Shown in pieces: positions 1-48,648 of a stretch of 48,648 bases of DNA (position 1 is the first letter of the stretch; each line of letters starts with the position of its first letter). Source of the stretch: Ruminococcus sp. GTDB taxonomy: Bacteria > Bacillota > Clostridia > Oscillospirales > Acutalibacteraceae. The position numbers were made by a program, and so were the translations under genes. The stretch lies in assembly GCA_017404665.1 (NCBI GenBank), contig JAFRBX010000064.1, forward strand, positions 1 through 48,648. Direction: 5' to 3'. Below the pieces are notes generated by a model that was not told the DNA's origin, made no database searches, and saw only the letters and a list, made by a program, of their open reading frames with translations.

Positions 1-168
1 AGCTTTTACAAGGCTATCCATACGCTGGGTGCATTCTTCCTCAACTGCTGCTAAATGTTCAGACAGCTTGCAGGAAGTCAACAAGTTAGTGTAGAGGATT
101 GGGCGGTGCTGTTTGAGATAACGCCTGCGGCGCTGTCCCCAAACACCGATGCAGGATAACTTTTTCTT
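1..168 (-). pseudogene. TnpV-family protein fragment, cut at left edge and N-terminally truncated
   Basis: The minus strand reads in frame from a TAG at 169-171 to the window edge. It gives GQRRRRYLKQHRPILYTNLL followed by SEHLAAVEEE. This matches my recollection of the central part of TnpV proteins of clostridial transposons (Tn4451-like), which carry a conserved HRPxLYxxLLxxGKLxxHLAxVEE block. The normal N-terminal part of TnpV and any start codon are missing upstream, because the frame is closed within about 18 residues of the conserved region. I read it as a decayed mobile-element gene; its 3' part lies outside the window. TnpV function is not well established. Confidence 0.7.
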
Positions 169-224
169 CTAACTAACTAACGATTCACTTATTCGTTCTT
201 ATTCTGTTGTGTTTATTTGTATGA

Positions 225-830
225 TTATTTGAGCTTATGCGTTACGCAAACGGCGACGCCCTGTATCTGTAAATCTTCGGGATAAATGTCCGGATACGAC
301 TCTTTATCTTCATTGCAGGAGCGGAGAGTAAATCTATCGTTTTCCTTTTGTAAGAGTTTAAGGTTATTTTTGCCTTCATACAAAGCTACAACATAATCGC
401 CGATGTCGGCGGTATTCTGTTGTCTTATGATCACATAATCTCCGGGATAAATACCTGCGCCTATCATCGATTCACCTTTTGCGATCAGAGCGAAAAAGTT
501 TCCTTTGCCGACAATACTCTCCGGCATACGGATGTATTCGATGACGGTTTCTTCTTCCTCCTGACCTTCACCGCAGGCAACATAGCCGAGAACCTTCATA
601 TACTTTGACGGACTTTCCATTCCCATCTCTGTTGTATTGATACTTCTTCGACCGTCATATTGAAGCACGCCGTTATCATTCATCTCTTTGAGATAACGGT
701 GGACGGAAGAGAGAGGAACACCGGTACCTGCTACGATATCTCTGACGGAAGGATAGCGCATATTCTCTGCGTAATACTGATTGATATATTCTACTATTCC
801 GTTGTATCTATCTGTTCTTTTCTTACCCAT
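225..830 (-). CDS. LexA-like self-cleaving repressor (S24 family)
   Basis: This 201-residue protein has an N-terminal winged-helix DNA-binding domain (about 5-60, with YPSVRDIV and SVHRYLKEM as in LexA) and a C-terminal S24 peptidase domain (about 75-198). The autocleavage site reads VACGE, so the scissile pair is Cys86-Gly87. LexA has Ala-Gly there, while UmuD has Cys-Gly. The catalytic dyad is visible as Ser121 (GESM) and Lys158 (LKLL). By family knowledge it represses target promoters until RecA filaments trigger self-cleavage. Two matching operators flank its own promoter, so autoregulation is likely. Because of the nearby TnpV remnant it could be either the host SOS repressor or a mobile-element paralogue. 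I leave the symbol blank for that reason. Confidence 0.85.
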   Translation of the reverse strand: MGKKRTDRYNGIVEYINQYYAENMRYPSVRDIVAGTGVPLSSVHRYLKEMNDNGVLQYDGRRSINTTEMGMESPSKYMKVLGYVACGEGQEEEETVIEYIRMPESIVGKGNFFALIAKGESMIGAGIYPGDYVIIRQQNTADIGDYVVALYEGKNNLKLLQKENDRFTLRSCNEDKESYPDIYPEDLQIQGVAVCVTHKLK

Positions 831-855
831 AAACTCACCAACTAAAAGCTAAACT

Positions 856-874
856 TTGAAACGGAATGTTTTAG
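856..874 (-). promoter_or_regulatory. Putative repressor operator, promoter-proximal copy
   Basis: The plus strand reads TTGAAAC-GGAAT-GTTTTAG, a pseudo-palindrome with an AAAC-N5-GTTT core. It lies just downstream of the -10 box of the LexA-like gene, over the expected transcription start. A second copy sits exactly 60 bp away at 916-934. The shared arms and spacing point to a repressor binding site; the assignment to the adjacent LexA-like protein is inference. Confidence 0.6.
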
Positions 875-881
875 TAATGTA

Positions 882-910
882 ATAATAACACTTTCACAAG
901 TCGCTGTCAA
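882..910 (-). promoter_or_regulatory. Sigma-A promoter of the LexA-like gene
   Basis: Read on the minus strand there is a perfect -35 TTGACA (905-910), a 17-nt spacer, and a -10 TATTAT (882-887). The start codon is at 830. The promoter is bracketed by the two TTGAAAC-N5-GTTT palindromes. Confidence 0.8.
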
Positions 911-915
911 TAGGT

Positions 916-934
916 TTGAAACAAAAAGTTTAAG
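916..934 (-). promoter_or_regulatory. Putative repressor operator, distal copy
   Basis: The plus strand reads TTGAAAC-AAAAA-GTTTAAG. It has the same arms and 5-nt spacing as the site at 856-874 and abuts the -35 box from upstream. Differences are confined to the 5-nt spacer and one arm base. Confidence 0.6.
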
Positions 935-1119
935 ATTCACATAAACCTCTTCACAAATGCTCACAAATCGTCTGTGGCGCGAGTTTAAGTATTCAGCGAA
1001 GGTTTACCCTAATATGCCGCAAACCGTAAAACGCGCTCATAAGTGCTTCTCTTGTTCGATTGAAAATTTAAGTCATTTCGGCAGAAGGAAGAGAGTCCCG
1101 ACGTGCGTTTTATAAATCA

Positions 1120-1154
1120 AACAGCGGAGAGACTAAAGTGTCATCTCCGCTGTT
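1120..1154 (-). terminator. Terminator of the DUF6809-like gene
   Basis: Perfect 11-bp arms AACAGCGGAGA (1120-1130) and TCTCCGCTGTT (1144-1154). On the minus strand they are followed by TTTGATTTAT. One arm overlaps the last codons of the gene. Confidence 0.7.
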
Positions 1155-1416
1155 GTGTATCTGTGTATATTTCTGTTGTCATCTTCACTCCGAGTTTGAA
1201 TCCTTCGATGTAGGCGTCGCATTCCGAAAGAGCAATCAGCGATAACTGACAGCTGTCTATCTGTTCCAGTATCTCTCTTTGCTGCTCGTCAGTCAAAAGA
1301 TCTTTCAACTCATCAAGTAAACCTGTCATCTCAGACAGCTTTTTCTTAGTCTCCTTGCCCTGCCGATACTCGCTTGGATTGATATTCCCAAAGTAGAAAT
1401 TCTCCAATGTGGTCAT
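1141..1416 (-). CDS. Small acidic protein, DUF6809-like
   Basis: This is a 91-residue soluble protein starting MTTLENFYFGNINPSE. The N-terminal L-x-Y/F-GNI-x-PSE motif followed by a helical segment is what I associate with the clostridial DUF6809 family, whose function is unknown. The frame stays open to 1470, but I place the start at 1416 because AAGGAGCG lies just upstream on the minus strand at a suitable distance. The rest is predicted helical (LLDELKDLL, REILEQID). A terminator hairpin overlaps the stop region. It sits between the LexA-like gene and the giant surface protein gene, and nothing ties it functionally to either. Confidence 0.65.
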   Translation of the reverse strand: MTTLENFYFGNINPSEYRQGKETKKKLSEMTGLLDELKDLLTDEQQREILEQIDSCQLSLIALSECDAYIEGFKLGVKMTTEIYTDTQQRR

Positions 1417-1526
1417 GGTATCACGCTCCTTACAAGCACAACACAATACCACAGAAAAGGAAATAGTCAAGCTAAACCTTAACGTGATACCGCATAATAT
1501 TGAAGTACCACACTTTCATAAACCTG

Positions 1527-1560
1527 AACAGCGAGACAGAAACGAATCTGTCTCGCTGTT
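1527..1560 (-). terminator. Perfect 14-bp hairpin after the giant gene
   Basis: Arms AACAGCGAGACAGA (1527-1540) and TCTGTCTCGCTGTT (1547-1560) with a 6-nt loop, 48 bp beyond the stop of the 2826-residue gene. The T-tract is poor on the minus strand (TCAGGTTTATG) and better on the plus strand (AGTCTTTTG). The stem could therefore act in both directions or simply protect the 3' end. Confidence 0.65.
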
Positions 1561-1607
1561 AGTCTTTTGAACGATATTCAGTTTACAACGTTCACGGAAT
1601 AAATGAA

Positions 1608-4600
1608 CTATTGTGCTGCGGGGTTTTGAGGAATTGCAATCTGCGATACCTGATTGAAACTGCATAAGCAGCCGCCGTAGTACATATTCTTCTTGTAGTC
1701 GTTGTAGAATACGCGAACCATTCCGTTAGCGTCGGTATAACGGATATAGGCTCTGGCGTCGATCTTCTGGTTCTTTTTCTCAGCGTCAGAACCCTCGTAG
1801 GTCACAACGAGCGTATACAGTCTGTAATCCGTAAAGTTTTTATGGTCTTTTTTGATCTGCCCCGTTCCCTTTGTGCAGTTGACGTTGGTGATGTAGCGGA
1901 AGTCAGTCTCTGCGGTACCGGCGCCCTTTTCGGGGTTGGTGTTTACGCCGTTTACGTTATCGCCCTTGTATTGAAGCTTATACTTTGTAGTATCTTTGAT
2001 ACCGTAATGCTCAATAAAGGTATTGATGTTCGTTTCGGTACCGACTACGTATCCGTATTCAACGCCGCTTGACGATATACTGTTGATCGAAGAATACAAA
2101 GACTCGCTCAGAGATGTTACGAATCTCAGTCCTCCCGGCTTCTCTGTCTCATAGTTTTCATCATAGTATTCGGGGAGACGTATCTGTACGCCCGCCAGTC
2201 CGAAGCCGCGGATCGGTGCATCACCATAGTTGTTTGCATCGCCGTTCTCACCGGTCGCCTTCTCCACTGTTCCAACTTCGATCCATTTTGCGTACAGGTG
2301 ATAGTCCTTAGGATTCTCAGCATCGCTCTTAGGATAGGTGTCAGAGCTGAAGTTTGCGGCTATCGTTGCGGAAGCAACGTTAGCTACATAGCCATCCGCG
2401 TGATACCAGCCCGCAAAGACATACTCATCGCCCGCCCACTCGGGGATATCATAGAAGTGATCGATCTTATAGCCGTTGTTCTTGATGTCTCCGGGGCCGT
2501 AGACCCTGAAGACTGCATCGTCGTGATCAGGCTGATTCTCGTGGAACACGATTCTGTAAGCGGGTTCATCCACCATTTCGACATAGCTTACCTTTTCGCC
2601 GTTGACATAATGGATGCCTTCGACGTCGATCGTGAAGGGAATGTCCGCAGCTTTCTTATAAGAATCGTTGTCGGGAGTATCGGTTTCACGGAGCACATAC
2701 TCACCGGGCTCGAGGTTCGTTGTGTAAACATCAGCTGTCGATGTGAATTCATGCAGCACCTGCGTTTTCTCTTTATTGAGGATCTGCAGGGTCGCGCCGG
2801 CAAGACCTTCTCCGTTCACGTCGACCTTCTTGATCTTCGCTTTGCATACCGTAACATAGTGATACATCGTTTCACTGGGGATATTGGCAGCGCTGCCGTT
2901 CACGTTTATGATCCTGGCAGTATTGTCGATCTCCACCATGTTATGTTCCACATCTATCGACGGATCGATACTGACGGTTGCAGGAACGATGATCGTGATC
3001 GTCTCGTCGGGAGCAAGATAGGAGATCGTAGCGACGAATTTCGCTCGACCGTTTTCCGACGTGATAGCGTACTCAGAAATACGCGTGTGCTTGTTGATCG
3101 CAATCGGATCCTCATCATCCACAGCAACTTTAACAGTGTTAGTCAGGATCAGGTCGCTATCGAGCAGATCCTCAACCGCAATATTATTGATATTGACATG
3201 CTCGTCGTGATTGGTGAAGCTGAGGCTGTACTCGATCGTACTGTCGTTGACAACGCCCACGCGGTGATCGGCGTCTTTTCCCGTTTCGGGGAACGAGGTC
3301 TTGTGGAATTCGGGGTACGCGTAATGCAGACGCACAGTGGAAAGCGACGTGTTCGTGAAAGCAACATTGTTCGTTGAGTACGCAATATGTGCCTCGTTGT
3401 AGGTCATCACATCATTTTCCGGATTAGACTCAGGCGACTTCATAATAACGCTGAAGGTGATGGACGACTTTTTGCCGTTAGTAGTTACCTTATCGGCAGG
3501 CAGTACGAACGGTGTGTTGTTCCCTTTTGAATTATATCGACAGTCAACAGCGACCGCCTTGACTCTGGCTTTGTCGGCGCCTGTAGGAGCGGTGGTCGTC
3601 CATATCTCCGTCTTGGTGATATCGAGATCAGCTTCGGTGATGGGATCGTCGGTGATGCAGTAATACACCACCGGAGCGCAGTAGTATTTGGTACCGCTGC
3701 CGTTATAAGTATTATCTAACAACGAACTGATACCTGAAATATCTACTGACTGGAATTCACCGTGCCAGTCATATTCAGTGCCTGTCAGACTGTTCTCGAT
3801 AACATCATACATGATGATATCCTGTGAGGACTGTGCGCCGTTCATGAAAGAAACGTCATACGAATAACCGGAGTCCAGTCCAACAGTCTGATCCTTGAAC
3901 ATAACGTCGCCCTCGGAACGGACAGAGCTCTTAAAGCCCGTTGAATACTGGCTGGGAGCAAGGCACTTTGTCGAACCGTAGGTAAAGGCAGAAAAATCAC
4001 TGTCAAGATCCTTGAAATAGATGCGCGACTTTTCATCGATGCCGGACGAGATACTGTTGTACCTATACTTGGGCGGGCTCTGATCCTCAGTTGTATCGAT
4101 AAAGCATACGGAGTTTGTCTGCGCCTCGCCGTTGGTGAGGATATTACCCAGCGTCGTTTTCATCTTGAACCACACGCTGTAGCCCGTCGCCTTAACGCCC
4201 TCGGGAGTATTGATCGTCACCTTCATCATCGTGCGTCCCGAGCCCTGCCAGTTTTCTATCAAATCTACGGAATAATAACCTGACGAGAAGTTCGAATCTC
4301 TTCCCGCAAAGCTGTTATAGCTTGCCGCGCCGTTAGACAGACTCACTTTCTTGTTAGATGTAACCGGGTTTACAAACAGCGTACTCTTATCGACGGTGAA
4401 GCCGGTCGGGAGCAAGTCGTAGAAGACGCCCGAGTCAATCAGCTTAGCAATACGCTCGTTATTCTCGTCAACCGAGCTGCTGAGGCCCCAGCCTTCGATG
4501 ACTGCATTGATCGACTGTACGCCGTTTTCATCTGTTTCGGGATAAAGGGGGTTGGTGGTTGCTTTCGCATCGCAGCTCTGAGCAACATAAAGTGTACTTT

Positions 4601-7600
4601 CGCCGATTGAAAGCTCATAAGAGCTCGGGAACCCGCCGTTGGTTTCCATATCTCTGGAGTCCTTCGCAGCGCCGTCGGATCTGTTGGTCACCGTCAAAGT
4701 ACACTTGTTTTTGATCAGCGTGTTCTTGCCGGCTGCAACGTCACTCTTCACACGATCATAGACTTTGTTGCTGGCGTTGAGGCAAAGGTTAGGTTGAGCA
4801 ATGATCTTTGTCGTGAAGAAGCCGGATTTATGCTTGATCTGATAGCCGACTGTTTTTTCGGGCAGATAGACCTTAAAGTGAGAAACGCCGTATTCAGTTT
4901 CATTGACTGATGTATTCGTATCGTCCTCTGTTTTTTCCAGATCGTTGGCTTTCACGGTCTTGAATAGTGTAAAGCTGCTGTCGCCCTCGGCTCTGATCCA
5001 TACCTCGATATCGTCATAATCCTTATAAGAGTCATGCTGATACGGCTCGGACCACTCTCCGGTTTCAGCTCCTTCGGGCTTAAGATAGACCGCGTCGAAC
5101 TCGGTGAGATACAAATCGATCGTATTGAAGTGATAATCCGAATCGCCAAGTGCTTCGCCAACCAACGCACTGGAAGAATCGGTTGTCGCGTTCCAGCTGT
5201 AGGGAGTTGCGCCCTTAACTGTGGACAGCACGATATCCTTATCGCCCTTTGCGCCGTCACTGATCGTCATTTCACGTTCGACGGTCGAATAGGTCTTGGT
5301 TTTTTCATACCACTTCTTGCTGTTGTCAAGATTCTTATACTCCTGATATGTTATCGAGAAAGGCAGATAATTATATCCGGTACGATTCAATATCAGTTCC
5401 TGCGCACCTTCCTTGATGCGGCTGGTTTCGGCTTTCCCGTAATCCTTGATATACTTTTCAAATGCTCTTGTATCTCCGTAGGGCAGAATGTAAACGCCAG
5501 CTGTACCGGATGTCCTGTATTGTGCTTTGTGCCCGGAGATATATTCTACTGTCAGGACTGCCTCATTATAGATGGTTTTCCATCCCGAGTCTCCGGTCAG
5601 GCGCGGATGCTTGGTAACGACAGTCGTTTTGAAAGTGCCGCTTTCATAGAACTTGTCGCCGCCCTGCGTTTTTGTATAAACGACGGATCCTTCGTGGACG
5701 GGATCCTCACTCCAGCTCACCTTGAACTTCTGGCTACTGGTATTCTCATGGGCTGAGGTCAATGTCCAAGTGACATAGAAATACTGATCCGCGTCGGCGG
5801 GCTCGGGACCCCAATCGGTACTCCAGCCGAAGGAGGCGTTCGCCTGTTCTTTCAACGCCGAGGCTTTTGCCTCTGTATGCACCTCGAGTCCGAGCTCCTT
5901 CGTATAGTTAGCAGGAGCAACATTTTCTTGATTGACAATGATTCTGACGTTTAACGGATCCTTGCTTTGATCGCGTTCGGGGTCGCTGGGATCGTAATTC
6001 AGATCGCGCAGGTAATAATTCCCCGCAAAGGCGCCGGTCTCGTCGATATATCCGCCGTTTAAACTGCGAAGCTGCGAGGCGTCAAGCGTATAAGAGATAT
6101 TGAAAACCTGATTCTGGAACTGGCTTCCGTCGATCTCGTCATTATTTGTGATGATATAATAATCATTATCGGTGGTATCATCATAAACAAAGTTGGAATC
6201 GAGGGTGTCACCGCCCTTTTTCTCCAACCCGTTGCCGATGTTGTTGGTACCGACGGGTGTTCCGCTGCTGTTCTCAAAGATATACTTCGGAACATAGATT
6301 TTTACCGTTTCGGGAGAGAGGACTTTATTGCCCGCCTGAGACGCTGCCACTTGATCAAAGTCGAACTCCACATACAGACCGACCGAAACGCCGCTGGCTC
6401 CTGTCTTCGGCGCGATCACGATGTGGTCGCCGGTATTGGTAGCATAATCATTAGACGGAGTCGACCATCTGACGGTATACTTATAAATATTATCGGATGA
6501 AATAATCAGCGAATTATCGGTAGCTGTCCATTTGGCGTGATAGGTCGTATTGTTGCTGATAGGCGTAGAGGTGGTGAGCTTTGTGGTTTCATCGGCCACA
6601 TCGGTATACCAGCCGCCGAAGACAAATCCGTCGCGTGTGGCGCCGGGAATCGCATTGACGCTGCCGCCGGAAGGAATCTTCTCGCTGCGGGTCGTAACGT
6701 TCGCGTCAGGCGCAACTAATGCGCCCTCGCCCGGATCAAATGTTACCGTCACGGTCTTTGCCGCCCAGTGTGCGTATAAGGTGCAGTCGGCCGTGGGCGT
6801 AAAGGAATAATCTTTCCTGTCACCACCCGACGCGGCAGTATACCAGCCGAGGAATTCATATTCGACGCCGTTTTCTGTCCGTGTCGGCGTGGGGAGCTCC
6901 TCGATCGCCTTGCCGTCATAGACCTTGATCCTGTACTGATCGTTCTCTTCGTCATAGTACAGATTCGGCAGAGTACCGCCCTGAGGATCGAGCGTGACCG
7001 TACGAATAACTTTTGTTTCCCAGTCGGCGATCACATGCGTGCCTGAGGACAGGTTGATCGTGATGTAGCCGTTATCGTCTGATAAGTTGTCGATTTCATC
7101 AGAAAGATTGCGGTTGCCGAACATCCAGCCCTTGAAGCCTTCTGTAACGGTGAATTCAGGCAGGGTTGGACGACCGGAAGACCCGGCTGTTTTGTATATC
7201 TTATAATTCGCATCGGTCTCGACCTTGTAAGCCGGGAATATCTGCGTGATCGTATTCGATGTATAGACGCCGCCGTTAGAATCGAACTGCGGCTTATAAC
7301 CCCAGTGTGCATAGTAGGTGGTGTTAGTTTCAGCCGGGGTTTCAGTGGTAACTTTTGTTCCGCCTGTAGCGGCAGTATACCAGCCGTCCAGCTCAGAAGC
7401 TCCGAAGAAAGGCGTCGGCAGTACACCGAGATTCTGACCGTACTTATAATGCTTGATCAGCGTAGTCTTGGTGGGATCATCGTCGAAATACGCGCTCCCT
7501 CCGCCATTGGCGTCAAAGGTGATTGTCGGGTTCTCGACCCAGTGAGCGTACAACGTGCATGATGAACCGACCTCGGTATCAGATTCGATTTTGGTTCCGG

Positions 7601-10088
7601 TATTATCGGCTTTTGTATACCATCCGACAAAGGTGTAGCCGGTTTTGACGCTTTCGGCAAGATCGCCGTATGTAGTTGCCTCGCCGGTTTTCAGTGTATA
7701 GTTTTTGTTTGCAACAGCCGAACCGCCCTGCGAATCAAAGGTGATGATAACGTCGGGCTTATGCCACTGGGCATAGAGCTTCGCCTCGCCGCCGTTGGTC
7801 GCGGTCAGTTTGTTGACAGCTTCATTCGCGGAATAGGCGTCGCCTGTACCGTTCGGGCGGGTGTTCCAACCGGAGAGCACATAGCCCTCACGCTTAAAGA
7901 TGGCATTGTTCAGATCGTAATACTCGGAATACAACAGATCATCATCCGCTGTTACTTCGGTTGCGTGATCATCGGACTCACCGCCGTTGCCATAGAGCTT
8001 GAGGGTATAGGTATTCTCGATCCACTTAGCTTTGTAAGTCCACGCGGCGATCAATTCACTATCGGGATCTGCTTGATTTGCCGCAAGCTGATCTTCCAGC
8101 TTTTTCTCGACGCCGTTTTCGTCTGTTGCATACCATCCATCAAACACATAACCGGTTTTTTCGGGAGTCTGGACGTCAGCAGGATCGTAGTCGACCGGCA
8201 GCCCGACCGCGCTCTCAATAGACTGCAGGGAGGGCACGCCGCCGTCGGAGTCGAGAACAACCGCCGCCTTTGTGACCCATGTGCCCGCATAGTTTCTCTG
8301 GAAGTCGGTGAAGAGCTCTCTGGCTGTGAGCTGTTCTCCCACAGGAACTAACTGACTGTCGGCAATGGAACATGTGTCTGTCTCGGGATGCTTTATCTTG
8401 ACCCAGTAGCGGTCCAGATCGATGGGCGGGACGTCTGGATTCTCACCGCCGACAAGTGTTTTGCTCGAGTCGTAATATTTTAATGTGTCATAGTAAAGCG
8501 GCGTTGGCGGATTCTTTCTGTTATCATATACGATCGCTGGGGGATACCACTCGCTGAACGTGAATTCTGAGAGATTGTCACATCCTTCATAGATATTGTA
8601 CCTCATAGCGTTATTGCCTGAGGTATCATAGCTGCTGAAGCCGTACCTGCGCTGCCATAAATCGGTTGTGATGTATTTATTACCCATACGGGCAAGGTTG
8701 ATTTTTCTGAGGTTTTTGCAGCCCTTGAAGATCGATATACCGCCAATGAAGGATTCCATGCTGCTGAAGTCGACTTCTTCAAGAGATTCGCAGCCGTAGA
8801 ACATATTCCTGTGTATCCAGGTACCCGGAGAACCATAATTGTAGATAAATTTTTCGAAATGCTCCTCCGAGGTCATCTTTTTGAGGCTTTTGCAGTTATT
8901 GAAAACGGAAGCGTATTCGACACGCGCGAGTCTTTCTTCCTTCGTTTTTGTACCGCCTTCATCCGTAACTCTGGAATAAGGCAGATCCCAATCGGCAAAG
9001 TCGACGTTTTCGAGCAGTTCGCAGTTACTGAACATACCGTTTATTCTGCACAGCTCCCAGATGTCGTTATCTTTACCAAGCTGGAACAGTCCGAATTCAA
9101 CGGTCTTGAGACCTTTGCAATTCTGAAATGCGTACATAAAATCGTACGCTCTTTTGGGGTTGATCGAAGAAACGTCAAGTGTCTCCAGCGCACTACAATC
9201 ATTAACGAAGCCGTTGACGGACAAAACATTGGAAATGTCGAGACCTGACAGGTCAAGGTTGACTAGCTTGGGACACGCGTAGATGAACTGCTTCATATAC
9301 TCGACCTTGTCAAGATGCCAGTTTTCTCCCGCCATTTTGACGGTATGCAAATTACCGCCCCAGTTGCCGTGGATAAAGAAGTCGATCTCTTTTACGTTCC
9401 GCACGTCAAAATGGGACAGATCCAGCGACGTTAAGGCATAGTTACTATGGAACATAAAGGACATATCCTCACACGCAGAGGTGTCGAGGTTCGTGAAGTT
9501 GCTGATCTCTGACAATTTCTGGAAGTTATAGAACCAGCTCGCGGTGTATTGGGGTTGAATCTTGTCCTTGAAAGTGACCTTCACGATATTCTTACCATTG
9601 TTAGAGATATTGCTTATAGTACCGCCACTTGTTTGAGCAACAGAATTAGCGTTATACCACGGGCAATAGGTAGTGCCGTTATATCCTGCAAGATCCTTAT
9701 CGATCTGTTTTTTAGTATCGGATTTGAAAGTCCTGTGATGATATCTGGTATTCGCAAAGCACTCTCCATCTTGTCCGCTGTTTTCTCCGCCGATGACGGC
9801 GACAAGGGAGTTCGCCAGTCTCTTTGAGTCGGGATAAGGTCCATTCTGAAAAACCAGCTCCAGATTCTCTTCATATTTCATGCCGTTGAAATACTTGTTT
9901 CCGGTTCCGGTTTTGGACGTATCCTTGATATAAAGGAGTGCATAAATGTCCTCACCTGTCGCAGGTTCATCCTCTGCGGCAAATACCGTAAAGTCAAACG
10001 GCACAGCAAGGCTGAGCATTACCGCAATCATCAGTAATACCGACACAAATCCTTTCGATACTCTTTTTTTGAACTTATGTTTGAGCAT
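1608..10088 (-). CDS. Giant secreted BspA/InlB-repeat protein (2826 aa)
   Basis: Predicted secreted protein with a classical signal peptide (about 1-38: basic start, hydrophobic SVLLMIAVMLSLAV, then FAAED). Residues about 185-520 are BspA-type leucine-rich repeats of the DUF285 kind, with recurring MF..C..L..LDLS..D patterns. Residues about 610-1190 hold seven InlB B-type (Listeria-Bacteroides) repeats, each with GWYT and a closing YAHW-like motif. A long unclassified region follows (1200-2410), then a SpaA/Cna-B-like domain (about 2415-2510, VDVNGEGLAGATLQIL), an eighth B-type unit (about 2515-2605) and a C-terminal domain (about 2615-2826) I do not recognise. There is no LPXTG motif, SLH domain, dockerin or terminal membrane helix, so retention at the surface is unexplained. 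A role in adhesion or host/substrate contact is inference from the repeat types. The start is supported by GAGGTG seven bases upstream. Confidence 0.85.
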   Translation of the reverse strand: MLKHKFKKRVSKGFVSVLLMIAVMLSLAVPFDFTVFAAEDEPATGEDIYALLYIKDTSKTGTGNKYFNGMKYEENLELVFQNGPYPDSKRLANSLVAVIGGENSGQDGECFANTRYHHRTFKSDTKKQIDKDLAGYNGTTYCPWYNANSVAQTSGGTISNISNNGKNIVKVTFKDKIQPQYTASWFYNFQKLSEISNFTNLDTSACEDMSFMFHSNYALTSLDLSHFDVRNVKEIDFFIHGNWGGNLHTVKMAGENWHLDKVEYMKQFIYACPKLVNLDLSGLDISNVLSVNGFVNDCSALETLDVSSINPKRAYDFMYAFQNCKGLKTVEFGLFQLGKDNDIWELCRINGMFSNCELLENVDFADWDLPYSRVTDEGGTKTKEERLARVEYASVFNNCKSLKKMTSEEHFEKFIYNYGSPGTWIHRNMFYGCESLEEVDFSSMESFIGGISIFKGCKNLRKINLARMGNKYITTDLWQRRYGFSSYDTSGNNAMRYNIYEGCDNLSEFTFSEWYPPAIVYDNRKNPPTPLYYDTLKYYDSSKTLVGGENPDVPPIDLDRYWVKIKHPETDTCSIADSQLVPVGEQLTARELFTDFQRNYAGTWVTKAAVVLDSDGGVPSLQSIESAVGLPVDYDPADVQTPEKTGYVFDGWYATDENGVEKKLEDQLAANQADPDSELIAAWTYKAKWIENTYTLKLYGNGGESDDHATEVTADDDLLYSEYYDLNNAIFKREGYVLSGWNTRPNGTGDAYSANEAVNKLTATNGGEAKLYAQWHKPDVIITFDSQGGSAVANKNYTLKTGEATTYGDLAESVKTGYTFVGWYTKADNTGTKIESDTEVGSSCTLYAHWVENPTITFDANGGGSAYFDDDPTKTTLIKHYKYGQNLGVLPTPFFGASELDGWYTAATGGTKVTTETPAETNTTYYAHWGYKPQFDSNGGVYTSNTITQIFPAYKVETDANYKIYKTAGSSGRPTLPEFTVTEGFKGWMFGNRNLSDEIDNLSDDNGYITINLSSGTHVIADWETKVIRTVTLDPQGGTLPNLYYDEENDQYRIKVYDGKAIEELPTPTRTENGVEYEFLGWYTAASGGDRKDYSFTPTADCTLYAHWAAKTVTVTFDPGEGALVAPDANVTTRSEKIPSGGSVNAIPGATRDGFVFGGWYTDVADETTKLTTSTPISNNTTYHAKWTATDNSLIISSDNIYKYTVRWSTPSNDYATNTGDHIVIAPKTGASGVSVGLYVEFDFDQVAASQAGNKVLSPETVKIYVPKYIFENSSGTPVGTNNIGNGLEKKGGDTLDSNFVYDDTTDNDYYIITNNDEIDGSQFQNQVFNISYTLDASQLRSLNGGYIDETGAFAGNYYLRDLNYDPSDPERDQSKDPLNVRIIVNQENVAPANYTKELGLEVHTEAKASALKEQANASFGWSTDWGPEPADADQYFYVTWTLTSAHENTSSQKFKVSWSEDPVHEGSVVYTKTQGGDKFYESGTFKTTVVTKHPRLTGDSGWKTIYNEAVLTVEYISGHKAQYRTSGTAGVYILPYGDTRAFEKYIKDYGKAETSRIKEGAQELILNRTGYNYLPFSITYQEYKNLDNSKKWYEKTKTYSTVEREMTISDGAKGDKDIVLSTVKGATPYSWNATTDSSSALVGEALGDSDYHFNTIDLYLTEFDAVYLKPEGAETGEWSEPYQHDSYKDYDDIEVWIRAEGDSSFTLFKTVKANDLEKTEDDTNTSVNETEYGVSHFKVYLPEKTVGYQIKHKSGFFTTKIIAQPNLCLNASNKVYDRVKSDVAAGKNTLIKNKCTLTVTNRSDGAAKDSRDMETNGGFPSSYELSIGESTLYVAQSCDAKATTNPLYPETDENGVQSINAVIEGWGLSSSVDENNERIAKLIDSGVFYDLLPTGFTVDKSTLFVNPVTSNKKVSLSNGAASYNSFAGRDSNFSSGYYSVDLIENWQGSGRTMMKVTINTPEGVKATGYSVWFKMKTTLGNILTNGEAQTNSVCFIDTTEDQSPPKYRYNSISSGIDEKSRIYFKDLDSDFSAFTYGSTKCLAPSQYSTGFKSSVRSEGDVMFKDQTVGLDSGYSYDVSFMNGAQSSQDIIMYDVIENSLTGTEYDWHGEFQSVDISGISSLLDNTYNGSGTKYYCAPVVYYCITDDPITEADLDITKTEIWTTTAPTGADKARVKAVAVDCRYNSKGNNTPFVLPADKVTTNGKKSSITFSVIMKSPESNPENDVMTYNEAHIAYSTNNVAFTNTSLSTVRLHYAYPEFHKTSFPETGKDADHRVGVVNDSTIEYSLSFTNHDEHVNINNIAVEDLLDSDLILTNTVKVAVDDEDPIAINKHTRISEYAITSENGRAKFVATISYLAPDETITIIVPATVSIDPSIDVEHNMVEIDNTARIINVNGSAANIPSETMYHYVTVCKAKIKKVDVNGEGLAGATLQILNKEKTQVLHEFTSTADVYTTNLEPGEYVLRETDTPDNDSYKKAADIPFTIDVEGIHYVNGEKVSYVEMVDEPAYRIVFHENQPDHDDAVFRVYGPGDIKNNGYKIDHFYDIPEWAGDEYVFAGWYHADGYVANVASATIAANFSSDTYPKSDAENPKDYHLYAKWIEVGTVEKATGENGDANNYGDAPIRGFGLAGVQIRLPEYYDENYETEKPGGLRFVTSLSESLYSSINSISSSGVEYGYVVGTETNINTFIEHYGIKDTTKYKLQYKGDNVNGVNTNPEKGAGTAETDFRYITNVNCTKGTGQIKKDHKNFTDYRLYTLVVTYEGSDAEKKNQKIDARAYIRYTDANGMVRVFYNDYKKNMYYGGCLCSFNQVSQIAIPQNPAAQ

Positions 10089-10157
10089 AGAAACACCTCA
10101 TCCAATGGTTTTTTGATTACATAAATCTCCATTATAAGGATATAAATATACATTATA

Positions 10158-10186
10158 ATTGTATAAAATAATTCGCTTTTCCGCAA
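10158..10186 (-). promoter_or_regulatory. Candidate promoter of the giant protein gene
   Basis: On the minus strand TTGCGG (10181-10186), a 17-nt spacer and TACAAT (10158-10163), in a strongly AT-rich 100-bp leader. Other TATAAT-like hexamers occur nearby, so the exact start is uncertain. Confidence 0.35.
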
Positions 10187-10266
10187 TTGACATTTATCTC
10201 AAAAATTTCCCTGCTTTTTATTCGTTTTGCACAACAACACGGACGCCGCTGACGCAAAAACAAGAA

Positions 10267-10303
10267 ATGCCTGAGCTTCTATGTTGATGCGAAGCTCAGG
10301 CAT
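10267..10303 (-). terminator. Terminator of the membrane-protein gene
   Basis: Perfect 13-bp arms ATGCCTGAGCTTC (10267-10279) and GAAGCTCAGGCAT (10291-10303), followed on the minus strand by TTTCTTGTTTTTG. It separates the membrane-protein gene from the giant gene. Confidence 0.8.
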
Positions 10304-10333
10304 ATCCATTCTTGCTTTTTCCGTGCCGCATTC

Positions 10334-10963
10334 CTACTTGGGATCAACTATCTGCGGTGGAAACATATAGTACACAGACAAACCGATAAATCCCAGATAA
10401 AACACCGGACGAATCACGACAGTTCTCAGAAGATTTGCCTCTAAACAGATACCGTACGCGAAGTAAAGGATCACTTCCAAAATAAAACTGCCAAAGAATA
10501 GTATCGCAGCTATCAAAGGAAGTAACACAGATGCTCTCGGAAAGAACAAGAAACGTCTGCGTATGAAAATGTAGTAGACGAGCAGGATCAGCATACCTGC
10601 AAGCGTCATAAAGTATGAGCAGGCATAAAGCACGGCATCCGACCGCGGATCATCTATATAGGCAAGAACCGCGCTGATCGTACGCAGCTTCAGAGCGAAA
10701 ATCGTGAGTAACGCGATGATGAACGCTACTCTGCGTATGATCCGGAACAGGATCAGCTTCTTCGACGACCATAACCCGGATGTCAATGCATAAGCCGCGA
10801 GTACGGAGAACATCAGGGCTACAACAACGCTGATAAAGATTGCCTGTGTTGATAATGCGCTTCTGTCTCTGATGATGATAAATGCATTGTACGCAGAGTA
10901 AGCGGCAAACAGTAAGCCCGTTAATGTGATGATGCACCATCTCGGCGTCAACTTTTGTTTCAT
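10334..10963 (-). CDS. Polytopic membrane protein of unknown function
   Basis: This 209-residue protein has about six hydrophobic segments: near 12-30, 42-62, 75-95, 110-133, 147-170 and 184-203. Short basic loops such as SSKK and IRRR suggest the positive-inside face. I recognise no family motif. It starts MKQKLTPRW after a GGGGGAAGT ribosome-binding site. It has its own terminator downstream, and another terminator separates it from the lipoprotein/dockerin operon upstream. It is therefore probably a single-gene unit within a cell-surface gene block. Confidence 0.65.
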   Translation of the reverse strand: MKQKLTPRWCIITLTGLLFAAYSAYNAFIIIRDRSALSTQAIFISVVVALMFSVLAAYALTSGLWSSKKLILFRIIRRVAFIIALLTIFALKLRTISAVLAYIDDPRSDAVLYACSYFMTLAGMLILLVYYIFIRRRFLFFPRASVLLPLIAAILFFGSFILEVILYFAYGICLEANLLRTVVIRPVFYLGFIGLSVYYMFPPQIVDPK

Positions 10964-10984
10964 ACTTCCCCCAAAAAATCGTAA

Positions 10985-11013
10985 CGGCGTTCTCGTGTTT
11001 CAGAGGAACGCCG
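10985..11013 (-). terminator. Terminator of the lipoprotein/dockerin/peptide operon
   Basis: Arms CGGCGTTC (10985-10992) and GAACGCCG (11006-11013), followed on the minus strand by TTACGATTTTTT. Confidence 0.7.
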
Positions 11014-11062
11014 CATAGTTTTAGCAACGGGCGAAATACATCGTCCGTCCTGTTTCATTGCA

Positions 11063-11233
11063 TTAAAACCAAGATCCGGGCACTTCAAGCTCAAAGTTGC
11101 CGTGACCTCCGAAACTGTTCTCGGTCAACAAACGCGTCGGTTCGGTAGGGGTCACACCAGAAGTAGTGATCACATCTTCTGTGTCAAACTCTGTTATTAT
11201 TAATTCTGCTCGTTCATATACAGGTTGTTTCAC
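11063..11233 (-). CDS. 56-residue peptide with DVITTSG motif, GTG start
   Basis: Translating the minus strand from a GTG at 11233 gives MKQPVYERAELIITEFDTED, then VITTSG and a polar tail ending PGSWF, closed by TAA. TTAGGAG lies eight bases before the GTG, which supports translation. The pattern (short start, Y-E-x-x-E, an I/L-rich strand, then E-F-x-x-x-DVIxTSG) resembles many short clostridial proteins of unknown function that follow secreted or dockerin genes; this is recalled, not searched. There is no signal peptide and no cysteine. It lies 47 bp after the dockerin gene and before the operon terminator, so it is probably the last gene of that operon. Confidence 0.65.
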   Translation of the reverse strand: MKQPVYERAELIITEFDTEDVITTSGVTPTEPTRLLTENSFGGHGNFELEVPGSWF

Positions 11234-11280
11234 TTGACTATCTCCTAACTCACCTAAGAATAAAAGAATATCTGTACATA

Positions 11281-11697
11281 TCAGGGTCGAAAAACATCGT
11301 GTCCCCAGCCTTCCTCGTCAGTTGGTCGCTGTGTCGGTGATTCTGTAGGCTGGCTCGATGGCTCAGTCGGTTGTGTCGGCGGTTCAGACGATGATTCGAT
11401 TTCCTCGCCGATGGGATAAGGCGTAGGGATTTCTGCTAACCATCGTTGAATAAAGGTAGCGTCCGTTATTTCGATATCGCCGCTTCCGTCAACATCAGCC
11501 GCTTGGCGGGAGAACTCTCCGCTTACAGCCAGACCGGCAAGGCTCCTTTGGATGCAGGTAGCGTCGATGATCGTGACATCTCCGTCGATGTCGGTGTCTC
11601 CGAGCTTGATCTCAGCCGCTGCAACCACAGTACCGGCGAGAAAAACAGCAAAGAGACAAAACAAAACGGACTTTATGATTCGCAGTCTAAAGGTCAT
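11281..11697 (-). CDS. Small secreted dockerin protein
   Basis: This 138-residue protein has a signal peptide (about 1-28, hydrophobic VLFCLFAVFLAGTVVAAA). A type I dockerin-like module follows with two calcium-binding repeats: DTDIDGDVTIIDATCIQR (34-51) and DVDGSGDIEITDATFIQR (68-85). The rest is a Pro/Ser/Thr-rich tail (100-130) ending GHDVFRP. No catalytic or carbohydrate-binding domain is present, so the protein is little more than an exported dockerin. By family knowledge dockerins bind cohesins in cellulosome-like assemblies, and it may act as a plug, linker or competitor (inference). Its start overlaps the upstream lipoprotein gene by 11 bp, with AGGTGG as ribosome-binding site, showing translational coupling. 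Confidence 0.85.
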   Translation of the reverse strand: MTFRLRIIKSVLFCLFAVFLAGTVVAAAEIKLGDTDIDGDVTIIDATCIQRSLAGLAVSGEFSRQAADVDGSGDIEITDATFIQRWLAEIPTPYPIGEEIESSSEPPTQPTEPSSQPTESPTQRPTDEEGWGHDVFRP

Positions 11698-12160
11698 TAA
11701 TATCCACCTCTGCGTTATCGTTCACTTCCGGACTTTTCGGGGACGGCACAGTCGGACGGACAACAGCCGGTTCTGAACTTGTCGAATCTTCATTCCGGCT
11801 TCTTCCGTCTCCCGGAGTTTCCGGTTCATCGGAGCTGTTCGATGAGGACGTACCATCGCCACTTGCTTTGCCGTCGGATCCTTCGTTGACGTTTCCGTCA
11901 CCTTCAGAGGGATCTTGAACTGATTTGGCGTCACTCTTTACGGAGCCTTCGCTGCCATCCTGTCCGACAGAGGCGTCGGACGCAGAAGGGGTCTTTATCG
12001 CATCGGAAGGGGATTGTTTCGTATCGGAAGGGGATTGATCTGCGCTGCTTTGTGAGGATGCTGCATCATTCTTATCGTTGCTTTCACCGCATGCCGTAAA
12101 GCACATCAAAACAGCAACAAGCATAATCGCCAATAACAAACTAACCTTAGACAAGTTCAT
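11687..12160 (-). CDS. Ser/Asp-rich lipoprotein
   Basis: This 157-residue predicted lipoprotein has a hydrophobic signal (5-20) and a lipobox ending FTAC with Cys24 as the lipidated residue. Everything after Cys24 is low complexity, rich in Ser, Asp, Gly, Pro and Glu, with short repeats such as QSPSD. It has no recognisable domain and is likely disordered, like a spacer extending from the membrane. It is the first gene of an operon with the dockerin protein, to which it is fused by an 11-bp overlap. Together they may display a dockerin or cohesin partner near the cell surface, which is inference. A TTGACA-17-TAGATT promoter lies about 160 bp upstream. Confidence 0.75.
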   Translation of the reverse strand: MNLSKVSLLLAIMLVAVLMCFTACGESNDKNDAASSQSSADQSPSDTKQSPSDAIKTPSASDASVGQDGSEGSVKSDAKSVQDPSEGDGNVNEGSDGKASGDGTSSSNSSDEPETPGDGRSRNEDSTSSEPAVVRPTVPSPKSPEVNDNAEVDINDL

Positions 12161-12317
12161 TCACCTTTAAGCATTATTATACCGTGAATATCTAAAAAGC
12201 GAAACCGATTTGGTAAGAACATATCTATGCCCCATTATTATGCAATGAGATTAAGAAGAATTCTTGCATTTTTCGCGCAAATGACGGAGTCGCTTCTAAA
12301 TCTAATTATACATATAT

Positions 12318-12346
12318 AATCTATCATATCTACGAAAAAATGTCAA
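12318..12346 (-). promoter_or_regulatory. Promoter of the lipoprotein/dockerin operon
   Basis: On the minus strand TTGACA (12341-12346), a 17-nt spacer and TAGATT (12318-12323). The -35 is perfect and the -10 moderate. The leader to the ATG at 12160 is about 150 nt. Confidence 0.6.
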
Positions 12347-12638
12347 CAAAAATACGTTAAAGTTACGAAAAAAATATGTTAATGTTAGAGATGACGCAAA
12401 CTTTAGACATTCCCAAAAGAATTCATCGTGAATTTCAACTGCTCGTTTCGGATTGCAATGTTGCCTTATTCTTTGTCATGTATCGTAGTTTATCTTCACA
12501 AGTGATGTTCAAAAGACCATATCGGTATAAAAAAACCAATAAAACGCAAGCTAACCAGACTGAATTAAGAATCGACTGCTGTGACAATTCACAGAGGGAT
12601 TACTCTTTGTTAATGCATGGTAATATTTTCCGCTATAA

Positions 12639-12686
12639 GGTTGCAAGATTGCAAGGTTGCAAGTGGGTGTATGGGTTTGCAATCTT
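12639..12686. repeat. 8-bp tandem repeat with inverted copy
   Basis: Three TTGCAA units with an 8-bp period (12641, 12649, 12657) are followed by an inverted partner. AAGATTGCAA (12645-12654) pairs with TTGCAATCTT (12677-12686) across a 22-nt loop. It lies in the 720-bp gap 12161-12880. That gap otherwise holds only the operon promoter, a terminator-like hairpin and a plus-strand open frame I judge spurious. Confidence 0.5.
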
Positions 12687-12713
12687 ACTTTTAGCTGTTC
12701 AGATCTACAAGTT

Positions 12714-12745
12714 AAAAGCTGCCTTGGAATTCCAAGACAGCTTTT
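12714..12745 (-). terminator. Near-palindromic hairpin downstream of xth
   Basis: AAAAGCTG-C-CTTGGAA pairs with TTCCAAG-A-CAGCTTTT with a single internal mismatch and almost no loop. A and T tracts at the ends let it work in both directions. On the minus strand it lies about 135 bp beyond the exonuclease III stop codon. Confidence 0.6.
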
Positions 12746-12880
12746 CTGTATCCTATTCGATTTTGGATTTTTCCGCTAAGGACATCGCCCTTCGGCGCAC
12801 GCTTTTGTTTTTTATACGAAATATATCGCGGGTTACCGGGCTACTGACAAAATACCCCAGCTGTTTTCCGCTCTTTCGGT

Positions 12881-13642
12881 TTACTTCTCAAAAGAAATAT
12901 CCAGCTCTACTGGACAATGGTCGGAGCCGTAAATGTCCGTATGGATCTTTGCCTCCTCGATCTTGTCGGCAAGCCGATCGGATACAATAAAATAGTCGAT
13001 GCGCCATCCGGCGTTGTTCTTGCGGGCGTTAAAGCGGTAGCTCCACCATGAATAGACGCCCTCGACGTCGGGGTTCAGACTGCGCCATGTATCGGTGAAG
13101 CCCGATGTGAGCACCGTCGTCATCTTGCCGCGTTCCTCATCGGTGAAGCCGGCGTTCTTGCGGTTCGACTTGGGGTTCTTCAGGTCGATCTCCTGATGCG
13201 CGACGTTGAGGTCGCCGCAGTAGATAACAGGCTTTTTCTTGTCGAGCACGCGGATGTAGGCAAGGAAGTCATCCTCCCACCGCATGCGGTAGTCAAGGCG
13301 CTTCAAGCCGTCCTGCGAATTGGGCACATAGACGGTAACGAGGTAGAAATCCTCATATTCGAGGGTGATGACACGACCCTCTTTGTCGTGCTCCTCCACG
13401 CCGATCCCATAGCTGACGGACAGCGGTGTGTACTTCGTGAAGATCGCCGTGCCGGAATAACCTTTACGCTCGGCATAGTTCCAGTAGCTTTCCCAGCCGT
13501 CGAAGGAAAGGTCGATCTGACCCTCCTGCAGCTTCGTTTCCTGCAGGCAGAAGAAGTCCGCGTCCAGCTCGCGGAATATCTCGTTAAAGCCTTTATTGAC
13601 AACGGCTCGCAAGCCGTTGACGTTCCAAGAGATGAATTTCAT
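12881..13642 (-). CDS. xth: Exodeoxyribonuclease III / AP endonuclease
   Basis: This 253-residue protein cleaves DNA at abasic sites in base-excision repair and degrades duplex 3' ends. Family motifs are clear: WNVNGLRA at the N terminus, LQETKLQ (metal-binding Glu), YCGDLNVAH (catalytic Asp and Asn), and a C-terminal [11 protein letters not shown] (catalytic Asp-His). The length is normal for the ExoA/Xth family. The frame opens at 13666, but GGAGGAAACT precedes the ATG at 13642 and the resulting [10 protein letters not shown] start is the family-typical one. It is the last gene of the tautomerase-ddl-murF-xth operon, with a short hairpin lying immediately before its ribosome-binding site. 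Confidence 0.95.
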
Positions 13643-13655
13643 AGTTTCCTCCATT

Positions 13656-13679
13656 AGCTTCCCCATCGAGGGAAAGGCT
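13656..13679 (-). repeat. Intercistronic hairpin before the xth ribosome-binding site
   Basis: The plus strand reads AGCTTCCCC-ATCGA-GGGAAAGGCT, an imperfect inverted repeat between murF and the ribosome-binding site of xth. A close relative with the same outer AGC/GCT and TTCCCC/GGGGAA arms lies between the tautomerase gene and ddl at 16199-16222. Confidence 0.55.
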
Positions 13680-15013
13680 TATGACAGCGCTTCCACAATG
13701 CGCTCAAACTGCATGCTGTGACTCGCCTTTACCAGCACGGTATCGCCGTTCTGCAGCAGCTCGCCGAGTTTGTCGATACAGCCGTCGACGTCGGCAAAGT
13801 AATACGCCCCGTCGCCGAAGCCCTCGGCGGTCGCCTCGGAAAGCGGTCCGACGGCGATCAGCAGGTCGATACCGACCGTTTTGGCATAGGCTCCCACCTC
13901 GCGGTGGAGCTTGCGCTCATCCGTGCCCAGCTCCTTCATGTCGCCTAATACAGCGACCTTTCTGCCGTCGAGTCTGCTGAGCGTATCCAGTCCCACCTTG
14001 GTTGAGGTCGGGTTGGCGTTGTAGCAGTCGTCGATAATGGTATATGCTTCGGTCTTGATGATACGGTTGCGGGAGCCGACGTTCTGAAAGCTCTCGAGTC
14101 CGTGTTTGATCTCGGCGGCGGTCAAGCCCAGTTTTGTTCCGACCGCCATCGCGCACAGGGCGTTGAGGACGTTATGGCGTCCCATCGTCGGGATCGTGAC
14201 GTCGATTTTGGTATCCTTGTTGATCAGTGTGCAGCTGATACCGTCCAGACCCTTTTCAACGATATTTTCGGCGCGGAATTCATCGTTCCCGGTACCGTAG
14301 AAGATCGGTTGGATGCCGCGGTAATCGGTCATGGTACGCAGCTTGTCATCGTCGTGACACAGGATGATCGTGCCGTCATCCTTCAGATAAGTAAACATCT
14401 CGGTCTTGGCGCGCAGCACGCCGTCGCGGTCGCCGAGGTTCTCCAGATGGCAGTAGCCGATATTGGTGATGACCGAAATATCGGGACGCACCATTTTGGC
14501 AAGGCGCGTCATCTCGCCGAAGCCGGATATCCCCATCTCGATGACGGCGACCTCGTGACTTTCCTCCAGACCAAACAGCGTGATCGGCACGCCCAGCTCG
14601 TTGTTGAAGTTGCCGCTCGTCTTATGGACGTTGTATTTCTGCGCCAACACCGCGCTGATGAACTCCTTGGTCGAGGTCTTGCCGACGCTGCCGGTGATAC
14701 CGATGAACGGGATCGTAAACAGCGAGCGGTAATACTCCGCGATACCCTTTAGGGCGATCAGCGTGGAATCGACCAGTATGTAGGCGATATCCGCCGCGGG
14801 CGCTTCTTCGCACAGCGCACAGACAGCGCCCTGCCCGGCGACAGCGGGGATGAATCGATGCCCGTCGGCGCGCGCGCCGCGGATCGCGGCAAAGAGCGAA
14901 TCTTTACCCGCCTTGCGGCTGTCAGTGACAATGGATGTGATTTTAATATCGGGGTCGCCGTGCAACTCTCCGCCGCACGCCTGAGCGACCTCTTTTAAGG
15001 TGATGGGTTTCAT
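13679..15013 (-). CDS. murF: UDP-MurNAc-tripeptide--D-alanyl-D-alanine ligase
   Basis: This 444-residue cytoplasmic ligase adds D-Ala-D-Ala to the UDP-MurNAc tripeptide, the last soluble step of the peptidoglycan precursor. It shows the Mur N-terminal domain, the ATP loop GITGSVGKTSTKEF, the central EMGISGFGEM segment, and the C-terminal domain with YNANPTSTKVGLD and LGDMKELG. The length is normal. The start is fixed by GGAGGATTCCC before the ATG at 15013. It follows ddl in the same operon, separated by an inverted-end intergenic repeat. The neighbours ddl and murF therefore make and then use D-Ala-D-Ala. Confidence 0.96.
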   Translation of the reverse strand: MKPITLKEVAQACGGELHGDPDIKITSIVTDSRKAGKDSLFAAIRGARADGHRFIPAVAGQGAVCALCEEAPAADIAYILVDSTLIALKGIAEYYRSLFTIPFIGITGSVGKTSTKEFISAVLAQKYNVHKTSGNFNNELGVPITLFGLEESHEVAVIEMGISGFGEMTRLAKMVRPDISVITNIGYCHLENLGDRDGVLRAKTEMFTYLKDDGTIILCHDDDKLRTMTDYRGIQPIFYGTGNDEFRAENIVEKGLDGISCTLINKDTKIDVTIPTMGRHNVLNALCAMAVGTKLGLTAAEIKHGLESFQNVGSRNRIIKTEAYTIIDDCYNANPTSTKVGLDTLSRLDGRKVAVLGDMKELGTDERKLHREVGAYAKTVGIDLLIAVGPLSEATAEGFGDGAYYFADVDGCIDKLGELLQNGDTVLVKASHSMQFERIVEALS

Positions 15014-15051
15014 GGGAATCCTCCGGATTCAGATAACAGGTAATAGATATC

Positions 15052-15135
15052 AAATAACAGTTAAGGAAAACGCTGACGCGTTTTGAAATAATATTAAGAT
15101 CGGGTGCGTGCAGAGCCCGCCATTCACTGTTATCT
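15052..15135. repeat. Inverted-end intergenic element, copy A
   Basis: Terminal arms AAATAACAGT (15052-15061) and ACTGTTATCT (15126-15135) enclose AAACGCTGACGCGTTTT and a TCGGGTGCG block. Copy B at 27193-27291 has the same arms, the same internal palindrome and the same order. It is small, non-coding and sits between two genes of an operon, like a MITE. Confidence 0.7.
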
Positions 15136-15140
15136 GTTCT

Positions 15141-16184
15141 CTATTTCTTCAAGCTCAGCTCAATGATCTTCTCGCACAGCTCGGGATAGTCGATCCCCGC
15201 CGCCTTGGCCTCCTGCGGCAAAAGCGACATCGGCGTCATGCCGGGCAGGGTGTTCGCCTCCAGACAATAGAAGCGGTTTTGGCTGTCGAGCAGGAAATCC
15301 ACTCTGCCGTAAACCTTCAGGCGCAACACCTCAAAGGCGTGCTCCGCTTCGCGCTGCATTTTTTCTGCGATCTCTTCATCCAGCTCAGCGGGACAAATCT
15401 CTGTCGTCGCGCCCGCCTGGTACTTGTTCTCGTAATCGTACCAGCCCTCATTCGGGATAATTTCGATGACAGGCAGCGCCTTGCCGCCTAAGACGCCGAC
15501 CGAGAATTCACGGCCCTTGATGTATTTTTCCACCAGCACATCGTCGTCATAGCGGAAGGCGGCTCCCACCGCGGCAACGAACTGCTCTCTGTCGGCGACG
15601 ATCTGTACGCCGACGGACGAGCCGGCGGAGCAGGGCTTGACGACGCAGGGAAAATCTTCCCAGCTGTCAAGATAGCCCTCGCCCATGAATTCCCGTTTAT
15701 ATAAGCGGCTGGGAGGGGTGGGAACGTTCGAATTGAGAAAAACGCCCTTTGTCACGCCCTTGTGCATGGCGATTGCGGCGCCGAGCTGATCGGAGCCGGT
15801 ATACTTAACGCCGTAGAGCTGCAGCGCAGCCTGCACCGAGCCGTCCTCTCCCTCGCCGCCGTGCAGACCGAGGAAGGCGATATCCGCCGCGCGGCACAGC
15901 TCGATGACATGGTCGCCGAAGAACACGCCGCTTTGATTTTTGCGGCTCTTTTTCACCGCTTCAATATCGGGCGCTTCGGTTCCGATGACCGCGTTATCCG
16001 TAAAATCGTAGTTTTCGGCAAAAAGCCTGTCGGCGTCGAAATCGTCGCCCTCATAGCCCATGAACACGTCGATCAAGACGACCTGATGCCCCTTTGAGCG
16101 CAGGGCGCCGGCGATCTTGGAACCTGACAAGATCGAAACATCGCGTTCGGAGGAAAGCCCTCCGGCGAGTACAACTATTTTCAT
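15141..16184 (-). CDS. ddl: D-alanine--D-alanine ligase
   Basis: This 347-residue ATP-grasp ligase makes D-alanyl-D-alanine for peptidoglycan. Motifs in order are MKIVVLAGGLSSERDVSILS, LHGGEGEDGSVQAALQL, the glycine-rich KPCSAGSSVGV loop, EFSVGVLGGKALPVIEI, and the C-terminal EANTLPGMTPMSLLPQEA metal/phosphate site. MTPMSL differs slightly from the more common MTSTSL. I see no feature pointing to a D-Ala-D-Lac variant, but substrate choice cannot be settled by eye. It lies between the tautomerase gene and murF in one operon, and an AGGAGG site precedes the ATG. Confidence 0.95.
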   Translation of the reverse strand: MKIVVLAGGLSSERDVSILSGSKIAGALRSKGHQVVLIDVFMGYEGDDFDADRLFAENYDFTDNAVIGTEAPDIEAVKKSRKNQSGVFFGDHVIELCRAADIAFLGLHGGEGEDGSVQAALQLYGVKYTGSDQLGAAIAMHKGVTKGVFLNSNVPTPPSRLYKREFMGEGYLDSWEDFPCVVKPCSAGSSVGVQIVADREQFVAAVGAAFRYDDDVLVEKYIKGREFSVGVLGGKALPVIEIIPNEGWYDYENKYQAGATTEICPAELDEEIAEKMQREAEHAFEVLRLKVYGRVDFLLDSQNRFYCLEANTLPGMTPMSLLPQEAKAAGIDYPELCEKIIELSLKK

Positions 16185-16198
16185 TATATACCTCCTAT

Positions 16199-16222
16199 AG
16201 CCTTCCCCTCAAGGGGAATGCT
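16199..16222 (-). repeat. Intercistronic hairpin before the ddl ribosome-binding site
   Basis: AGC-C-TTCCCC-TCAA-GGGGAA-T-GCT on the plus strand, lying between the tautomerase stop and the AGGAGG of ddl. It belongs with the hairpin at 13656-13679. Confidence 0.55.
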
Positions 16223-16224
16223 CG

Positions 16225-16566
16225 TTAAAACATAAAGCTGTCATAGCCCCAGTTCTCGGTCTCCTCAAACTTGACATAGACGTTGCTGCCGTCCACGTCC
16301 ATAATGTCCTTCGCGATCGCGCACAATCTTTGCGTGAGCGCCTCGTAGCTCTTGCGGGGAGCGGAGTGGAGCAGGCTGACGTCGAAGAACGCGATCGGCT
16401 GATCGTTTTTGCCGCCGAAATACAGACGGCGGTCATCCTCGATCTCGACCATCAGATATTGCTCGGATTTGCCGAGCAGGGTGATGGCGTCCCCGAGAGC
16501 GGATTTGAGTTCGATCTCCTTTTCGGGCGATACGGTCGTTGAAAACTTAGCGTTGATAAAAGGCAT
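16225..16566 (-). CDS. MIF-like tautomerase
   Basis: This 113-residue protein is of the macrophage migration inhibitory factor / phenylpyruvate tautomerase type. It begins MPFINAKFST, so Pro2 would become the N-terminal catalytic proline after methionine removal. The length, the central SEQYLMVEIEDDR strand and the C-terminal NWGYDSFMF match the MIF fold, which forms trimers. The cellular substrate of bacterial MIF homologues is mostly unknown. It is the first gene of the operon leading into ddl, murF and xth, with AAGGAGAG before its ATG and a good promoter upstream. Confidence 0.85.
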   Translation of the reverse strand: MPFINAKFSTTVSPEKEIELKSALGDAITLLGKSEQYLMVEIEDDRRLYFGGKNDQPIAFFDVSLLHSAPRKSYEALTQRLCAIAKDIMDVDGSNVYVKFEETENWGYDSFMF

Positions 16567-16596
16567 ACTATCTCTCCTTTTGCAGTGATCTCATAC

Positions 16597-16625
16597 ATTA
16601 TAATCCAAATAACCGATAGAATCAA
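16597..16625 (-). promoter_or_regulatory. Promoter of the tautomerase-ddl-murF-xth operon
   Basis: On the minus strand TTGATT (16620-16625), a 17-nt spacer and a perfect TATAAT (16597-16602), 31 bp before the tautomerase ATG. Confidence 0.7.
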
Positions 16626-16690
16626 GCAAAACACAGGATTTATCCTCTTTAGTGAATATCCCGCCTAAGCTGTGCGGGTGTAAAGCTTAT

Positions 16691-16732
16691 TCGGTCGAGA
16701 TCGCCGCACCCCGCAAGCGGGTGCGCAATGAC
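16691..16732 (+). repeat. REP-like palindromic repeat, copy 1
   Basis: Conserved flanks GGTCGAGATCGCC and GCAATGAC enclose a GC-rich stem (GCACCCCGC/GCGGGTGC). It is one of six copies in the window and lies downstream of the CDF gene. Confidence 0.65.
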
Positions 16733-16756
16733 TCTTTCAGTAATGTCAGGCGCGCA

Positions 16757-17674
16757 TCATTCCGCTTTTCCCTTGTTTGCCGGGTTGACATGCACCATGA
16801 TATGCTTGACCTTCGGGAAGCTCTGCTCGATCGTGCTGTGTACCCGCTCGGCGATCGCGTGAGCATCCCTGAGAGTCAGGTCGCCGTCGACCGCGATCTC
16901 GATATCGACATAGATCCTGCTGCCGAACATTCTGGTGGTGAGCAGGTCGACGCCGACAACGCCCTCCTGCTGTACAACGCACTCCCACAGTTCGTCCTCC
17001 GTCTCCTGATCGCAGGAATGATCCACCATCTTATCGACGGCGTCCCTGAAGATATCGAAAGCCGCCTTGGCGATGAATACGCAGATGACAAGACTCGCGA
17101 CCGAGTCAAGCACCGGGAAGCCCATCCGCGCGCCGACGACGCCGATGAGCGCGCCGACGGAAGAGAGCGCGTCAGAGCGGTGATGCCACGCGTCCGCCAT
17201 CAGAGCACCCGAATCGAGCTTCTCGGCATAATGCTTGGTATAGCGGAACATCGCTTCCTTCACTGCGATCGAAACGACCGCCGCGACGATCGCCGGAACG
17301 CCGGGCACGGCGAGATCCTCATATTCTCCCGAAACGATCGTCACCAGCGCGTTATATCCGATCAGCAGTCCCGTTGCCAACAGGATCATAGCCAATATGA
17401 TCGCCGCGACACATTCGAGTCGCTCGTGACCGTAGGGATGGTCGTCGTCGGACGCGCGGGCGGACAGCTTCACGCCGATGATCACGACGATGCTGCTGAA
17501 AACATCCGACGCGGAGTGTACGGCGTCGCTGACCATAGCGCCCGAATGGGCGAAAATGCCCGCCAAAAGCTTTAAGAGGGAGAGCGCGATATTCCCGACG
17601 ATGCTGACGACAGACACCCTGACCGCCGTTTTCTCAAAATCGATCTCTGCAGAAATGTTGTTTTTTGTTTCCAT
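16757..17674 (-). CDS. Cation diffusion facilitator (metal/H+ antiporter)
   Basis: This 305-residue CDF-family protein exports divalent metals. It has six predicted helices (about 20-40, 45-65, 85-105, 115-140, 155-175, 185-205) and a cytoplasmic C-terminal dimer domain (about 210-290, with SRIYVDIEIAVDGD). Metal-site pairs are visible as HSASD in TM2 and HHRSD in TM5, and the loop motif HPYGHERLE is present. The H/D composition fits zinc, but metal choice is uncertain. The frame opens with TTG at 17677; I prefer the ATG at 17674, seven bases after GAGG. The leader contains a 7-bp hairpin. It stands alone between two promoters in opposite directions. Confidence 0.92.
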   Translation of the reverse strand: METKNNISAEIDFEKTAVRVSVVSIVGNIALSLLKLLAGIFAHSGAMVSDAVHSASDVFSSIVVIIGVKLSARASDDDHPYGHERLECVAAIILAMILLATGLLIGYNALVTIVSGEYEDLAVPGVPAIVAAVVSIAVKEAMFRYTKHYAEKLDSGALMADAWHHRSDALSSVGALIGVVGARMGFPVLDSVASLVICVFIAKAAFDIFRDAVDKMVDHSCDQETEDELWECVVQQEGVVGVDLLTTRMFGSRIYVDIEIAVDGDLTLRDAHAIAERVHSTIEQSFPKVKHIMVHVNPANKGKAE

Positions 17675-17691
17675 CAAGCCGCCTCATTACT

Positions 17692-17712
17692 CAGGATCCC
17701 ATGCCGATCCTG
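17692..17712 (-). promoter_or_regulatory. Leader hairpin upstream of the CDF gene
   Basis: Arms CAGGATC (17692-17698) and GATCCTG (17706-17712) with a 7-nt spacer, lying between the promoter and the start codon. It could be an operator or a leader structure. Confidence 0.4.
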
Positions 17713-17724
17713 CATGTCAATCCT

Positions 17725-17753
17725 ATTATATTGCAAAGCATCGGCTGATTCAA
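17725..17753 (-). promoter_or_regulatory. Promoter of the CDF gene
   Basis: On the minus strand TTGAAT (17748-17753), a 17-nt spacer and a perfect TATAAT (17725-17730). Confidence 0.7.
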
Positions 17754-17806
17754 CCGAAACACTCGATATAATTTGCATTATTTACATTTATTTTTTGATT
17801 TACATA

Positions 17807-17835
17807 TTGCGTCATCGTCAAAATGATGATATAAT
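17807..17835 (+). promoter_or_regulatory. Promoter of fba
   Basis: TTGCGT (17807-17812), a 17-nt spacer and TATAAT (17830-17835), 50 bp before the fba start. Confidence 0.7.
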
Positions 17836-17885
17836 AATTGGTAACTAATTATGTTTTCATACAAAACATACAAGGAGGAATTATT

Positions 17886-18752
17886 ATGCCATTAGTAAAC
17901 GCGAAAGAAATGCTCACCAAAGCCAAGGCCGGTCACTATGCTGTCGGTCAGTTCAACATCAACAACTTAGAGTGGACCAAGGCGATCCTGCTGACCGCTG
18001 AGGAGCTCAAATCCCCCGTTATCCTCGGCGTATCCGAGGGCGCAGGCAAGTATATGTGCGGCTACAAGACCGTCGTCGGCATGGTCAACGGCATGCTCGA
18101 GGAGCTCGGCATCACCGTTCCTGTCGCGCTGCATCTTGACCACGGTTCCTATGAAGGCGCCAAGAAGTGCATCGAGGCGGGCTTCTCGTCCATCATGTTC
18201 GATGGCTCCCACTATCCGATCGAAGAGAACTTCGAAAAGACCAAGGAGCTCGTAGGCATCTGCAATAAGTTGGGTCTGTCCATCGAAGCGGAAGTCGGCT
18301 CCATCGGCGGCGAGGAAGACGGCGTTGTCGGCATGGGCGAATGTGCTGATCCCGAAGAGTGCAAGATGATCGCAGATCTCGGCGTCACCATGCTGGCTGC
18401 CGGCATCGGCAACATCCACGGCGTATATCCCGAGAACTGGCCGGGACTCTCCTTTGAGACTCTCGATGCAATCCAGGCGAAGACCGGCGATATGCCGCTC
18501 GTACTCCACGGCGGTACCGGAATCCCGGACGACATGATCATGAAGGCGATTTCGCTGGGTGTCAGCAAGATCAACGTCAACACCGAATGCCAGCTCGTAT
18601 TCGCCGAGGCGACCCGCGCCTACATCGAGGCGGGCAAGGATAAGCAGGGCAAGGGCTTCGACCCCCGCAAGCTGCTGGCTCCCGGCACCGAGGCGATCAA
18701 GGCGAAGGTCAAAGAGAAGATGGAGATCTTCGGCTCCGTCGGCAAAGCCTGA
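17886..18752 (+). CDS. fba: Class II fructose-bisphosphate aldolase
   Basis: This 288-residue zinc aldolase splits fructose 1,6-bisphosphate into two triose phosphates in glycolysis. Visible motifs are LHLDHG (zinc ligand and catalytic Asp), FDGSHYP, EAEVGSIGGEEDG, HGGTGIPD (zinc His) and KINVNTE (phosphate binding). An in-frame ATG exists at 17838, but AAGGAGGAATTATT directly precedes the ATG at 17886 and MPLVNAKEML is the family-typical start. It is monocistronic, with its own promoter, a REP-like repeat and a terminator downstream. The related glycolytic genes pgk-tpiA-gpmI lie 6 kb further on. Confidence 0.96.
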   Translation: MPLVNAKEMLTKAKAGHYAVGQFNINNLEWTKAILLTAEELKSPVILGVSEGAGKYMCGYKTVVGMVNGMLEELGITVPVALHLDHGSYEGAKKCIEAGFSSIMFDGSHYPIEENFEKTKELVGICNKLGLSIEAEVGSIGGEEDGVVGMGECADPEECKMIADLGVTMLAAGIGNIHGVYPENWPGLSFETLDAIQAKTGDMPLVLHGGTGIPDDMIMKAISLGVSKINVNTECQLVFAEATRAYIEAGKDKQGKGFDPRKLLAPGTEAIKAKVKEKMEIFGSVGKA

Positions 18753-18757
18753 TCAAA

Positions 18758-18802
18758 TCGTCATTGCATACCCCGCTTGCGGGGTGTGGCAATCTCAACC
18801 GA
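18758..18802 (-). repeat. REP-like palindromic repeat, copy 2 (inverted)
   Basis: Read on the minus strand it has the family flanks TCGGTTGAGATTGCC and GCAATGACGA around an ACCCCGCAAGCGGGGT stem. It lies just after the fba stop codon. Confidence 0.7.
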
Positions 18803-18816
18803 ATTTCAATAAACCA

Positions 18817-18852
18817 AGGACTGTCGCGGTGCGGCAGTCCTGTTTCTTTTAC
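18817..18852 (+). terminator. Terminator of fba
   Basis: Arms AGGACTG (18817-18823) and CAGTCCT (18835-18841) with an 11-nt GC-rich loop, followed by GTTTCTTTT. Confidence 0.75.
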
Positions 18853-18915
18853 TTGGTTCTTCTGACCGACTGTCATATTCCTCGTATAACGATCATATCA
18901 TAAAGCGGTGATAGA

Positions 18916-19692
18916 ATGAGCTTTATGATACTGACGCGCAAAAAGCTGACGATCCTGTTCGCCTGCGTTTTGACGGGCGCGCTGTCGATCGCGGTCCTTT
19001 TCTCCACCGCGAACAACATCGTCGCCACGACCGGCGAGCCGCGGCAGATCCCGATCTACTATGTCGATACGCAGGAAAAGGTATGCGCGCTGTCCTTTGA
19101 CGCGGCATGGGGCAACGAGCAGACGAGCACCCTGCTCGATATTCTTGACAAATACGAGGTCAAAAGCACCTTTTTCCTCGTCAAGCAGTGGGTCGACAAG
19201 TACCCCGACGACGTGAAGGAGATCGCCGCGCGCGGTCACGACGTAGGCAACCATTCCTCCACCCATCCGCATATGTCCGAGCTTTCGGCACAGGAGCAGC
19301 AGACGGAGATCGACGACTGCAACCAAGCGATCGAAGCGCTGACCGGCAGCGCGCCGACCCTGTTCCGCGCACCCTACGGCGAGTATGACAACAAGCTGGT
19401 TGAGGGCTTAAAGAGCTGCGGGATGTACTGCGTGCAGTGGAACATCGACAGCCTCGACTGGAAGGACCCATCCCCCGCGGAGATGGTCAGCCGCATCAAA
19501 GAAAAGCTGTGTCCCGGCTCGATCATCCTGCTGCACAACGGCGCGGCGAACACCCCCGAGGCGCTGCCGCAGATCATCGAGTGCATACAGGGGGAAGGCT
19601 ATACGATCGTGCCCGTATCGCAGATCATCCCCGAGGGCGCATACTACACCGACCATGAGGGCAAGATGATCCTGTCGGACAGTCAGAATTGA
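18916..19692 (+). CDS. Exported polysaccharide deacetylase (NodB domain)
   Basis: This 258-residue protein has one N-terminal membrane/signal segment (about 10-32) and a NodB deacetylase domain (about 55-240). Motifs include SFDAAWG in place of the usual FDDG, NHSSTHPHM with both metal-binding histidines, FRAPYGEYD, and a C-terminal ILLHNG. By family it removes acetyl groups from peptidoglycan or a related glycan. The FDAAWG variant and size resemble the PdaB-type sporulation deacetylases of Firmicutes, but the assignment to sporulation is inference. The ribosome-binding site GGTGATAGA is weak. It is followed by three REP-like repeats and a strong hairpin. Confidence 0.88.
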   Translation: MSFMILTRKKLTILFACVLTGALSIAVLFSTANNIVATTGEPRQIPIYYVDTQEKVCALSFDAAWGNEQTSTLLDILDKYEVKSTFFLVKQWVDKYPDDVKEIAARGHDVGNHSSTHPHMSELSAQEQQTEIDDCNQAIEALTGSAPTLFRAPYGEYDNKLVEGLKSCGMYCVQWNIDSLDWKDPSPAEMVSRIKEKLCPGSIILLHNGAANTPEALPQIIECIQGEGYTIVPVSQIIPEGAYYTDHEGKMILSDSQN

Positions 19693-19737
19693 TACACTCT
19701 CCCGCGACAACCGAGGGGTATTCGACCATTTTTAATC

Positions 19738-19890
19738 GGTTGAGATTGCCACGGACTAAAGTCCTCGCAATGACAAATTAAAATAAGGTTGAGATTGCCA
19801 CAGCCTCGAACACGCGTGTTCAAGGAACCTCACAATGACGGTTTTAAATAAGGTTGAGATCGCCACGGGGCTAAAGCCCCTCGCAATGAC
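19738..19890 (+). repeat. Cluster of three REP-like repeats (copies 3-5)
   Basis: Three head-to-tail copies at 19738-19774, 19787-19839 and 19852-19890. Each begins GGTTGAGAT(T/C)GCCAC and ends CNCAATGAC. The stems differ but keep pairing: GGACTAAAGTCC, GAACACGCGTGTTC, and GGGGCTAAAGCCCC. Covariation of the stems with constant flanks marks a real structural family. Confidence 0.8.
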
Positions 19891-19900
19891 TATATGATAA

Positions 19901-19927
19901 AAGCAGCGGACGATCCGCTGCTTTTTT
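19901..19927. terminator. Bidirectional terminator between deacetylase and duplicated-protein genes
   Basis: Perfect 10-bp arms AAGCAGCGGA (19901-19910) and TCCGCTGCTT (19914-19923) with a 3-nt loop. T-runs follow on both strands, between two convergent genes. Confidence 0.85.
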
Positions 19928-19941
19928 GCGTCAATATTGAT

Positions 19942-20430
19942 TTATCCGCCGTTCATCACCGCGTCGAGCACCTGTTCCTTCAGGCGGTCGAGCGGACTTT
20001 TGTCCGGCGTCAGTTCCGCGCCGCTGAGTCGCCGCTGCGGCAGTCCGGAGGCGGAGCTGAAGCTCTTCATCTGTATCACGATACGCTCGTTCTTCACCAG
20101 CTCAAACAGCTTGTCGATGGTGGGACATGTCTGCACCGCGCGGATGAGCTGTTCCTTGGTGTGCCGCGGTCTTTGGGGAGGAGCGCCCGTTCGGCGCGCC
20201 TCGCCCAGTACCGCCTGACGCACCCGTATCTTCAGGCTGTCCAGCGGGGAGAGGTCGGGGATCGGCTTGGGCGCCTGCTTAGGCAGAGAGGACGCGGAGT
20301 TAAAGCTCTGCATCTGTATCACGATATGTTCGTTCTTGACCAGCTCAAAGAGCTTTTCGATCGTCGGACAAGTATCGATCGCCCGCAAGAGCTGTTCGGT
20401 CGTGTGTTTTCGCTGACCATTATTCTGCAA
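19942..20430 (-). CDS. Unknown protein built from an internal duplication
   Basis: This 162-residue soluble protein consists of two similar units, about 9-74 and 90-158. Each contains T-x-EQL-(L/I)-RA, then TCPTI-(E/D)-KLFELVKNE, then IVIQM-x-SF-x-SAS-x-LP, and later SPLD-x-LK. The units are joined by a proline-rich linker. I do not recognise the family. The start is a TTG at 20430, seven bases after AGGAGG; no ATG is suitably placed. The unit is rich in charged helix-formers, so protein or nucleic-acid binding is possible but unproven. It is convergent with the deacetylase gene and divergent from the GH25 lysozyme gene. Confidence 0.7.
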   Translation of the reverse strand: MQNNGQRKHTTEQLLRAIDTCPTIEKLFELVKNEHIVIQMQSFNSASSLPKQAPKPIPDLSPLDSLKIRVRQAVLGEARRTGAPPQRPRHTKEQLIRAVQTCPTIDKLFELVKNERIVIQMKSFSSASGLPQRRLSGAELTPDKSPLDRLKEQVLDAVMNGG

Positions 20431-20620
20431 GAGCCTTCCTCCTTTCCGTTATTTGCTCTGCCGCAAACCGTCCTATGACGGCTGTCGGCGCGTTTTAGGT
20501 ATATTATAATCGAACGTGCGCGTTTTTTCAAGTAAAAGGTAAACATATTGTGAAGTTTATTTACAACAACCCGCTTTTGTGCTATCCTATATAGGAAAAA
20601 TACCGTAAACAGGAGCATTT

Positions 20621-21793
20621 ATGGCTTATTTAGACGACAACAACGACAATCTGTATACGCAGGGCGATCCGCTGGAAAGTCTCGATCAAGAGCTGGCGGA
20701 ACTGAAAGCGAGCTTAGGTGAGTTGGATGAGCTCTCCGCGCCGGATGGACCCGATGCGGACGGTGAACAGCCGGAAAACTCATCTGCCCCGGAAAACACG
20801 AAAGCGGATGATGACGCCGCCGATACGGAAAAGATCGAAGAAATCGAGGAAGATATGAAACAGAAACCGAAAAAAACGCCAAAACGCGCGGACGAGCCCT
20901 CCGGCAAACACCGCATACCCGTCATACTGGCGGCGATCGTGCTGTCAGCGGCGCTGGTGATCGGCGTTGCGTGGGGCCTTAGCCGCGCGCTGAAGCCGAA
21001 AACGGTCACCGATGAAAATGCCGTGCCGACCTCGGCGGGCGAGATGGTCACCATCAACGACTCCGTGATGGGCGATATCGAGCTGCAGACCGTCGAGGGC
21101 GCCGAGATCAACACCTACACCGCCGAGAACCTCATCACCGACGAGAACGGTTTTCCCGCCTACTATGAGGACGGCAAGAAGATCTCGCACCTCGGCGTCG
21201 ACCTGAGCGAATATCAGGGCGAGGTCGACTTCGGCGCGATGAAGGAAGCAGGCGTAGAATTTGTCATGCTGCGCGTCGGCGGACGATACTACGGCGACGA
21301 CGGCGGCTTATATGAGGACAAAGCCTTTGATACATACTATGCGCAGGCGAGTGAGGCAGGGCTGAAGATCGGCGCGTACTTCTTCTCGCAGGCAAACTGC
21401 GCCGAGGACGCCGCCGAGGAAGCGAGCTTCACCATCCAAAAGCTCAGCGGCAAAAAGCTCGACTATCCGATCGCCCTCGACTGGGAAAACATCGCGGAGG
21501 AAACCGCCCGTACGGACAGCGTTACCGGCGAACAGCTTACCGCGATCGCCGAGACCTTCTGCGACACCGTGACCGAGGCGGGATACAAATCCATCGTCTA
21601 CTCCAACACCCAGCAGATGTTCATCATGTACGACTTTGAGACCATGAAGGACTATGACTTCTGGCTCGCCGATTACCGCGAATTCCCCACCATGTACTAC
21701 AAATTTGACATGTGGCAGTACAGCATGAGCGGCTCGATCGCGGGCGTGGAGGGAACCGTTGACCTCAATCTGAGCTTCACGGATTTTGAATAG
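20621..21793 (+). CDS. Membrane-anchored GH25 lysozyme-like muramidase
   Basis: This 390-residue protein has an acidic cytoplasmic N-terminal segment (1-95), one transmembrane helix (about 100-122), a linker, and an external GH25 domain (about 188-388). Active-site features are HLGVDLSEYQG (Asp194), FVMLRVGGRYYG, and ALDWEN with Asp287 and Glu289 as the DxE pair. By family it cleaves beta-1,4 bonds between MurNAc and GlcNAc. The long acidic cytoplasmic tail is unusual for lysozymes and may contact a cell-wall or division partner (inference). The start is supported by AGGAGCATTT before the ATG. Confidence 0.88.
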   Translation: MAYLDDNNDNLYTQGDPLESLDQELAELKASLGELDELSAPDGPDADGEQPENSSAPENTKADDDAADTEKIEEIEEDMKQKPKKTPKRADEPSGKHRIPVILAAIVLSAALVIGVAWGLSRALKPKTVTDENAVPTSAGEMVTINDSVMGDIELQTVEGAEINTYTAENLITDENGFPAYYEDGKKISHLGVDLSEYQGEVDFGAMKEAGVEFVMLRVGGRYYGDDGGLYEDKAFDTYYAQASEAGLKIGAYFFSQANCAEDAAEEASFTIQKLSGKKLDYPIALDWENIAEETARTDSVTGEQLTAIAETFCDTVTEAGYKSIVYSNTQQMFIMYDFETMKDYDFWLADYREFPTMYYKFDMWQYSMSGSIAGVEGTVDLNLSFTDFE

Positions 21794-21814
21794 GCTCCCT
21801 TTGGTAAAGGGAGC
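21794..21814. repeat. Short perfect hairpin after the GH25 gene
   Basis: GCTCCCTTT-GGT-AAAGGGAGC, immediately after the stop codon. There is no T-tract. It resembles the short CCCTT/AAGGG hairpins found elsewhere in the window (13656, 16199 and the right arm at 30691). Confidence 0.5.
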
Positions 21815-21879
21815 ACTGAAGGATTGCATCATTGACCGACCGCGACACTTGTGTCACGGGAGAAACATATATTATATAT

Positions 21880-21912
21880 AGAAAAAGCGTCTGCCGCAGC
21901 AAGCGCTTTTCT
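21880..21912 (-). terminator. Terminator of luxS
   Basis: AGAAAAAGCG (21880-21889) pairs with CGCTTTTCT (21904-21912) with one bulged base. On the minus strand it is followed by a T-rich ATATATAATATATG run. The plus side has TCTGAAAAAATT, so it may also serve the GH25 gene. Confidence 0.6.
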
Positions 21913-21986
21913 CTGAAAAAATTATTCCTTCATGGGCACCTGACTCGATATCCGAGGAACAGGATGGATAAACATAACGCGCGCCG

Positions 21987-22511
21987 TTACGAATCGTAGA
22001 ACTGCTGTCCGTCATCCGTGACGAGCCGCTGAGCCCTCGGATATTCAAAGATCGCGGGGTTATCCGCGTTTGCTTCGAGATAGGCGGCGAATTCTGCGGC
22101 GTACCACTTCGCCATACCAAGGTTGTGCATCAGATAGTGACCGCAGTTCACCGGCGCCGCGCCGGGAACCTCCTGCGCGTCGTCCACCGCTTTGAAGGCT
22201 CTCAGGAGCAGATCATAGATCCCGGCGGGAGCGCGCTCTCCTTTGAGAATGAGATAAAACCCGGTCAGGCATCCCATCGGACCCCAGTAGATGACCTCGT
22301 CCTTCCAGTCGGGATCGTTGCGCAGGAAGGTGGCGATGAGGTGTTCGAGCGAATGCATCGCCGCGACGTCGATCACCGGCTCGCGGTTGGGCTTTTTCAG
22401 CCGGATATCATAGGTCGTGACCTTACCGCCCGAGACGGTATCCACGCGGCTGACAAAAATCCCGGGGATGATGCGTGTATGATCGACGGAAAAGCTTTGG
22501 ATCAGTTCCAT
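21987..22511 (-). CDS. luxS: S-ribosylhomocysteine lyase
   Basis: This 174-residue enzyme cleaves S-ribosylhomocysteine to homocysteine and DPD, the precursor of autoinducer-2, in the activated methyl cycle. Zinc ligands are visible as HSLEH (His53, His57) and CGHYLMHN (Cys123). The catalytic cysteine is in GPMGCLTGFY (Cys81), and Glu56 is the general base. The frame stays open to 22583, but GGGAGGAATCAAT precedes the ATG at 22511 and gives the family-typical MELIQSFSVDHTRI start. It is monocistronic, with a terminator downstream and the 268-bp palindrome upstream. Confidence 0.96.
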   Translation of the reverse strand: MELIQSFSVDHTRIIPGIFVSRVDTVSGGKVTTYDIRLKKPNREPVIDVAAMHSLEHLIATFLRNDPDWKDEVIYWGPMGCLTGFYLILKGERAPAGIYDLLLRAFKAVDDAQEVPGAAPVNCGHYLMHNLGMAKWYAAEFAAYLEANADNPAIFEYPRAQRLVTDDGQQFYDS

Positions 22512-22616
22512 ATTGATTCCTCCCATTATTATCTTGAATGAATCAAGTGTAACATAAAAGGAAGGAAAAGGCAAGGCTCCCATACAAAGTACGTATGAGA
22601 GAATACAGCTTGATCA

Positions 22617-22884
22617 GCCCCCTCTGACGAGGGGGCACGCAAGAAGCAGTTTAGAAAGAAAAGATTGTTTGACTGCGGGGGAGAGATAACGCAGCTTTAG
22701 TGATACATTGAAACTTTTGACTCAATACCGTACGCAATGATGATTCAACGATGGCTTGAGTCAAAAAGCGGATTGTAACAATTATGCTGCGTTATCTCTC
22801 CCCCAACTTCCTCGCCGGAAACGGCTCCCCCCCTTGTCCGCTTTGCGGACATTCCCCCAACGGGGGTACCTCGTCAGAGGGGGC
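22617..22884. repeat. Triple-nested 268-bp palindromic element
   Basis: Three perfect inverted repeats are nested. The outer arms are GCCCCCTCTGACGAGG (22617-22632) and its complement (22869-22884). The middle pair is 19 bp, GGGGGAGAGATAACGCAGC (22677-22695) with its complement at 22786-22804. The inner pair is TTTTGACTCAA (22715-22725) and TTGAGTCAAAA (22756-22766). Smaller hairpins (GTCCGCTTTGCGGAC and CCCCCAACGGGGG) lie near the right arm. No gene is apparent inside. It fills the gap between luxS and the small membrane protein gene and looks like a MITE or a composite of palindromic insertions. Confidence 0.8.
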
Positions 22885-22909
22885 GGCAGTAAACGCTCTC
22901 TTTGAAAAA

Positions 22910-23119
22910 TTACTGAAACATATCCTTTGCACTGTTGAGCAGATCCTCCATCGCGTCGGCTACCTTGCCGGCTTTCTTCTGCAGGGTTTTGGTGCTGTTG
23001 TTCATCATCACAACGCCGACAGCGCTGACCGCGATGCCCGCCGCCAAACCGCCGAGGATGCATTTCAGGCTGCCGCCTTTCTTTTTGCAGTCGCTCGAAT
23101 TGCACATAGCTTTTTGCAT
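22910..23119 (-). CDS. Small membrane protein, YtxH-like
   Basis: This 69-residue protein has a Cys/Lys-rich start (MCNSSDCKKKGG), one hydrophobic helix (about 18-40, CILGGLAAGIAVSAVGVVMM) and an amphipathic helical tail (KKAGKVADAMEDLLNSAKDM). The layout resembles YtxH-type small stress or envelope proteins, but no diagnostic motif confirms this. AAAGGAGATGACAAA precedes the ATG at 23119. It is divergent from trmL. Confidence 0.65.
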   Translation of the reverse strand: MQKAMCNSSDCKKKGGSLKCILGGLAAGIAVSAVGVVMMNNSTKTLQKKAGKVADAMEDLLNSAKDMFQ

Positions 23120-23206
23120 TTTGTCATCTCCTTTACTGTTTTAACGATTATTATTATTTTCTGCGCAAACGCAATACATATTCCATGATAAAAGAGGCAA
23201 TTCATT

Positions 23207-23761
23207 ATGGAAAAATCTGACAATAAAACTCTGAATATCGTCCTGTTTGAACCCGAGATCCCGCAGAACACCGGCAACGTCGCGCGCACCTGCGCCGCTA
23301 CGGGAGCGCGGCTCCATCTGGTGCGGCCGTTCGGCTTTGAGATCACCGACCGCAACCTCAAGCGCGCTGGGCTCGACTACTGGTATCTGGTCGATATCAC
23401 CTACTATGACTCTATCGATGACTTTTTTGACAAGACCGCGGGCGGGGAATACTTTTTCTTCTCCACCAAGGCGCGTCACAAGCACTCTGACATAAGCTAC
23501 CCCGACGGCGCGTACATCATCTTCGGCAAGGAGACGCGCGGCATCCCCGAGCACGTGCTGATGCGTTATCCCGATCGCTGTGTGCGCATCCCTATGATCG
23601 ATGAGGCACGATCGCTGAACCTCGCGAACAGTGTAGCCATCGGCTGTTATGAGGTGCTCAGACAATGGGATTATCCCGATCTGCTGACAAAGGGCGAGCT
23701 GCACCGCCACAGCTGGGAGGATGCGCAGCAAAACAATACCCCGAAAGACAATATCAACTGA
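23207..23761 (+). CDS. trmL: tRNA (cytidine(34)-2'-O)-methyltransferase
   Basis: This 184-residue SPOUT-class methyltransferase modifies the wobble base of certain leucine tRNAs with a 2'-O-methyl group. Motifs include NIVLFEPEIPQNTGNVARTC at the N terminus, the AdoMet knot segment IIFGKETRGIPE, and IPMIDEARSLNLANSVAIG. The length is slightly above the usual 155-160 because of a polar C-terminal tail. AAGAGGCAATTCATT lies before the ATG. It is divergent from the small membrane protein gene and followed by a separate promoter. Confidence 0.93.
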   Translation: MEKSDNKTLNIVLFEPEIPQNTGNVARTCAATGARLHLVRPFGFEITDRNLKRAGLDYWYLVDITYYDSIDDFFDKTAGGEYFFFSTKARHKHSDISYPDGAYIIFGKETRGIPEHVLMRYPDRCVRIPMIDEARSLNLANSVAIGCYEVLRQWDYPDLLTKGELHRHSWEDAQQNNTPKDNIN

Positions 23762-23779
23762 AATTCAACAGGATATTTG

Positions 23780-23808
23780 TTGCCGCAAACGTTACATTCT
23801 GCTATAAT
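23780..23808 (+). promoter_or_regulatory. Promoter of the HTH-RDD regulator
   Basis: TTGCCG (23780-23785), a 17-nt spacer and a perfect TATAAT (23803-23808), 32 bp before the start codon. Confidence 0.7.
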
Positions 23809-23839
23809 ATGCCTGAGAATTCTTTTCATCGGAGGACAT

Positions 23840-24895
23840 ATGAAAGAGAATGATTACCGCTTCGGCAACTTTGTTTGTCAGCTGCGCGAGGAAAAGGGCT
23901 TAACGCAGGCAGAGGTCGCGGAACAACTGGACGTCACGCCCGCGGCGGTCTCTAAATGGGAAAACGGAGAATCAAAGCCGCGCACCGAAAAGCTCTTTGA
24001 ACTGGCGAGGCTGCTAGACGTCACTGCCGAAGAGCTGATGAACGGTGAACGCAAACCCTACGATCAGCCGACGATCGCATATAACACCAACGCCCTGCCG
24101 CAGAACGACACGCGATTCAGGCGCATCGGCGCGTTTTTTCTGGACGTTTTATTCTGTGAGATGGCGGGTATCATGACGGTTCCGTTTGCTTTCCTCCTAT
24201 TCCGGAGCTATTTCATGCACTCCGGCAGACTGACGGTGCTGATCTCTATCATCGCCCTGACGCTGATACTCTTGCGCGATTTCATCTTCAACGGCAGAAG
24301 CCTCGGCAAGCGCATCACCCGCATGACCGTCGCCAACGCCGCCGACGGAAGCCGTCCGAAATGGTATAAGCTGATCCTGCGAAATCTGCCGTATTTTATT
24401 TACTTTATCGACTTCTTCGTCCTGATTATCAACGGACGCTCCCTCGGTGATATGCTCACTGATACCTTCACACCTCCTTATATGAAGCGCAAGACTGTCA
24501 ATGGACAGACAATCGCTCCCCAACCCGCTTTGGCACAGAGCTTTACCACTCCCCCGAGAAAGAAACGAAAGATTTTTATCATTGTCGCCTGTGTCGTCCT
24601 CGGCGTCGCTATGCTGTTCACGGTTATTTTCTCCGTCGCTTTTCATTTTGCCAAGCAATCGCCCGCTTATCCTCTCGCGATAGAGTACCTAAGCGAAAGC
24701 GACAGCCTGACTCCATATGATCTGCAGGAAAGCGACTTCGTCCTGCACAGCTACAGCTCCCGCAGGCAAAACGGCACACGATACGAGATCTTCGGATTTT
24801 GGGTCAAGGGAAACGATCTTTACGTCACCGTCCGTACCGAAAACGGCAAAGCCGAGGTTTACCGCGCAAACGACGCCTCTTCCCCGCCTTTGTAA
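23840..24895 (+). CDS. HTH-RDD membrane-bound regulator
   Basis: This 351-residue protein fuses a Cro/CI-type helix-turn-helix (about 8-68, LTQAEVAEQLDVTPAAVSKW) to an RDD-family membrane domain (about 93-215, RRIGAFFLDVLFC and FNGRSLGKRITRM). A further transmembrane helix (about 246-270, FIIVACVVLGVAMLF) and a C-terminal, probably external domain follow. This layout suggests a one-component regulator that senses something at or outside the membrane and binds DNA directly. That role is inference. An earlier in-frame ATG exists at 23777, but GGAGGACAT sits right before the ATG at 23840, and the promoter lies between the two. It is monocistronic with its own terminator. Confidence 0.8.
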   Translation: MKENDYRFGNFVCQLREEKGLTQAEVAEQLDVTPAAVSKWENGESKPRTEKLFELARLLDVTAEELMNGERKPYDQPTIAYNTNALPQNDTRFRRIGAFFLDVLFCEMAGIMTVPFAFLLFRSYFMHSGRLTVLISIIALTLILLRDFIFNGRSLGKRITRMTVANAADGSRPKWYKLILRNLPYFIYFIDFFVLIINGRSLGDMLTDTFTPPYMKRKTVNGQTIAPQPALAQSFTTPPRKKRKIFIIVACVVLGVAMLFTVIFSVAFHFAKQSPAYPLAIEYLSESDSLTPYDLQESDFVLHSYSSRRQNGTRYEIFGFWVKGNDLYVTVRTENGKAEVYRANDASSPPL

Positions 24896-24921
24896 AACCA
24901 TCAGAACCATTTGATCATCCG

Positions 24922-24956
24922 CCCCGTAAAGCATTGATGCAAAACGGGGAATTTTT
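24922..24956 (+). terminator. Terminator of the HTH-RDD gene
   Basis: CCCCGT (24922-24927) pairs with ACGGGG (24944-24949), with an inner GCAT-TG-ATGC stem, followed by AATTTTTG. Confidence 0.8.
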
Positions 24957-24998
24957 GTGATTTTTAACAAATAATCCCAATAATCTTCCATTTTGCTA

Positions 24999-25028
24999 TT
25001 GCAAACTGTTACCGTTTTGTTATATAAT
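24999..25028 (+). promoter_or_regulatory. Promoter of the pgk-tpiA-gpmI cluster
   Basis: TTGCAA (24999-25004), an 18-nt spacer and TATAAT (25023-25028), about 90 bp before pgk. Confidence 0.65.
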
Positions 25029-25117
25029 TAGGAAGTAAAATTATAGTGTTTGGAATACGCGGTTAGCAAAGGCAAACATCAAGCGGATTCCCGATGCAAA
25101 GAAAGGATGTTTTTACC

Positions 25118-26329
25118 ATGAAACTGAACAAGTACACCGTTGACGACATCAACTTCGCCGGCAAAAAGGTACTGTGCCGCTGTGACTTCAACGTACCGCT
25201 CAAGGACGGCGTGATCACCAACGACAACCGTATCACCGCCGCTCTGCCCACCATCAAGAAGATCATCGCCGACGGCGGTCAGCTGATCCTCTGCTCCCAT
25301 CTGGGCAAGCCGAAGAACGGTCCCGAAGAGAAGTTCTCTCTGGCTCCCGTAGCCGTGCGCCTGTCCGAGCTGCTGGGCAAGGAAGTCGTATTCGCCAACG
25401 ATGACGAGGTCGTCGGCGCGAACGCCAAGGCGGCGGTCGCCGCCATGAAGGACGGCGACGTCGTTCTGCTCCAGAACACCCGTTTCCGCAAGGAAGAGAC
25501 CAAGAACCTCGAGCCGTTCAGCTCCGAGCTGGCTTCTCTGGCTGACGTATTCGTCATGGACGCGTTCGGCTCCGCTCACCGCGCTCACTGCTCTACCGTC
25601 GGTGTGACCGACCATATCAAGGAGACCGCAGTCGGCTATCTGATGCAGAAGGAGATCGACTACCTCGGCAACGCGGTAGAAGCTCCCGTACGTCCCTTCG
25701 TCGCCATCCTCGGCGGCGCTAAGGTCGCTGACAAGCTGAACGTTATCTCGAACCTGCTCGAAAAGTGCGACACCCTGATCATCGGCGGCGGCATGGCTTA
25801 CACCTTCGCTAAGGCGCAGGGCAAGGCGATCGGCACCAGCCTCGTCGATGACACCAAGCTCGACTACTGCAACGAGATGATCAAGAAGGCAGAGGAGCTC
25901 GGCAAGAAGCTGCTCCTGCCCATCGACACCGTCTGCACCAAGAGCTTCCCCGATCCGATCGACGCTCCCATCGAAACCGAGATATTTGCCGCGGGCGAGA
26001 TCCCCGAGGACAGCATGGGTCTGGATATCGGTCCCGCTACCCGCGAGCTGTACGCGGACGCTGTCAAGAGCGCAAAGACCGTCGTATGGAACGGCCCGAT
26101 GGGCGTATTTGAGAACCCGATCCTCGCTGAGGGCACCATCGCTGTCGCGAAGGCGCTGGCTGAGACCGACGCTACCACCATCATCGGCGGCGGCGACTCC
26201 GCTGCGGCTGTTGTCAACCTCGGCTTTGCCGACAAGATGAGCCACATCTCTACCGGCGGCGGCGCTTCTCTCGAATACCTCGAGGGCAAGGTACTGCCCG
26301 GTATCGCGGCTATCGCTGACAAGGACTAA
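25118..26329 (+). CDS. pgk: Phosphoglycerate kinase
   Basis: This 403-residue enzyme makes ATP and 3-phosphoglycerate from 1,3-bisphosphoglycerate. Motifs are [53 protein letters not shown] and the C-terminal GGGDSAAAV with [13 protein letters not shown]. The start at 25118 is chosen over an in-frame ATG at 25094 because GAAAGGATG lies between them at a usable distance and [11 protein letters not shown] matches the family. It is first in the pgk-tpiA-gpmI run, with a hairpin between pgk and tpiA that could set their ratio. Confidence 0.97.
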
Positions 26330-26340
26330 ATCAACAGAAT

Positions 26341-26362
26341 GAGGGCGGGGTTCTCCGCCCTC
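26341..26362 (+). promoter_or_regulatory. Hairpin between pgk and tpiA
   Basis: GAGGGCGG (26341-26348) pairs with CCGCCCTC (26355-26362) across a 6-nt loop. The following TGTTACC is not a strong T-tract. It may be a partial terminator or a 3' stabiliser for pgk mRNA. Confidence 0.5.
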
Positions 26363-26388
26363 TGTTACCATATGAAAGGATCATTACT

Positions 26389-27159
26389 ATGAAAAAAGAC
26401 GTCAGAAAGGCGATCATCGCCGGTAACTGGAAAATGAATAAAACTCCCTCCGAAGCTAAGGCGCTGCTCGCTGAGATCGCTCCCCTCGTCAAGGACGCGG
26501 GCTGTGAGGTCGTCGCGTGCGTACCTTACGTAGACCTTGCCGTCGCGATCGAAGCGGCCGAGGGCACCAACATCAAGATCGGCGCTGAGAACTGCCACTG
26601 GGCGGAGAGCGGCGCTTTCACCGGCGAGATCAGCACCGGCATGCTCAAAGAGATCGGCGTAGAGTACGTCGTGATCGGTCACTCTGAGCGCAGACAGTAC
26701 TTCGGCGAGACCGACGAGACCGTCAACAAGCGCACCAAGGCGGCGCTGGCAGCAGGTCTGAAGCCCATCGTATGCGTCGGCGAGCTGCTTTGGGAGCGCG
26801 AGTGCAACATCACCGAAGAGGTCGTCGCCCGCCAGATCAAGCTCGACCTGTGGGACGTCACCGAGGAAGAGCTGAAGAACGTCGTGATCGCTTACGAGCC
26901 CGTATGGGCGATCGGCACCGGCAAGACCGCTACCGCTGAGCAGGCGGAGGAAGTCTGCGCGCTGATCCGCGCTTGCCTTGCGAAGCTGTACAATGAAGCC
27001 GCGGCTGAAGCCGTTACCATCCAGTACGGCGGCTCCATGAACGACAAGAACGCTGACGAGCTGCTCCAGAAGACCAATGTTGACGGCGGTCTGATCGGCG
27101 GCGCTTCCTTAGTAGCCGAGAAGTTCGCGGCGATCGTCGCGGCGGCAACAAGAAACTGA
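26389..27159 (+). CDS. tpiA: Triose-phosphate isomerase
   Basis: This 256-residue enzyme interconverts dihydroxyacetone phosphate and glyceraldehyde 3-phosphate. Catalytic residues are visible in AGNWKMNK (Lys), VIGHSERRQYF (His) and AYEPVWAIGTGKTA (Glu with the flexible loop). Phosphate-binding YGGSMNDKNA and GGLIGGASL close the barrel. AAAGGATCATTACT precedes the ATG. It sits 59 bp after pgk, across a hairpin, and before an inverted-end repeat and gpmI. Confidence 0.97.
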   Translation: MKKDVRKAIIAGNWKMNKTPSEAKALLAEIAPLVKDAGCEVVACVPYVDLAVAIEAAEGTNIKIGAENCHWAESGAFTGEISTGMLKEIGVEYVVIGHSERRQYFGETDETVNKRTKAALAAGLKPIVCVGELLWERECNITEEVVARQIKLDLWDVTEEELKNVVIAYEPVWAIGTGKTATAEQAEEVCALIRACLAKLYNEAAAEAVTIQYGGSMNDKNADELLQKTNVDGGLIGGASLVAEKFAAIVAAATRN

Positions 27160-27192
27160 ATGAGAGAGAATAGATAACAGAGAAAAGAGAAC

Positions 27193-27291
27193 AGATAACA
27201 GTTGAGGGAAACGCTGACGCGTTTTAGATCTGTATATGTTGTATGGGTAATTACAAATCGGGTGCGGGTGTCCCGCCCTTCACTGTTATCT
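27193..27291. repeat. Inverted-end intergenic element, copy B
   Basis: Perfect arms AGATAACAGT (27193-27202) and ACTGTTATCT (27282-27291) enclose AAACGCTGACGCGTTTT and a TCGGGTGCG block, as in copy A at 15052-15135. Further ATAACAG/CTGTTAT pairs lie just outside, at about 27172-27180 and 27302-27311, suggesting nested or repeated insertion. It fills the tpiA-gpmI gap. Confidence 0.75.
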
Positions 27292-27336
27292 ATTATCGAG
27301 TATCTGTTATCTCTTCTCTGAAATGAGGATATATTT

Positions 27337-28860
27337 ATGAAAAAACCAATTGCATTACTCATCATGGACGGCTTTGGTATCGCGCCCAAGTACGGCAATG
27401 CCATCGTAGAGGCGCGCACCCCGTATCTTGACCAACTGTTCTTCAAAAATCCCGTCACCATGATCGGCGCGTCGGGTCTGGACGTCGGTCTGCCCCACGG
27501 TCAGATGGGCAACAGCGAGGTCGGCCACACCAACATGGGCGCGGGCCGCATCGTATATCAGGAGCTCACCCGCATCACAAAATCCATCGAGGACGGCGAT
27601 TTCTTCGAAAACGAAGCGCTGAACAAGGCGATCGACAACTGCAAGGAGCACGACAGCTCCCTGCACCTGTTCGGTCTGCTGTCCCCCGGCGGCGTTCACA
27701 GCCACGACACCCACCTGTACGGCATCTTAGAGCTTGCCAAGCGCAAGGGACTGAGCAAAGTATACATCCATGCGTTCCTCGACGGCCGCGACGTGCCGCC
27801 GTCCAGCGCGAAGGAATATGTCGCACAGGCTGTCAGGAAGTGCGAGGAGATCGGCGTCGGCAGAATCGCCACCATCGAAGGCCGCTACTACGCGATGGAC
27901 AGAGATAACCGCTGGGAGCGCGTCGAAAAAGCATATGCCGCCATCGTCTACGGCGAGGGTGTTCAAGAGACCGATCCCGTTCAGGCGGTGCAGAACAGCT
28001 ATGACAACGGCGTGACCGACGAGTTCATGCTGCCTGCCGTGATCGCGGGCGGCGACACCGTCAAAGAGAACGACAGCGTCATCTTTTACAACTTCCGTCC
28101 CGACAGAGCGCGCGAGATCACCCGCACCTTTGTCGATGACGATTTTACCGGCTTTGAGCGCAGATACGGCAGATTCCCCGTCACCTACGTCTGCATGACG
28201 CAGTATGACGCGACCATGCCGAATGTAGAAGTCGCCTTCAAACCGCAGAAGCTGGTCAACACTATGGGCGAATATCTCAGCAAAAACGGCAAGACCCAAC
28301 TGCGTATTGCCGAGACCGAGAAGTACGCGCATGTCACCTTCTTCTTCAACGGCGGCGTCGAGAAGCAGTACGAGGGCGAGGATCGTATCCTCGTCAAATC
28401 ACCCGCGGTCGCGACCTACGATATGCAGCCGCACATGAGCGCCTATGAGGTCACCGAAAAGTGCGTCGAAGCCATCAAGAGCGGCAAGTACGACGTCGTC
28501 ATCCTCAACTTTGCCAACTGCGACATGGTCGGTCACACCGGCGTTTTTGAAGCAGCAGTCAAGGCGGTCGAGGCTGTCGACTGGGGCGTCAAGAAGGTAT
28601 CCGACGCAATCGCCGAGATGGGCGGCGTGACCTGTATCACTGCCGACCACGGCAACGCTGACCGCATGATCGACAAGGACGGCACACCCTTCACCGCGCA
28701 CACCACCAACCCCGTGCCCTTCTGCGTCGTAGGATATCCCGAGTGCAAGGAGCTGAGAGCAGGCGGCGTGCTCGCCGACATCGCGCCCACCATGCTCGAC
28801 ATCATGGGTCTGCCCCAGCCCGAGGAAATGACCGGCAAGAGCATGATTATTCGCGAATGA
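27337..28860 (+). CDS. gpmI: 2,3-bisphosphoglycerate-independent phosphoglycerate mutase
   Basis: This 507-residue di-manganese enzyme converts 3-phosphoglycerate to 2-phosphoglycerate. It has the alkaline-phosphatase-type LLIMDGFG metal motif and the phosphoserine site GQMGNSEVGHTNMGAGR (Ser60). HAFLDGRDVPP, RYYAMDRDNRW and the C-terminal ITADHGNAD are also present. The length is normal. It closes the glycolytic cluster and ends at a strong hairpin facing the flavodoxin gene. Confidence 0.97.
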   Translation: MKKPIALLIMDGFGIAPKYGNAIVEARTPYLDQLFFKNPVTMIGASGLDVGLPHGQMGNSEVGHTNMGAGRIVYQELTRITKSIEDGDFFENEALNKAIDNCKEHDSSLHLFGLLSPGGVHSHDTHLYGILELAKRKGLSKVYIHAFLDGRDVPPSSAKEYVAQAVRKCEEIGVGRIATIEGRYYAMDRDNRWERVEKAYAAIVYGEGVQETDPVQAVQNSYDNGVTDEFMLPAVIAGGDTVKENDSVIFYNFRPDRAREITRTFVDDDFTGFERRYGRFPVTYVCMTQYDATMPNVEVAFKPQKLVNTMGEYLSKNGKTQLRIAETEKYAHVTFFFNGGVEKQYEGEDRILVKSPAVATYDMQPHMSAYEVTEKCVEAIKSGKYDVVILNFANCDMVGHTGVFEAAVKAVEAVDWGVKKVSDAIAEMGGVTCITADHGNADRMIDKDGTPFTAHTTNPVPFCVVGYPECKELRAGGVLADIAPTMLDIMGLPQPEEMTGKSMIIRE

Positions 28861-28931
28861 TCTTTTCCGCCTTTTGATCGGTTTTTTGATCTATTCAGGT
28901 TGATCAACGGCGTGTCAAAACGACATCAATC

Positions 28932-28964
28932 AATTAAGCCCTCTCACATTGAGAGGGCTTAATT
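28932..28964. terminator. Bidirectional terminator between gpmI and flavodoxin
   Basis: Perfect 15-bp arms AATTAAGCCCTCTCA (28932-28946) and TGAGAGGGCTTAATT (28950-28964) with a 3-nt loop, between convergent genes. Confidence 0.85.
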
Positions 28965-28984
28965 ATCACCATTATATGACATTG

Positions 28985-29467
28985 TCATGTCAATTTATGA
29001 CAAAAATCTTTGATCTTCTTCTTATTCTCCGGTGATGGGTTATCCTTCGGGTCGATGAGGATCAGCTCCGCGTCAAGGCTATCGATCTCCAAAAACTGCT
29101 TTAGCTTCAACAGCGCCTTGTCTGCACCGCCGCCCGAAAAACAAACGAACGCCGCAACGGACTTACCCGCGATTTTTTCACGATTCTCGGAAATAAACGT
29201 TCTGATCGGCGGAGTAAAGCTGCTCGCCCAGACGGGAGTACCGAAGATGATCCTGTCATAATCACCGTCAAAGTGATAAGGCTGTAATCGCGGCTTATCC
29301 CCCATAACGGCGCTTTTGCCGCCCCACAAAAACTTGCGGAAGCCCGTGGACGGGTACTCCTTTTTCGGTTCAATGCGGATCATATCCGCGCCGATCATGT
29401 TTGCGATTTTCTCAGCGGTCTGCTGTGTGTTGCCGCTCATGGAATAGTAAACGATTGCTGTTTTCAT
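28985..29467 (-). CDS. Flavodoxin-like protein
   Basis: This 160-residue protein has the FMN phosphate-binding loop YYSMSGNTQQTA at the N terminus, the flavin-flanking FGTPVWASSFTPP segment, and a C-terminal CFSGGGADKAL segment. By family it is a small electron carrier or an NAD(P)H-dependent FMN reductase. The partner is not evident. ACGGAGTGAAAAT precedes the ATG. It lies 12 bp after the HTH gene and is the last gene of a membrane protein/HTH/flavodoxin operon, so its expression is probably controlled by that regulator. Confidence 0.88.
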   Translation of the reverse strand: MKTAIVYYSMSGNTQQTAEKIANMIGADMIRIEPKKEYPSTGFRKFLWGGKSAVMGDKPRLQPYHFDGDYDRIIFGTPVWASSFTPPIRTFISENREKIAGKSVAAFVCFSGGGADKALLKLKQFLEIDSLDAELILIDPKDNPSPENKKKIKDFCHKLT

Positions 29468-29479
29468 ATTTTCACTCCG

Positions 29480-29686
29480 TTAAAAATAAAATATCTCCTC
29501 AAACTTCTTATCCAGCGCGATACACAGGATCAGCGCCAGCTTGGCGGTCGGGTTGAACTGACCCGTCTCGATCGAGCTGATCGTGTTGCGCGACACGCCG
29601 ACCATCTCGGCAAGCGCTGACTGCGAGAGCTTCTGCTCCTTGCGGATCGCGGCAAGGTTGTTCTTCAAAACCAACTCATTATCCAT
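29480..29686 (-). CDS. Compact Cro/CI-type HTH regulator
   Basis: This 68-residue, essentially single-domain DNA-binding protein (KLSQSALAEMVGVSRNTISSIE) is of the YgzD/XRE small type. The frame extends to 29752, but the ATG at 29686 overlaps the upstream stop as TGATG, and the start MDNELVLKNNLAAIRKEQ is typical. Its partner is a small membrane protein, a pairing often seen in Firmicutes where the two genes form one unit. Three palindromes at the operon promoter are probable binding sites. Confidence 0.85.
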   Translation of the reverse strand: MDNELVLKNNLAAIRKEQKLSQSALAEMVGVSRNTISSIETGQFNPTAKLALILCIALDKKFEEIFYF

Positions 29687-30015
29687 CACGCCATCACCCC
29701 GCAGAGCTGGAGGATCCAGAACGCCAGCATCATCAGCGCCAGCAGACCCCAACAGATCGTGACAAAAAGCTCATGCCGCTTGCGCAGCTTGATATATTTT
29801 GTCAAAAAGGCAACGAACGCCATCGTAAACAGCACAAAATCCATGCCGCGGTTGACGTAACCCAACACAAAGCCGTTGACAGTATCGACAAGGATGACCA
29901 GCAACACCGCGACAAAATACGCGGCGCGGGTACCACTTTTCTGTGCTTCGATATCGGCATAATCCTTGCCGTGGTTCTCTGCCTGCGCTTTCTTTAAAAT
30001 ATCTTCTCTGTTCAT
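29686..30015 (-). CDS. Small two/three-helix membrane protein, DUF6442-like
   Basis: This 109-residue protein starts MNREDILKKAQAENHGKDYA, followed by hydrophobic helices at about 34-52, 60-75 and 85-105. The N-terminal NREDILKK...ENHGKD pattern matches what I recall of DUF6442, a family of small membrane proteins encoded next to HTH regulators; this is from memory. The start at 30015 is chosen because AAGGAGATCATATC precedes it. Its stop overlaps the HTH start. It may sense or hold the regulator at the membrane (inference). Confidence 0.7.
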   Translation of the reverse strand: MNREDILKKAQAENHGKDYADIEAQKSGTRAAYFVAVLLVILVDTVNGFVLGYVNRGMDFVLFTMAFVAFLTKYIKLRKRHELFVTICWGLLALMMLAFWILQLCGVMA

Positions 30016-30035
30016 GATATGATCTCCTTTTCTTC

Positions 30036-30072
30036 GGTTGAGATTGCCACGGGCAGACGCCCTCGCAATGAC
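30036..30072 (+). repeat. REP-like palindromic repeat, copy 6
   Basis: GGTTGAGATTGCCAC, a stem GGGCAGACGCCC, then CGCAATGAC. It lies between the operon promoter and the first start codon, so it would be in the leader of that transcript. Confidence 0.7.
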
Positions 30073-30082
30073 AATCAAAATA

Positions 30083-30169
30083 TGCAAAGTTTACTTGTCA
30101 AGCTTGATTGTCCTGATTATAGCACTGCCAAGTTTACTTGTCAATAGGCTTTGCAAAGTTTTCTTGGCA
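30083..30169 (-). promoter_or_regulatory. Three operator palindromes of the membrane protein/HTH/flavodoxin operon
   Basis: Three 18-bp sites share the pattern TGN(C/A)AAG-TTT(A/T)-CTTGNCA: 30083-30100, 30126-30143 and 30152-30169. The central one (TGCCAAGTTTACTTGTCA) is a near-perfect dyad and overlaps the -35 box and spacer. The others flank the promoter on each side. The arrangement is that of an autoregulated repressor, most simply the HTH protein encoded in the operon. Confidence 0.75.
30116..30144 (-). promoter_or_regulatory. Promoter of the membrane protein/HTH/flavodoxin operon
   Basis: On the minus strand a perfect TTGACA (30139-30144), a 17-nt spacer and a perfect TATAAT (30116-30121). 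Such a consensus promoter fits tight repression by the overlapping operators. Confidence 0.85.
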
Positions 30170-30180
30170 TTTTTTGCGAG

Positions 30181-30214
30181 CAAAAGACCCATCCCAAGCG
30201 GAACAGGTCTTTTG
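30181..30214. terminator. Terminator-like hairpin upstream of the operon promoter
   Basis: CAAAAGACC (30181-30189) pairs with GGTCTTTTG (30206-30214). Followed on the plus strand by TCAGTTTTG. No obvious transcript feeds into it. Confidence 0.5.
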
Positions 30215-30232
30215 TCAGTTTTGTCGCAGTAT

Positions 30233-30453
30233 CCGAAGTCACGTGTTTTGAAGCATAAGAATCAAGCAGTTTCTCATAAAACAAAAAATGCGCACAACCA
30301 AAGGCTGTACGCACGAAAAACGCAGACTTCGGTTGTCGCCAAACAAACTTAATAAAACATGCACAAAGGAATGCGTTATTTGAAGTGCCGCGTTTTTGCT
30401 AAACAAAAAAAACGACATTCCTGTGCATAAGAAAAATATTAAGTTCGTTTGGC
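30233..30453. repeat. Two adjacent palindromic elements
   Basis: The first has CCGAAGTC ends (30233-30240 and complement 30325-30332). The second has 17-bp ends GCCAAACAAACTTAATA (30338-30354) against TATTAAGTTCGTTTGGC (30437-30453), one mismatch, with an inner pair TGCACAAAGGAATG (30360-30373) and CATTCCTGTGCA (30416-30427). No open frame is supported. They occupy most of the 750-bp gap 30016-30768. Confidence 0.6.
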
Positions 30454-30580
30454 ATCTTCACTATAACACAACAGCACAAAAAAGTCAACGCAAAGGCGAA
30501 ACTGTTCACGTGAACCTAATTCAGAAATAGAAATGAAACACATATTACAAAGCAGTATGAATAAGTCAAAAGAAACGTAA

Positions 30581-30713
30581 AGTCTCCCCTGCGTAAAGAG
30601 AGATACAGAGGGGTCGCCCCGGCAGAATCGAATCATGTCAGATGATTTCTACTCGTTCCTGCCATGTCAACCCTCCCGGTGCTTCGCACCACCCTCCCTT
30701 ACGCAGGGAGGGC
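30581..30713. repeat. Imperfect inverted-end intergenic element
   Basis: Left end AGTCTCCCCTGCGTAA and right end TTACGCAGGGAGGGCT are near-complementary. A GGTGCTTCGCACC hairpin lies close to the right arm. The style (CCCT-type ends, internal hairpins) resembles the 22617-22884 element. Confidence 0.55.
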
Positions 30714-30768
30714 TGTAACTGCTCCTTTTTACAATAAGATTACTAAATTAGATTCACGCGGGAAACTG

Positions 30769-31008
30769 TTATCGCCAAAAATATTTTTCGACCGCTTTTC
30801 GCAGCAAGTGGAATTCGACCAGATCGACTGCCGTGATCGGGATCAGCCACCACCACGACAGCTCGGGAGAGGCATAGCCGAACAGCTTCATCAGCACAAA
30901 GCAAAATGAAAGCCCCATCGGCGCAACGGTGCCGAAGATCCCGCCGAACATCCACCACCAGCTGAGCGTCGTCATATGGGTGACTTTCAGAAGAAAGAAC
31001 ATCAGCAT
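30769..31008 (-). CDS. Small membrane protein with SWWW motif, paralogue 1
   Basis: This 79-residue protein is almost entirely hydrophobic, with three predicted helices (about 3-24, 25-45, 50-70) and two Trp clusters, LSWWW. It aligns without gaps along its full length to the 79-residue product of 31231-31470, sharing LSWxW, (C)F-x-LMKL and SWWW. The frame could start at a TTG at 31014, but GAGAGG sits nine bases before the ATG at 31008, and that start gives both paralogues equal length. It vaguely resembles bacterial proteins labelled transmembrane Fragile-X-F; I cannot confirm that. Confidence 0.65.
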   Translation of the reverse strand: MLMFFLLKVTHMTTLSWWWMFGGIFGTVAPMGLSFCFVLMKLFGYASPELSWWWLIPITAVDLVEFHLLRKAVEKYFWR

Positions 31009-31189
31009 CGTCAAAATCCTCTCTGATCAATATTTACCCGTGTTAATCGACTGATGCTAATTCTAATTAAACCCTTTAACATCTATTGCGTTAATTACCG
31101 CTAATATCTTATTTAAGTGTTTTATCAGAAATTAGTATGAGATCGCAAATCCGATCATTCGTCTCTTCAAATATAATGGTTTTCTAAAA

Positions 31190-31215
31190 CAGCGCTCTGC
31201 CGAAACAGAGCGCTG
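31190..31215 (-). terminator. Terminator of SWWW paralogue 2
   Basis: Perfect 10-bp arms CAGCGCTCTG (31190-31199) and CAGAGCGCTG (31206-31215), followed on the minus strand by TTTTAGAAAA. Confidence 0.8.
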
Positions 31216-31230
31216 CATATCGTGATTTGG

Positions 31231-31470
31231 TCAATTATTGTATTTGCCTCTCATCCATTTATCAAGGATGATGTTCTCAATCAAATCAATTATAATCGTT
31301 CCGATGATCCACCACCATGAAACATCAACGGCAAAGCCGCCCAGCAATTTCATCAGAATAAAGCAGATCGTCAATCCAAACGGAACGATGCTTGCGATCA
31401 GCGCGACAGGGATCCACAGCCAGCTCAAACTGATAATCTTTGCTATCTTCAAAATGAAAAATAGAATCAT
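31231..31470 (-). CDS. Small membrane protein with SWWW motif, paralogue 2
   Basis: This 79-residue protein begins MILFFILKIAKIISLSWLW and has a second cluster SWWW near residue 52, three hydrophobic helices, and a basic C-terminal tail (MRGKYNN). CGGAGTTTTAGATA precedes the ATG. It is the closest relative of the product of 30769-31008, so the two arose by tandem duplication. A terminator separates them, so they are expressed independently. Small size with Trp clusters suggests a membrane-interface role; no function is known to me. Confidence 0.65.
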   Translation of the reverse strand: MILFFILKIAKIISLSWLWIPVALIASIVPFGLTICFILMKLLGGFAVDVSWWWIIGTIIIDLIENIILDKWMRGKYNN

Positions 31471-31507
31471 TATCTAAAACTCCGTATTATTGCATCCAGA
31501 CTGCATG

Positions 31508-33580
31508 TCAGTCTTCTTCAGCCTTTGCCGCCTCTATGACCTTCTGCGCCACCTGACCGGGAGCGTCCTCATAGCGCTCGAACTCGAAGGTGAAGGTGCC
31601 GCGGCCTTGGGTGCACTGGCGCATGAAGATAGAGAAGTCAGCCATCTCAGCCATCGGAACCTCAGCTTCGACGATCTGCATACCGCCCTCAGCAGCGTTC
31701 ATGCCGAGCACGCGGCCTCTGCGCTTATTGACCTCGCCCATGATGTCGCCCATGTTCGCATCCGGAACAGTCGCCTTCAAGGTACCGACCGGCTCTAAGA
31801 GCGCGGGCTTCGCCTGAGGGATACCTGCCTTGAACGCGAGCTGCGCGGCGGTCTTGAACGCCATTTCGTTGGAGTCGACGGGATGATACTTGCCGTCATA
31901 CAGCGTCGCCTTGACGCCGACGACCGGATAACCCGCCAGCGGGCCCTTCTTGATGGATTCTCTCAGACCCTTTTCAACTGCGGGGAAGAACTGCTTCGGT
32001 ACGGAACCGCCGACAACGGCGATCTCGAACTGCAGATCATCACCGTCGCACGGCTCAAACTTAATCCATACGTCGCCGTACTGACCGGAACCGCCGGACT
32101 GCTTCTTATGCTTGCCTTCTACGTCGCTCTTGCCGCGGATGGTCTCGCGGTAAGCAACCTTGGGCTGCTTTAACTCAACCTCTACGTTGAACTTGCTCTT
32201 TAACTTTGTCACAACGACGTCGAGATGCTGCTCGCCCATACCGGACATGACCATCTCCTTAGTCTCGGGGTCGTTCTTGAACTTGATGGTGGGATCCTCT
32301 TCCACAAGACGCGCGACGCCCTGCGCGACCTTATCCTCTTCGCCCTTCTTCTTGGGATAAACCGCCATCGAGAAGGAAGGAGCGGGATAGTCGATGCCGT
32401 TCAGGATGACCTTGCGGGTGGGGGAACAGAGGGTATCGCCGGTGTTGGCGGAGGTCAGCTTCGGGATAGCGCCGATATCGCCGGCTCCGACAAAGGAGGC
32501 GTCCTCCTGCTTTTTGCCGCGAACAGTCAGCACCTTGGTGATGCGCTCCTGATTACCGGTGCGCATGTTGACCAGCGGCGCGTCGGTAGAGACCTTGCCG
32601 GATACGACCTTGAAGTAGCTCAGCTTGCCGACAAACGGATCGGCAAAGGTCTTGAAGATGATGGCCGCGGTCGCGCCCTGCTCGTTGCAGGCGATCTCAA
32701 CGGGCTCGCCGTTGACGTCGACAGCGGTCTCGCCGCCCTTGTCGGCAGCGGTCGGAGCCAGCCACGTCAAGCTCGACATGAACTGCTCGATACCGTAGGT
32801 GGTAGCCGCGTCGCCGCAGAATACGGGGCACAGAGAGCCGTCCTTGACGCCCTGCGATACGCCGGTGATGATCTCTTCGGGAGTGAACTCTTCCTCCATG
32901 AAGAACTTCTCCATCAGCTCCTCGCTGGTCTCGGCGACAGCCTCCTTGATGGCTTCTCTCAGACCCTCAAAGCGGTCGCCCATCTCGGGGATGATGGGGG
33001 TGGGAGCAGCGTTGCCCTTCTTGTCATATTTATAAGCCTTGTATTCGAGCAGGTTGACATATGTATTCGCCTCGCCGTTCTCGATATGGGGAACGAGAAC
33101 AGGGCATACGGAGGGACCGAAGGTGGACTTCAGATCCTCTAATACGCGATAGAAACGCGCGTCCTCGTCGCAAACGCCGTTGACGAAGAAGATCTTGGTC
33201 AGACCTTCCTTATCCGCCGCCTTGACCGCCTTTTCGGTACCGACGTTCACGCCGTCCTTCGCGGATACGACGATGACCGCAGTCTCAGCCGCGCGATAAC
33301 CCTCGAACAGACCGCCTTCAAAGTCGAACAGACCGGGGGTGTCGATGATATTGATCTTGGTATTCTTCCACTCTACGGGAGCCACGGCGGTAACGATAGA
33401 TACCTTGCGGCGGATCTCCTCGGGATCAAAGTCGAGCTGGGTGTTGCCGTCAGCGATCTTGCCCAGACGGTCGCTCGCTTTGGCGAGATACAGCATCGCC
33501 TCGGCGACTGAGGTCTTGCCCGCGCCGGAGTGTCCTGCCATAGCGATATTGATGATGTGTTTCGGATCGTACTGTTTCAA
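31508..33580 (-). CDS. EF-G-like translational GTPase, divergent paralogue
   Basis: This 690-residue protein has the full EF-G layout: G domain (1-270), domain II (about 300-390), domain III, domain IV with SGGSGQYGDVWIKFEP, and domain V ending GTFTFEFERYEDAP. P-loop GHSGAGKTS, switch II DTPGLFDFEGG and the SAKDGVNVG segment are present. The expected G4 motif NKxD reads VNGVCDED, so guanine recognition may be changed. This marks it as a paralogue rather than the main EF-G. The frame opens with TTG at 33598, but AAAGGAG lies inside those first codons, so I place the start at the TTG at 33580. It is monocistronic with a good promoter. Confidence 0.85.
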   Translation of the reverse strand: MKQYDPKHIINIAMAGHSGAGKTSVAEAMLYLAKASDRLGKIADGNTQLDFDPEEIRRKVSIVTAVAPVEWKNTKINIIDTPGLFDFEGGLFEGYRAAETAVIVVSAKDGVNVGTEKAVKAADKEGLTKIFFVNGVCDEDARFYRVLEDLKSTFGPSVCPVLVPHIENGEANTYVNLLEYKAYKYDKKGNAAPTPIIPEMGDRFEGLREAIKEAVAETSEELMEKFFMEEEFTPEEIITGVSQGVKDGSLCPVFCGDAATTYGIEQFMSSLTWLAPTAADKGGETAVDVNGEPVEIACNEQGATAAIIFKTFADPFVGKLSYFKVVSGKVSTDAPLVNMRTGNQERITKVLTVRGKKQEDASFVGAGDIGAIPKLTSANTGDTLCSPTRKVILNGIDYPAPSFSMAVYPKKKGEEDKVAQGVARLVEEDPTIKFKNDPETKEMVMSGMGEQHLDVVVTKLKSKFNVEVELKQPKVAYRETIRGKSDVEGKHKKQSGGSGQYGDVWIKFEPCDGDDLQFEIAVVGGSVPKQFFPAVEKGLRESIKKGPLAGYPVVGVKATLYDGKYHPVDSNEMAFKTAAQLAFKAGIPQAKPALLEPVGTLKATVPDANMGDIMGEVNKRRGRVLGMNAAEGGMQIVEAEVPMAEMADFSIFMRQCTQGRGTFTFEFERYEDAPGQVAQKVIEAAKAEED

Positions 33581-33657
33581 TGAAAAAACTCCTTTCAAGA
33601 GTGTTTGATATTTCGAATGCGGGAATGATCGGCTGCTTTTTTACCCGCTACCTGATT

Positions 33658-33686
33658 ATTATATAACAATTTCAAGTTCTGCACAA
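33658..33686 (-). promoter_or_regulatory. Promoter of the EF-G-like gene
   Basis: On the minus strand TTGTGC (33681-33686), a 17-nt spacer and TATAAT (33658-33663). The rest of the gap 33687-33896 holds only an ATGCACA/TGTGCAT inverted pair and overlapping short frames without support. Confidence 0.6.
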
Positions 33687-33896
33687 TAAAAACTGTCTTT
33701 CAGATACAAAATTTTACTAAACATATAAAAATAGAGCGAAAGTATTGTGCAATATGCACATAGAACGGATGCTTCTCGCTGTGCATTTGACAAAAAAGCG
33801 TACTTTACCGCAGTTTGCTGCCGGCGGAAAGCGACAAAATAATCGAAACTGCGCGCGCTGCACCGCGGCAAAACTACTACAAACCTGTAGCTTTTC

Positions 33897-33925
33897 TTGC
33901 ATTGCAGAAAAAAATATGGTATGAT
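33897..33925 (+). promoter_or_regulatory. Promoter of the DUF4190-like gene
   Basis: TTGCAT (33897-33902), a 17-nt spacer and TATGAT (33920-33925). Confidence 0.65.
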
Positions 33926-33933
33926 TGATAACG

Positions 33934-33959
33934 GATTTAATGGATTAATGCATTAAATC
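33934..33959 (+). promoter_or_regulatory. Palindrome in the leader of the DUF4190-like gene
   Basis: GATTTAATG (33934-33942) and CATTAAATC (33951-33959) are perfect 9-bp arms, beginning nine bases after the -10 box. This is a candidate operator over the transcription start. Confidence 0.5.
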
Positions 33960-33986
33960 AAAACAGAAATATTAGGAGGATTTATT

Positions 33987-34337
33987 ATGGAACAACAGGG
34001 TAAAAAGGCGTTTGCGATCGTAGCATTGGTTCTGGGTATCGTTTCCTGCGTTATTCCTTGGTGGGGTCTCGCATACGGTATCATCGCTCTGGTTTGCGCG
34101 ATCGTCGGTCTGGTCATGGCGATACTGGCTCAGAAGAGCTTCAAAGCCATCGGTCAGAAGAGCGGCATGGCTACCGCGGGTCTGATTCTGTCCATCATCG
34201 GTATCGTTCTGTCCATCATCGGTATCATCGCTTGCGGTATCTGCGTGGCTGCTGTTAATGAGGTTGCCAGCAACCCCGATGCTTATGCAGAACAGCTCAG
34301 CAGCGCCCTTGAAGAAGTCAGCTCTTCTCTGAACTAA
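33987..34337 (+). CDS. DUF4190-like small membrane protein
   Basis: This 116-residue protein has two long hydrophobic segments (about 8-46 and 62-90) with glycine-rich repeats such as ALVLGIVSCVIPWWG and LILSIIGIVLSIIGI, then a polar helical tail. This is the layout of DUF4190 membrane proteins, whose role is unknown. TTAGGAGGATTTATT precedes the ATG, a strong site. It has its own promoter and a palindrome at the transcription start, so it may be specifically regulated. Confidence 0.7.
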   Translation: MEQQGKKAFAIVALVLGIVSCVIPWWGLAYGIIALVCAIVGLVMAILAQKSFKAIGQKSGMATAGLILSIIGIVLSIIGIIACGICVAAVNEVASNPDAYAEQLSSALEEVSSSLN

Positions 34338-34361
34338 TCCGATTCAGAAAATGAAACTTCA

Positions 34362-34388
34362 CAGCCGGTCGTGATGTGCGGCCGGCTG
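34362..34388 (+). terminator. Weak hairpin after the DUF4190-like gene
   Basis: CAGCCGG (34362-34368) pairs with CCGGCTG (34382-34388), followed by CGTTGTATTCC. The T-tract is poor. Confidence 0.45.
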
Positions 34389-34407
34389 CGTTGTATTCCT
34401 AAGAGCT

Positions 34408-34457
34408 TATGCAGATACCCGATATCGTCAGATCGGATGATACGGGGTATCTGCATA
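34408..34457 (+). promoter_or_regulatory. 13-bp inverted repeat upstream of lgt
   Basis: Perfect arms TATGCAGATACCC (34408-34420) and GGGTATCTGCATA (34445-34457) with a 24-nt loop, ending 28 bp before the lgt start. There is no T-tract, so a leader structure or operator fits better than a terminator. Confidence 0.5.
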
Positions 34458-34484
34458 TTATATACGAAAGTAAAGGAGAAGGAC

Positions 34485-35300
34485 ATGTTCCCTGTTTTTG
34501 AGATCTTCGGCAAACAGATCGGCATGTACGGCGTGATGGCGGTGCTGGGCTTTGCCGCCTGTGTGCTGGTCGGCTCGCGCCTGATCAAGCGATTCGATAT
34601 CGATATCTACGACTTTGCCCTCGTAATGATCGCAGCATGCGTCAGTCTGGTGATTTTTGCGAGTCTGCTGTACGGGCTGACCAATATCCGCCTGCTGATC
34701 GCCGCTTTTTCGAAGCTCGATAAAATCGGCTGGAAGGGGCTTTGGGCAATCATCAGATACGCCTTCGGCGGCATTGTTTTTTACGGCGGCTTCATCGGCG
34801 GCGGCATCGGCATCCTGATCTATACCAAATACGCCAAAGAGCTGCAAGGTCACCGCGACCATATCCTTGATATCTACGCGGTGCTGACGCCGCTGTTCCA
34901 TACCTTCGGCAGGATCGGCTGCTTCCTCGGCGGCTGCTGCTACGGGGTGGAGAGCGAGTTCGGCTTCACCGTTCACAACAACACGCTCAACCCGTCGATC
35001 AACGACGTCAACCGCTTCCCGATCCAGCTGGTCGAGAGCGCATGCTGCTTTGTTCTGTTCTGGGCGCTGCTGACCCTGTTCAGAAAACGGATCATGGAAA
35101 GCCGCCTGATCTATCTCTATATGCTCACCTATCCGGTGATCCGCTTCATCACCGAGTTTTTCCGCGGCGACGAGTACCGCGGCATCTTCTTCGGACTGTC
35201 CACCTCTCAGTGGGTCAGCATCGGACTGTTCATCTTCGCGCTGATCATGCTGCCGGTCAAAACAAAGAAGCTGAAAGCACAAGCGCCTCCCCTACAATAA
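34485..35300 (+). CDS. lgt: Prolipoprotein diacylglyceryl transferase
   Basis: This 271-residue integral membrane enzyme transfers diacylglycerol from phosphatidylglycerol to the lipobox cysteine of prolipoproteins. It has about seven transmembrane helices. Family signature segments are FYGGFIGGGIG, HTFGRIGCFLGGCCYG (the conserved HGxxGRxGxFxxG-type block), RFPIQLVES and RFITEFFRGDE. The frame opens at 34371, but AAAGGAGAAGGAC precedes the ATG at 34485 and MFPVFEIFGKQIGMYGVM is the expected start. It would act on lipoproteins such as the one encoded at 11687-12160. Confidence 0.95.
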   Translation: MFPVFEIFGKQIGMYGVMAVLGFAACVLVGSRLIKRFDIDIYDFALVMIAACVSLVIFASLLYGLTNIRLLIAAFSKLDKIGWKGLWAIIRYAFGGIVFYGGFIGGGIGILIYTKYAKELQGHRDHILDIYAVLTPLFHTFGRIGCFLGGCCYGVESEFGFTVHNNTLNPSINDVNRFPIQLVESACCFVLFWALLTLFRKRIMESRLIYLYMLTYPVIRFITEFFRGDEYRGIFFGLSTSQWVSIGLFIFALIMLPVKTKKLKAQAPPLQ

Positions 35301-35308
35301 ACATTAAC

Positions 35309-35337
35309 GCCCGCGATCTGTCCGCGGGCTGTTTTTG
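35309..35337 (+). terminator. Terminator of lgt
   Basis: GCCCGCG (35309-35315) pairs with CGCGGGC (35323-35329), followed by TGTTTTTG. It abuts the convergent NUDIX gene. Confidence 0.85.
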
Positions 35338-35339
35338 CA

Positions 35340-35882
35340 TCATTTTCTCTTATACTGTTCATACAGCGCGATCGCCGTGCCCATGAGGGCATGGGTGAAC
35401 TCGCCCCTGCCGAAGGAGGATAAGACCTCGTCAACAGGCTTCAGCTCATAGGTCAGCAGCTCGTCGTCGTCAAGACGCTGCTCGCCCGTCGGCGTCAGTT
35501 CCTCTGCAAGATACACATGGAATTGATTCTTGAACAGCGCGGGATTAGGGCTGACAGAGCCGAGATGGGTGATTTTCTCCGCCTGAAATCCCGTTTCCTC
35601 CAGCAGTTCACGTCGGGCGGCAGTCATCGCATCCTCTCCCCTGTCGACTACACCGCCGGGGAATTCGAGACTCAGGCACTCAGCCGCGTGCCGCCATTGG
35701 CGCACCAGCACAAAGCTGCCTTTGTACTCCGCGATCACCTGCACCCAGTCAGGCGCATCCATCGCCACATAACTTCCCATTATTCCCGTAGCTGAGCGCT
35801 CCCACTGTTCTATTACGTCAAATACCGGGGAATGCAGTAAAGTCTGCTTATCAATGATATCCCATTCCAGATGATTGCTCAT
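35340..35882 (-). CDS. NUDIX hydrolase, ADP-ribose pyrophosphatase type
   Basis: This 180-residue protein has a complete Nudix box, GGVVDRGEDAMTAARRELLEE followed by TGF. This gives the Gx5Ex7REUxEExGU signature with its metal-binding glutamates. The upstream segment FVLVRQWRHAAECLSLEFPGG is typical of the ADP-ribose pyrophosphatase branch, which breaks down ADP-ribose and similar nucleoside diphosphates. Substrate choice is inferred from the family. It starts three bases after cysK and is the last gene of the zinc-ribbon protein/cysK/NUDIX operon. Confidence 0.9.
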   Translation of the reverse strand: MSNHLEWDIIDKQTLLHSPVFDVIEQWERSATGIMGSYVAMDAPDWVQVIAEYKGSFVLVRQWRHAAECLSLEFPGGVVDRGEDAMTAARRELLEETGFQAEKITHLGSVSPNPALFKNQFHVYLAEELTPTGEQRLDDDELLTYELKPVDEVLSSFGRGEFTHALMGTAIALYEQYKRK

Positions 35883-35885
35883 ATC

Positions 35886-36815
35886 TTATTCCTCAAATAA
35901 AGGCGTTGAAAAATAGCGCTCGGCGGTATCGGGCAGCACGGTCACGACCGTCTTGCCGGGTCCGAGCTTTTTCGCGAGTTTCAGCGCCGCCGCGACGTTG
36001 GTGCCGCTGGAGATGCCGCACATCAGGCCCTCCTCGCGCGCCAGACGCTTCGCAGTTTCGAGCGCCTCTTCGTCAGTGACAACGTAGATTTGATCATAAA
36101 TCTTCTGATTCAGGATCCCGGGGATCAGCCCGTCGCCGATGCCCATCTGGATATGGGTGCCGATGGTGCCGCCGGCTAAGATCGCGGCGTTCTCCGGCTC
36201 TACTGCCCAGATCTCGATATCGGGATACTGCGCCTTGAGCACCTCGCCGATGCCCGTGATGGTGCCGCCGGTGCCGATGCCGGAGCAGAACCCGTCGATA
36301 GTATCGGCGCACTGCTGCATGATCTCAAGCGCGGTATATTTCTTGTGCGCGCGGACATTGTTGATGTTTTCAAACTGCTGGGGCACAAAAACCCGAGGGT
36401 CCTTTTCTTTCATTTTCAGCGCCGTTTTCAGGCACTCGTCGATGCACGCGCCGATATCGCCCGCGTCATGGATCAGCATCACCTTCGCGCCGTAGTGCTT
36501 GATCAGCTTGCGGCGTTCCACGCTGACGGAGTCGGGCATGATGATGATGGTTTTGTAACCCTTGACTGCGCCGACCAGTGCCAGACCGATGCCCTGATTG
36601 CCCGAGGTAGGCTCGACGATGATGCTGTCGGGCTTGAGCTCACCCTTTTTCTCCGCGTGGTTGATCATATTCAGAGCGGTGCGGGTCTTGATGGAGCCGC
36701 CGATATTCAGCGCCTCGAATTTGACCAGCACCTCGGCGCTGTCCTCGTCCACCATGCGGTTCAGCCGGATCAGCGGCGTCTGTCCGACCGCCTCCAGCAC
36801 GTTATTATTGATCAT
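35886..36815 (-). CDS. cysK: Cysteine synthase (O-acetylserine sulfhydrylase family)
   Basis: This 309-residue PLP enzyme by family makes cysteine from O-acetylserine and sulfide. The substrate loop EPTSGNQGIGLA, the phosphate loop GTGGTITGIGE and the C-terminal GISSGTNVAAAL are all present. The PLP-lysine region reads NIGGSIKTRTA instead of the usual NPGGSVKDRxA; the lysine is kept but the context is altered, so substrate preference may differ. GAAGGTGAGAAAAA precedes the ATG. It lies 31 bp after the zinc-ribbon gene and 3 bp before the NUDIX gene. Confidence 0.9.
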   Translation of the reverse strand: MINNNVLEAVGQTPLIRLNRMVDEDSAEVLVKFEALNIGGSIKTRTALNMINHAEKKGELKPDSIIVEPTSGNQGIGLALVGAVKGYKTIIIMPDSVSVERRKLIKHYGAKVMLIHDAGDIGACIDECLKTALKMKEKDPRVFVPQQFENINNVRAHKKYTALEIMQQCADTIDGFCSGIGTGGTITGIGEVLKAQYPDIEIWAVEPENAAILAGGTIGTHIQMGIGDGLIPGILNQKIYDQIYVVTDEEALETAKRLAREEGLMCGISSGTNVAAALKLAKKLGPGKTVVTVLPDTAERYFSTPLFEE

Positions 36816-36846
36816 TTTTTCTCACCTTCCGCTGTTCGTATGCCGA

Positions 36847-37407
36847 TCAGTTCAGCTTTGCACCGCATTTGGTACAGAACGCCGCGTTCGGCATAACGGG
36901 CGTGCCGCAATTCATGCAGAATCTTCTTTGCTGAGCAGCCTGCTGAACGGGAATCTGCTGAACGGGTTGTTGTACAGGCTGCTGCATCGGCTGCTGCGCG
37001 GGAATCTGCTGAACCGGCGCCTGCCCCTGCTGCACCTGTGCGGAGGGCGTGTTCGCCTCATATGCCAAGAATTGATTGACGTCCAGCTGAATCGGCTGTG
37101 CCTGCACGCCGACAAAGGAATTGACAAACGCCAGCACGTCGTTGGCGTGCTTCTGGTAGCGCGCGCCCATCAGCTGTACAACGGTATAGCGCAGATCGAC
37201 CGCCGTGCCGCCCTGATAGGGCATGAAATGCACGGTCAGCGAACCGCCGTTCATGTTATACTTGAACGAGTAGTCCAGACCGAAGGAAATGGTCTTGTAG
37301 GCGTCTATTTTACAGTTTTTGCCGAACTTCTGCTTTGCCGCCTGCACGAACGCGTCGAACACGGGATACAGCGGCGCCGCGAAATAATAACACAGATCTC
37401 TTCTCAT
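36847..37407 (-). CDS. Zinc-ribbon protein with Gln/Pro-rich linker
   Basis: This 186-residue protein has an N-terminal globular domain (about 1-105, ISFGLDYSFKYNMNGGSLTV), a repetitive Q/P/V linker (about 125-165, QQPVQQPVQQIPVQQ) and a C-terminal zinc ribbon (CMNCGTPVMPNAAFCTKCG) with four metal-binding cysteines. I do not recognise the N-terminal domain. The frame opens at 37473, but AGGAAAGGACATTATC precedes the ATG at 37407. It is the first gene of the operon with cysK and the NUDIX gene. Confidence 0.75.
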   Translation of the reverse strand: MRRDLCYYFAAPLYPVFDAFVQAAKQKFGKNCKIDAYKTISFGLDYSFKYNMNGGSLTVHFMPYQGGTAVDLRYTVVQLMGARYQKHANDVLAFVNSFVGVQAQPIQLDVNQFLAYEANTPSAQVQQGQAPVQQIPAQQPMQQPVQQPVQQIPVQQAAQQRRFCMNCGTPVMPNAAFCTKCGAKLN

Positions 37408-37430
37408 GATAATGTCCTTTCCTGATGTGT

Positions 37431-37459
37431 TATACCGGATTCGATAGAAAACCGGTATA
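37431..37459 (-). promoter_or_regulatory. Leader inverted repeat upstream of the zinc-ribbon gene
   Basis: TATACCGG (37431-37438) and CCGGTATA (37452-37459) are perfect 8-bp arms with a 13-nt spacer, between the promoter and the start codon. This is a candidate operator. Confidence 0.5.
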
Positions 37460-37491
37460 AAGTGATGAAACACTGTAAAACGGTCGTTTCC

Positions 37492-37520
37492 ATTTTAAGT
37501 CACTCGCCCGACAATGTCAA
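37492..37520 (-). promoter_or_regulatory. Promoter of the zinc-ribbon/cysK/NUDIX operon
   Basis: On the minus strand a perfect TTGACA (37515-37520), a 17-nt spacer and TAAAAT (37492-37497). Confidence 0.75.
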
Positions 37521-37708
37521 TACTCCCGGCAAAAACAATCCCAATGCTCAATGCTGGTCCATATATTGTAAATATTTTAATTTCATATATAATTAGATTG
37601 TAACGTTTTTCTTCTTTTCTTATGAAAAAGAATTCTGAAACTCCAAATCTCTTAATCTGAGTGTTTGTCTGTAGCCATTTTGATTTTTGAATAGATAAAA
37701 CTCTTTAG

Positions 37709-38317
37709 CATCCATCTTATCAATCCTCAAAAAGCTCAGGGAAAGTAATCAGATACGCTCTGCATCATTTTCTCGGAAGCGACGAGAACGACTATACCTA
37801 TGAGGCGCTCAAGCTGTTCATGATGGGCGCGATCAAAAGGGTGTTCGAACCGGGGTGCAAGTTTGAGAATATGCTCTGCTTAGTCGGCGGTCAGGGCGCG
37901 GGTAAAAGTACGTTCTTCCGCTTTATGGCAATCAAAGATGAATGGTTCTCCGACGACCTGCGAAAGCTGGATGACGAGAACGTCTACCGCAAGTTGCAGG
38001 GTCACTGGATCATAGAGATGTCCGAGATGATCGCCACCGCGAACGCCAAGAGCATTGAGGATATCAAATCCTTTCTCAGCCGTCAGAAGGAGACCTACAA
38101 GGTGCCGTATGAGACCCATCCGGCGGACAGGCTTCGCCAATGTGTCTTTGCCGGTACGACCAACCGTCAGGATTTTCTGCCGCGGGATCGGACAGGGAAC
38201 AGGCGATTCATTAGCCGCTTATGCGGCGCAAGGGTTCCCTTGTACGGAGCTGTGCGAACGAAAGCTTTTCGAGGAAAAGCACCTCGCAGAGCGCACATAC
38301 AAAAATCGAAAGATTGA
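37709..38317 (+). pseudogene. VapE-type primase/helicase fragment
   Basis: The frame opens after a TAG at 37706 and reads ALHHFLGSDENDYTYEALKL, then MMGAIKRVFEPGCKF, a Walker A loop LVGGQGAGKSTF, WIIEMSEM and FAGTTNRQDFLPRD, ending the homology at TGNRRFI. These are hallmark segments of virulence-associated protein E / phage-type helicases. The N-terminal half is absent. After NRRFI the frame runs into unrelated sequence (SRLCGARVPLYG...), so both ends are lost. It marks a decayed prophage or integrative element at the island's left border. Confidence 0.8.
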
Positions 38318-38500
38318 TGTATAGAAGTGCGCCCTTACTCCATAAGGGAGAAAGTTTGTTTTGCCGTTCTACCCGGGAGCTGTTATCCTGCCCCCTGTCT
38401 CAGGGGCATATCCCGGCATTGGTACGCTGAATGCGGTACTTCGCCTGCCGGTCATATCCTCCCGGACGGTCATTCAGTTGTGAATGCAGTCCGGTGAAGA
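38200..38500. mobile_element. Mobile-element scar after the VapE fragment
   Basis: Sequence from just after the VapE homology to about 38500 carries three overlapping short frames, none with a ribosome-binding site. One (38221-38430) resembles short spurious frames I recall around Tn1549-like clostridial elements. The gap 38318-38647 holds no supportable gene apart from the operator-like repeats before the HTH gene. Assignment to a particular element is uncertain. Confidence 0.4.
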
Positions 38501-38550
38501 ACCACTGTCTCTATTCTACTCACAAAGTACAAAAATCCGGAAATCTTGCC

Positions 38551-38603
38551 AAATCTGCAACTTTTTTCGCGTTCGACTTTTTTCGATTAACAAATCTGCA
38601 ACT
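38551..38603 (+). promoter_or_regulatory. Direct repeats upstream of the island HTH gene
   Basis: AAATCTGCAACT occurs at 38551-38562 and again at 38592-38603 (41-bp period, about four helical turns), 45-97 bp before the start codon. A plausible autoregulatory site for the HTH protein. Confidence 0.5.
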
Positions 38604-38647
38604 CCGAAGTATCATTAAATCAAAAATAATACGAGGAGGCGTATACC

Positions 38648-39439
38648 ATGCCATTATTACCAGGGACGCCCGGAGAACGGATCTCCGATCTGTGCAACGG
38701 CAGACCTATCTCGCAGAAGGAATTGGCTAAGAGGATTGGAGTATCCGCTCCCCAACTAAGCCGAATTGTTAGCGGTGAGACTAAGACGCTCAGCAGCGAT
38801 ATACTGATAGCTGTCGCAAAAGAATTCAAGGTAACTACTGATTACATATTGGGATTATCCGAAGTCAGCTCCCGCAAAAGCTATGACATATTCGAGATGG
38901 GGTTTTCCGAAGGCGCTGCAAAAGGTCTTGTGACCGGCGCGGTGGATATGGAGATCCTCAATCGGCTGTTGGAGCACAAGAATTTTCCTAAGCTGACGAA
39001 CCTGATTCGGATCTACTTTAAGGATACAGCGGCGAGAGGGATCATGGCACGAAATCAGATCATTGATATGGCGACCGCTTCTTTATCCGATTTTGTCAAA
39101 GAGCACCCGGAAAAGCGAGCAGAGGTACGAGAGGATCTGCAATTCATGAGTGCTCAAAAGCTGGGCGAGCATGAAGCGGAGACGGAGAAGATCAAGAATA
39201 TATTCCTTGCGATCCTGCGGGACATAAAAAAAGACATAGACAGCGGAAAGCAGCCCGAAAAGACTGCCTCCGCTGCTATGATCCAAGCGATACAGGACGA
39301 GATTAGGGAACGCGATCCGAAAACGCTCACAAAAGACGACGTCACGGAAATCGTCGTCAACCAGCTCGGTCTGGTTGCCCCGATGGGAGAGAAAACCACT
39401 GGTCTATTTAGAAAGCTATTAAAGGGTATGATGAAATAG
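38648..39439 (+). CDS. HTH regulator with long helical C-terminal region
   Basis: This 263-residue protein has a Cro/CI-type HTH (about 20-70, SQKELAKRIGVSAPQLSRIV). A mostly helical C-terminal region (75-263) ends in basic FRKLLKGMMK. I do not recognise the C-terminal part; proteins of this form are common on clostridial mobile elements (recalled). CGAGGAGGCGTATACC precedes the ATG. It sits between the VapE scar and the methyltransferase gene in the same direction, and two 12-bp direct repeats lie upstream. Confidence 0.75.
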   Translation: MPLLPGTPGERISDLCNGRPISQKELAKRIGVSAPQLSRIVSGETKTLSSDILIAVAKEFKVTTDYILGLSEVSSRKSYDIFEMGFSEGAAKGLVTGAVDMEILNRLLEHKNFPKLTNLIRIYFKDTAARGIMARNQIIDMATASLSDFVKEHPEKRAEVREDLQFMSAQKLGEHEAETEKIKNIFLAILRDIKKDIDSGKQPEKTASAAMIQAIQDEIRERDPKTLTKDDVTEIVVNQLGLVAPMGEKTTGLFRKLLKGMMK

Positions 39440-39548
39440 CTGTGTAAGAAAGATACTAAGAATTGTAGATAAATATAGGCTACAGGAAGATTCAATTACA
39501 ATAGTATTCATTACAATGTATCAGAAATATTCGCCCATAAATTAACCC

Positions 39549-39577
39549 TTGCTTTTATTCGCGAATCGGTATATAAT
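39549..39577 (+). promoter_or_regulatory. Promoter of the dual-methyltransferase gene
   Basis: TTGCTT (39549-39554), a 17-nt spacer and TATAAT (39572-39577), 30 bp before the GTG start. The leader is very short. Confidence 0.7.
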
Positions 39578-39606
39578 GCAGATATAATAATAATGGGCGT
39601 GATGAT

Positions 39607-41796
39607 GTGAATTTAATTAGTGTAGCACAGACAGCTGAAAAGTGGCAGATATCACCGAAACGAGTTCAGGTATTATGTAACGAAGGACGTATCGATGGCG
39701 CACAGCGAGTCGGTAATCGATGGACGATTCCAGATAATGCTGAGAAACCACTTGATGCCAGAAAAAAGGTAGATACAAATCCAAGAAGAGTAAACAGTAA
39801 TATTCAGATCGAGCGCGTATGGGCGATGCCGAACAAGAATACCTTTGACATCAAGCCGATCCATGAACTGATAGTTGAAGAGTTGACTGATGGATTATGG
39901 ATTGATCCCTTTGCCAACACTAACAAGCTCGCAAGCGTTACCAATGACCTCAATCCGGATTATGATACCGATTATCATATGGATGCGTTGGACTTTATGA
40001 AAATGTTTGACAGCGATTCGGTTGATGGTGTGCTGTACGATCCGCCGTATTCGCCCAGACAGGTCAGCGAATGCTATAACAATGTCGGCTATAATGTTAC
40101 TTGGGATACGACAAAAGCCTCCTTCTGGGGCAATCATAAAAGAGAGATTTCCCGTATCGTAAAAATAGGCGGTAAGGTTATCACCTTCGGCTGGAACAGC
40201 GGGGGCATCGGATATAAGTATGGCTTTGAAATCGAGCGTATTCTGTTGGTACCTCATGGCGGATGGCACAACGATACTATCTGTACAGTTGAGGTGAAGA
40301 CGCATGAACCTGAGAAGCCTGCTCCTAAACTGGAGGATTTACACGTTGGTTCTCTGTTTGACAGCACGACAGAATCCGAATATGACAATCAGCTGATTCA
40401 GGTCCTGCAATCTCTTCCGGTTGATTTCTGGGATTTCAAAAATGATGACGTTCGTGAATACACACACGGCATCCATAATTACCCTGCGATGATGGTGTCC
40501 CCCATCAGCCGCAATATCCTCCGGATCATGAAGGAGATCAAGCCGATCCATTCTGTCCTCGATCCTTTTATGGGTTCAGGAACCGTTTTGGTTGAGAGTA
40601 TGCTCGCCGGAGTGGATGCGATATATGGCAGCGATATCAATCCATTTGCTGTATTCCTCAGCAAGGTAAAAACTACCGCTTTGGATATCAACCTTCTGCA
40701 GGCTGAGGTACAGCGGCTATATGATAGTATCGAACAGCGCTATTGTGATAACGATATTCAGATTGATGGCGTTGATGATATTATGCGTCATTCCTATGAC
40801 TTGGATTTAACTGCGAAAGACGGTTGGGGCAAGAGCGCACCGATGTATCTGACCAGATATACGGATGACAATCAAATCAAGATAGCTGTTCCGGATTTCA
40901 AGAATATCGGATACTGGTTTAAGCCGAAAGTGATTCTGTTCCTTTCTATCATCAAAGAAGAGATAAACAAGATAGAGAATCCCGAAATCCGCAACTTCAT
41001 ATTCGTTGCATTCAGTGAGACGATCCGCTTTGTGTCCAACCGCAGAAACGGCGAGTTCAAAATGTTCCGAATGCCGGCACCTAAGGTTGATTCCTTTGAA
41101 CCCGACGTTATAAAGGAATTTACCACGATCCTCGACAGGAACATCGAGAAAATGAATTCGTTTAACGAAGTCTGTGAAGAGAACGACGTCCATTCCACGG
41201 TAAACGTTCTGAGCAATGATGCTTCTGTCCTTCAGGATGTACCGGATGATTCTATCGACCTCGTGATTACTTCTCCTCCGTATGGCGACAGCAGGACAAC
41301 TGTAGCGTACGGTGAGTATAGCCGTTTATCATTACAGTGGCTTGATCTGTTTGAACTATCCGAAAAGGATATCATGGGGATTGATAAGTCGCTGATGGGC
41401 GGCGTAAAATTCCGTAACGGCTTTGAGTACATAGTTTCCAGCAAGATATTAAGGGAATCCTTAGAGCGTATCAAGGATATCGACTTGGAACGCGCAGGCG
41501 ATGTATACAGTTTCTACCTTGACTTAGAGAAAACCATCAAGACGATAGCGCAGAAAACAAAACCGGGCGGTTATCAGTTCTGGGTCATCGGAAACCGGAC
41601 GGTGAAAGGTGAACTCCTGCTGACAGATCAGATCATCACAGAAATCGCTGAGCATTACGGTATGGAGTATGTATATACTGTTGACCGAAATATCATCAAC
41701 AAGGTTATGCCTTCACAGAATTCTCCAACAAATGAAACTGGTGCGAAGGCGTCAACCATGACAAATGAACATATTGTTGTACTGAGAAAGAAATAA
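39607..41796 (+). CDS. HTH-fused dual DNA methyltransferase of an R-M system
   Basis: This 729-residue protein is built from three parts. Residues 1-45 are a MerR/excisionase-like HTH (AQTAEKWQISPKRVQVLCNE). Residues about 90-235 are a compact methyltransferase module with DPFAN (100-104) and DPPYSPRQVSECY (145-157). Residues about 285-729 are a second module with AdoMet-binding DPFMGSGT (319-326), SDINPFAVFLSK, and catalytic TSPPYGDS (555-562), as in amino-methylating (N4-cytosine or N6-adenine) enzymes. Motif I precedes motif IV, unlike the beta class typical of TSPPY enzymes. By context it protects DNA from the two nucleases encoded convergently. The start is a GTG at 39607 with a weak ribosome-binding site. 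Confidence 0.88.
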   Translation: MNLISVAQTAEKWQISPKRVQVLCNEGRIDGAQRVGNRWTIPDNAEKPLDARKKVDTNPRRVNSNIQIERVWAMPNKNTFDIKPIHELIVEELTDGLWIDPFANTNKLASVTNDLNPDYDTDYHMDALDFMKMFDSDSVDGVLYDPPYSPRQVSECYNNVGYNVTWDTTKASFWGNHKREISRIVKIGGKVITFGWNSGGIGYKYGFEIERILLVPHGGWHNDTICTVEVKTHEPEKPAPKLEDLHVGSLFDSTTESEYDNQLIQVLQSLPVDFWDFKNDDVREYTHGIHNYPAMMVSPISRNILRIMKEIKPIHSVLDPFMGSGTVLVESMLAGVDAIYGSDINPFAVFLSKVKTTALDINLLQAEVQRLYDSIEQRYCDNDIQIDGVDDIMRHSYDLDLTAKDGWGKSAPMYLTRYTDDNQIKIAVPDFKNIGYWFKPKVILFLSIIKEEINKIENPEIRNFIFVAFSETIRFVSNRRNGEFKMFRMPAPKVDSFEPDVIKEFTTILDRNIEKMNSFNEVCEENDVHSTVNVLSNDASVLQDVPDDSIDLVITSPPYGDSRTTVAYGEYSRLSLQWLDLFELSEKDIMGIDKSLMGGVKFRNGFEYIVSSKILRESLERIKDIDLERAGDVYSFYLDLEKTIKTIAQKTKPGGYQFWVIGNRTVKGELLLTDQIITEIAEHYGMEYVYTVDRNIINKVMPSQNSPTNETGAKASTMTNEHIVVLRKK

Positions 41797-41801
41797 AAAA
41801 C

Positions 41802-41834
41802 TACTGCCAAAGATATACGCTGTCTTTGGCAGTA
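41802..41834. terminator. Bidirectional terminator between methyltransferase and nuclease genes
   Basis: Perfect 12-bp arms TACTGCCAAAGA (41802-41813) and TCTTTGGCAGTA (41823-41834) with a 9-nt loop. The minus strand has a strong T-tract (TTTTTTATTT). Confidence 0.85.
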
Positions 41835-41838
41835 TTCA

Positions 41839-42648
41839 TTAATACAGGCTATTAATATGGTTTATGACGTTCTCAAATGATCTGATTGAACCATCTTCAA
41901 CATCGGGCTTTGCAACATAAGATTGATCAAAGAAATTAAACATGGCGGCAATCTGTGGTTGTCCAATTTCATCATAAAAATCCGAAGTTACAAAGCACAT
42001 ACAGATTTGTCGTTGAGGATGGTAATCTAAGTGATACTTGTTTGCAGGACAGCTAGCTGTAGTGCTTTTGTGTTCACAATCACATGTTGCAATATCGCAC
42101 AGCAGCTTCCATTTAAACGTTTGACCCGCTCGTTCTCTACAGGAGGTCTTACACGAGAAATTGATAATGGGAGAATGAGTATCAAACGGCGAATAGATAA
42201 GCACGTCAGAATCTGGCTTTTGCACGTCATCGCCAACTCTGATAACGGCATAATCATCAAGAATCTTTTTAGTAGATGTTGTGGCAACGACTTCTCTTTC
42301 TATATTGCCCAGTACCACATTCTTTGCCAGAGTATAGGCAACAAACTGTTGAAAGATATTCCCTGCAGCAGATTTTCTTGCTTGTGACGCATCTGAAATA
42401 ATTCCGCTGTTAACGCGTTGCTGAATAAACTCTTCTACTAATGGCTGCGCTGTACGCATAATCCCGGATAGATAAGAAAGGATTTTGATATATCCAACTC
42501 TCTGTGGTTCAGCTACTCCTGCTCGTTGCAGTTCCGTAACGATTTCAGAGAGCCTAGTATTATAGGCAGGAAGTGCGGCAGAAAAATAGTTGTTCCTTTC
42601 TAGTTTTCGGATGAGTTTATTACACTCGCTTATACAGTTAACTGGCAT
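41839..42648 (-). CDS. Second restriction endonuclease, PD-(D/E)xK type (BsaWI-like?)
   Basis: This 269-residue protein has an N-terminal helical half and a nuclease-like half with KPDSDVLIYSP (Asp146) followed by NFSCKTSCRERAGQTFKWKL (Lys167, Arg-Glu-Arg). PD...CKTxxRERxxQxxKW is the pattern I associate with some type II enzymes such as the BsaWI group; this is from memory and uncertain. Next comes a Cys/His-rich insert (CDIATCDCEHKSTTASC, 184-200) that could bind zinc. GAGGTATAG precedes the ATG. It lies 7 bp after the MvaI/BcnI-type nuclease gene in the same operon. Confidence 0.7.
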   Translation of the reverse strand: MPVNCISECNKLIRKLERNNYFSAALPAYNTRLSEIVTELQRAGVAEPQRVGYIKILSYLSGIMRTAQPLVEEFIQQRVNSGIISDASQARKSAAGNIFQQFVAYTLAKNVVLGNIEREVVATTSTKKILDDYAVIRVGDDVQKPDSDVLIYSPFDTHSPIINFSCKTSCRERAGQTFKWKLLCDIATCDCEHKSTTASCPANKYHLDYHPQRQICMCFVTSDFYDEIGQPQIAAMFNFFDQSYVAKPDVEDGSIRSFENVINHINSLY

Positions 42649-42655
42649 CTATACC

Positions 42656-43375
42656 TCAAACAATTCTGTTGTTTATCTTAAACAATAATGGTTGGTCAAC
42701 TTCACGGATTCTGAAGCCGGTACCGTGATCGTGTGTACGACCGTCAGGATACTGTCCGATTCTCAGGTCAATGAAGATCTTTCCTTGCTCGAGCAGTTCT
42801 ATCATTGCTTCATAGTTGAAACCGCTGACCTCATAGGCTTCTTTGTAGAAAAACTCTTCGTTTGCTCCAGAACCGCGGCTCTCAGCTTTTGCGTAGACGA
42901 ACTTGTTTTTGTACTTCTTCTCAAACGCCTTGCGCAGCGATTCCTTATCCCAGAATACATTTTCAACTTCAGTCTCAGAAGCAATGGAGATCTTCTGCTT
43001 ATCGCATACGATCCGGAGCTTCTTTCCAGTGTCGGCAATCGGGACAAAACGCGCTGCCGTTAATGTGGAGTGTAATACCTTTTCGTCATTATCGTAGGCG
43101 CTGCTGGAATAACCGTATTTCTCTCTGAGGTATGTATTTGCTCTGGCAGGCTGTGGTGTACGAGTAAACATTGTCAGCATACTCTGCGAGTTCATTCTGC
43201 AAGATTTCAGCTCGTAATCGCCGAAGTCAGGACCATCTATATTGTTCTCTGCAATACCCAACAAATCCTCTAGTGTCTTTCCAATACCGGTCGGGCCGGA
43301 ACGATGAGTTCTAATCCAACCCTTGTCTTTGATTTTTGTATATTCACGAATGAAATCATCAAGTGTTATTATCAT
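42656..43375 (-). CDS. MvaI/BcnI-family restriction endonuclease
   Basis: This 239-residue protein carries the family block THRSGPTGIGKTLEDLLGI followed by GPDFGDYELKSCR, with Asp50, Glu55 and Lys57 as the PD-(D/E)xK catalytic triad. The C-terminal YPDGRTHDHGTGFRI segment also fits. By family MvaI cuts CCWGG and BcnI CCSGG, usually as monomers that nick each strand in turn; the site here cannot be read from sequence. It lies between the controller gene (3 bp upstream) and the second nuclease gene (7 bp downstream). Confidence 0.88.
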   Translation of the reverse strand: MIITLDDFIREYTKIKDKGWIRTHRSGPTGIGKTLEDLLGIAENNIDGPDFGDYELKSCRMNSQSMLTMFTRTPQPARANTYLREKYGYSSSAYDNDEKVLHSTLTAARFVPIADTGKKLRIVCDKQKISIASETEVENVFWDKESLRKAFEKKYKNKFVYAKAESRGSGANEEFFYKEAYEVSGFNYEAMIELLEQGKIFIDLRIGQYPDGRTHDHGTGFRIREVDQPLLFKINNRIV

Positions 43376-43378
43376 AGT

Positions 43379-43594
43379 TTATTCCTCGCTCTCTATGAAT
43401 AATTTATATGTTTCTACGCCTAACGCATCAGCGATTTTTTGGATGTTTTCAAGTGAAATGCTCCTTCGATAACACTCTATAGCGCTGATATAAGTTCTAT
43501 GTAATCCACACTTTTCTGCAAAAGACTCTTGCGAAATACCAAGTTGATTGCGATAATGCTTTACGTTCTTGCCAAATACTCTGGGAATGTCCAT
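43379..43594 (-). CDS. R-M controller protein (HTH)
   Basis: This 71-residue protein is a single HTH domain: NVKHYRNQLGISQESFAEKC, then GLHRTYISAIECYRRSISLE. That pattern (LHRTYIS-IE-x-x-R-x-ISL-x-NI-x-KIADAL) is characteristic of C proteins that delay nuclease expression in R-M systems. AAGGAGGAATGTATCA precedes the ATG. It leads the C-nuclease-nuclease operon, which is divergent from the Qat operon across a 170-bp region. Confidence 0.88.
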   Translation of the reverse strand: MDIPRVFGKNVKHYRNQLGISQESFAEKCGLHRTYISAIECYRRSISLENIQKIADALGVETYKLFIESEE

Positions 43595-43632
43595 TGATAC
43601 ATTCCTCCTTTTTAACTAGTATACCGTTACGA

Positions 43633-43656
43633 ACACAATAAATCTACACACAATAA
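43633..43656. promoter_or_regulatory. Direct repeats in the divergent controller/Qat region
   Basis: ACACAATAA occurs at 43633-43641 and 43648-43656 (15-bp period), upstream of a TATACT -10-like box for the controller gene (43618-43623, minus strand). TAAC-N9-GTTA (43613-43629) overlaps that box. Either could be a controller-protein site. Confidence 0.45.
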
Positions 43657-43687
43657 GTAACATATCATTATCAATAACTACAATATC

Positions 43688-43716
43688 TTGACACTGTTTC
43701 AAATGTGATATACAAT
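43688..43716 (+). promoter_or_regulatory. Promoter of the Qat operon
   Basis: A perfect TTGACA (43688-43693), a 17-nt spacer and TACAAT (43711-43716), 50 bp before the qatA start. Confidence 0.8.
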
Positions 43717-43765
43717 ATAAGCGATACTTAACTGATTAATGATATTGCAAAAACGAGGTACTTAT

Positions 43766-45664
43766 ATGTGGTTAGATAATGCTTCATCAATTGATATGTT
43801 ATTTTATTCTCCGTACGCTGATACAGTTGCAAAATTTGCAAAAAATAGCTCTTTGACTCCTTTGACTATAGGGTTGTATGGCAGCTGGGGTGCTGGAAAA
43901 TCATCTTTGCTTAATATGATAAACGATAGATTGTCAGAGGCTGGCGATGAAGAAAAGGTAGTATGCATTTCCTTGAATGCTTGGCAATTTGAAGGATACG
44001 AAGATGCAAAAACTGCTATTATGGAAGCTTTGTTAAAATCTCTAAAAGAGAATAAAACTTTTAAGGAAAAAGCCGGAGAAAAAATAAAAAGCCTTATTCA
44101 AAGGATAGATTATCTTAAACTTGGGAAAAACTTGGCAAAAAAAGGTTTGCCGTTTGCACTCAGCGCTCTTACAGGTAATCCTTTGCCAGTTGCTTTGAGT
44201 TTAACCGCTGATTTATCTACCAATGCTACTGATATAGTAAGTAGTATATCGACATTTAAGGAACAATATATCAAAGCTCCAGAAGATGATTCAAAAATTG
44301 AAAACATCAGAAAATTCAGAGATGAATTCGAAAAAATGCTAGAAGAAGTTGAATCGATTAAGAATCTCACAGTGATAATTGATGATTTGGACCGTTGCAC
44401 CCCTGATAGAATCATTGACACATTAGAAGCAATAAAGCTATTTCTTTCCGTCAAAAAAACAACATTCATAATAGCGGTAGATCAAAGAATAATCGAGTAT
44501 GCTGTTAAAACGAAGTATCAGGCAATAGATGGGTATGAATTATCTTCAGATTACATAGAAAAGATTATTCAACTTCCTATAAAGATACCGGAATTATCAC
44601 CAAAGGATATTGAAAATTATTTGTTGTTATTAATATGCCAATTACATATTCGTGAGGATGAGTTTAAAAAGATAATCGATTATATATACTCTGAAAAGCT
44701 TTTGCTTAATGAAAAAGCAATTGATTTTGGCCAAATTGAAGCATTTATTACAAATGGATCATTTACTGATTATTGTGATGATGAAACAGAATTCAAAAGC
44801 AATGCACATACAATTGAAAAAATTAGAAGTGTAGTATCTCCCTCTCTTAAGGGCAATCCCAGACAAACAAAGCGATTCTTAAATACTTTTTTTGTTAGAA
44901 AAAATTTAGCTGAATTATACTTTAGTGATGAATTGGATGTTTCCATTATTGCAAAGTTATTATCTCTAGAGATAATCGATATCGACTTATTCAGAAAGCT
45001 AAATGATTGGAATAAAACATTTGATGGTGAGAACTCTCAATTAAAAAAGCTAGAAACATACACGCAAAATCAAGATGGTGAAATTGAAGATGAGTTACGA
45101 AAATGGGTAACAAAAGGAAGAATTTTAAACTGGTTACAAAGTGAACCAAATGATTTATATAAGATTGATTTAAGCAAGTATTTTTATTTATCTAGAGAGT
45201 CTCTTGCTAATGAGGAGAATATTGATTCAACGTTCAGCGAAGAAGAAAAGCAATTGTTATATAGAATCATTAATTGTGTGGCAGGTCAGGAAGATTCAAG
45301 AATAGCTGAACTGGAGTCGAGGTCTCCTTCTTCAAAAGCAAAAATTATGGAGGTGCTTCTTAAAAAGTTTAAATCAGAAGATATAGGACTAAGTCACGCC
45401 GCCGCCCTATTTGTACGGTATCCAGAATATCAAAATGATATTTGTGAGATAATTACTAAAGGCAACATAAACATCAAATTAGGCATCGCGTCTATTCCTC
45501 ATTTAAAAAGAATGTTTAAAGCAAATAATCAATTGATTTCTGATATGATTGATAGTTTAATAAAAGATCAAAGATTGAAAGATACGGAGAAAAAAGTCAT
45601 AGTGGAAGACGATGATGCAGTCGTAACAATAGTTGAAAGGAGCAGAACAAATGGGAACTTCTAA
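43766..45664 (+). CDS. qatA: QatA: KAP-family P-loop ATPase of the Qat defence system
   Basis: This 632-residue KAP-family NTPase has Walker A GLYGSWGAGKSS (36-47), an early WQFEGYEDA motif and Walker B LTVIIDDLDRC (about 201-211). Hydrophobic LPFALSALTGNPLPVALSL lies between Walker A and B, as in KAP proteins. The downstream GNPRQTKRFLN motif is the sensor-like element of the family. The frame opens at 43739, but GAGGTACTTAT precedes the ATG at 43766. It heads a tightly coupled four-gene operon that matches QatABCD, a described anti-phage system. The coding sequence is much more AT-rich than the core genes, consistent with transfer. Confidence 0.93.
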   Translation: MWLDNASSIDMLFYSPYADTVAKFAKNSSLTPLTIGLYGSWGAGKSSLLNMINDRLSEAGDEEKVVCISLNAWQFEGYEDAKTAIMEALLKSLKENKTFKEKAGEKIKSLIQRIDYLKLGKNLAKKGLPFALSALTGNPLPVALSLTADLSTNATDIVSSISTFKEQYIKAPEDDSKIENIRKFRDEFEKMLEEVESIKNLTVIIDDLDRCTPDRIIDTLEAIKLFLSVKKTTFIIAVDQRIIEYAVKTKYQAIDGYELSSDYIEKIIQLPIKIPELSPKDIENYLLLLICQLHIREDEFKKIIDYIYSEKLLLNEKAIDFGQIEAFITNGSFTDYCDDETEFKSNAHTIEKIRSVVSPSLKGNPRQTKRFLNTFFVRKNLAELYFSDELDVSIIAKLLSLEIIDIDLFRKLNDWNKTFDGENSQLKKLETYTQNQDGEIEDELRKWVTKGRILNWLQSEPNDLYKIDLSKYFYLSRESLANEENIDSTFSEEEKQLLYRIINCVAGQEDSRIAELESRSPSSKAKIMEVLLKKFKSEDIGLSHAAALFVRYPEYQNDICEIITKGNINIKLGIASIPHLKRMFKANNQLISDMIDSLIKDQRLKDTEKKVIVEDDDAVVTIVERSRTNGNF

Positions 45665-46331
45665 GGGATATATTTCTCCTTCAACCCCTAATTGGGCATC
45701 AGCAAAGAGAGGAATAAGCGGATATATTAGTAATCCGTCTGAAACGAAGAAAAAACAATCAATTGCTGACTATTCAAAAGCTATGACAGCAGATACTTCA
45801 TTGTATCAAAAAGCGGCTACCATTTTCGCTGACTTTGGGAATTTTGTTTCATATAGTAATCATCACGGAATAGAAAGAGCTCTCAGCGAATATGGAAAAG
45901 ATTATATAAAAGAGCTATCCACTGAAGAAGCATTTTTTAGCTTGGTAAATTCTTTTAGTGAAGGAAATACTATTGATGATGTAATAGCAAATGGCTGTAT
46001 ATCAGAGGCTCTCATTGTATTAGAAATTAATTCTTTTGATGATTTTTCAAAAATCGATAATAAAGCGTTGATTAAAGAGTTAGTTTGTCAATTTGCTAAG
46101 CAAAAGTTTGCGCAAATGTTTGATAAGCATATAAAAAACAAATGTAAAAATATCAATGTTGCGCAATCCTATCTAAAAGATCTGCAAGAGTATATATACT
46201 ATACTGTAAAAAGTCAATTAACTGATAGTGTTTTATCAGAGATTAACCCTAAAAGTATTGCAAGCGTAGAAATAGTAACAAGAGTAATTAATAAAGCCTT
46301 TGATTTGCTGGAGCATTATTATGATGAATAA
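45651..46331 (+). CDS. qatB: QatB
   Basis: This 226-residue soluble protein begins MGTSKGYISPSTPNWASAKR, matching the N-terminal motif I recall for QatB proteins. The rest is mainly helical with no recognised domain. The frame opens at 45633, but AAAGGAGCAGAACAA precedes the ATG at 45651. It overlaps the end of qatA by 14 bp and the start of qatC by 11 bp, showing translational coupling. Its biochemical role in defence is not known to me; position and motif make the assignment firm. Confidence 0.88.
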   Translation: MGTSKGYISPSTPNWASAKRGISGYISNPSETKKKQSIADYSKAMTADTSLYQKAATIFADFGNFVSYSNHHGIERALSEYGKDYIKELSTEEAFFSLVNSFSEGNTIDDVIANGCISEALIVLEINSFDDFSKIDNKALIKELVCQFAKQKFAQMFDKHIKNKCKNINVAQSYLKDLQEYIYYTVKSQLTDSVLSEINPKSIASVEIVTRVINKAFDLLEHYYDE

Positions 46332-47703
46332 AATGAAAATATGGATTAATAAAGCAAAAGAGAGTCAGATGACAAATGAATTTGAGAATTCAGGTGTTAT
46401 CAACATTGATATAAGATACAAGAGTAATCTGTCATCTAATATTCGTGAGTGCTGGTATAAGTTGGGCGTAAAGGAATTACCAAGTATTTATGAGGATTTA
46501 TACATTATCTCACTAGTGATTTTCGCTGTAGATAAACGTGTTTCACGGACTGCTTTTCCTGATGCATGGACAAGGACGCTTGATGTAAATATACCTGTAA
46601 TAGAGTATGCACAATGGGAAAGTGCAAAGAATGATCTTAATAATATGCTGTCATACTTGTCAGGAGATGACTGGCATGTTTGCTTTAGAGAGTGTGAGCC
46701 AGATTCTAATTACAAGTCTATAAAGAAAAGAAGCCCTCACAGATCTGAGATTTTAGATTCTATAAAAGCGGTATCATTGTTTTCAGGTGGACTAGATTCA
46801 TTCTGTGGTGGTCATAAGTTGCTTAGCGAAAAAACACCAACTCTATTTGTAGGTTTTCAAGAGTATGGTCCACTAAAAGGCTTACAAAGCCAATTAATCG
46901 AAGGGCTTCAGCATGCTTATCCGGAAACGAAATGTGATCTGTTGTCATTTACTGCTGTGGCTCGCAAATTAATATTTTCTGATGATAATGAAATGAAGTC
47001 AGAAAATACCAGTCGCAGTAGATCGTTTTTGTTTTTATGCGCAGCTTTAACAATTGCTGAGATCGTAGGAGAAGAAATACCAGTATATATTCCTGAAAAT
47101 GGATTTATTGGATTAAATTTGCCGATGACACCAGGGAGACTCGGTAGTTGCAGTACCAGAACTACACATCCCTACTATATAAAAATGTTTAATTCGCTTT
47201 TAGAAAAGATAGGGATTAAGCATACAATAATCAATCCATATGCATTTAGCACTAAACGAGAGATGGTCAATCAATTTAAGGACAATAGAACTTTTCAAGA
47301 ATATTTTTATAGAACAATTTCTTGTTCGCATCCTTGTAACGGAAGATGGGAACGTTATCCCGTTCCTCAAAACTGTGGATACTGTTATCCTTGTTTAATT
47401 AGACACTCTTCTTTGTTAGATATTAATTCAAAGAATGAACAATATGGAGAGAAGAATTTATTTAATACAGGGTTTATTAATAACTCGACTGATGCAAAAC
47501 GCTCTGATTTAGAAGATTTGTTATCAGCGATTATCACTGCAAAGGAATCTACAGATTCTCAATTGAGAAAAAGAATTGCGATGACTGGGAAACTTTCTCT
47601 TGAAGAGATTGATAGCTTTTTGATTTTATATAGAAAGACAATAGCGGATCTAGAGCAAATGTTAAGTAAAAGTACAGATTTCAAGAGATTAATAGGTGAT
47701 TAG
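46321..47703 (+). CDS. qatC: QatC: QueC-like PP-loop protein
   Basis: This 460-residue protein has a QueC-like domain with the ATP pyrophosphatase loop SLFSGGLDSFCGG (Ser155 to Ser160). A cysteine cluster follows: CSHPC (335, 339) and NCGYCYPC (352, 355, 358), like the zinc site of 7-cyano-7-deazaguanine synthase. An extra N-terminal region of about 145 residues distinguishes it from housekeeping QueC. By family it may make or attach a deazaguanine-like modification, but this is not shown for Qat. The start at 46321 follows GGAG by seven bases and overlaps qatB. Confidence 0.92.
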   Translation: MMNKMKIWINKAKESQMTNEFENSGVINIDIRYKSNLSSNIRECWYKLGVKELPSIYEDLYIISLVIFAVDKRVSRTAFPDAWTRTLDVNIPVIEYAQWESAKNDLNNMLSYLSGDDWHVCFRECEPDSNYKSIKKRSPHRSEILDSIKAVSLFSGGLDSFCGGHKLLSEKTPTLFVGFQEYGPLKGLQSQLIEGLQHAYPETKCDLLSFTAVARKLIFSDDNEMKSENTSRSRSFLFLCAALTIAEIVGEEIPVYIPENGFIGLNLPMTPGRLGSCSTRTTHPYYIKMFNSLLEKIGIKHTIINPYAFSTKREMVNQFKDNRTFQEYFYRTISCSHPCNGRWERYPVPQNCGYCYPCLIRHSSLLDINSKNEQYGEKNLFNTGFINNSTDAKRSDLEDLLSAIITAKESTDSQLRKRIAMTGKLSLEEIDSFLILYRKTIADLEQMLSKSTDFKRLIGD

Positions 47704-47704
47704 G

Positions 47705-48421
47705 ATGAACTTGATAGATACTCACTTCCACTTGGATTTTTATCAAGATCATAAACGTTGGTATGAGTATATTAATCAACATAAGCAATATACCTTATGT
47801 GTTACTAATTCTCCTGGTGTATATTATTCATGCAAAAGAATATATCCAGAAACTAAGTATCTCAAATTTGCTTTAGGATATAATCCGAAAAATGTAAATT
47901 CCGAAAGATTTGACAAAAGATTGTTTAATCATTTGTTGGGTGAGACAAAGTATATTGGTGAAGTAGGTTTAGATTTTACAGGAAAACTTAAAGATAAACA
48001 AAAGGAACAGGTTCAAATTTTTGATTATATTTGTGCAGCTGTTTCAAATTGTCAGATATTAAGTATTCACTCAAATCATGCCGAGAAAACTGTTTTGGAA
48101 ATCTTGATGCATAATAGAGTAAAAAAAGCCATAATGCATTGGTATTCTGGTGATTTACAAACGTTAAATGAATTGATAAGAAATGGTTACTATTTTTCTA
48201 TTAATAGTAACATGATAAACTCTCCGAAAGGACAAGTAATAATCCGTACTATTCCCATGGATAAAATTCTTATTGAAAGCGACGGTCCATTTACAAAGAT
48301 TTACTCAAAGAGATATGATCCGTCAAAATTACAAAATACCTATCGCCAACTGGGTGAGTTTTTGAAATGCGAAAGAATTGAGGCTATGATATGGAATAAT
48401 TTTAATTCTTTGCTGAGTTAG
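47705..48421 (+). CDS. qatD: QatD: TatD-like metal-dependent nuclease
   Basis: This 238-residue TatD-family hydrolase has the metal ligands of the amidohydrolase fold: DTHFHLD (His7, His9), GEVGLD (Glu86), SIHSNHAE (His122), MHWYSG (His145) and ESDGPF (Asp193). By family TatD enzymes are DNases. The frame includes a GTG at 47696, but the ATG at 47705 follows AGGTG at six bases and begins MNLIDTHFHLD. It starts one base after the qatC stop and ends the operon at a terminator. Confidence 0.92.
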   Translation: MNLIDTHFHLDFYQDHKRWYEYINQHKQYTLCVTNSPGVYYSCKRIYPETKYLKFALGYNPKNVNSERFDKRLFNHLLGETKYIGEVGLDFTGKLKDKQKEQVQIFDYICAAVSNCQILSIHSNHAEKTVLEILMHNRVKKAIMHWYSGDLQTLNELIRNGYYFSINSNMINSPKGQVIIRTIPMDKILIESDGPFTKIYSKRYDPSKLQNTYRQLGEFLKCERIEAMIWNNFNSLLS

Positions 48422-48443
48422 TCTAAAATGTATAATAAAAGGC

Positions 48444-48480
48444 GAGCAGAACGGTATATCCCCGCTCTGCTCTTTTCTTT
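48444..48480 (+). terminator. Terminator of the Qat operon
   Basis: GAGCAGA (48444-48450) pairs with TCTGCTC (48466-48472), followed by TTTTCTTT. Confidence 0.85.
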
Positions 48481-48543
48481 ACTATTTCATACTAATATTC
48501 AATTAAACGTAACCGCTCAATAACCACCCCCTGACATAAAACG

Positions 48544-48568
48544 AACCCTCCACAGTAAGCAGAGGGTT
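48544..48568 (-). terminator. Hairpin after the right-edge gene
   Basis: AACCCTC (48544-48550) pairs with GAGGGTT (48562-48568). On the minus strand it is followed by CGTTTTATG, 20 bp after the stop of the partial gene; it could act on both strands. Confidence 0.65.
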
Positions 48569-48587
48569 TTCGTACAAATATGGAGTT

Positions 48588-48648
48588 TTATTCTTCGGTT
48601 GATGACGTCGGTTTTGTGCGCCGAGCTATGGATTGCTTCATCTCCTCG
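48588..48648 (-). CDS. Partial gene, C-terminal end only
   Basis: Reading the minus strand from the window edge gives EEMKQSIARRTKPTSSTEE and a TAA at 48588-48590. The tail is basic then Ser/Thr-rich, and a terminator-like hairpin follows, which supports a real gene end. Only 19 residues are visible, so I cannot name it. Confidence 0.45.
   Translation of the reverse strand, partial: EEMKQSIARRTKPTSSTEE

Follow-up and report, generated by a model that had tools for sequence, protein, structure and literature searches.

A candidate CCWGG restriction-modification locus in which two unrelated nucleases may share one m4C methyltransferase

Genes and features of the locus

In the window (the whole 48,648-nt stretch of DNA analysed, from a gut-type bacterium), the open reading frame (ORF) listing places a methyltransferase (MTase) gene opposite genes for a controller (C) protein and two restriction endonucleases, RE1 and RE2, the two sets being convergent. 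The original prediction had described a C-nuclease-nuclease operon facing a single polypeptide that carries an HTH and two MTase modules, and both are found.

39549..39577, + strand: MTase promoter, read by eye (TTGCTT, 17-base spacer, TATAAT)
39558-39573, + strand: conserved spacer element TTCGCNNNTCNNTATA in the MTase promoter
39607-41796, + strand: fused MTase, ORF of 729 aa with a GTG start
39607..39786, + strand: HTH_17/excisionase-like DNA-binding domain, aa 1-60 (Pfam HTH_17 E 2.1e-6, isolated domain)
39802..40311, + strand: small phage-type MTase module with DPPYS, aa 66-235 (phrog_11619 E 2.6e-52)
40381..41793, + strand: SPPY-type module (m4C, by motif), aa 259-729 (stop codon to 41796)
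41803..41833, no strand assigned: hairpin between the convergent genes, read by eye
41839-42648, - strand: RE2, ORF of 269 aa, an optional gene 7 bases after RE1
42656-43375, - strand: RE1, ORF of 239 aa
43379-43594, - strand: C protein, ORF of 71 aa (PADLOC Control_protein E 1.9e-22)
43635..43658, - strand: C-box-like double operator ACTTATTGTGTGTAGATTTATTGT, upstream of C

The hairpin, a possible shared terminator of the MTase and restriction genes, is absent from the terminator-scan output, and the promoter at 39549..39577 is not listed by the promoter scan. A comparable hairpin lies 3' of the MTase gene at locus L057.

Related loci were collected by a scan with two peptide patterns of the MTase, which gave at least 49 loci. 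The locus table holds 51, partly non-independent: the m4C rows of L034 and L086 are identical, and G003/G045 are the same loci as L060/L059. A C-like ORF is present at L034. The trees use the m4C rows that cover more than 400 query positions and the RE1 rows that cover more than 180. RE1 is present in 39 of the 51 tabulated loci and RE2 in four, at all of which RE2 lies directly 3' of RE1 and in the same direction.

The fused methyltransferase and its probable control

The 729-aa protein as a whole matches the PADLOC Type II MTase profile (E 6.8e-125); its motifs and families are those of amino-methyltransferases, with no DNA_methylase match. Its motifs DPPYS (145-149), DPF-GSGT (319-326, with position 322 varying) and TSPPYGDS (555-562) are invariant in 23 rows including that of the window. 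The N-terminal module has DPFAN-x-N in place of the usual GxG loop and is therefore small and unusual rather than a second MTase of full size; the expectation of two MTase modules holds in that both are present, but the first is less than had been supposed. The DPPYS and m4C modules share one frame in 27 of the 51 loci and on a Lactococcus lactis plasmid, examples being Anaeroglobus geminatus F0357 and Selenomonas artemidis DSM 19719, and this recurrence rules out an assembly error as the source of the fusion.

The DPPYS module, present in 31 of the 51 loci, has stand-alone counterparts in Streptococcus and Staphylococcus phages, with which it shares 59-70% identity. In a tree whose phage rows are the best 80 of 132 plus three phages, more distant ones being left out, the 35 copies from restriction-modification (R-M) loci fall on one side of a single branch and 79 phage copies on the other. 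As far as this tree goes, the module was apparently captured a single time from phages; if so, a phage-derived MTase module has been domesticated into a restriction system. Four viral contigs found via the DPPYS module carry the m4C module together with RE1; the m4C module's own patterns found none in viral contigs.

Of the 21 HTH-bearing loci, 18 have the spacer element of the MTase promoter and three do not; it is in 0 of the 30 others (Fisher p 5e-11, kinship ignored; the 30 HTH-less rows include the fragments L100, L102 and L103, whose true gene start lies outside the view). It is also exact in the Lactococcus plasmid pCV56C (L280), outside the 51-locus set. Because element and HTH co-occur, the HTH is probably an autorepressor, which would bind between the -35 and the -10 and repress the MTase's own promoter. 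The idea that this HTH is an MTase-specific domain found no support, since other genomes have it on ORFs ranging from 71 to 556 aa in length.

On the opposite strand, the C gene lies upstream of the restriction genes and is preceded by a double operator, as in C-protein-controlled R-M systems. The C-box is recognisable in nine aligned rows including the window, with the first half-site strictest; it has one match in the window and 0 in 100 shuffles, and, with as many as three mismatches allowed, none in the Lactococcus plasmid. From this arrangement we infer activation: the C protein would turn on C-RE1-RE2 through the double operator, delaying the nucleases.

The closest parallels to the MTase arrangement are M.SsoII and M.Ecl18kI, which likewise have a DNA-binding N-terminus on the MTase and a site (putative in our case) in their own promoter. 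Both of these are of the m5C type and serve in addition as activators of their restriction gene, whereas the present locus has an SPPY-type MTase, a convergent gene arrangement and a C protein that is a separate polypeptide. Judged by its features, the fused MTase would work like an M.SsoII-type self-regulating MTase, but it is not a member of that group, since it is not m5C.

Two nucleases from different families

RE1 belongs to the MvaI_BcnI family (Pfam PF15515 E 2.6e-48, 165.5 bits against a cut-off of 25) and scores best against R.MvaI, at 118 bits versus 47 bits for R.BcnI. It shares with the MvaI system this family, a PD-x4-ExK active site and CCWGG as the likely site. M.MvaI is an m4C enzyme. 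The present locus differs from the MvaI system in that an HTH and a phage-type module are joined to its MTase, and in having a C protein and an optional second nuclease. The RE1 active site, PD-x4-ELK (P49 D50 ... E55 L56 K57), is invariant in 14 rows, and the same four-residue spacing is described for BcnI (PMC4081073).

RE2 is of another kind, as had been anticipated when the two enzymes were assigned to different families, one of them MvaI/BcnI-like. It matches Pfam RE_BsaWI (PF18643 E 2.7e-9, 37.5 bits against a cut-off of 26.2), as do its homologues (E 9.6e-14 and 8.9e-12; L064 51.8 bits, L089 45.5 bits), and a profile match links it to PfoI (E 0.0015). Profile-profile comparison lends no support to RE1 and RE2 as paralogues (hhalign probability 0.3). 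The RE_BsaWI core is shared with the CCGG family (EcoRII, PspGI, NgoMIV, BsaWI, PfoI), and RE2 has the catalytic Asp and Lys followed by R-(D/E)R by which that family is recognised: D146-x-D148...K167-x3-R171-E172-R173 is invariant in five aligned rows. Its K-x3-R-E-R resembles the K-x3-R-D-R of BsaWI, for which D145, K165 and R169-D170-R171 are given (PMC4652773), and its D-x-D...K aligns with the E-x-D...K of PfoI (E167-x-D169 ... K187; PMC6344858). RE2 has no acid at K+10 to K+14, where the second acid of a canonical PD...K...D/E site is expected; its D-x-D matches the layout of PfoI, a CCGG-family member in which the second acid precedes the Asp (PMC6344858). By these sequence characters RE2 is a BsaWI/PfoI-type (CCGG-family) restriction endonuclease, differing from BsaWI, PfoI and the rest of the family in lying here within another enzyme's operon and without an m5C partner. 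A further argument from R91-K92 for a base-flipping likeness was dropped, as the residue at R91 is S in one of the stand-alone relatives.

Relatives of RE2 in G984 and G1005 stand alone, each adjoining a Dcm-like m5C MTase. The best PDB match of this MTase is 3lx6/3me5, which we take to be Dcm (270 and 269 bits, in alignments that take in the target-recognition region), and two plasmid relatives of it (51 and 54% identity) adjoin EcoRII-C enzymes. The two stand-alone relatives of RE2 thus have an MTase of the EcoRII/Dcm type (CCWGG, m5C), whereas no such MTase was found in the four genomes that carry RE2 in the present locus (G000 and those of L064, L065 and L089), in a search with G984, from which the query came, as its positive. 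RE2 seems, on these comparisons, to derive from a different R-M system, without its own m5C MTase, and therefore it is most likely under the protection of the m4C module. Against its stand-alone relatives the window RE2 reaches just 36-42% identity, which leaves room for a different site. A more distant RE_BsaWI protein in G795 adjoins an SPPY-type MTase, so m5C partners are not the rule across the wider family.

RE2 could be a passenger of little or no activity that is being lost, a reading we consider quite improbable. The gene is patchy, at four of the 51 loci, and the relatives in G1005 and G1110 are broken. Yet its frame is intact at all four loci, which fall in three distinct parts of the MTase tree, and the catalytic and recognition residues are invariant in the aligned rows; the dN/dS of 0.25 for the L064-L065 pair rests on only eight changes and is weak evidence in the same direction. 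On the RE1 tree, in which many forks are open, RE2 needs at least three changes, and placing the four RE2 loci in one clade gives an AU p of 0.012, long branches being present. The same position in three places of the MTase tree also rules out RE2 as a chance insertion. RE2 and its relatives were found in no viral contig, plasmid or phage, apart from one weak plasmid match (E 0.7).

The presence of two nucleases and two MTase modules in one locus might suggest a heteromeric nuclease like BslI, BbvCI or LlaJI, or an asymmetric site at which each strand has its own module and its own nuclease, and LlaJI and MhoVII are described as precedents (PMC11779793; PMC12898733). LlaJI and the four-gene Type II system of C. 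cellulovorans likewise combine two MTases and two nucleases in a locus, and MhoVII, also Type II, has two MTases in one polypeptide. The two nucleases of LlaJI form a heterodimer, however, whereas here RE1 is usually alone: of the 39 loci that bear RE1, 35 have no RE2, so that both nuclease subunits are by no means always present. RE1 and the m4C module occur without the DPPYS module in 11 loci (at two of these, L104 and L088, the RE1 match is weak and partial or distant, respectively), and RE2 relatives occur without RE1 in the G984 and G1005 stretches fetched. This gene content speaks against both the BslI-like heteromer and the strand-per-module scheme of the original prediction, which we reject, giving them very little chance indeed. 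Homologues with one nuclease, which that prediction had named as evidence against itself, are the rule, yet RE2 recurs in the same gene order at four loci. The locus is best read as an MvaI-type Type II R-M system with an accessory nuclease, not as a heteromeric or strand-split one.

Probable specificity and proposed shared protection

In the host (349 kb), CCWGG is present at 0.17 of expectation, versus 0.88 for CCSGG. Observed/expected ratios of CCWGG are 0.14-0.25 in three carriers of the locus and 0.17-0.81 in ten non-carriers (Mann-Whitney one-sided p 0.014, kinship ignored). Some non-carriers avoid the site about as strongly (G044 at 0.17, G009 at 0.31, G012 at 0.32), so avoidance is not specific to this R-M system. 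A CCGG-type site for RE2 may also be considered: host ratios are 0.66 for CCGG and 0.67 for GCCGGC, and CCGG ranges over 0.32-0.84 in the other twelve genomes. Host ratios for WCCGGW, TCCGGA, ACCGGT, RCCGGY, TCCNGGA and WCCWGGW are 0.88-1.12, giving no signal of RE2's own.

We favour, at somewhat better than even chances, a single CCWGG Type II R-M system in which RE1 and RE2 share one m4C guardian, the C protein activates and the HTH represses. Specificity and cross-protection are what we infer from the families and neighbours described above. CCWGG would be methylated by the fused protein's m4C module, which probably guards both nucleases; MvaI-like RE1 would cut that site when unmethylated; and RE2, coming from a Dcm/EcoRII-type system without its m5C MTase, would most likely cut CCWGG too and be blocked by the same m4C mark. 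The best reading of the pair is accordingly as putative neoschizomers on CCWGG, both blocked by one m4C MTase. The DPPYS module would add a second methylation, dispensable for protection against RE1.

The original prediction had also allowed for two merged R-M systems. In that arrangement the two enzymes would have different sites, the DPPYS module guarding that of RE2 and the m4C module that of RE1. The DPPYS module is indeed present at all four RE2 loci (chance 0.13 given 31/51), L089, with both DPPYS and RE2, is sister in the MTase tree to L088, with neither, and the under-representation of CCGG in the host would allow RE2 a site other than CCWGG. But 27 of the 31 DPPYS-module loci are without RE2, including the closest relative, L057; an m5C MTase serves the two stand-alone RE2 relatives; and the capture of DPPYS looks single, against at least three changes of RE2 on the RE1 tree. 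We regard separate guardianship as unlikely. What stands of the merger is the mosaic origin, with RE2 seemingly from a different system; what does not is a second complete system, as RE2 seems to have come without its own m5C MTase.

If the shared-guardian reading is right, an R-M system can gain a second, unrelated nuclease without a new MTase, the site being already methylated. It would also present a natural neoschizomer pair of different chemistry in one operon, a testable defence against phage counter-modification: with two unrelated nucleases under one guardian, a phage whose modification or inhibitor acts on just one of them would find it harder to escape. A bolder version, to our minds rather unlikely, is that the gap between RE1 and the end of the MTase gene is a slot for stacking nucleases of other R-M systems, acquired when the resident m4C MTase already protects their sites so that two neoschizomers have one guardian, and that the DPPYS module also marks CCWGG, giving a two-lock self-recognition. 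The three-gene core of fused MTase, RE1 and C is found on a Lactococcus lactis plasmid, which puts it in a tractable species.

Layout and distribution of the gene set

We conclude that the locus, at 39607-43594 of contig C42 in the 2.47-Mb host genome, is real and conserved: a Type II system that has gained three unusual parts. Its components are as follows.

39607-43594 (within), + strand: fused methyltransferase gene, tail to tail with C, RE1 and RE2
first 60 residues of the fused methyltransferase: HTH_17
170-residue (DPPYS) module of the same protein: phage family phrog_11619
SPPY-type (m4C) module of the same protein: best PADLOC Type II methyltransferase match, 6.8e-125
39607-43594 (within), - strand: C, RE1 and RE2 genes
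RE1, - strand: nuclease, MvaI_BcnI 2.6e-48
RE2, - strand: second nuclease, RE_BsaWI 2.7e-9
C, - strand: controller, control protein 1.9e-22

SPPY motifs belong to m4C enzymes and DPPY motifs to m6A enzymes. Scanning the genome_contigs collection for sequence patterns of the m4C module yielded 49 loci, Ruminococcus and Clostridiales MAGs among them; with the window and G322 (locus L034) added, 51 were tabulated. RE1 is matched in 39 of these, and RE2 in only four: the window, L064, L065 and L089. Between RE1 and the methyltransferase, RE2 is missing from a close relative, L057 (methyltransferase 91% identical to the window's), and from genomes G003 and G045. The core of the system is therefore one methyltransferase and one MvaI-like nuclease. 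The original prediction named homologues with only one nuclease gene beside the methyltransferase as a result that would count against it, and a single nuclease is the rule. A search of 98 genomes, the window's own included, found RE2 in the window's genome only. All four RE2 loci share the order C, RE1, RE2, then the methyltransferase gene end, L089 having no C match.

Several of the 12 loci without an RE1 match are interrupted by contig ends; L066 and the Brachyspira loci have the appearance of solitary methyltransferases. L075, L079 and L080 (Brachyspira), L066, L087 and L095 are solitary members of the m4C family: their fetched stretches gave no nuclease match, and ordinary chromosomal genes lie alongside, as far as listed. 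Extra or diverged MvaI-like pieces occur in L081 (8462-9029), L069 (8462-8776) and L114 (4776-5576 and 7909-8505). Those of L081 and L069 occupy the position held by RE2 in the window, a slot that may collect nucleases.

A VapE-like fragment and an XRE-type gene flank the window locus on one side and a QatABCD system on the other, and the m4C module and RE1 also occur in four of the best 80 viral contigs bearing the DPPYS module. The locus looks like a mobile defence module. We found no description of this gene set in searches of an open-access library with few subscription journals.

The VapE-like fragment (37820-38317, + strand; Pfam VapE-like_dom 4.3e-51) is of mobile-element type, with the XRE-type regulator downstream (38648-39439). 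The QatABCD anti-phage system adjoins at 43739-48421 (+ strand). QatA, QatB and QatC were recognized by PADLOC and NCBIfam, QatC above its NCBIfam cut-off and the other two under theirs; a TatD_DNase gene (2.1e-38) after QatC fits QatD.

The second nuclease and the recognition site

The most interesting addition is a second nuclease under a shared guardian, a reading that depends on inferred specificity. Pfam RE_BsaWI is present in every RE2 copy tested (window, L064, L089, G984, G1005). The RE2 profile matches PfoI (E 0.0015), beyond which sequence comparison with solved structures gave no second convincing match. Conserved residues are in line with the CCGG family: D146-x-D148 aligns with PfoI E167-x-D169 and K167 with K187, and K-x3-R-E-R resembles BsaWI K165-x3-R-D-R (reference residues from excerpts of PMC6344858 and PMC4652773). 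RE2 is rare. Of 391 class genomes only the one holding the window has it; of 394 order genomes five do: the window's, G933 (probably the same genome as L089's, its contig matching in length and layout), G984, G1005 and G1110, the last match weak and broken.

The RE2 relative of G984 lies directly behind an m5C methyltransferase, as does that of G1005, which is in pieces; the fetched stretches contain no RE1, m4C or DPPYS match. The best PDB match of this methyltransferase is 3lx6/3me5 (270 and 269 bits; M.HhaI scores 220), which we take to be Dcm, and the alignment covers the target-recognition region. Two plasmid relatives (51 and 54% identity) neighbour EcoRII-C enzymes (7e-54 and 3.4e-61). 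A Shigella plasmid methyltransferase (53% identical), presumably SsoII-like (CCNGG), lacks an SKK-SLG segment common to the others in the alignment. CCWGG is given as the recognition site of EcoRII and Dcm in an excerpt of PMC3874152. Among 398 phylum genomes 2 gave a match; one of them, G795, has a more distant RE_BsaWI protein next to an SPPY-type methyltransferase, which speaks against too simple an m5C picture.

A search for the m5C methyltransferase in the host genome and in those of L064, L065 and L089 gave no match; the positive control was G984, from which the query itself was taken. RE2 thus appears to have arrived unaccompanied by its guardian.

Motif avoidance bears on the site. Over 349 kb of the host, CCWGG stands at an observed/expected ratio of 0.17, against 0.88 for CCSGG; CCGG is at 0.66, GCCGGC 0.67, WCCGGW 0.93 and TCCNGGA 1.12, and CCGG is low as well in twelve other genomes (0.32-0.84). 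Three carriers show CCWGG at 0.14-0.25, against 0.17-0.81 in ten non-carriers (58 to 349 kb samples; one-sided p 0.014, kinship ignored). Seven of the ten were covered by the RE1 search (61 genomes, 2 matched); G044, G046 and G058 count as non-carriers solely because the methyltransferase search gave no full-length match. This supports, without proving, CCWGG as the site of the system; the site of RE2 itself may differ. A textbook example of neoschizomers is EcoRII with MvaI (PMC4081073); here such a pair would lie within one operon.

GGCC is also rare in the host (0.14 over 349 kb) and in twelve other sampled genus members (0.08-0.45; L191-L210), pointing to another, widespread GGCC system.

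The phage-type DPPYS module

In 27 of the 51 loci the DPPYS module is part of a fusion (21 of these have the HTH too), in four it is a separate neighbouring gene, and in 20 it is absent. Between the window and L057 it is the slowest-evolving of the parts compared (96.5% identical, dN/dS 0.009, with dS near saturation); the m4C module is at 91.7% and 0.03, RE1 at 92.1% and 0.059, and the HTH at 73.3% identity. In a tree with 79 phage copies, a single branch (SH-aLRT 89) separates these from all 35 restriction-modification copies (31 tabulated, four found on viral contigs), so one capture is likely.

Eleven loci hold RE1 and the m4C module without DPPYS, although the RE1 match is weak and partial in L104 and distant in L088; because of these loci, DPPYS does not seem to be needed to guard against RE1. 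Three annotated phages carry it as a gene of its own, about 170-176 residues long. Its motif I has no GxG loop, and it probably offers little room for a target-recognition domain. It could well methylate another motif; methylation of the m4C module's site is a somewhat fainter possibility, and a module that does not methylate is unlikely.

The phage family is large (132 viral_contigs loci, of which the best 80 were kept as L111-L190) and strongly conserved; its motif I is degenerate, and it turns up in jumbo phages as well as in phages of Staphylococcus and Streptococcus.

Two candidate regulatory elements

The C operator is recognisable in all nine aligned rows, the window included, and occurs once in the window. 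Between the -35 and -10 of the methyltransferase promoter lies TTCGCNNNTCNNTATA, present in 18 of 21 HTH-bearing loci versus 0 of 30 others; it is missing as well from five members of the HTH-bearing clade that lack the HTH (L070, L074, L075, L079, L080). The simplest reading is that the HTH of the fused methyltransferase is a putative autorepressor, for which M.SsoII and M.Ecl18kI are precedents (excerpts of PMC3978073 and PMC3695355).

In pCV56C, a Lactococcus lactis CV56 plasmid (L280) outside the 51-locus set, HTH, DPPYS and m4C modules form one protein, accompanied by an MvaI-like enzyme and C. No C-box was found in this plasmid at up to 3 mismatches; the promoter element TTCGCNNNTCNNTATA is there exactly. 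The complete set of these genes occupies L280 455-3627; the plasmid is 31 kb long and its host species tractable.
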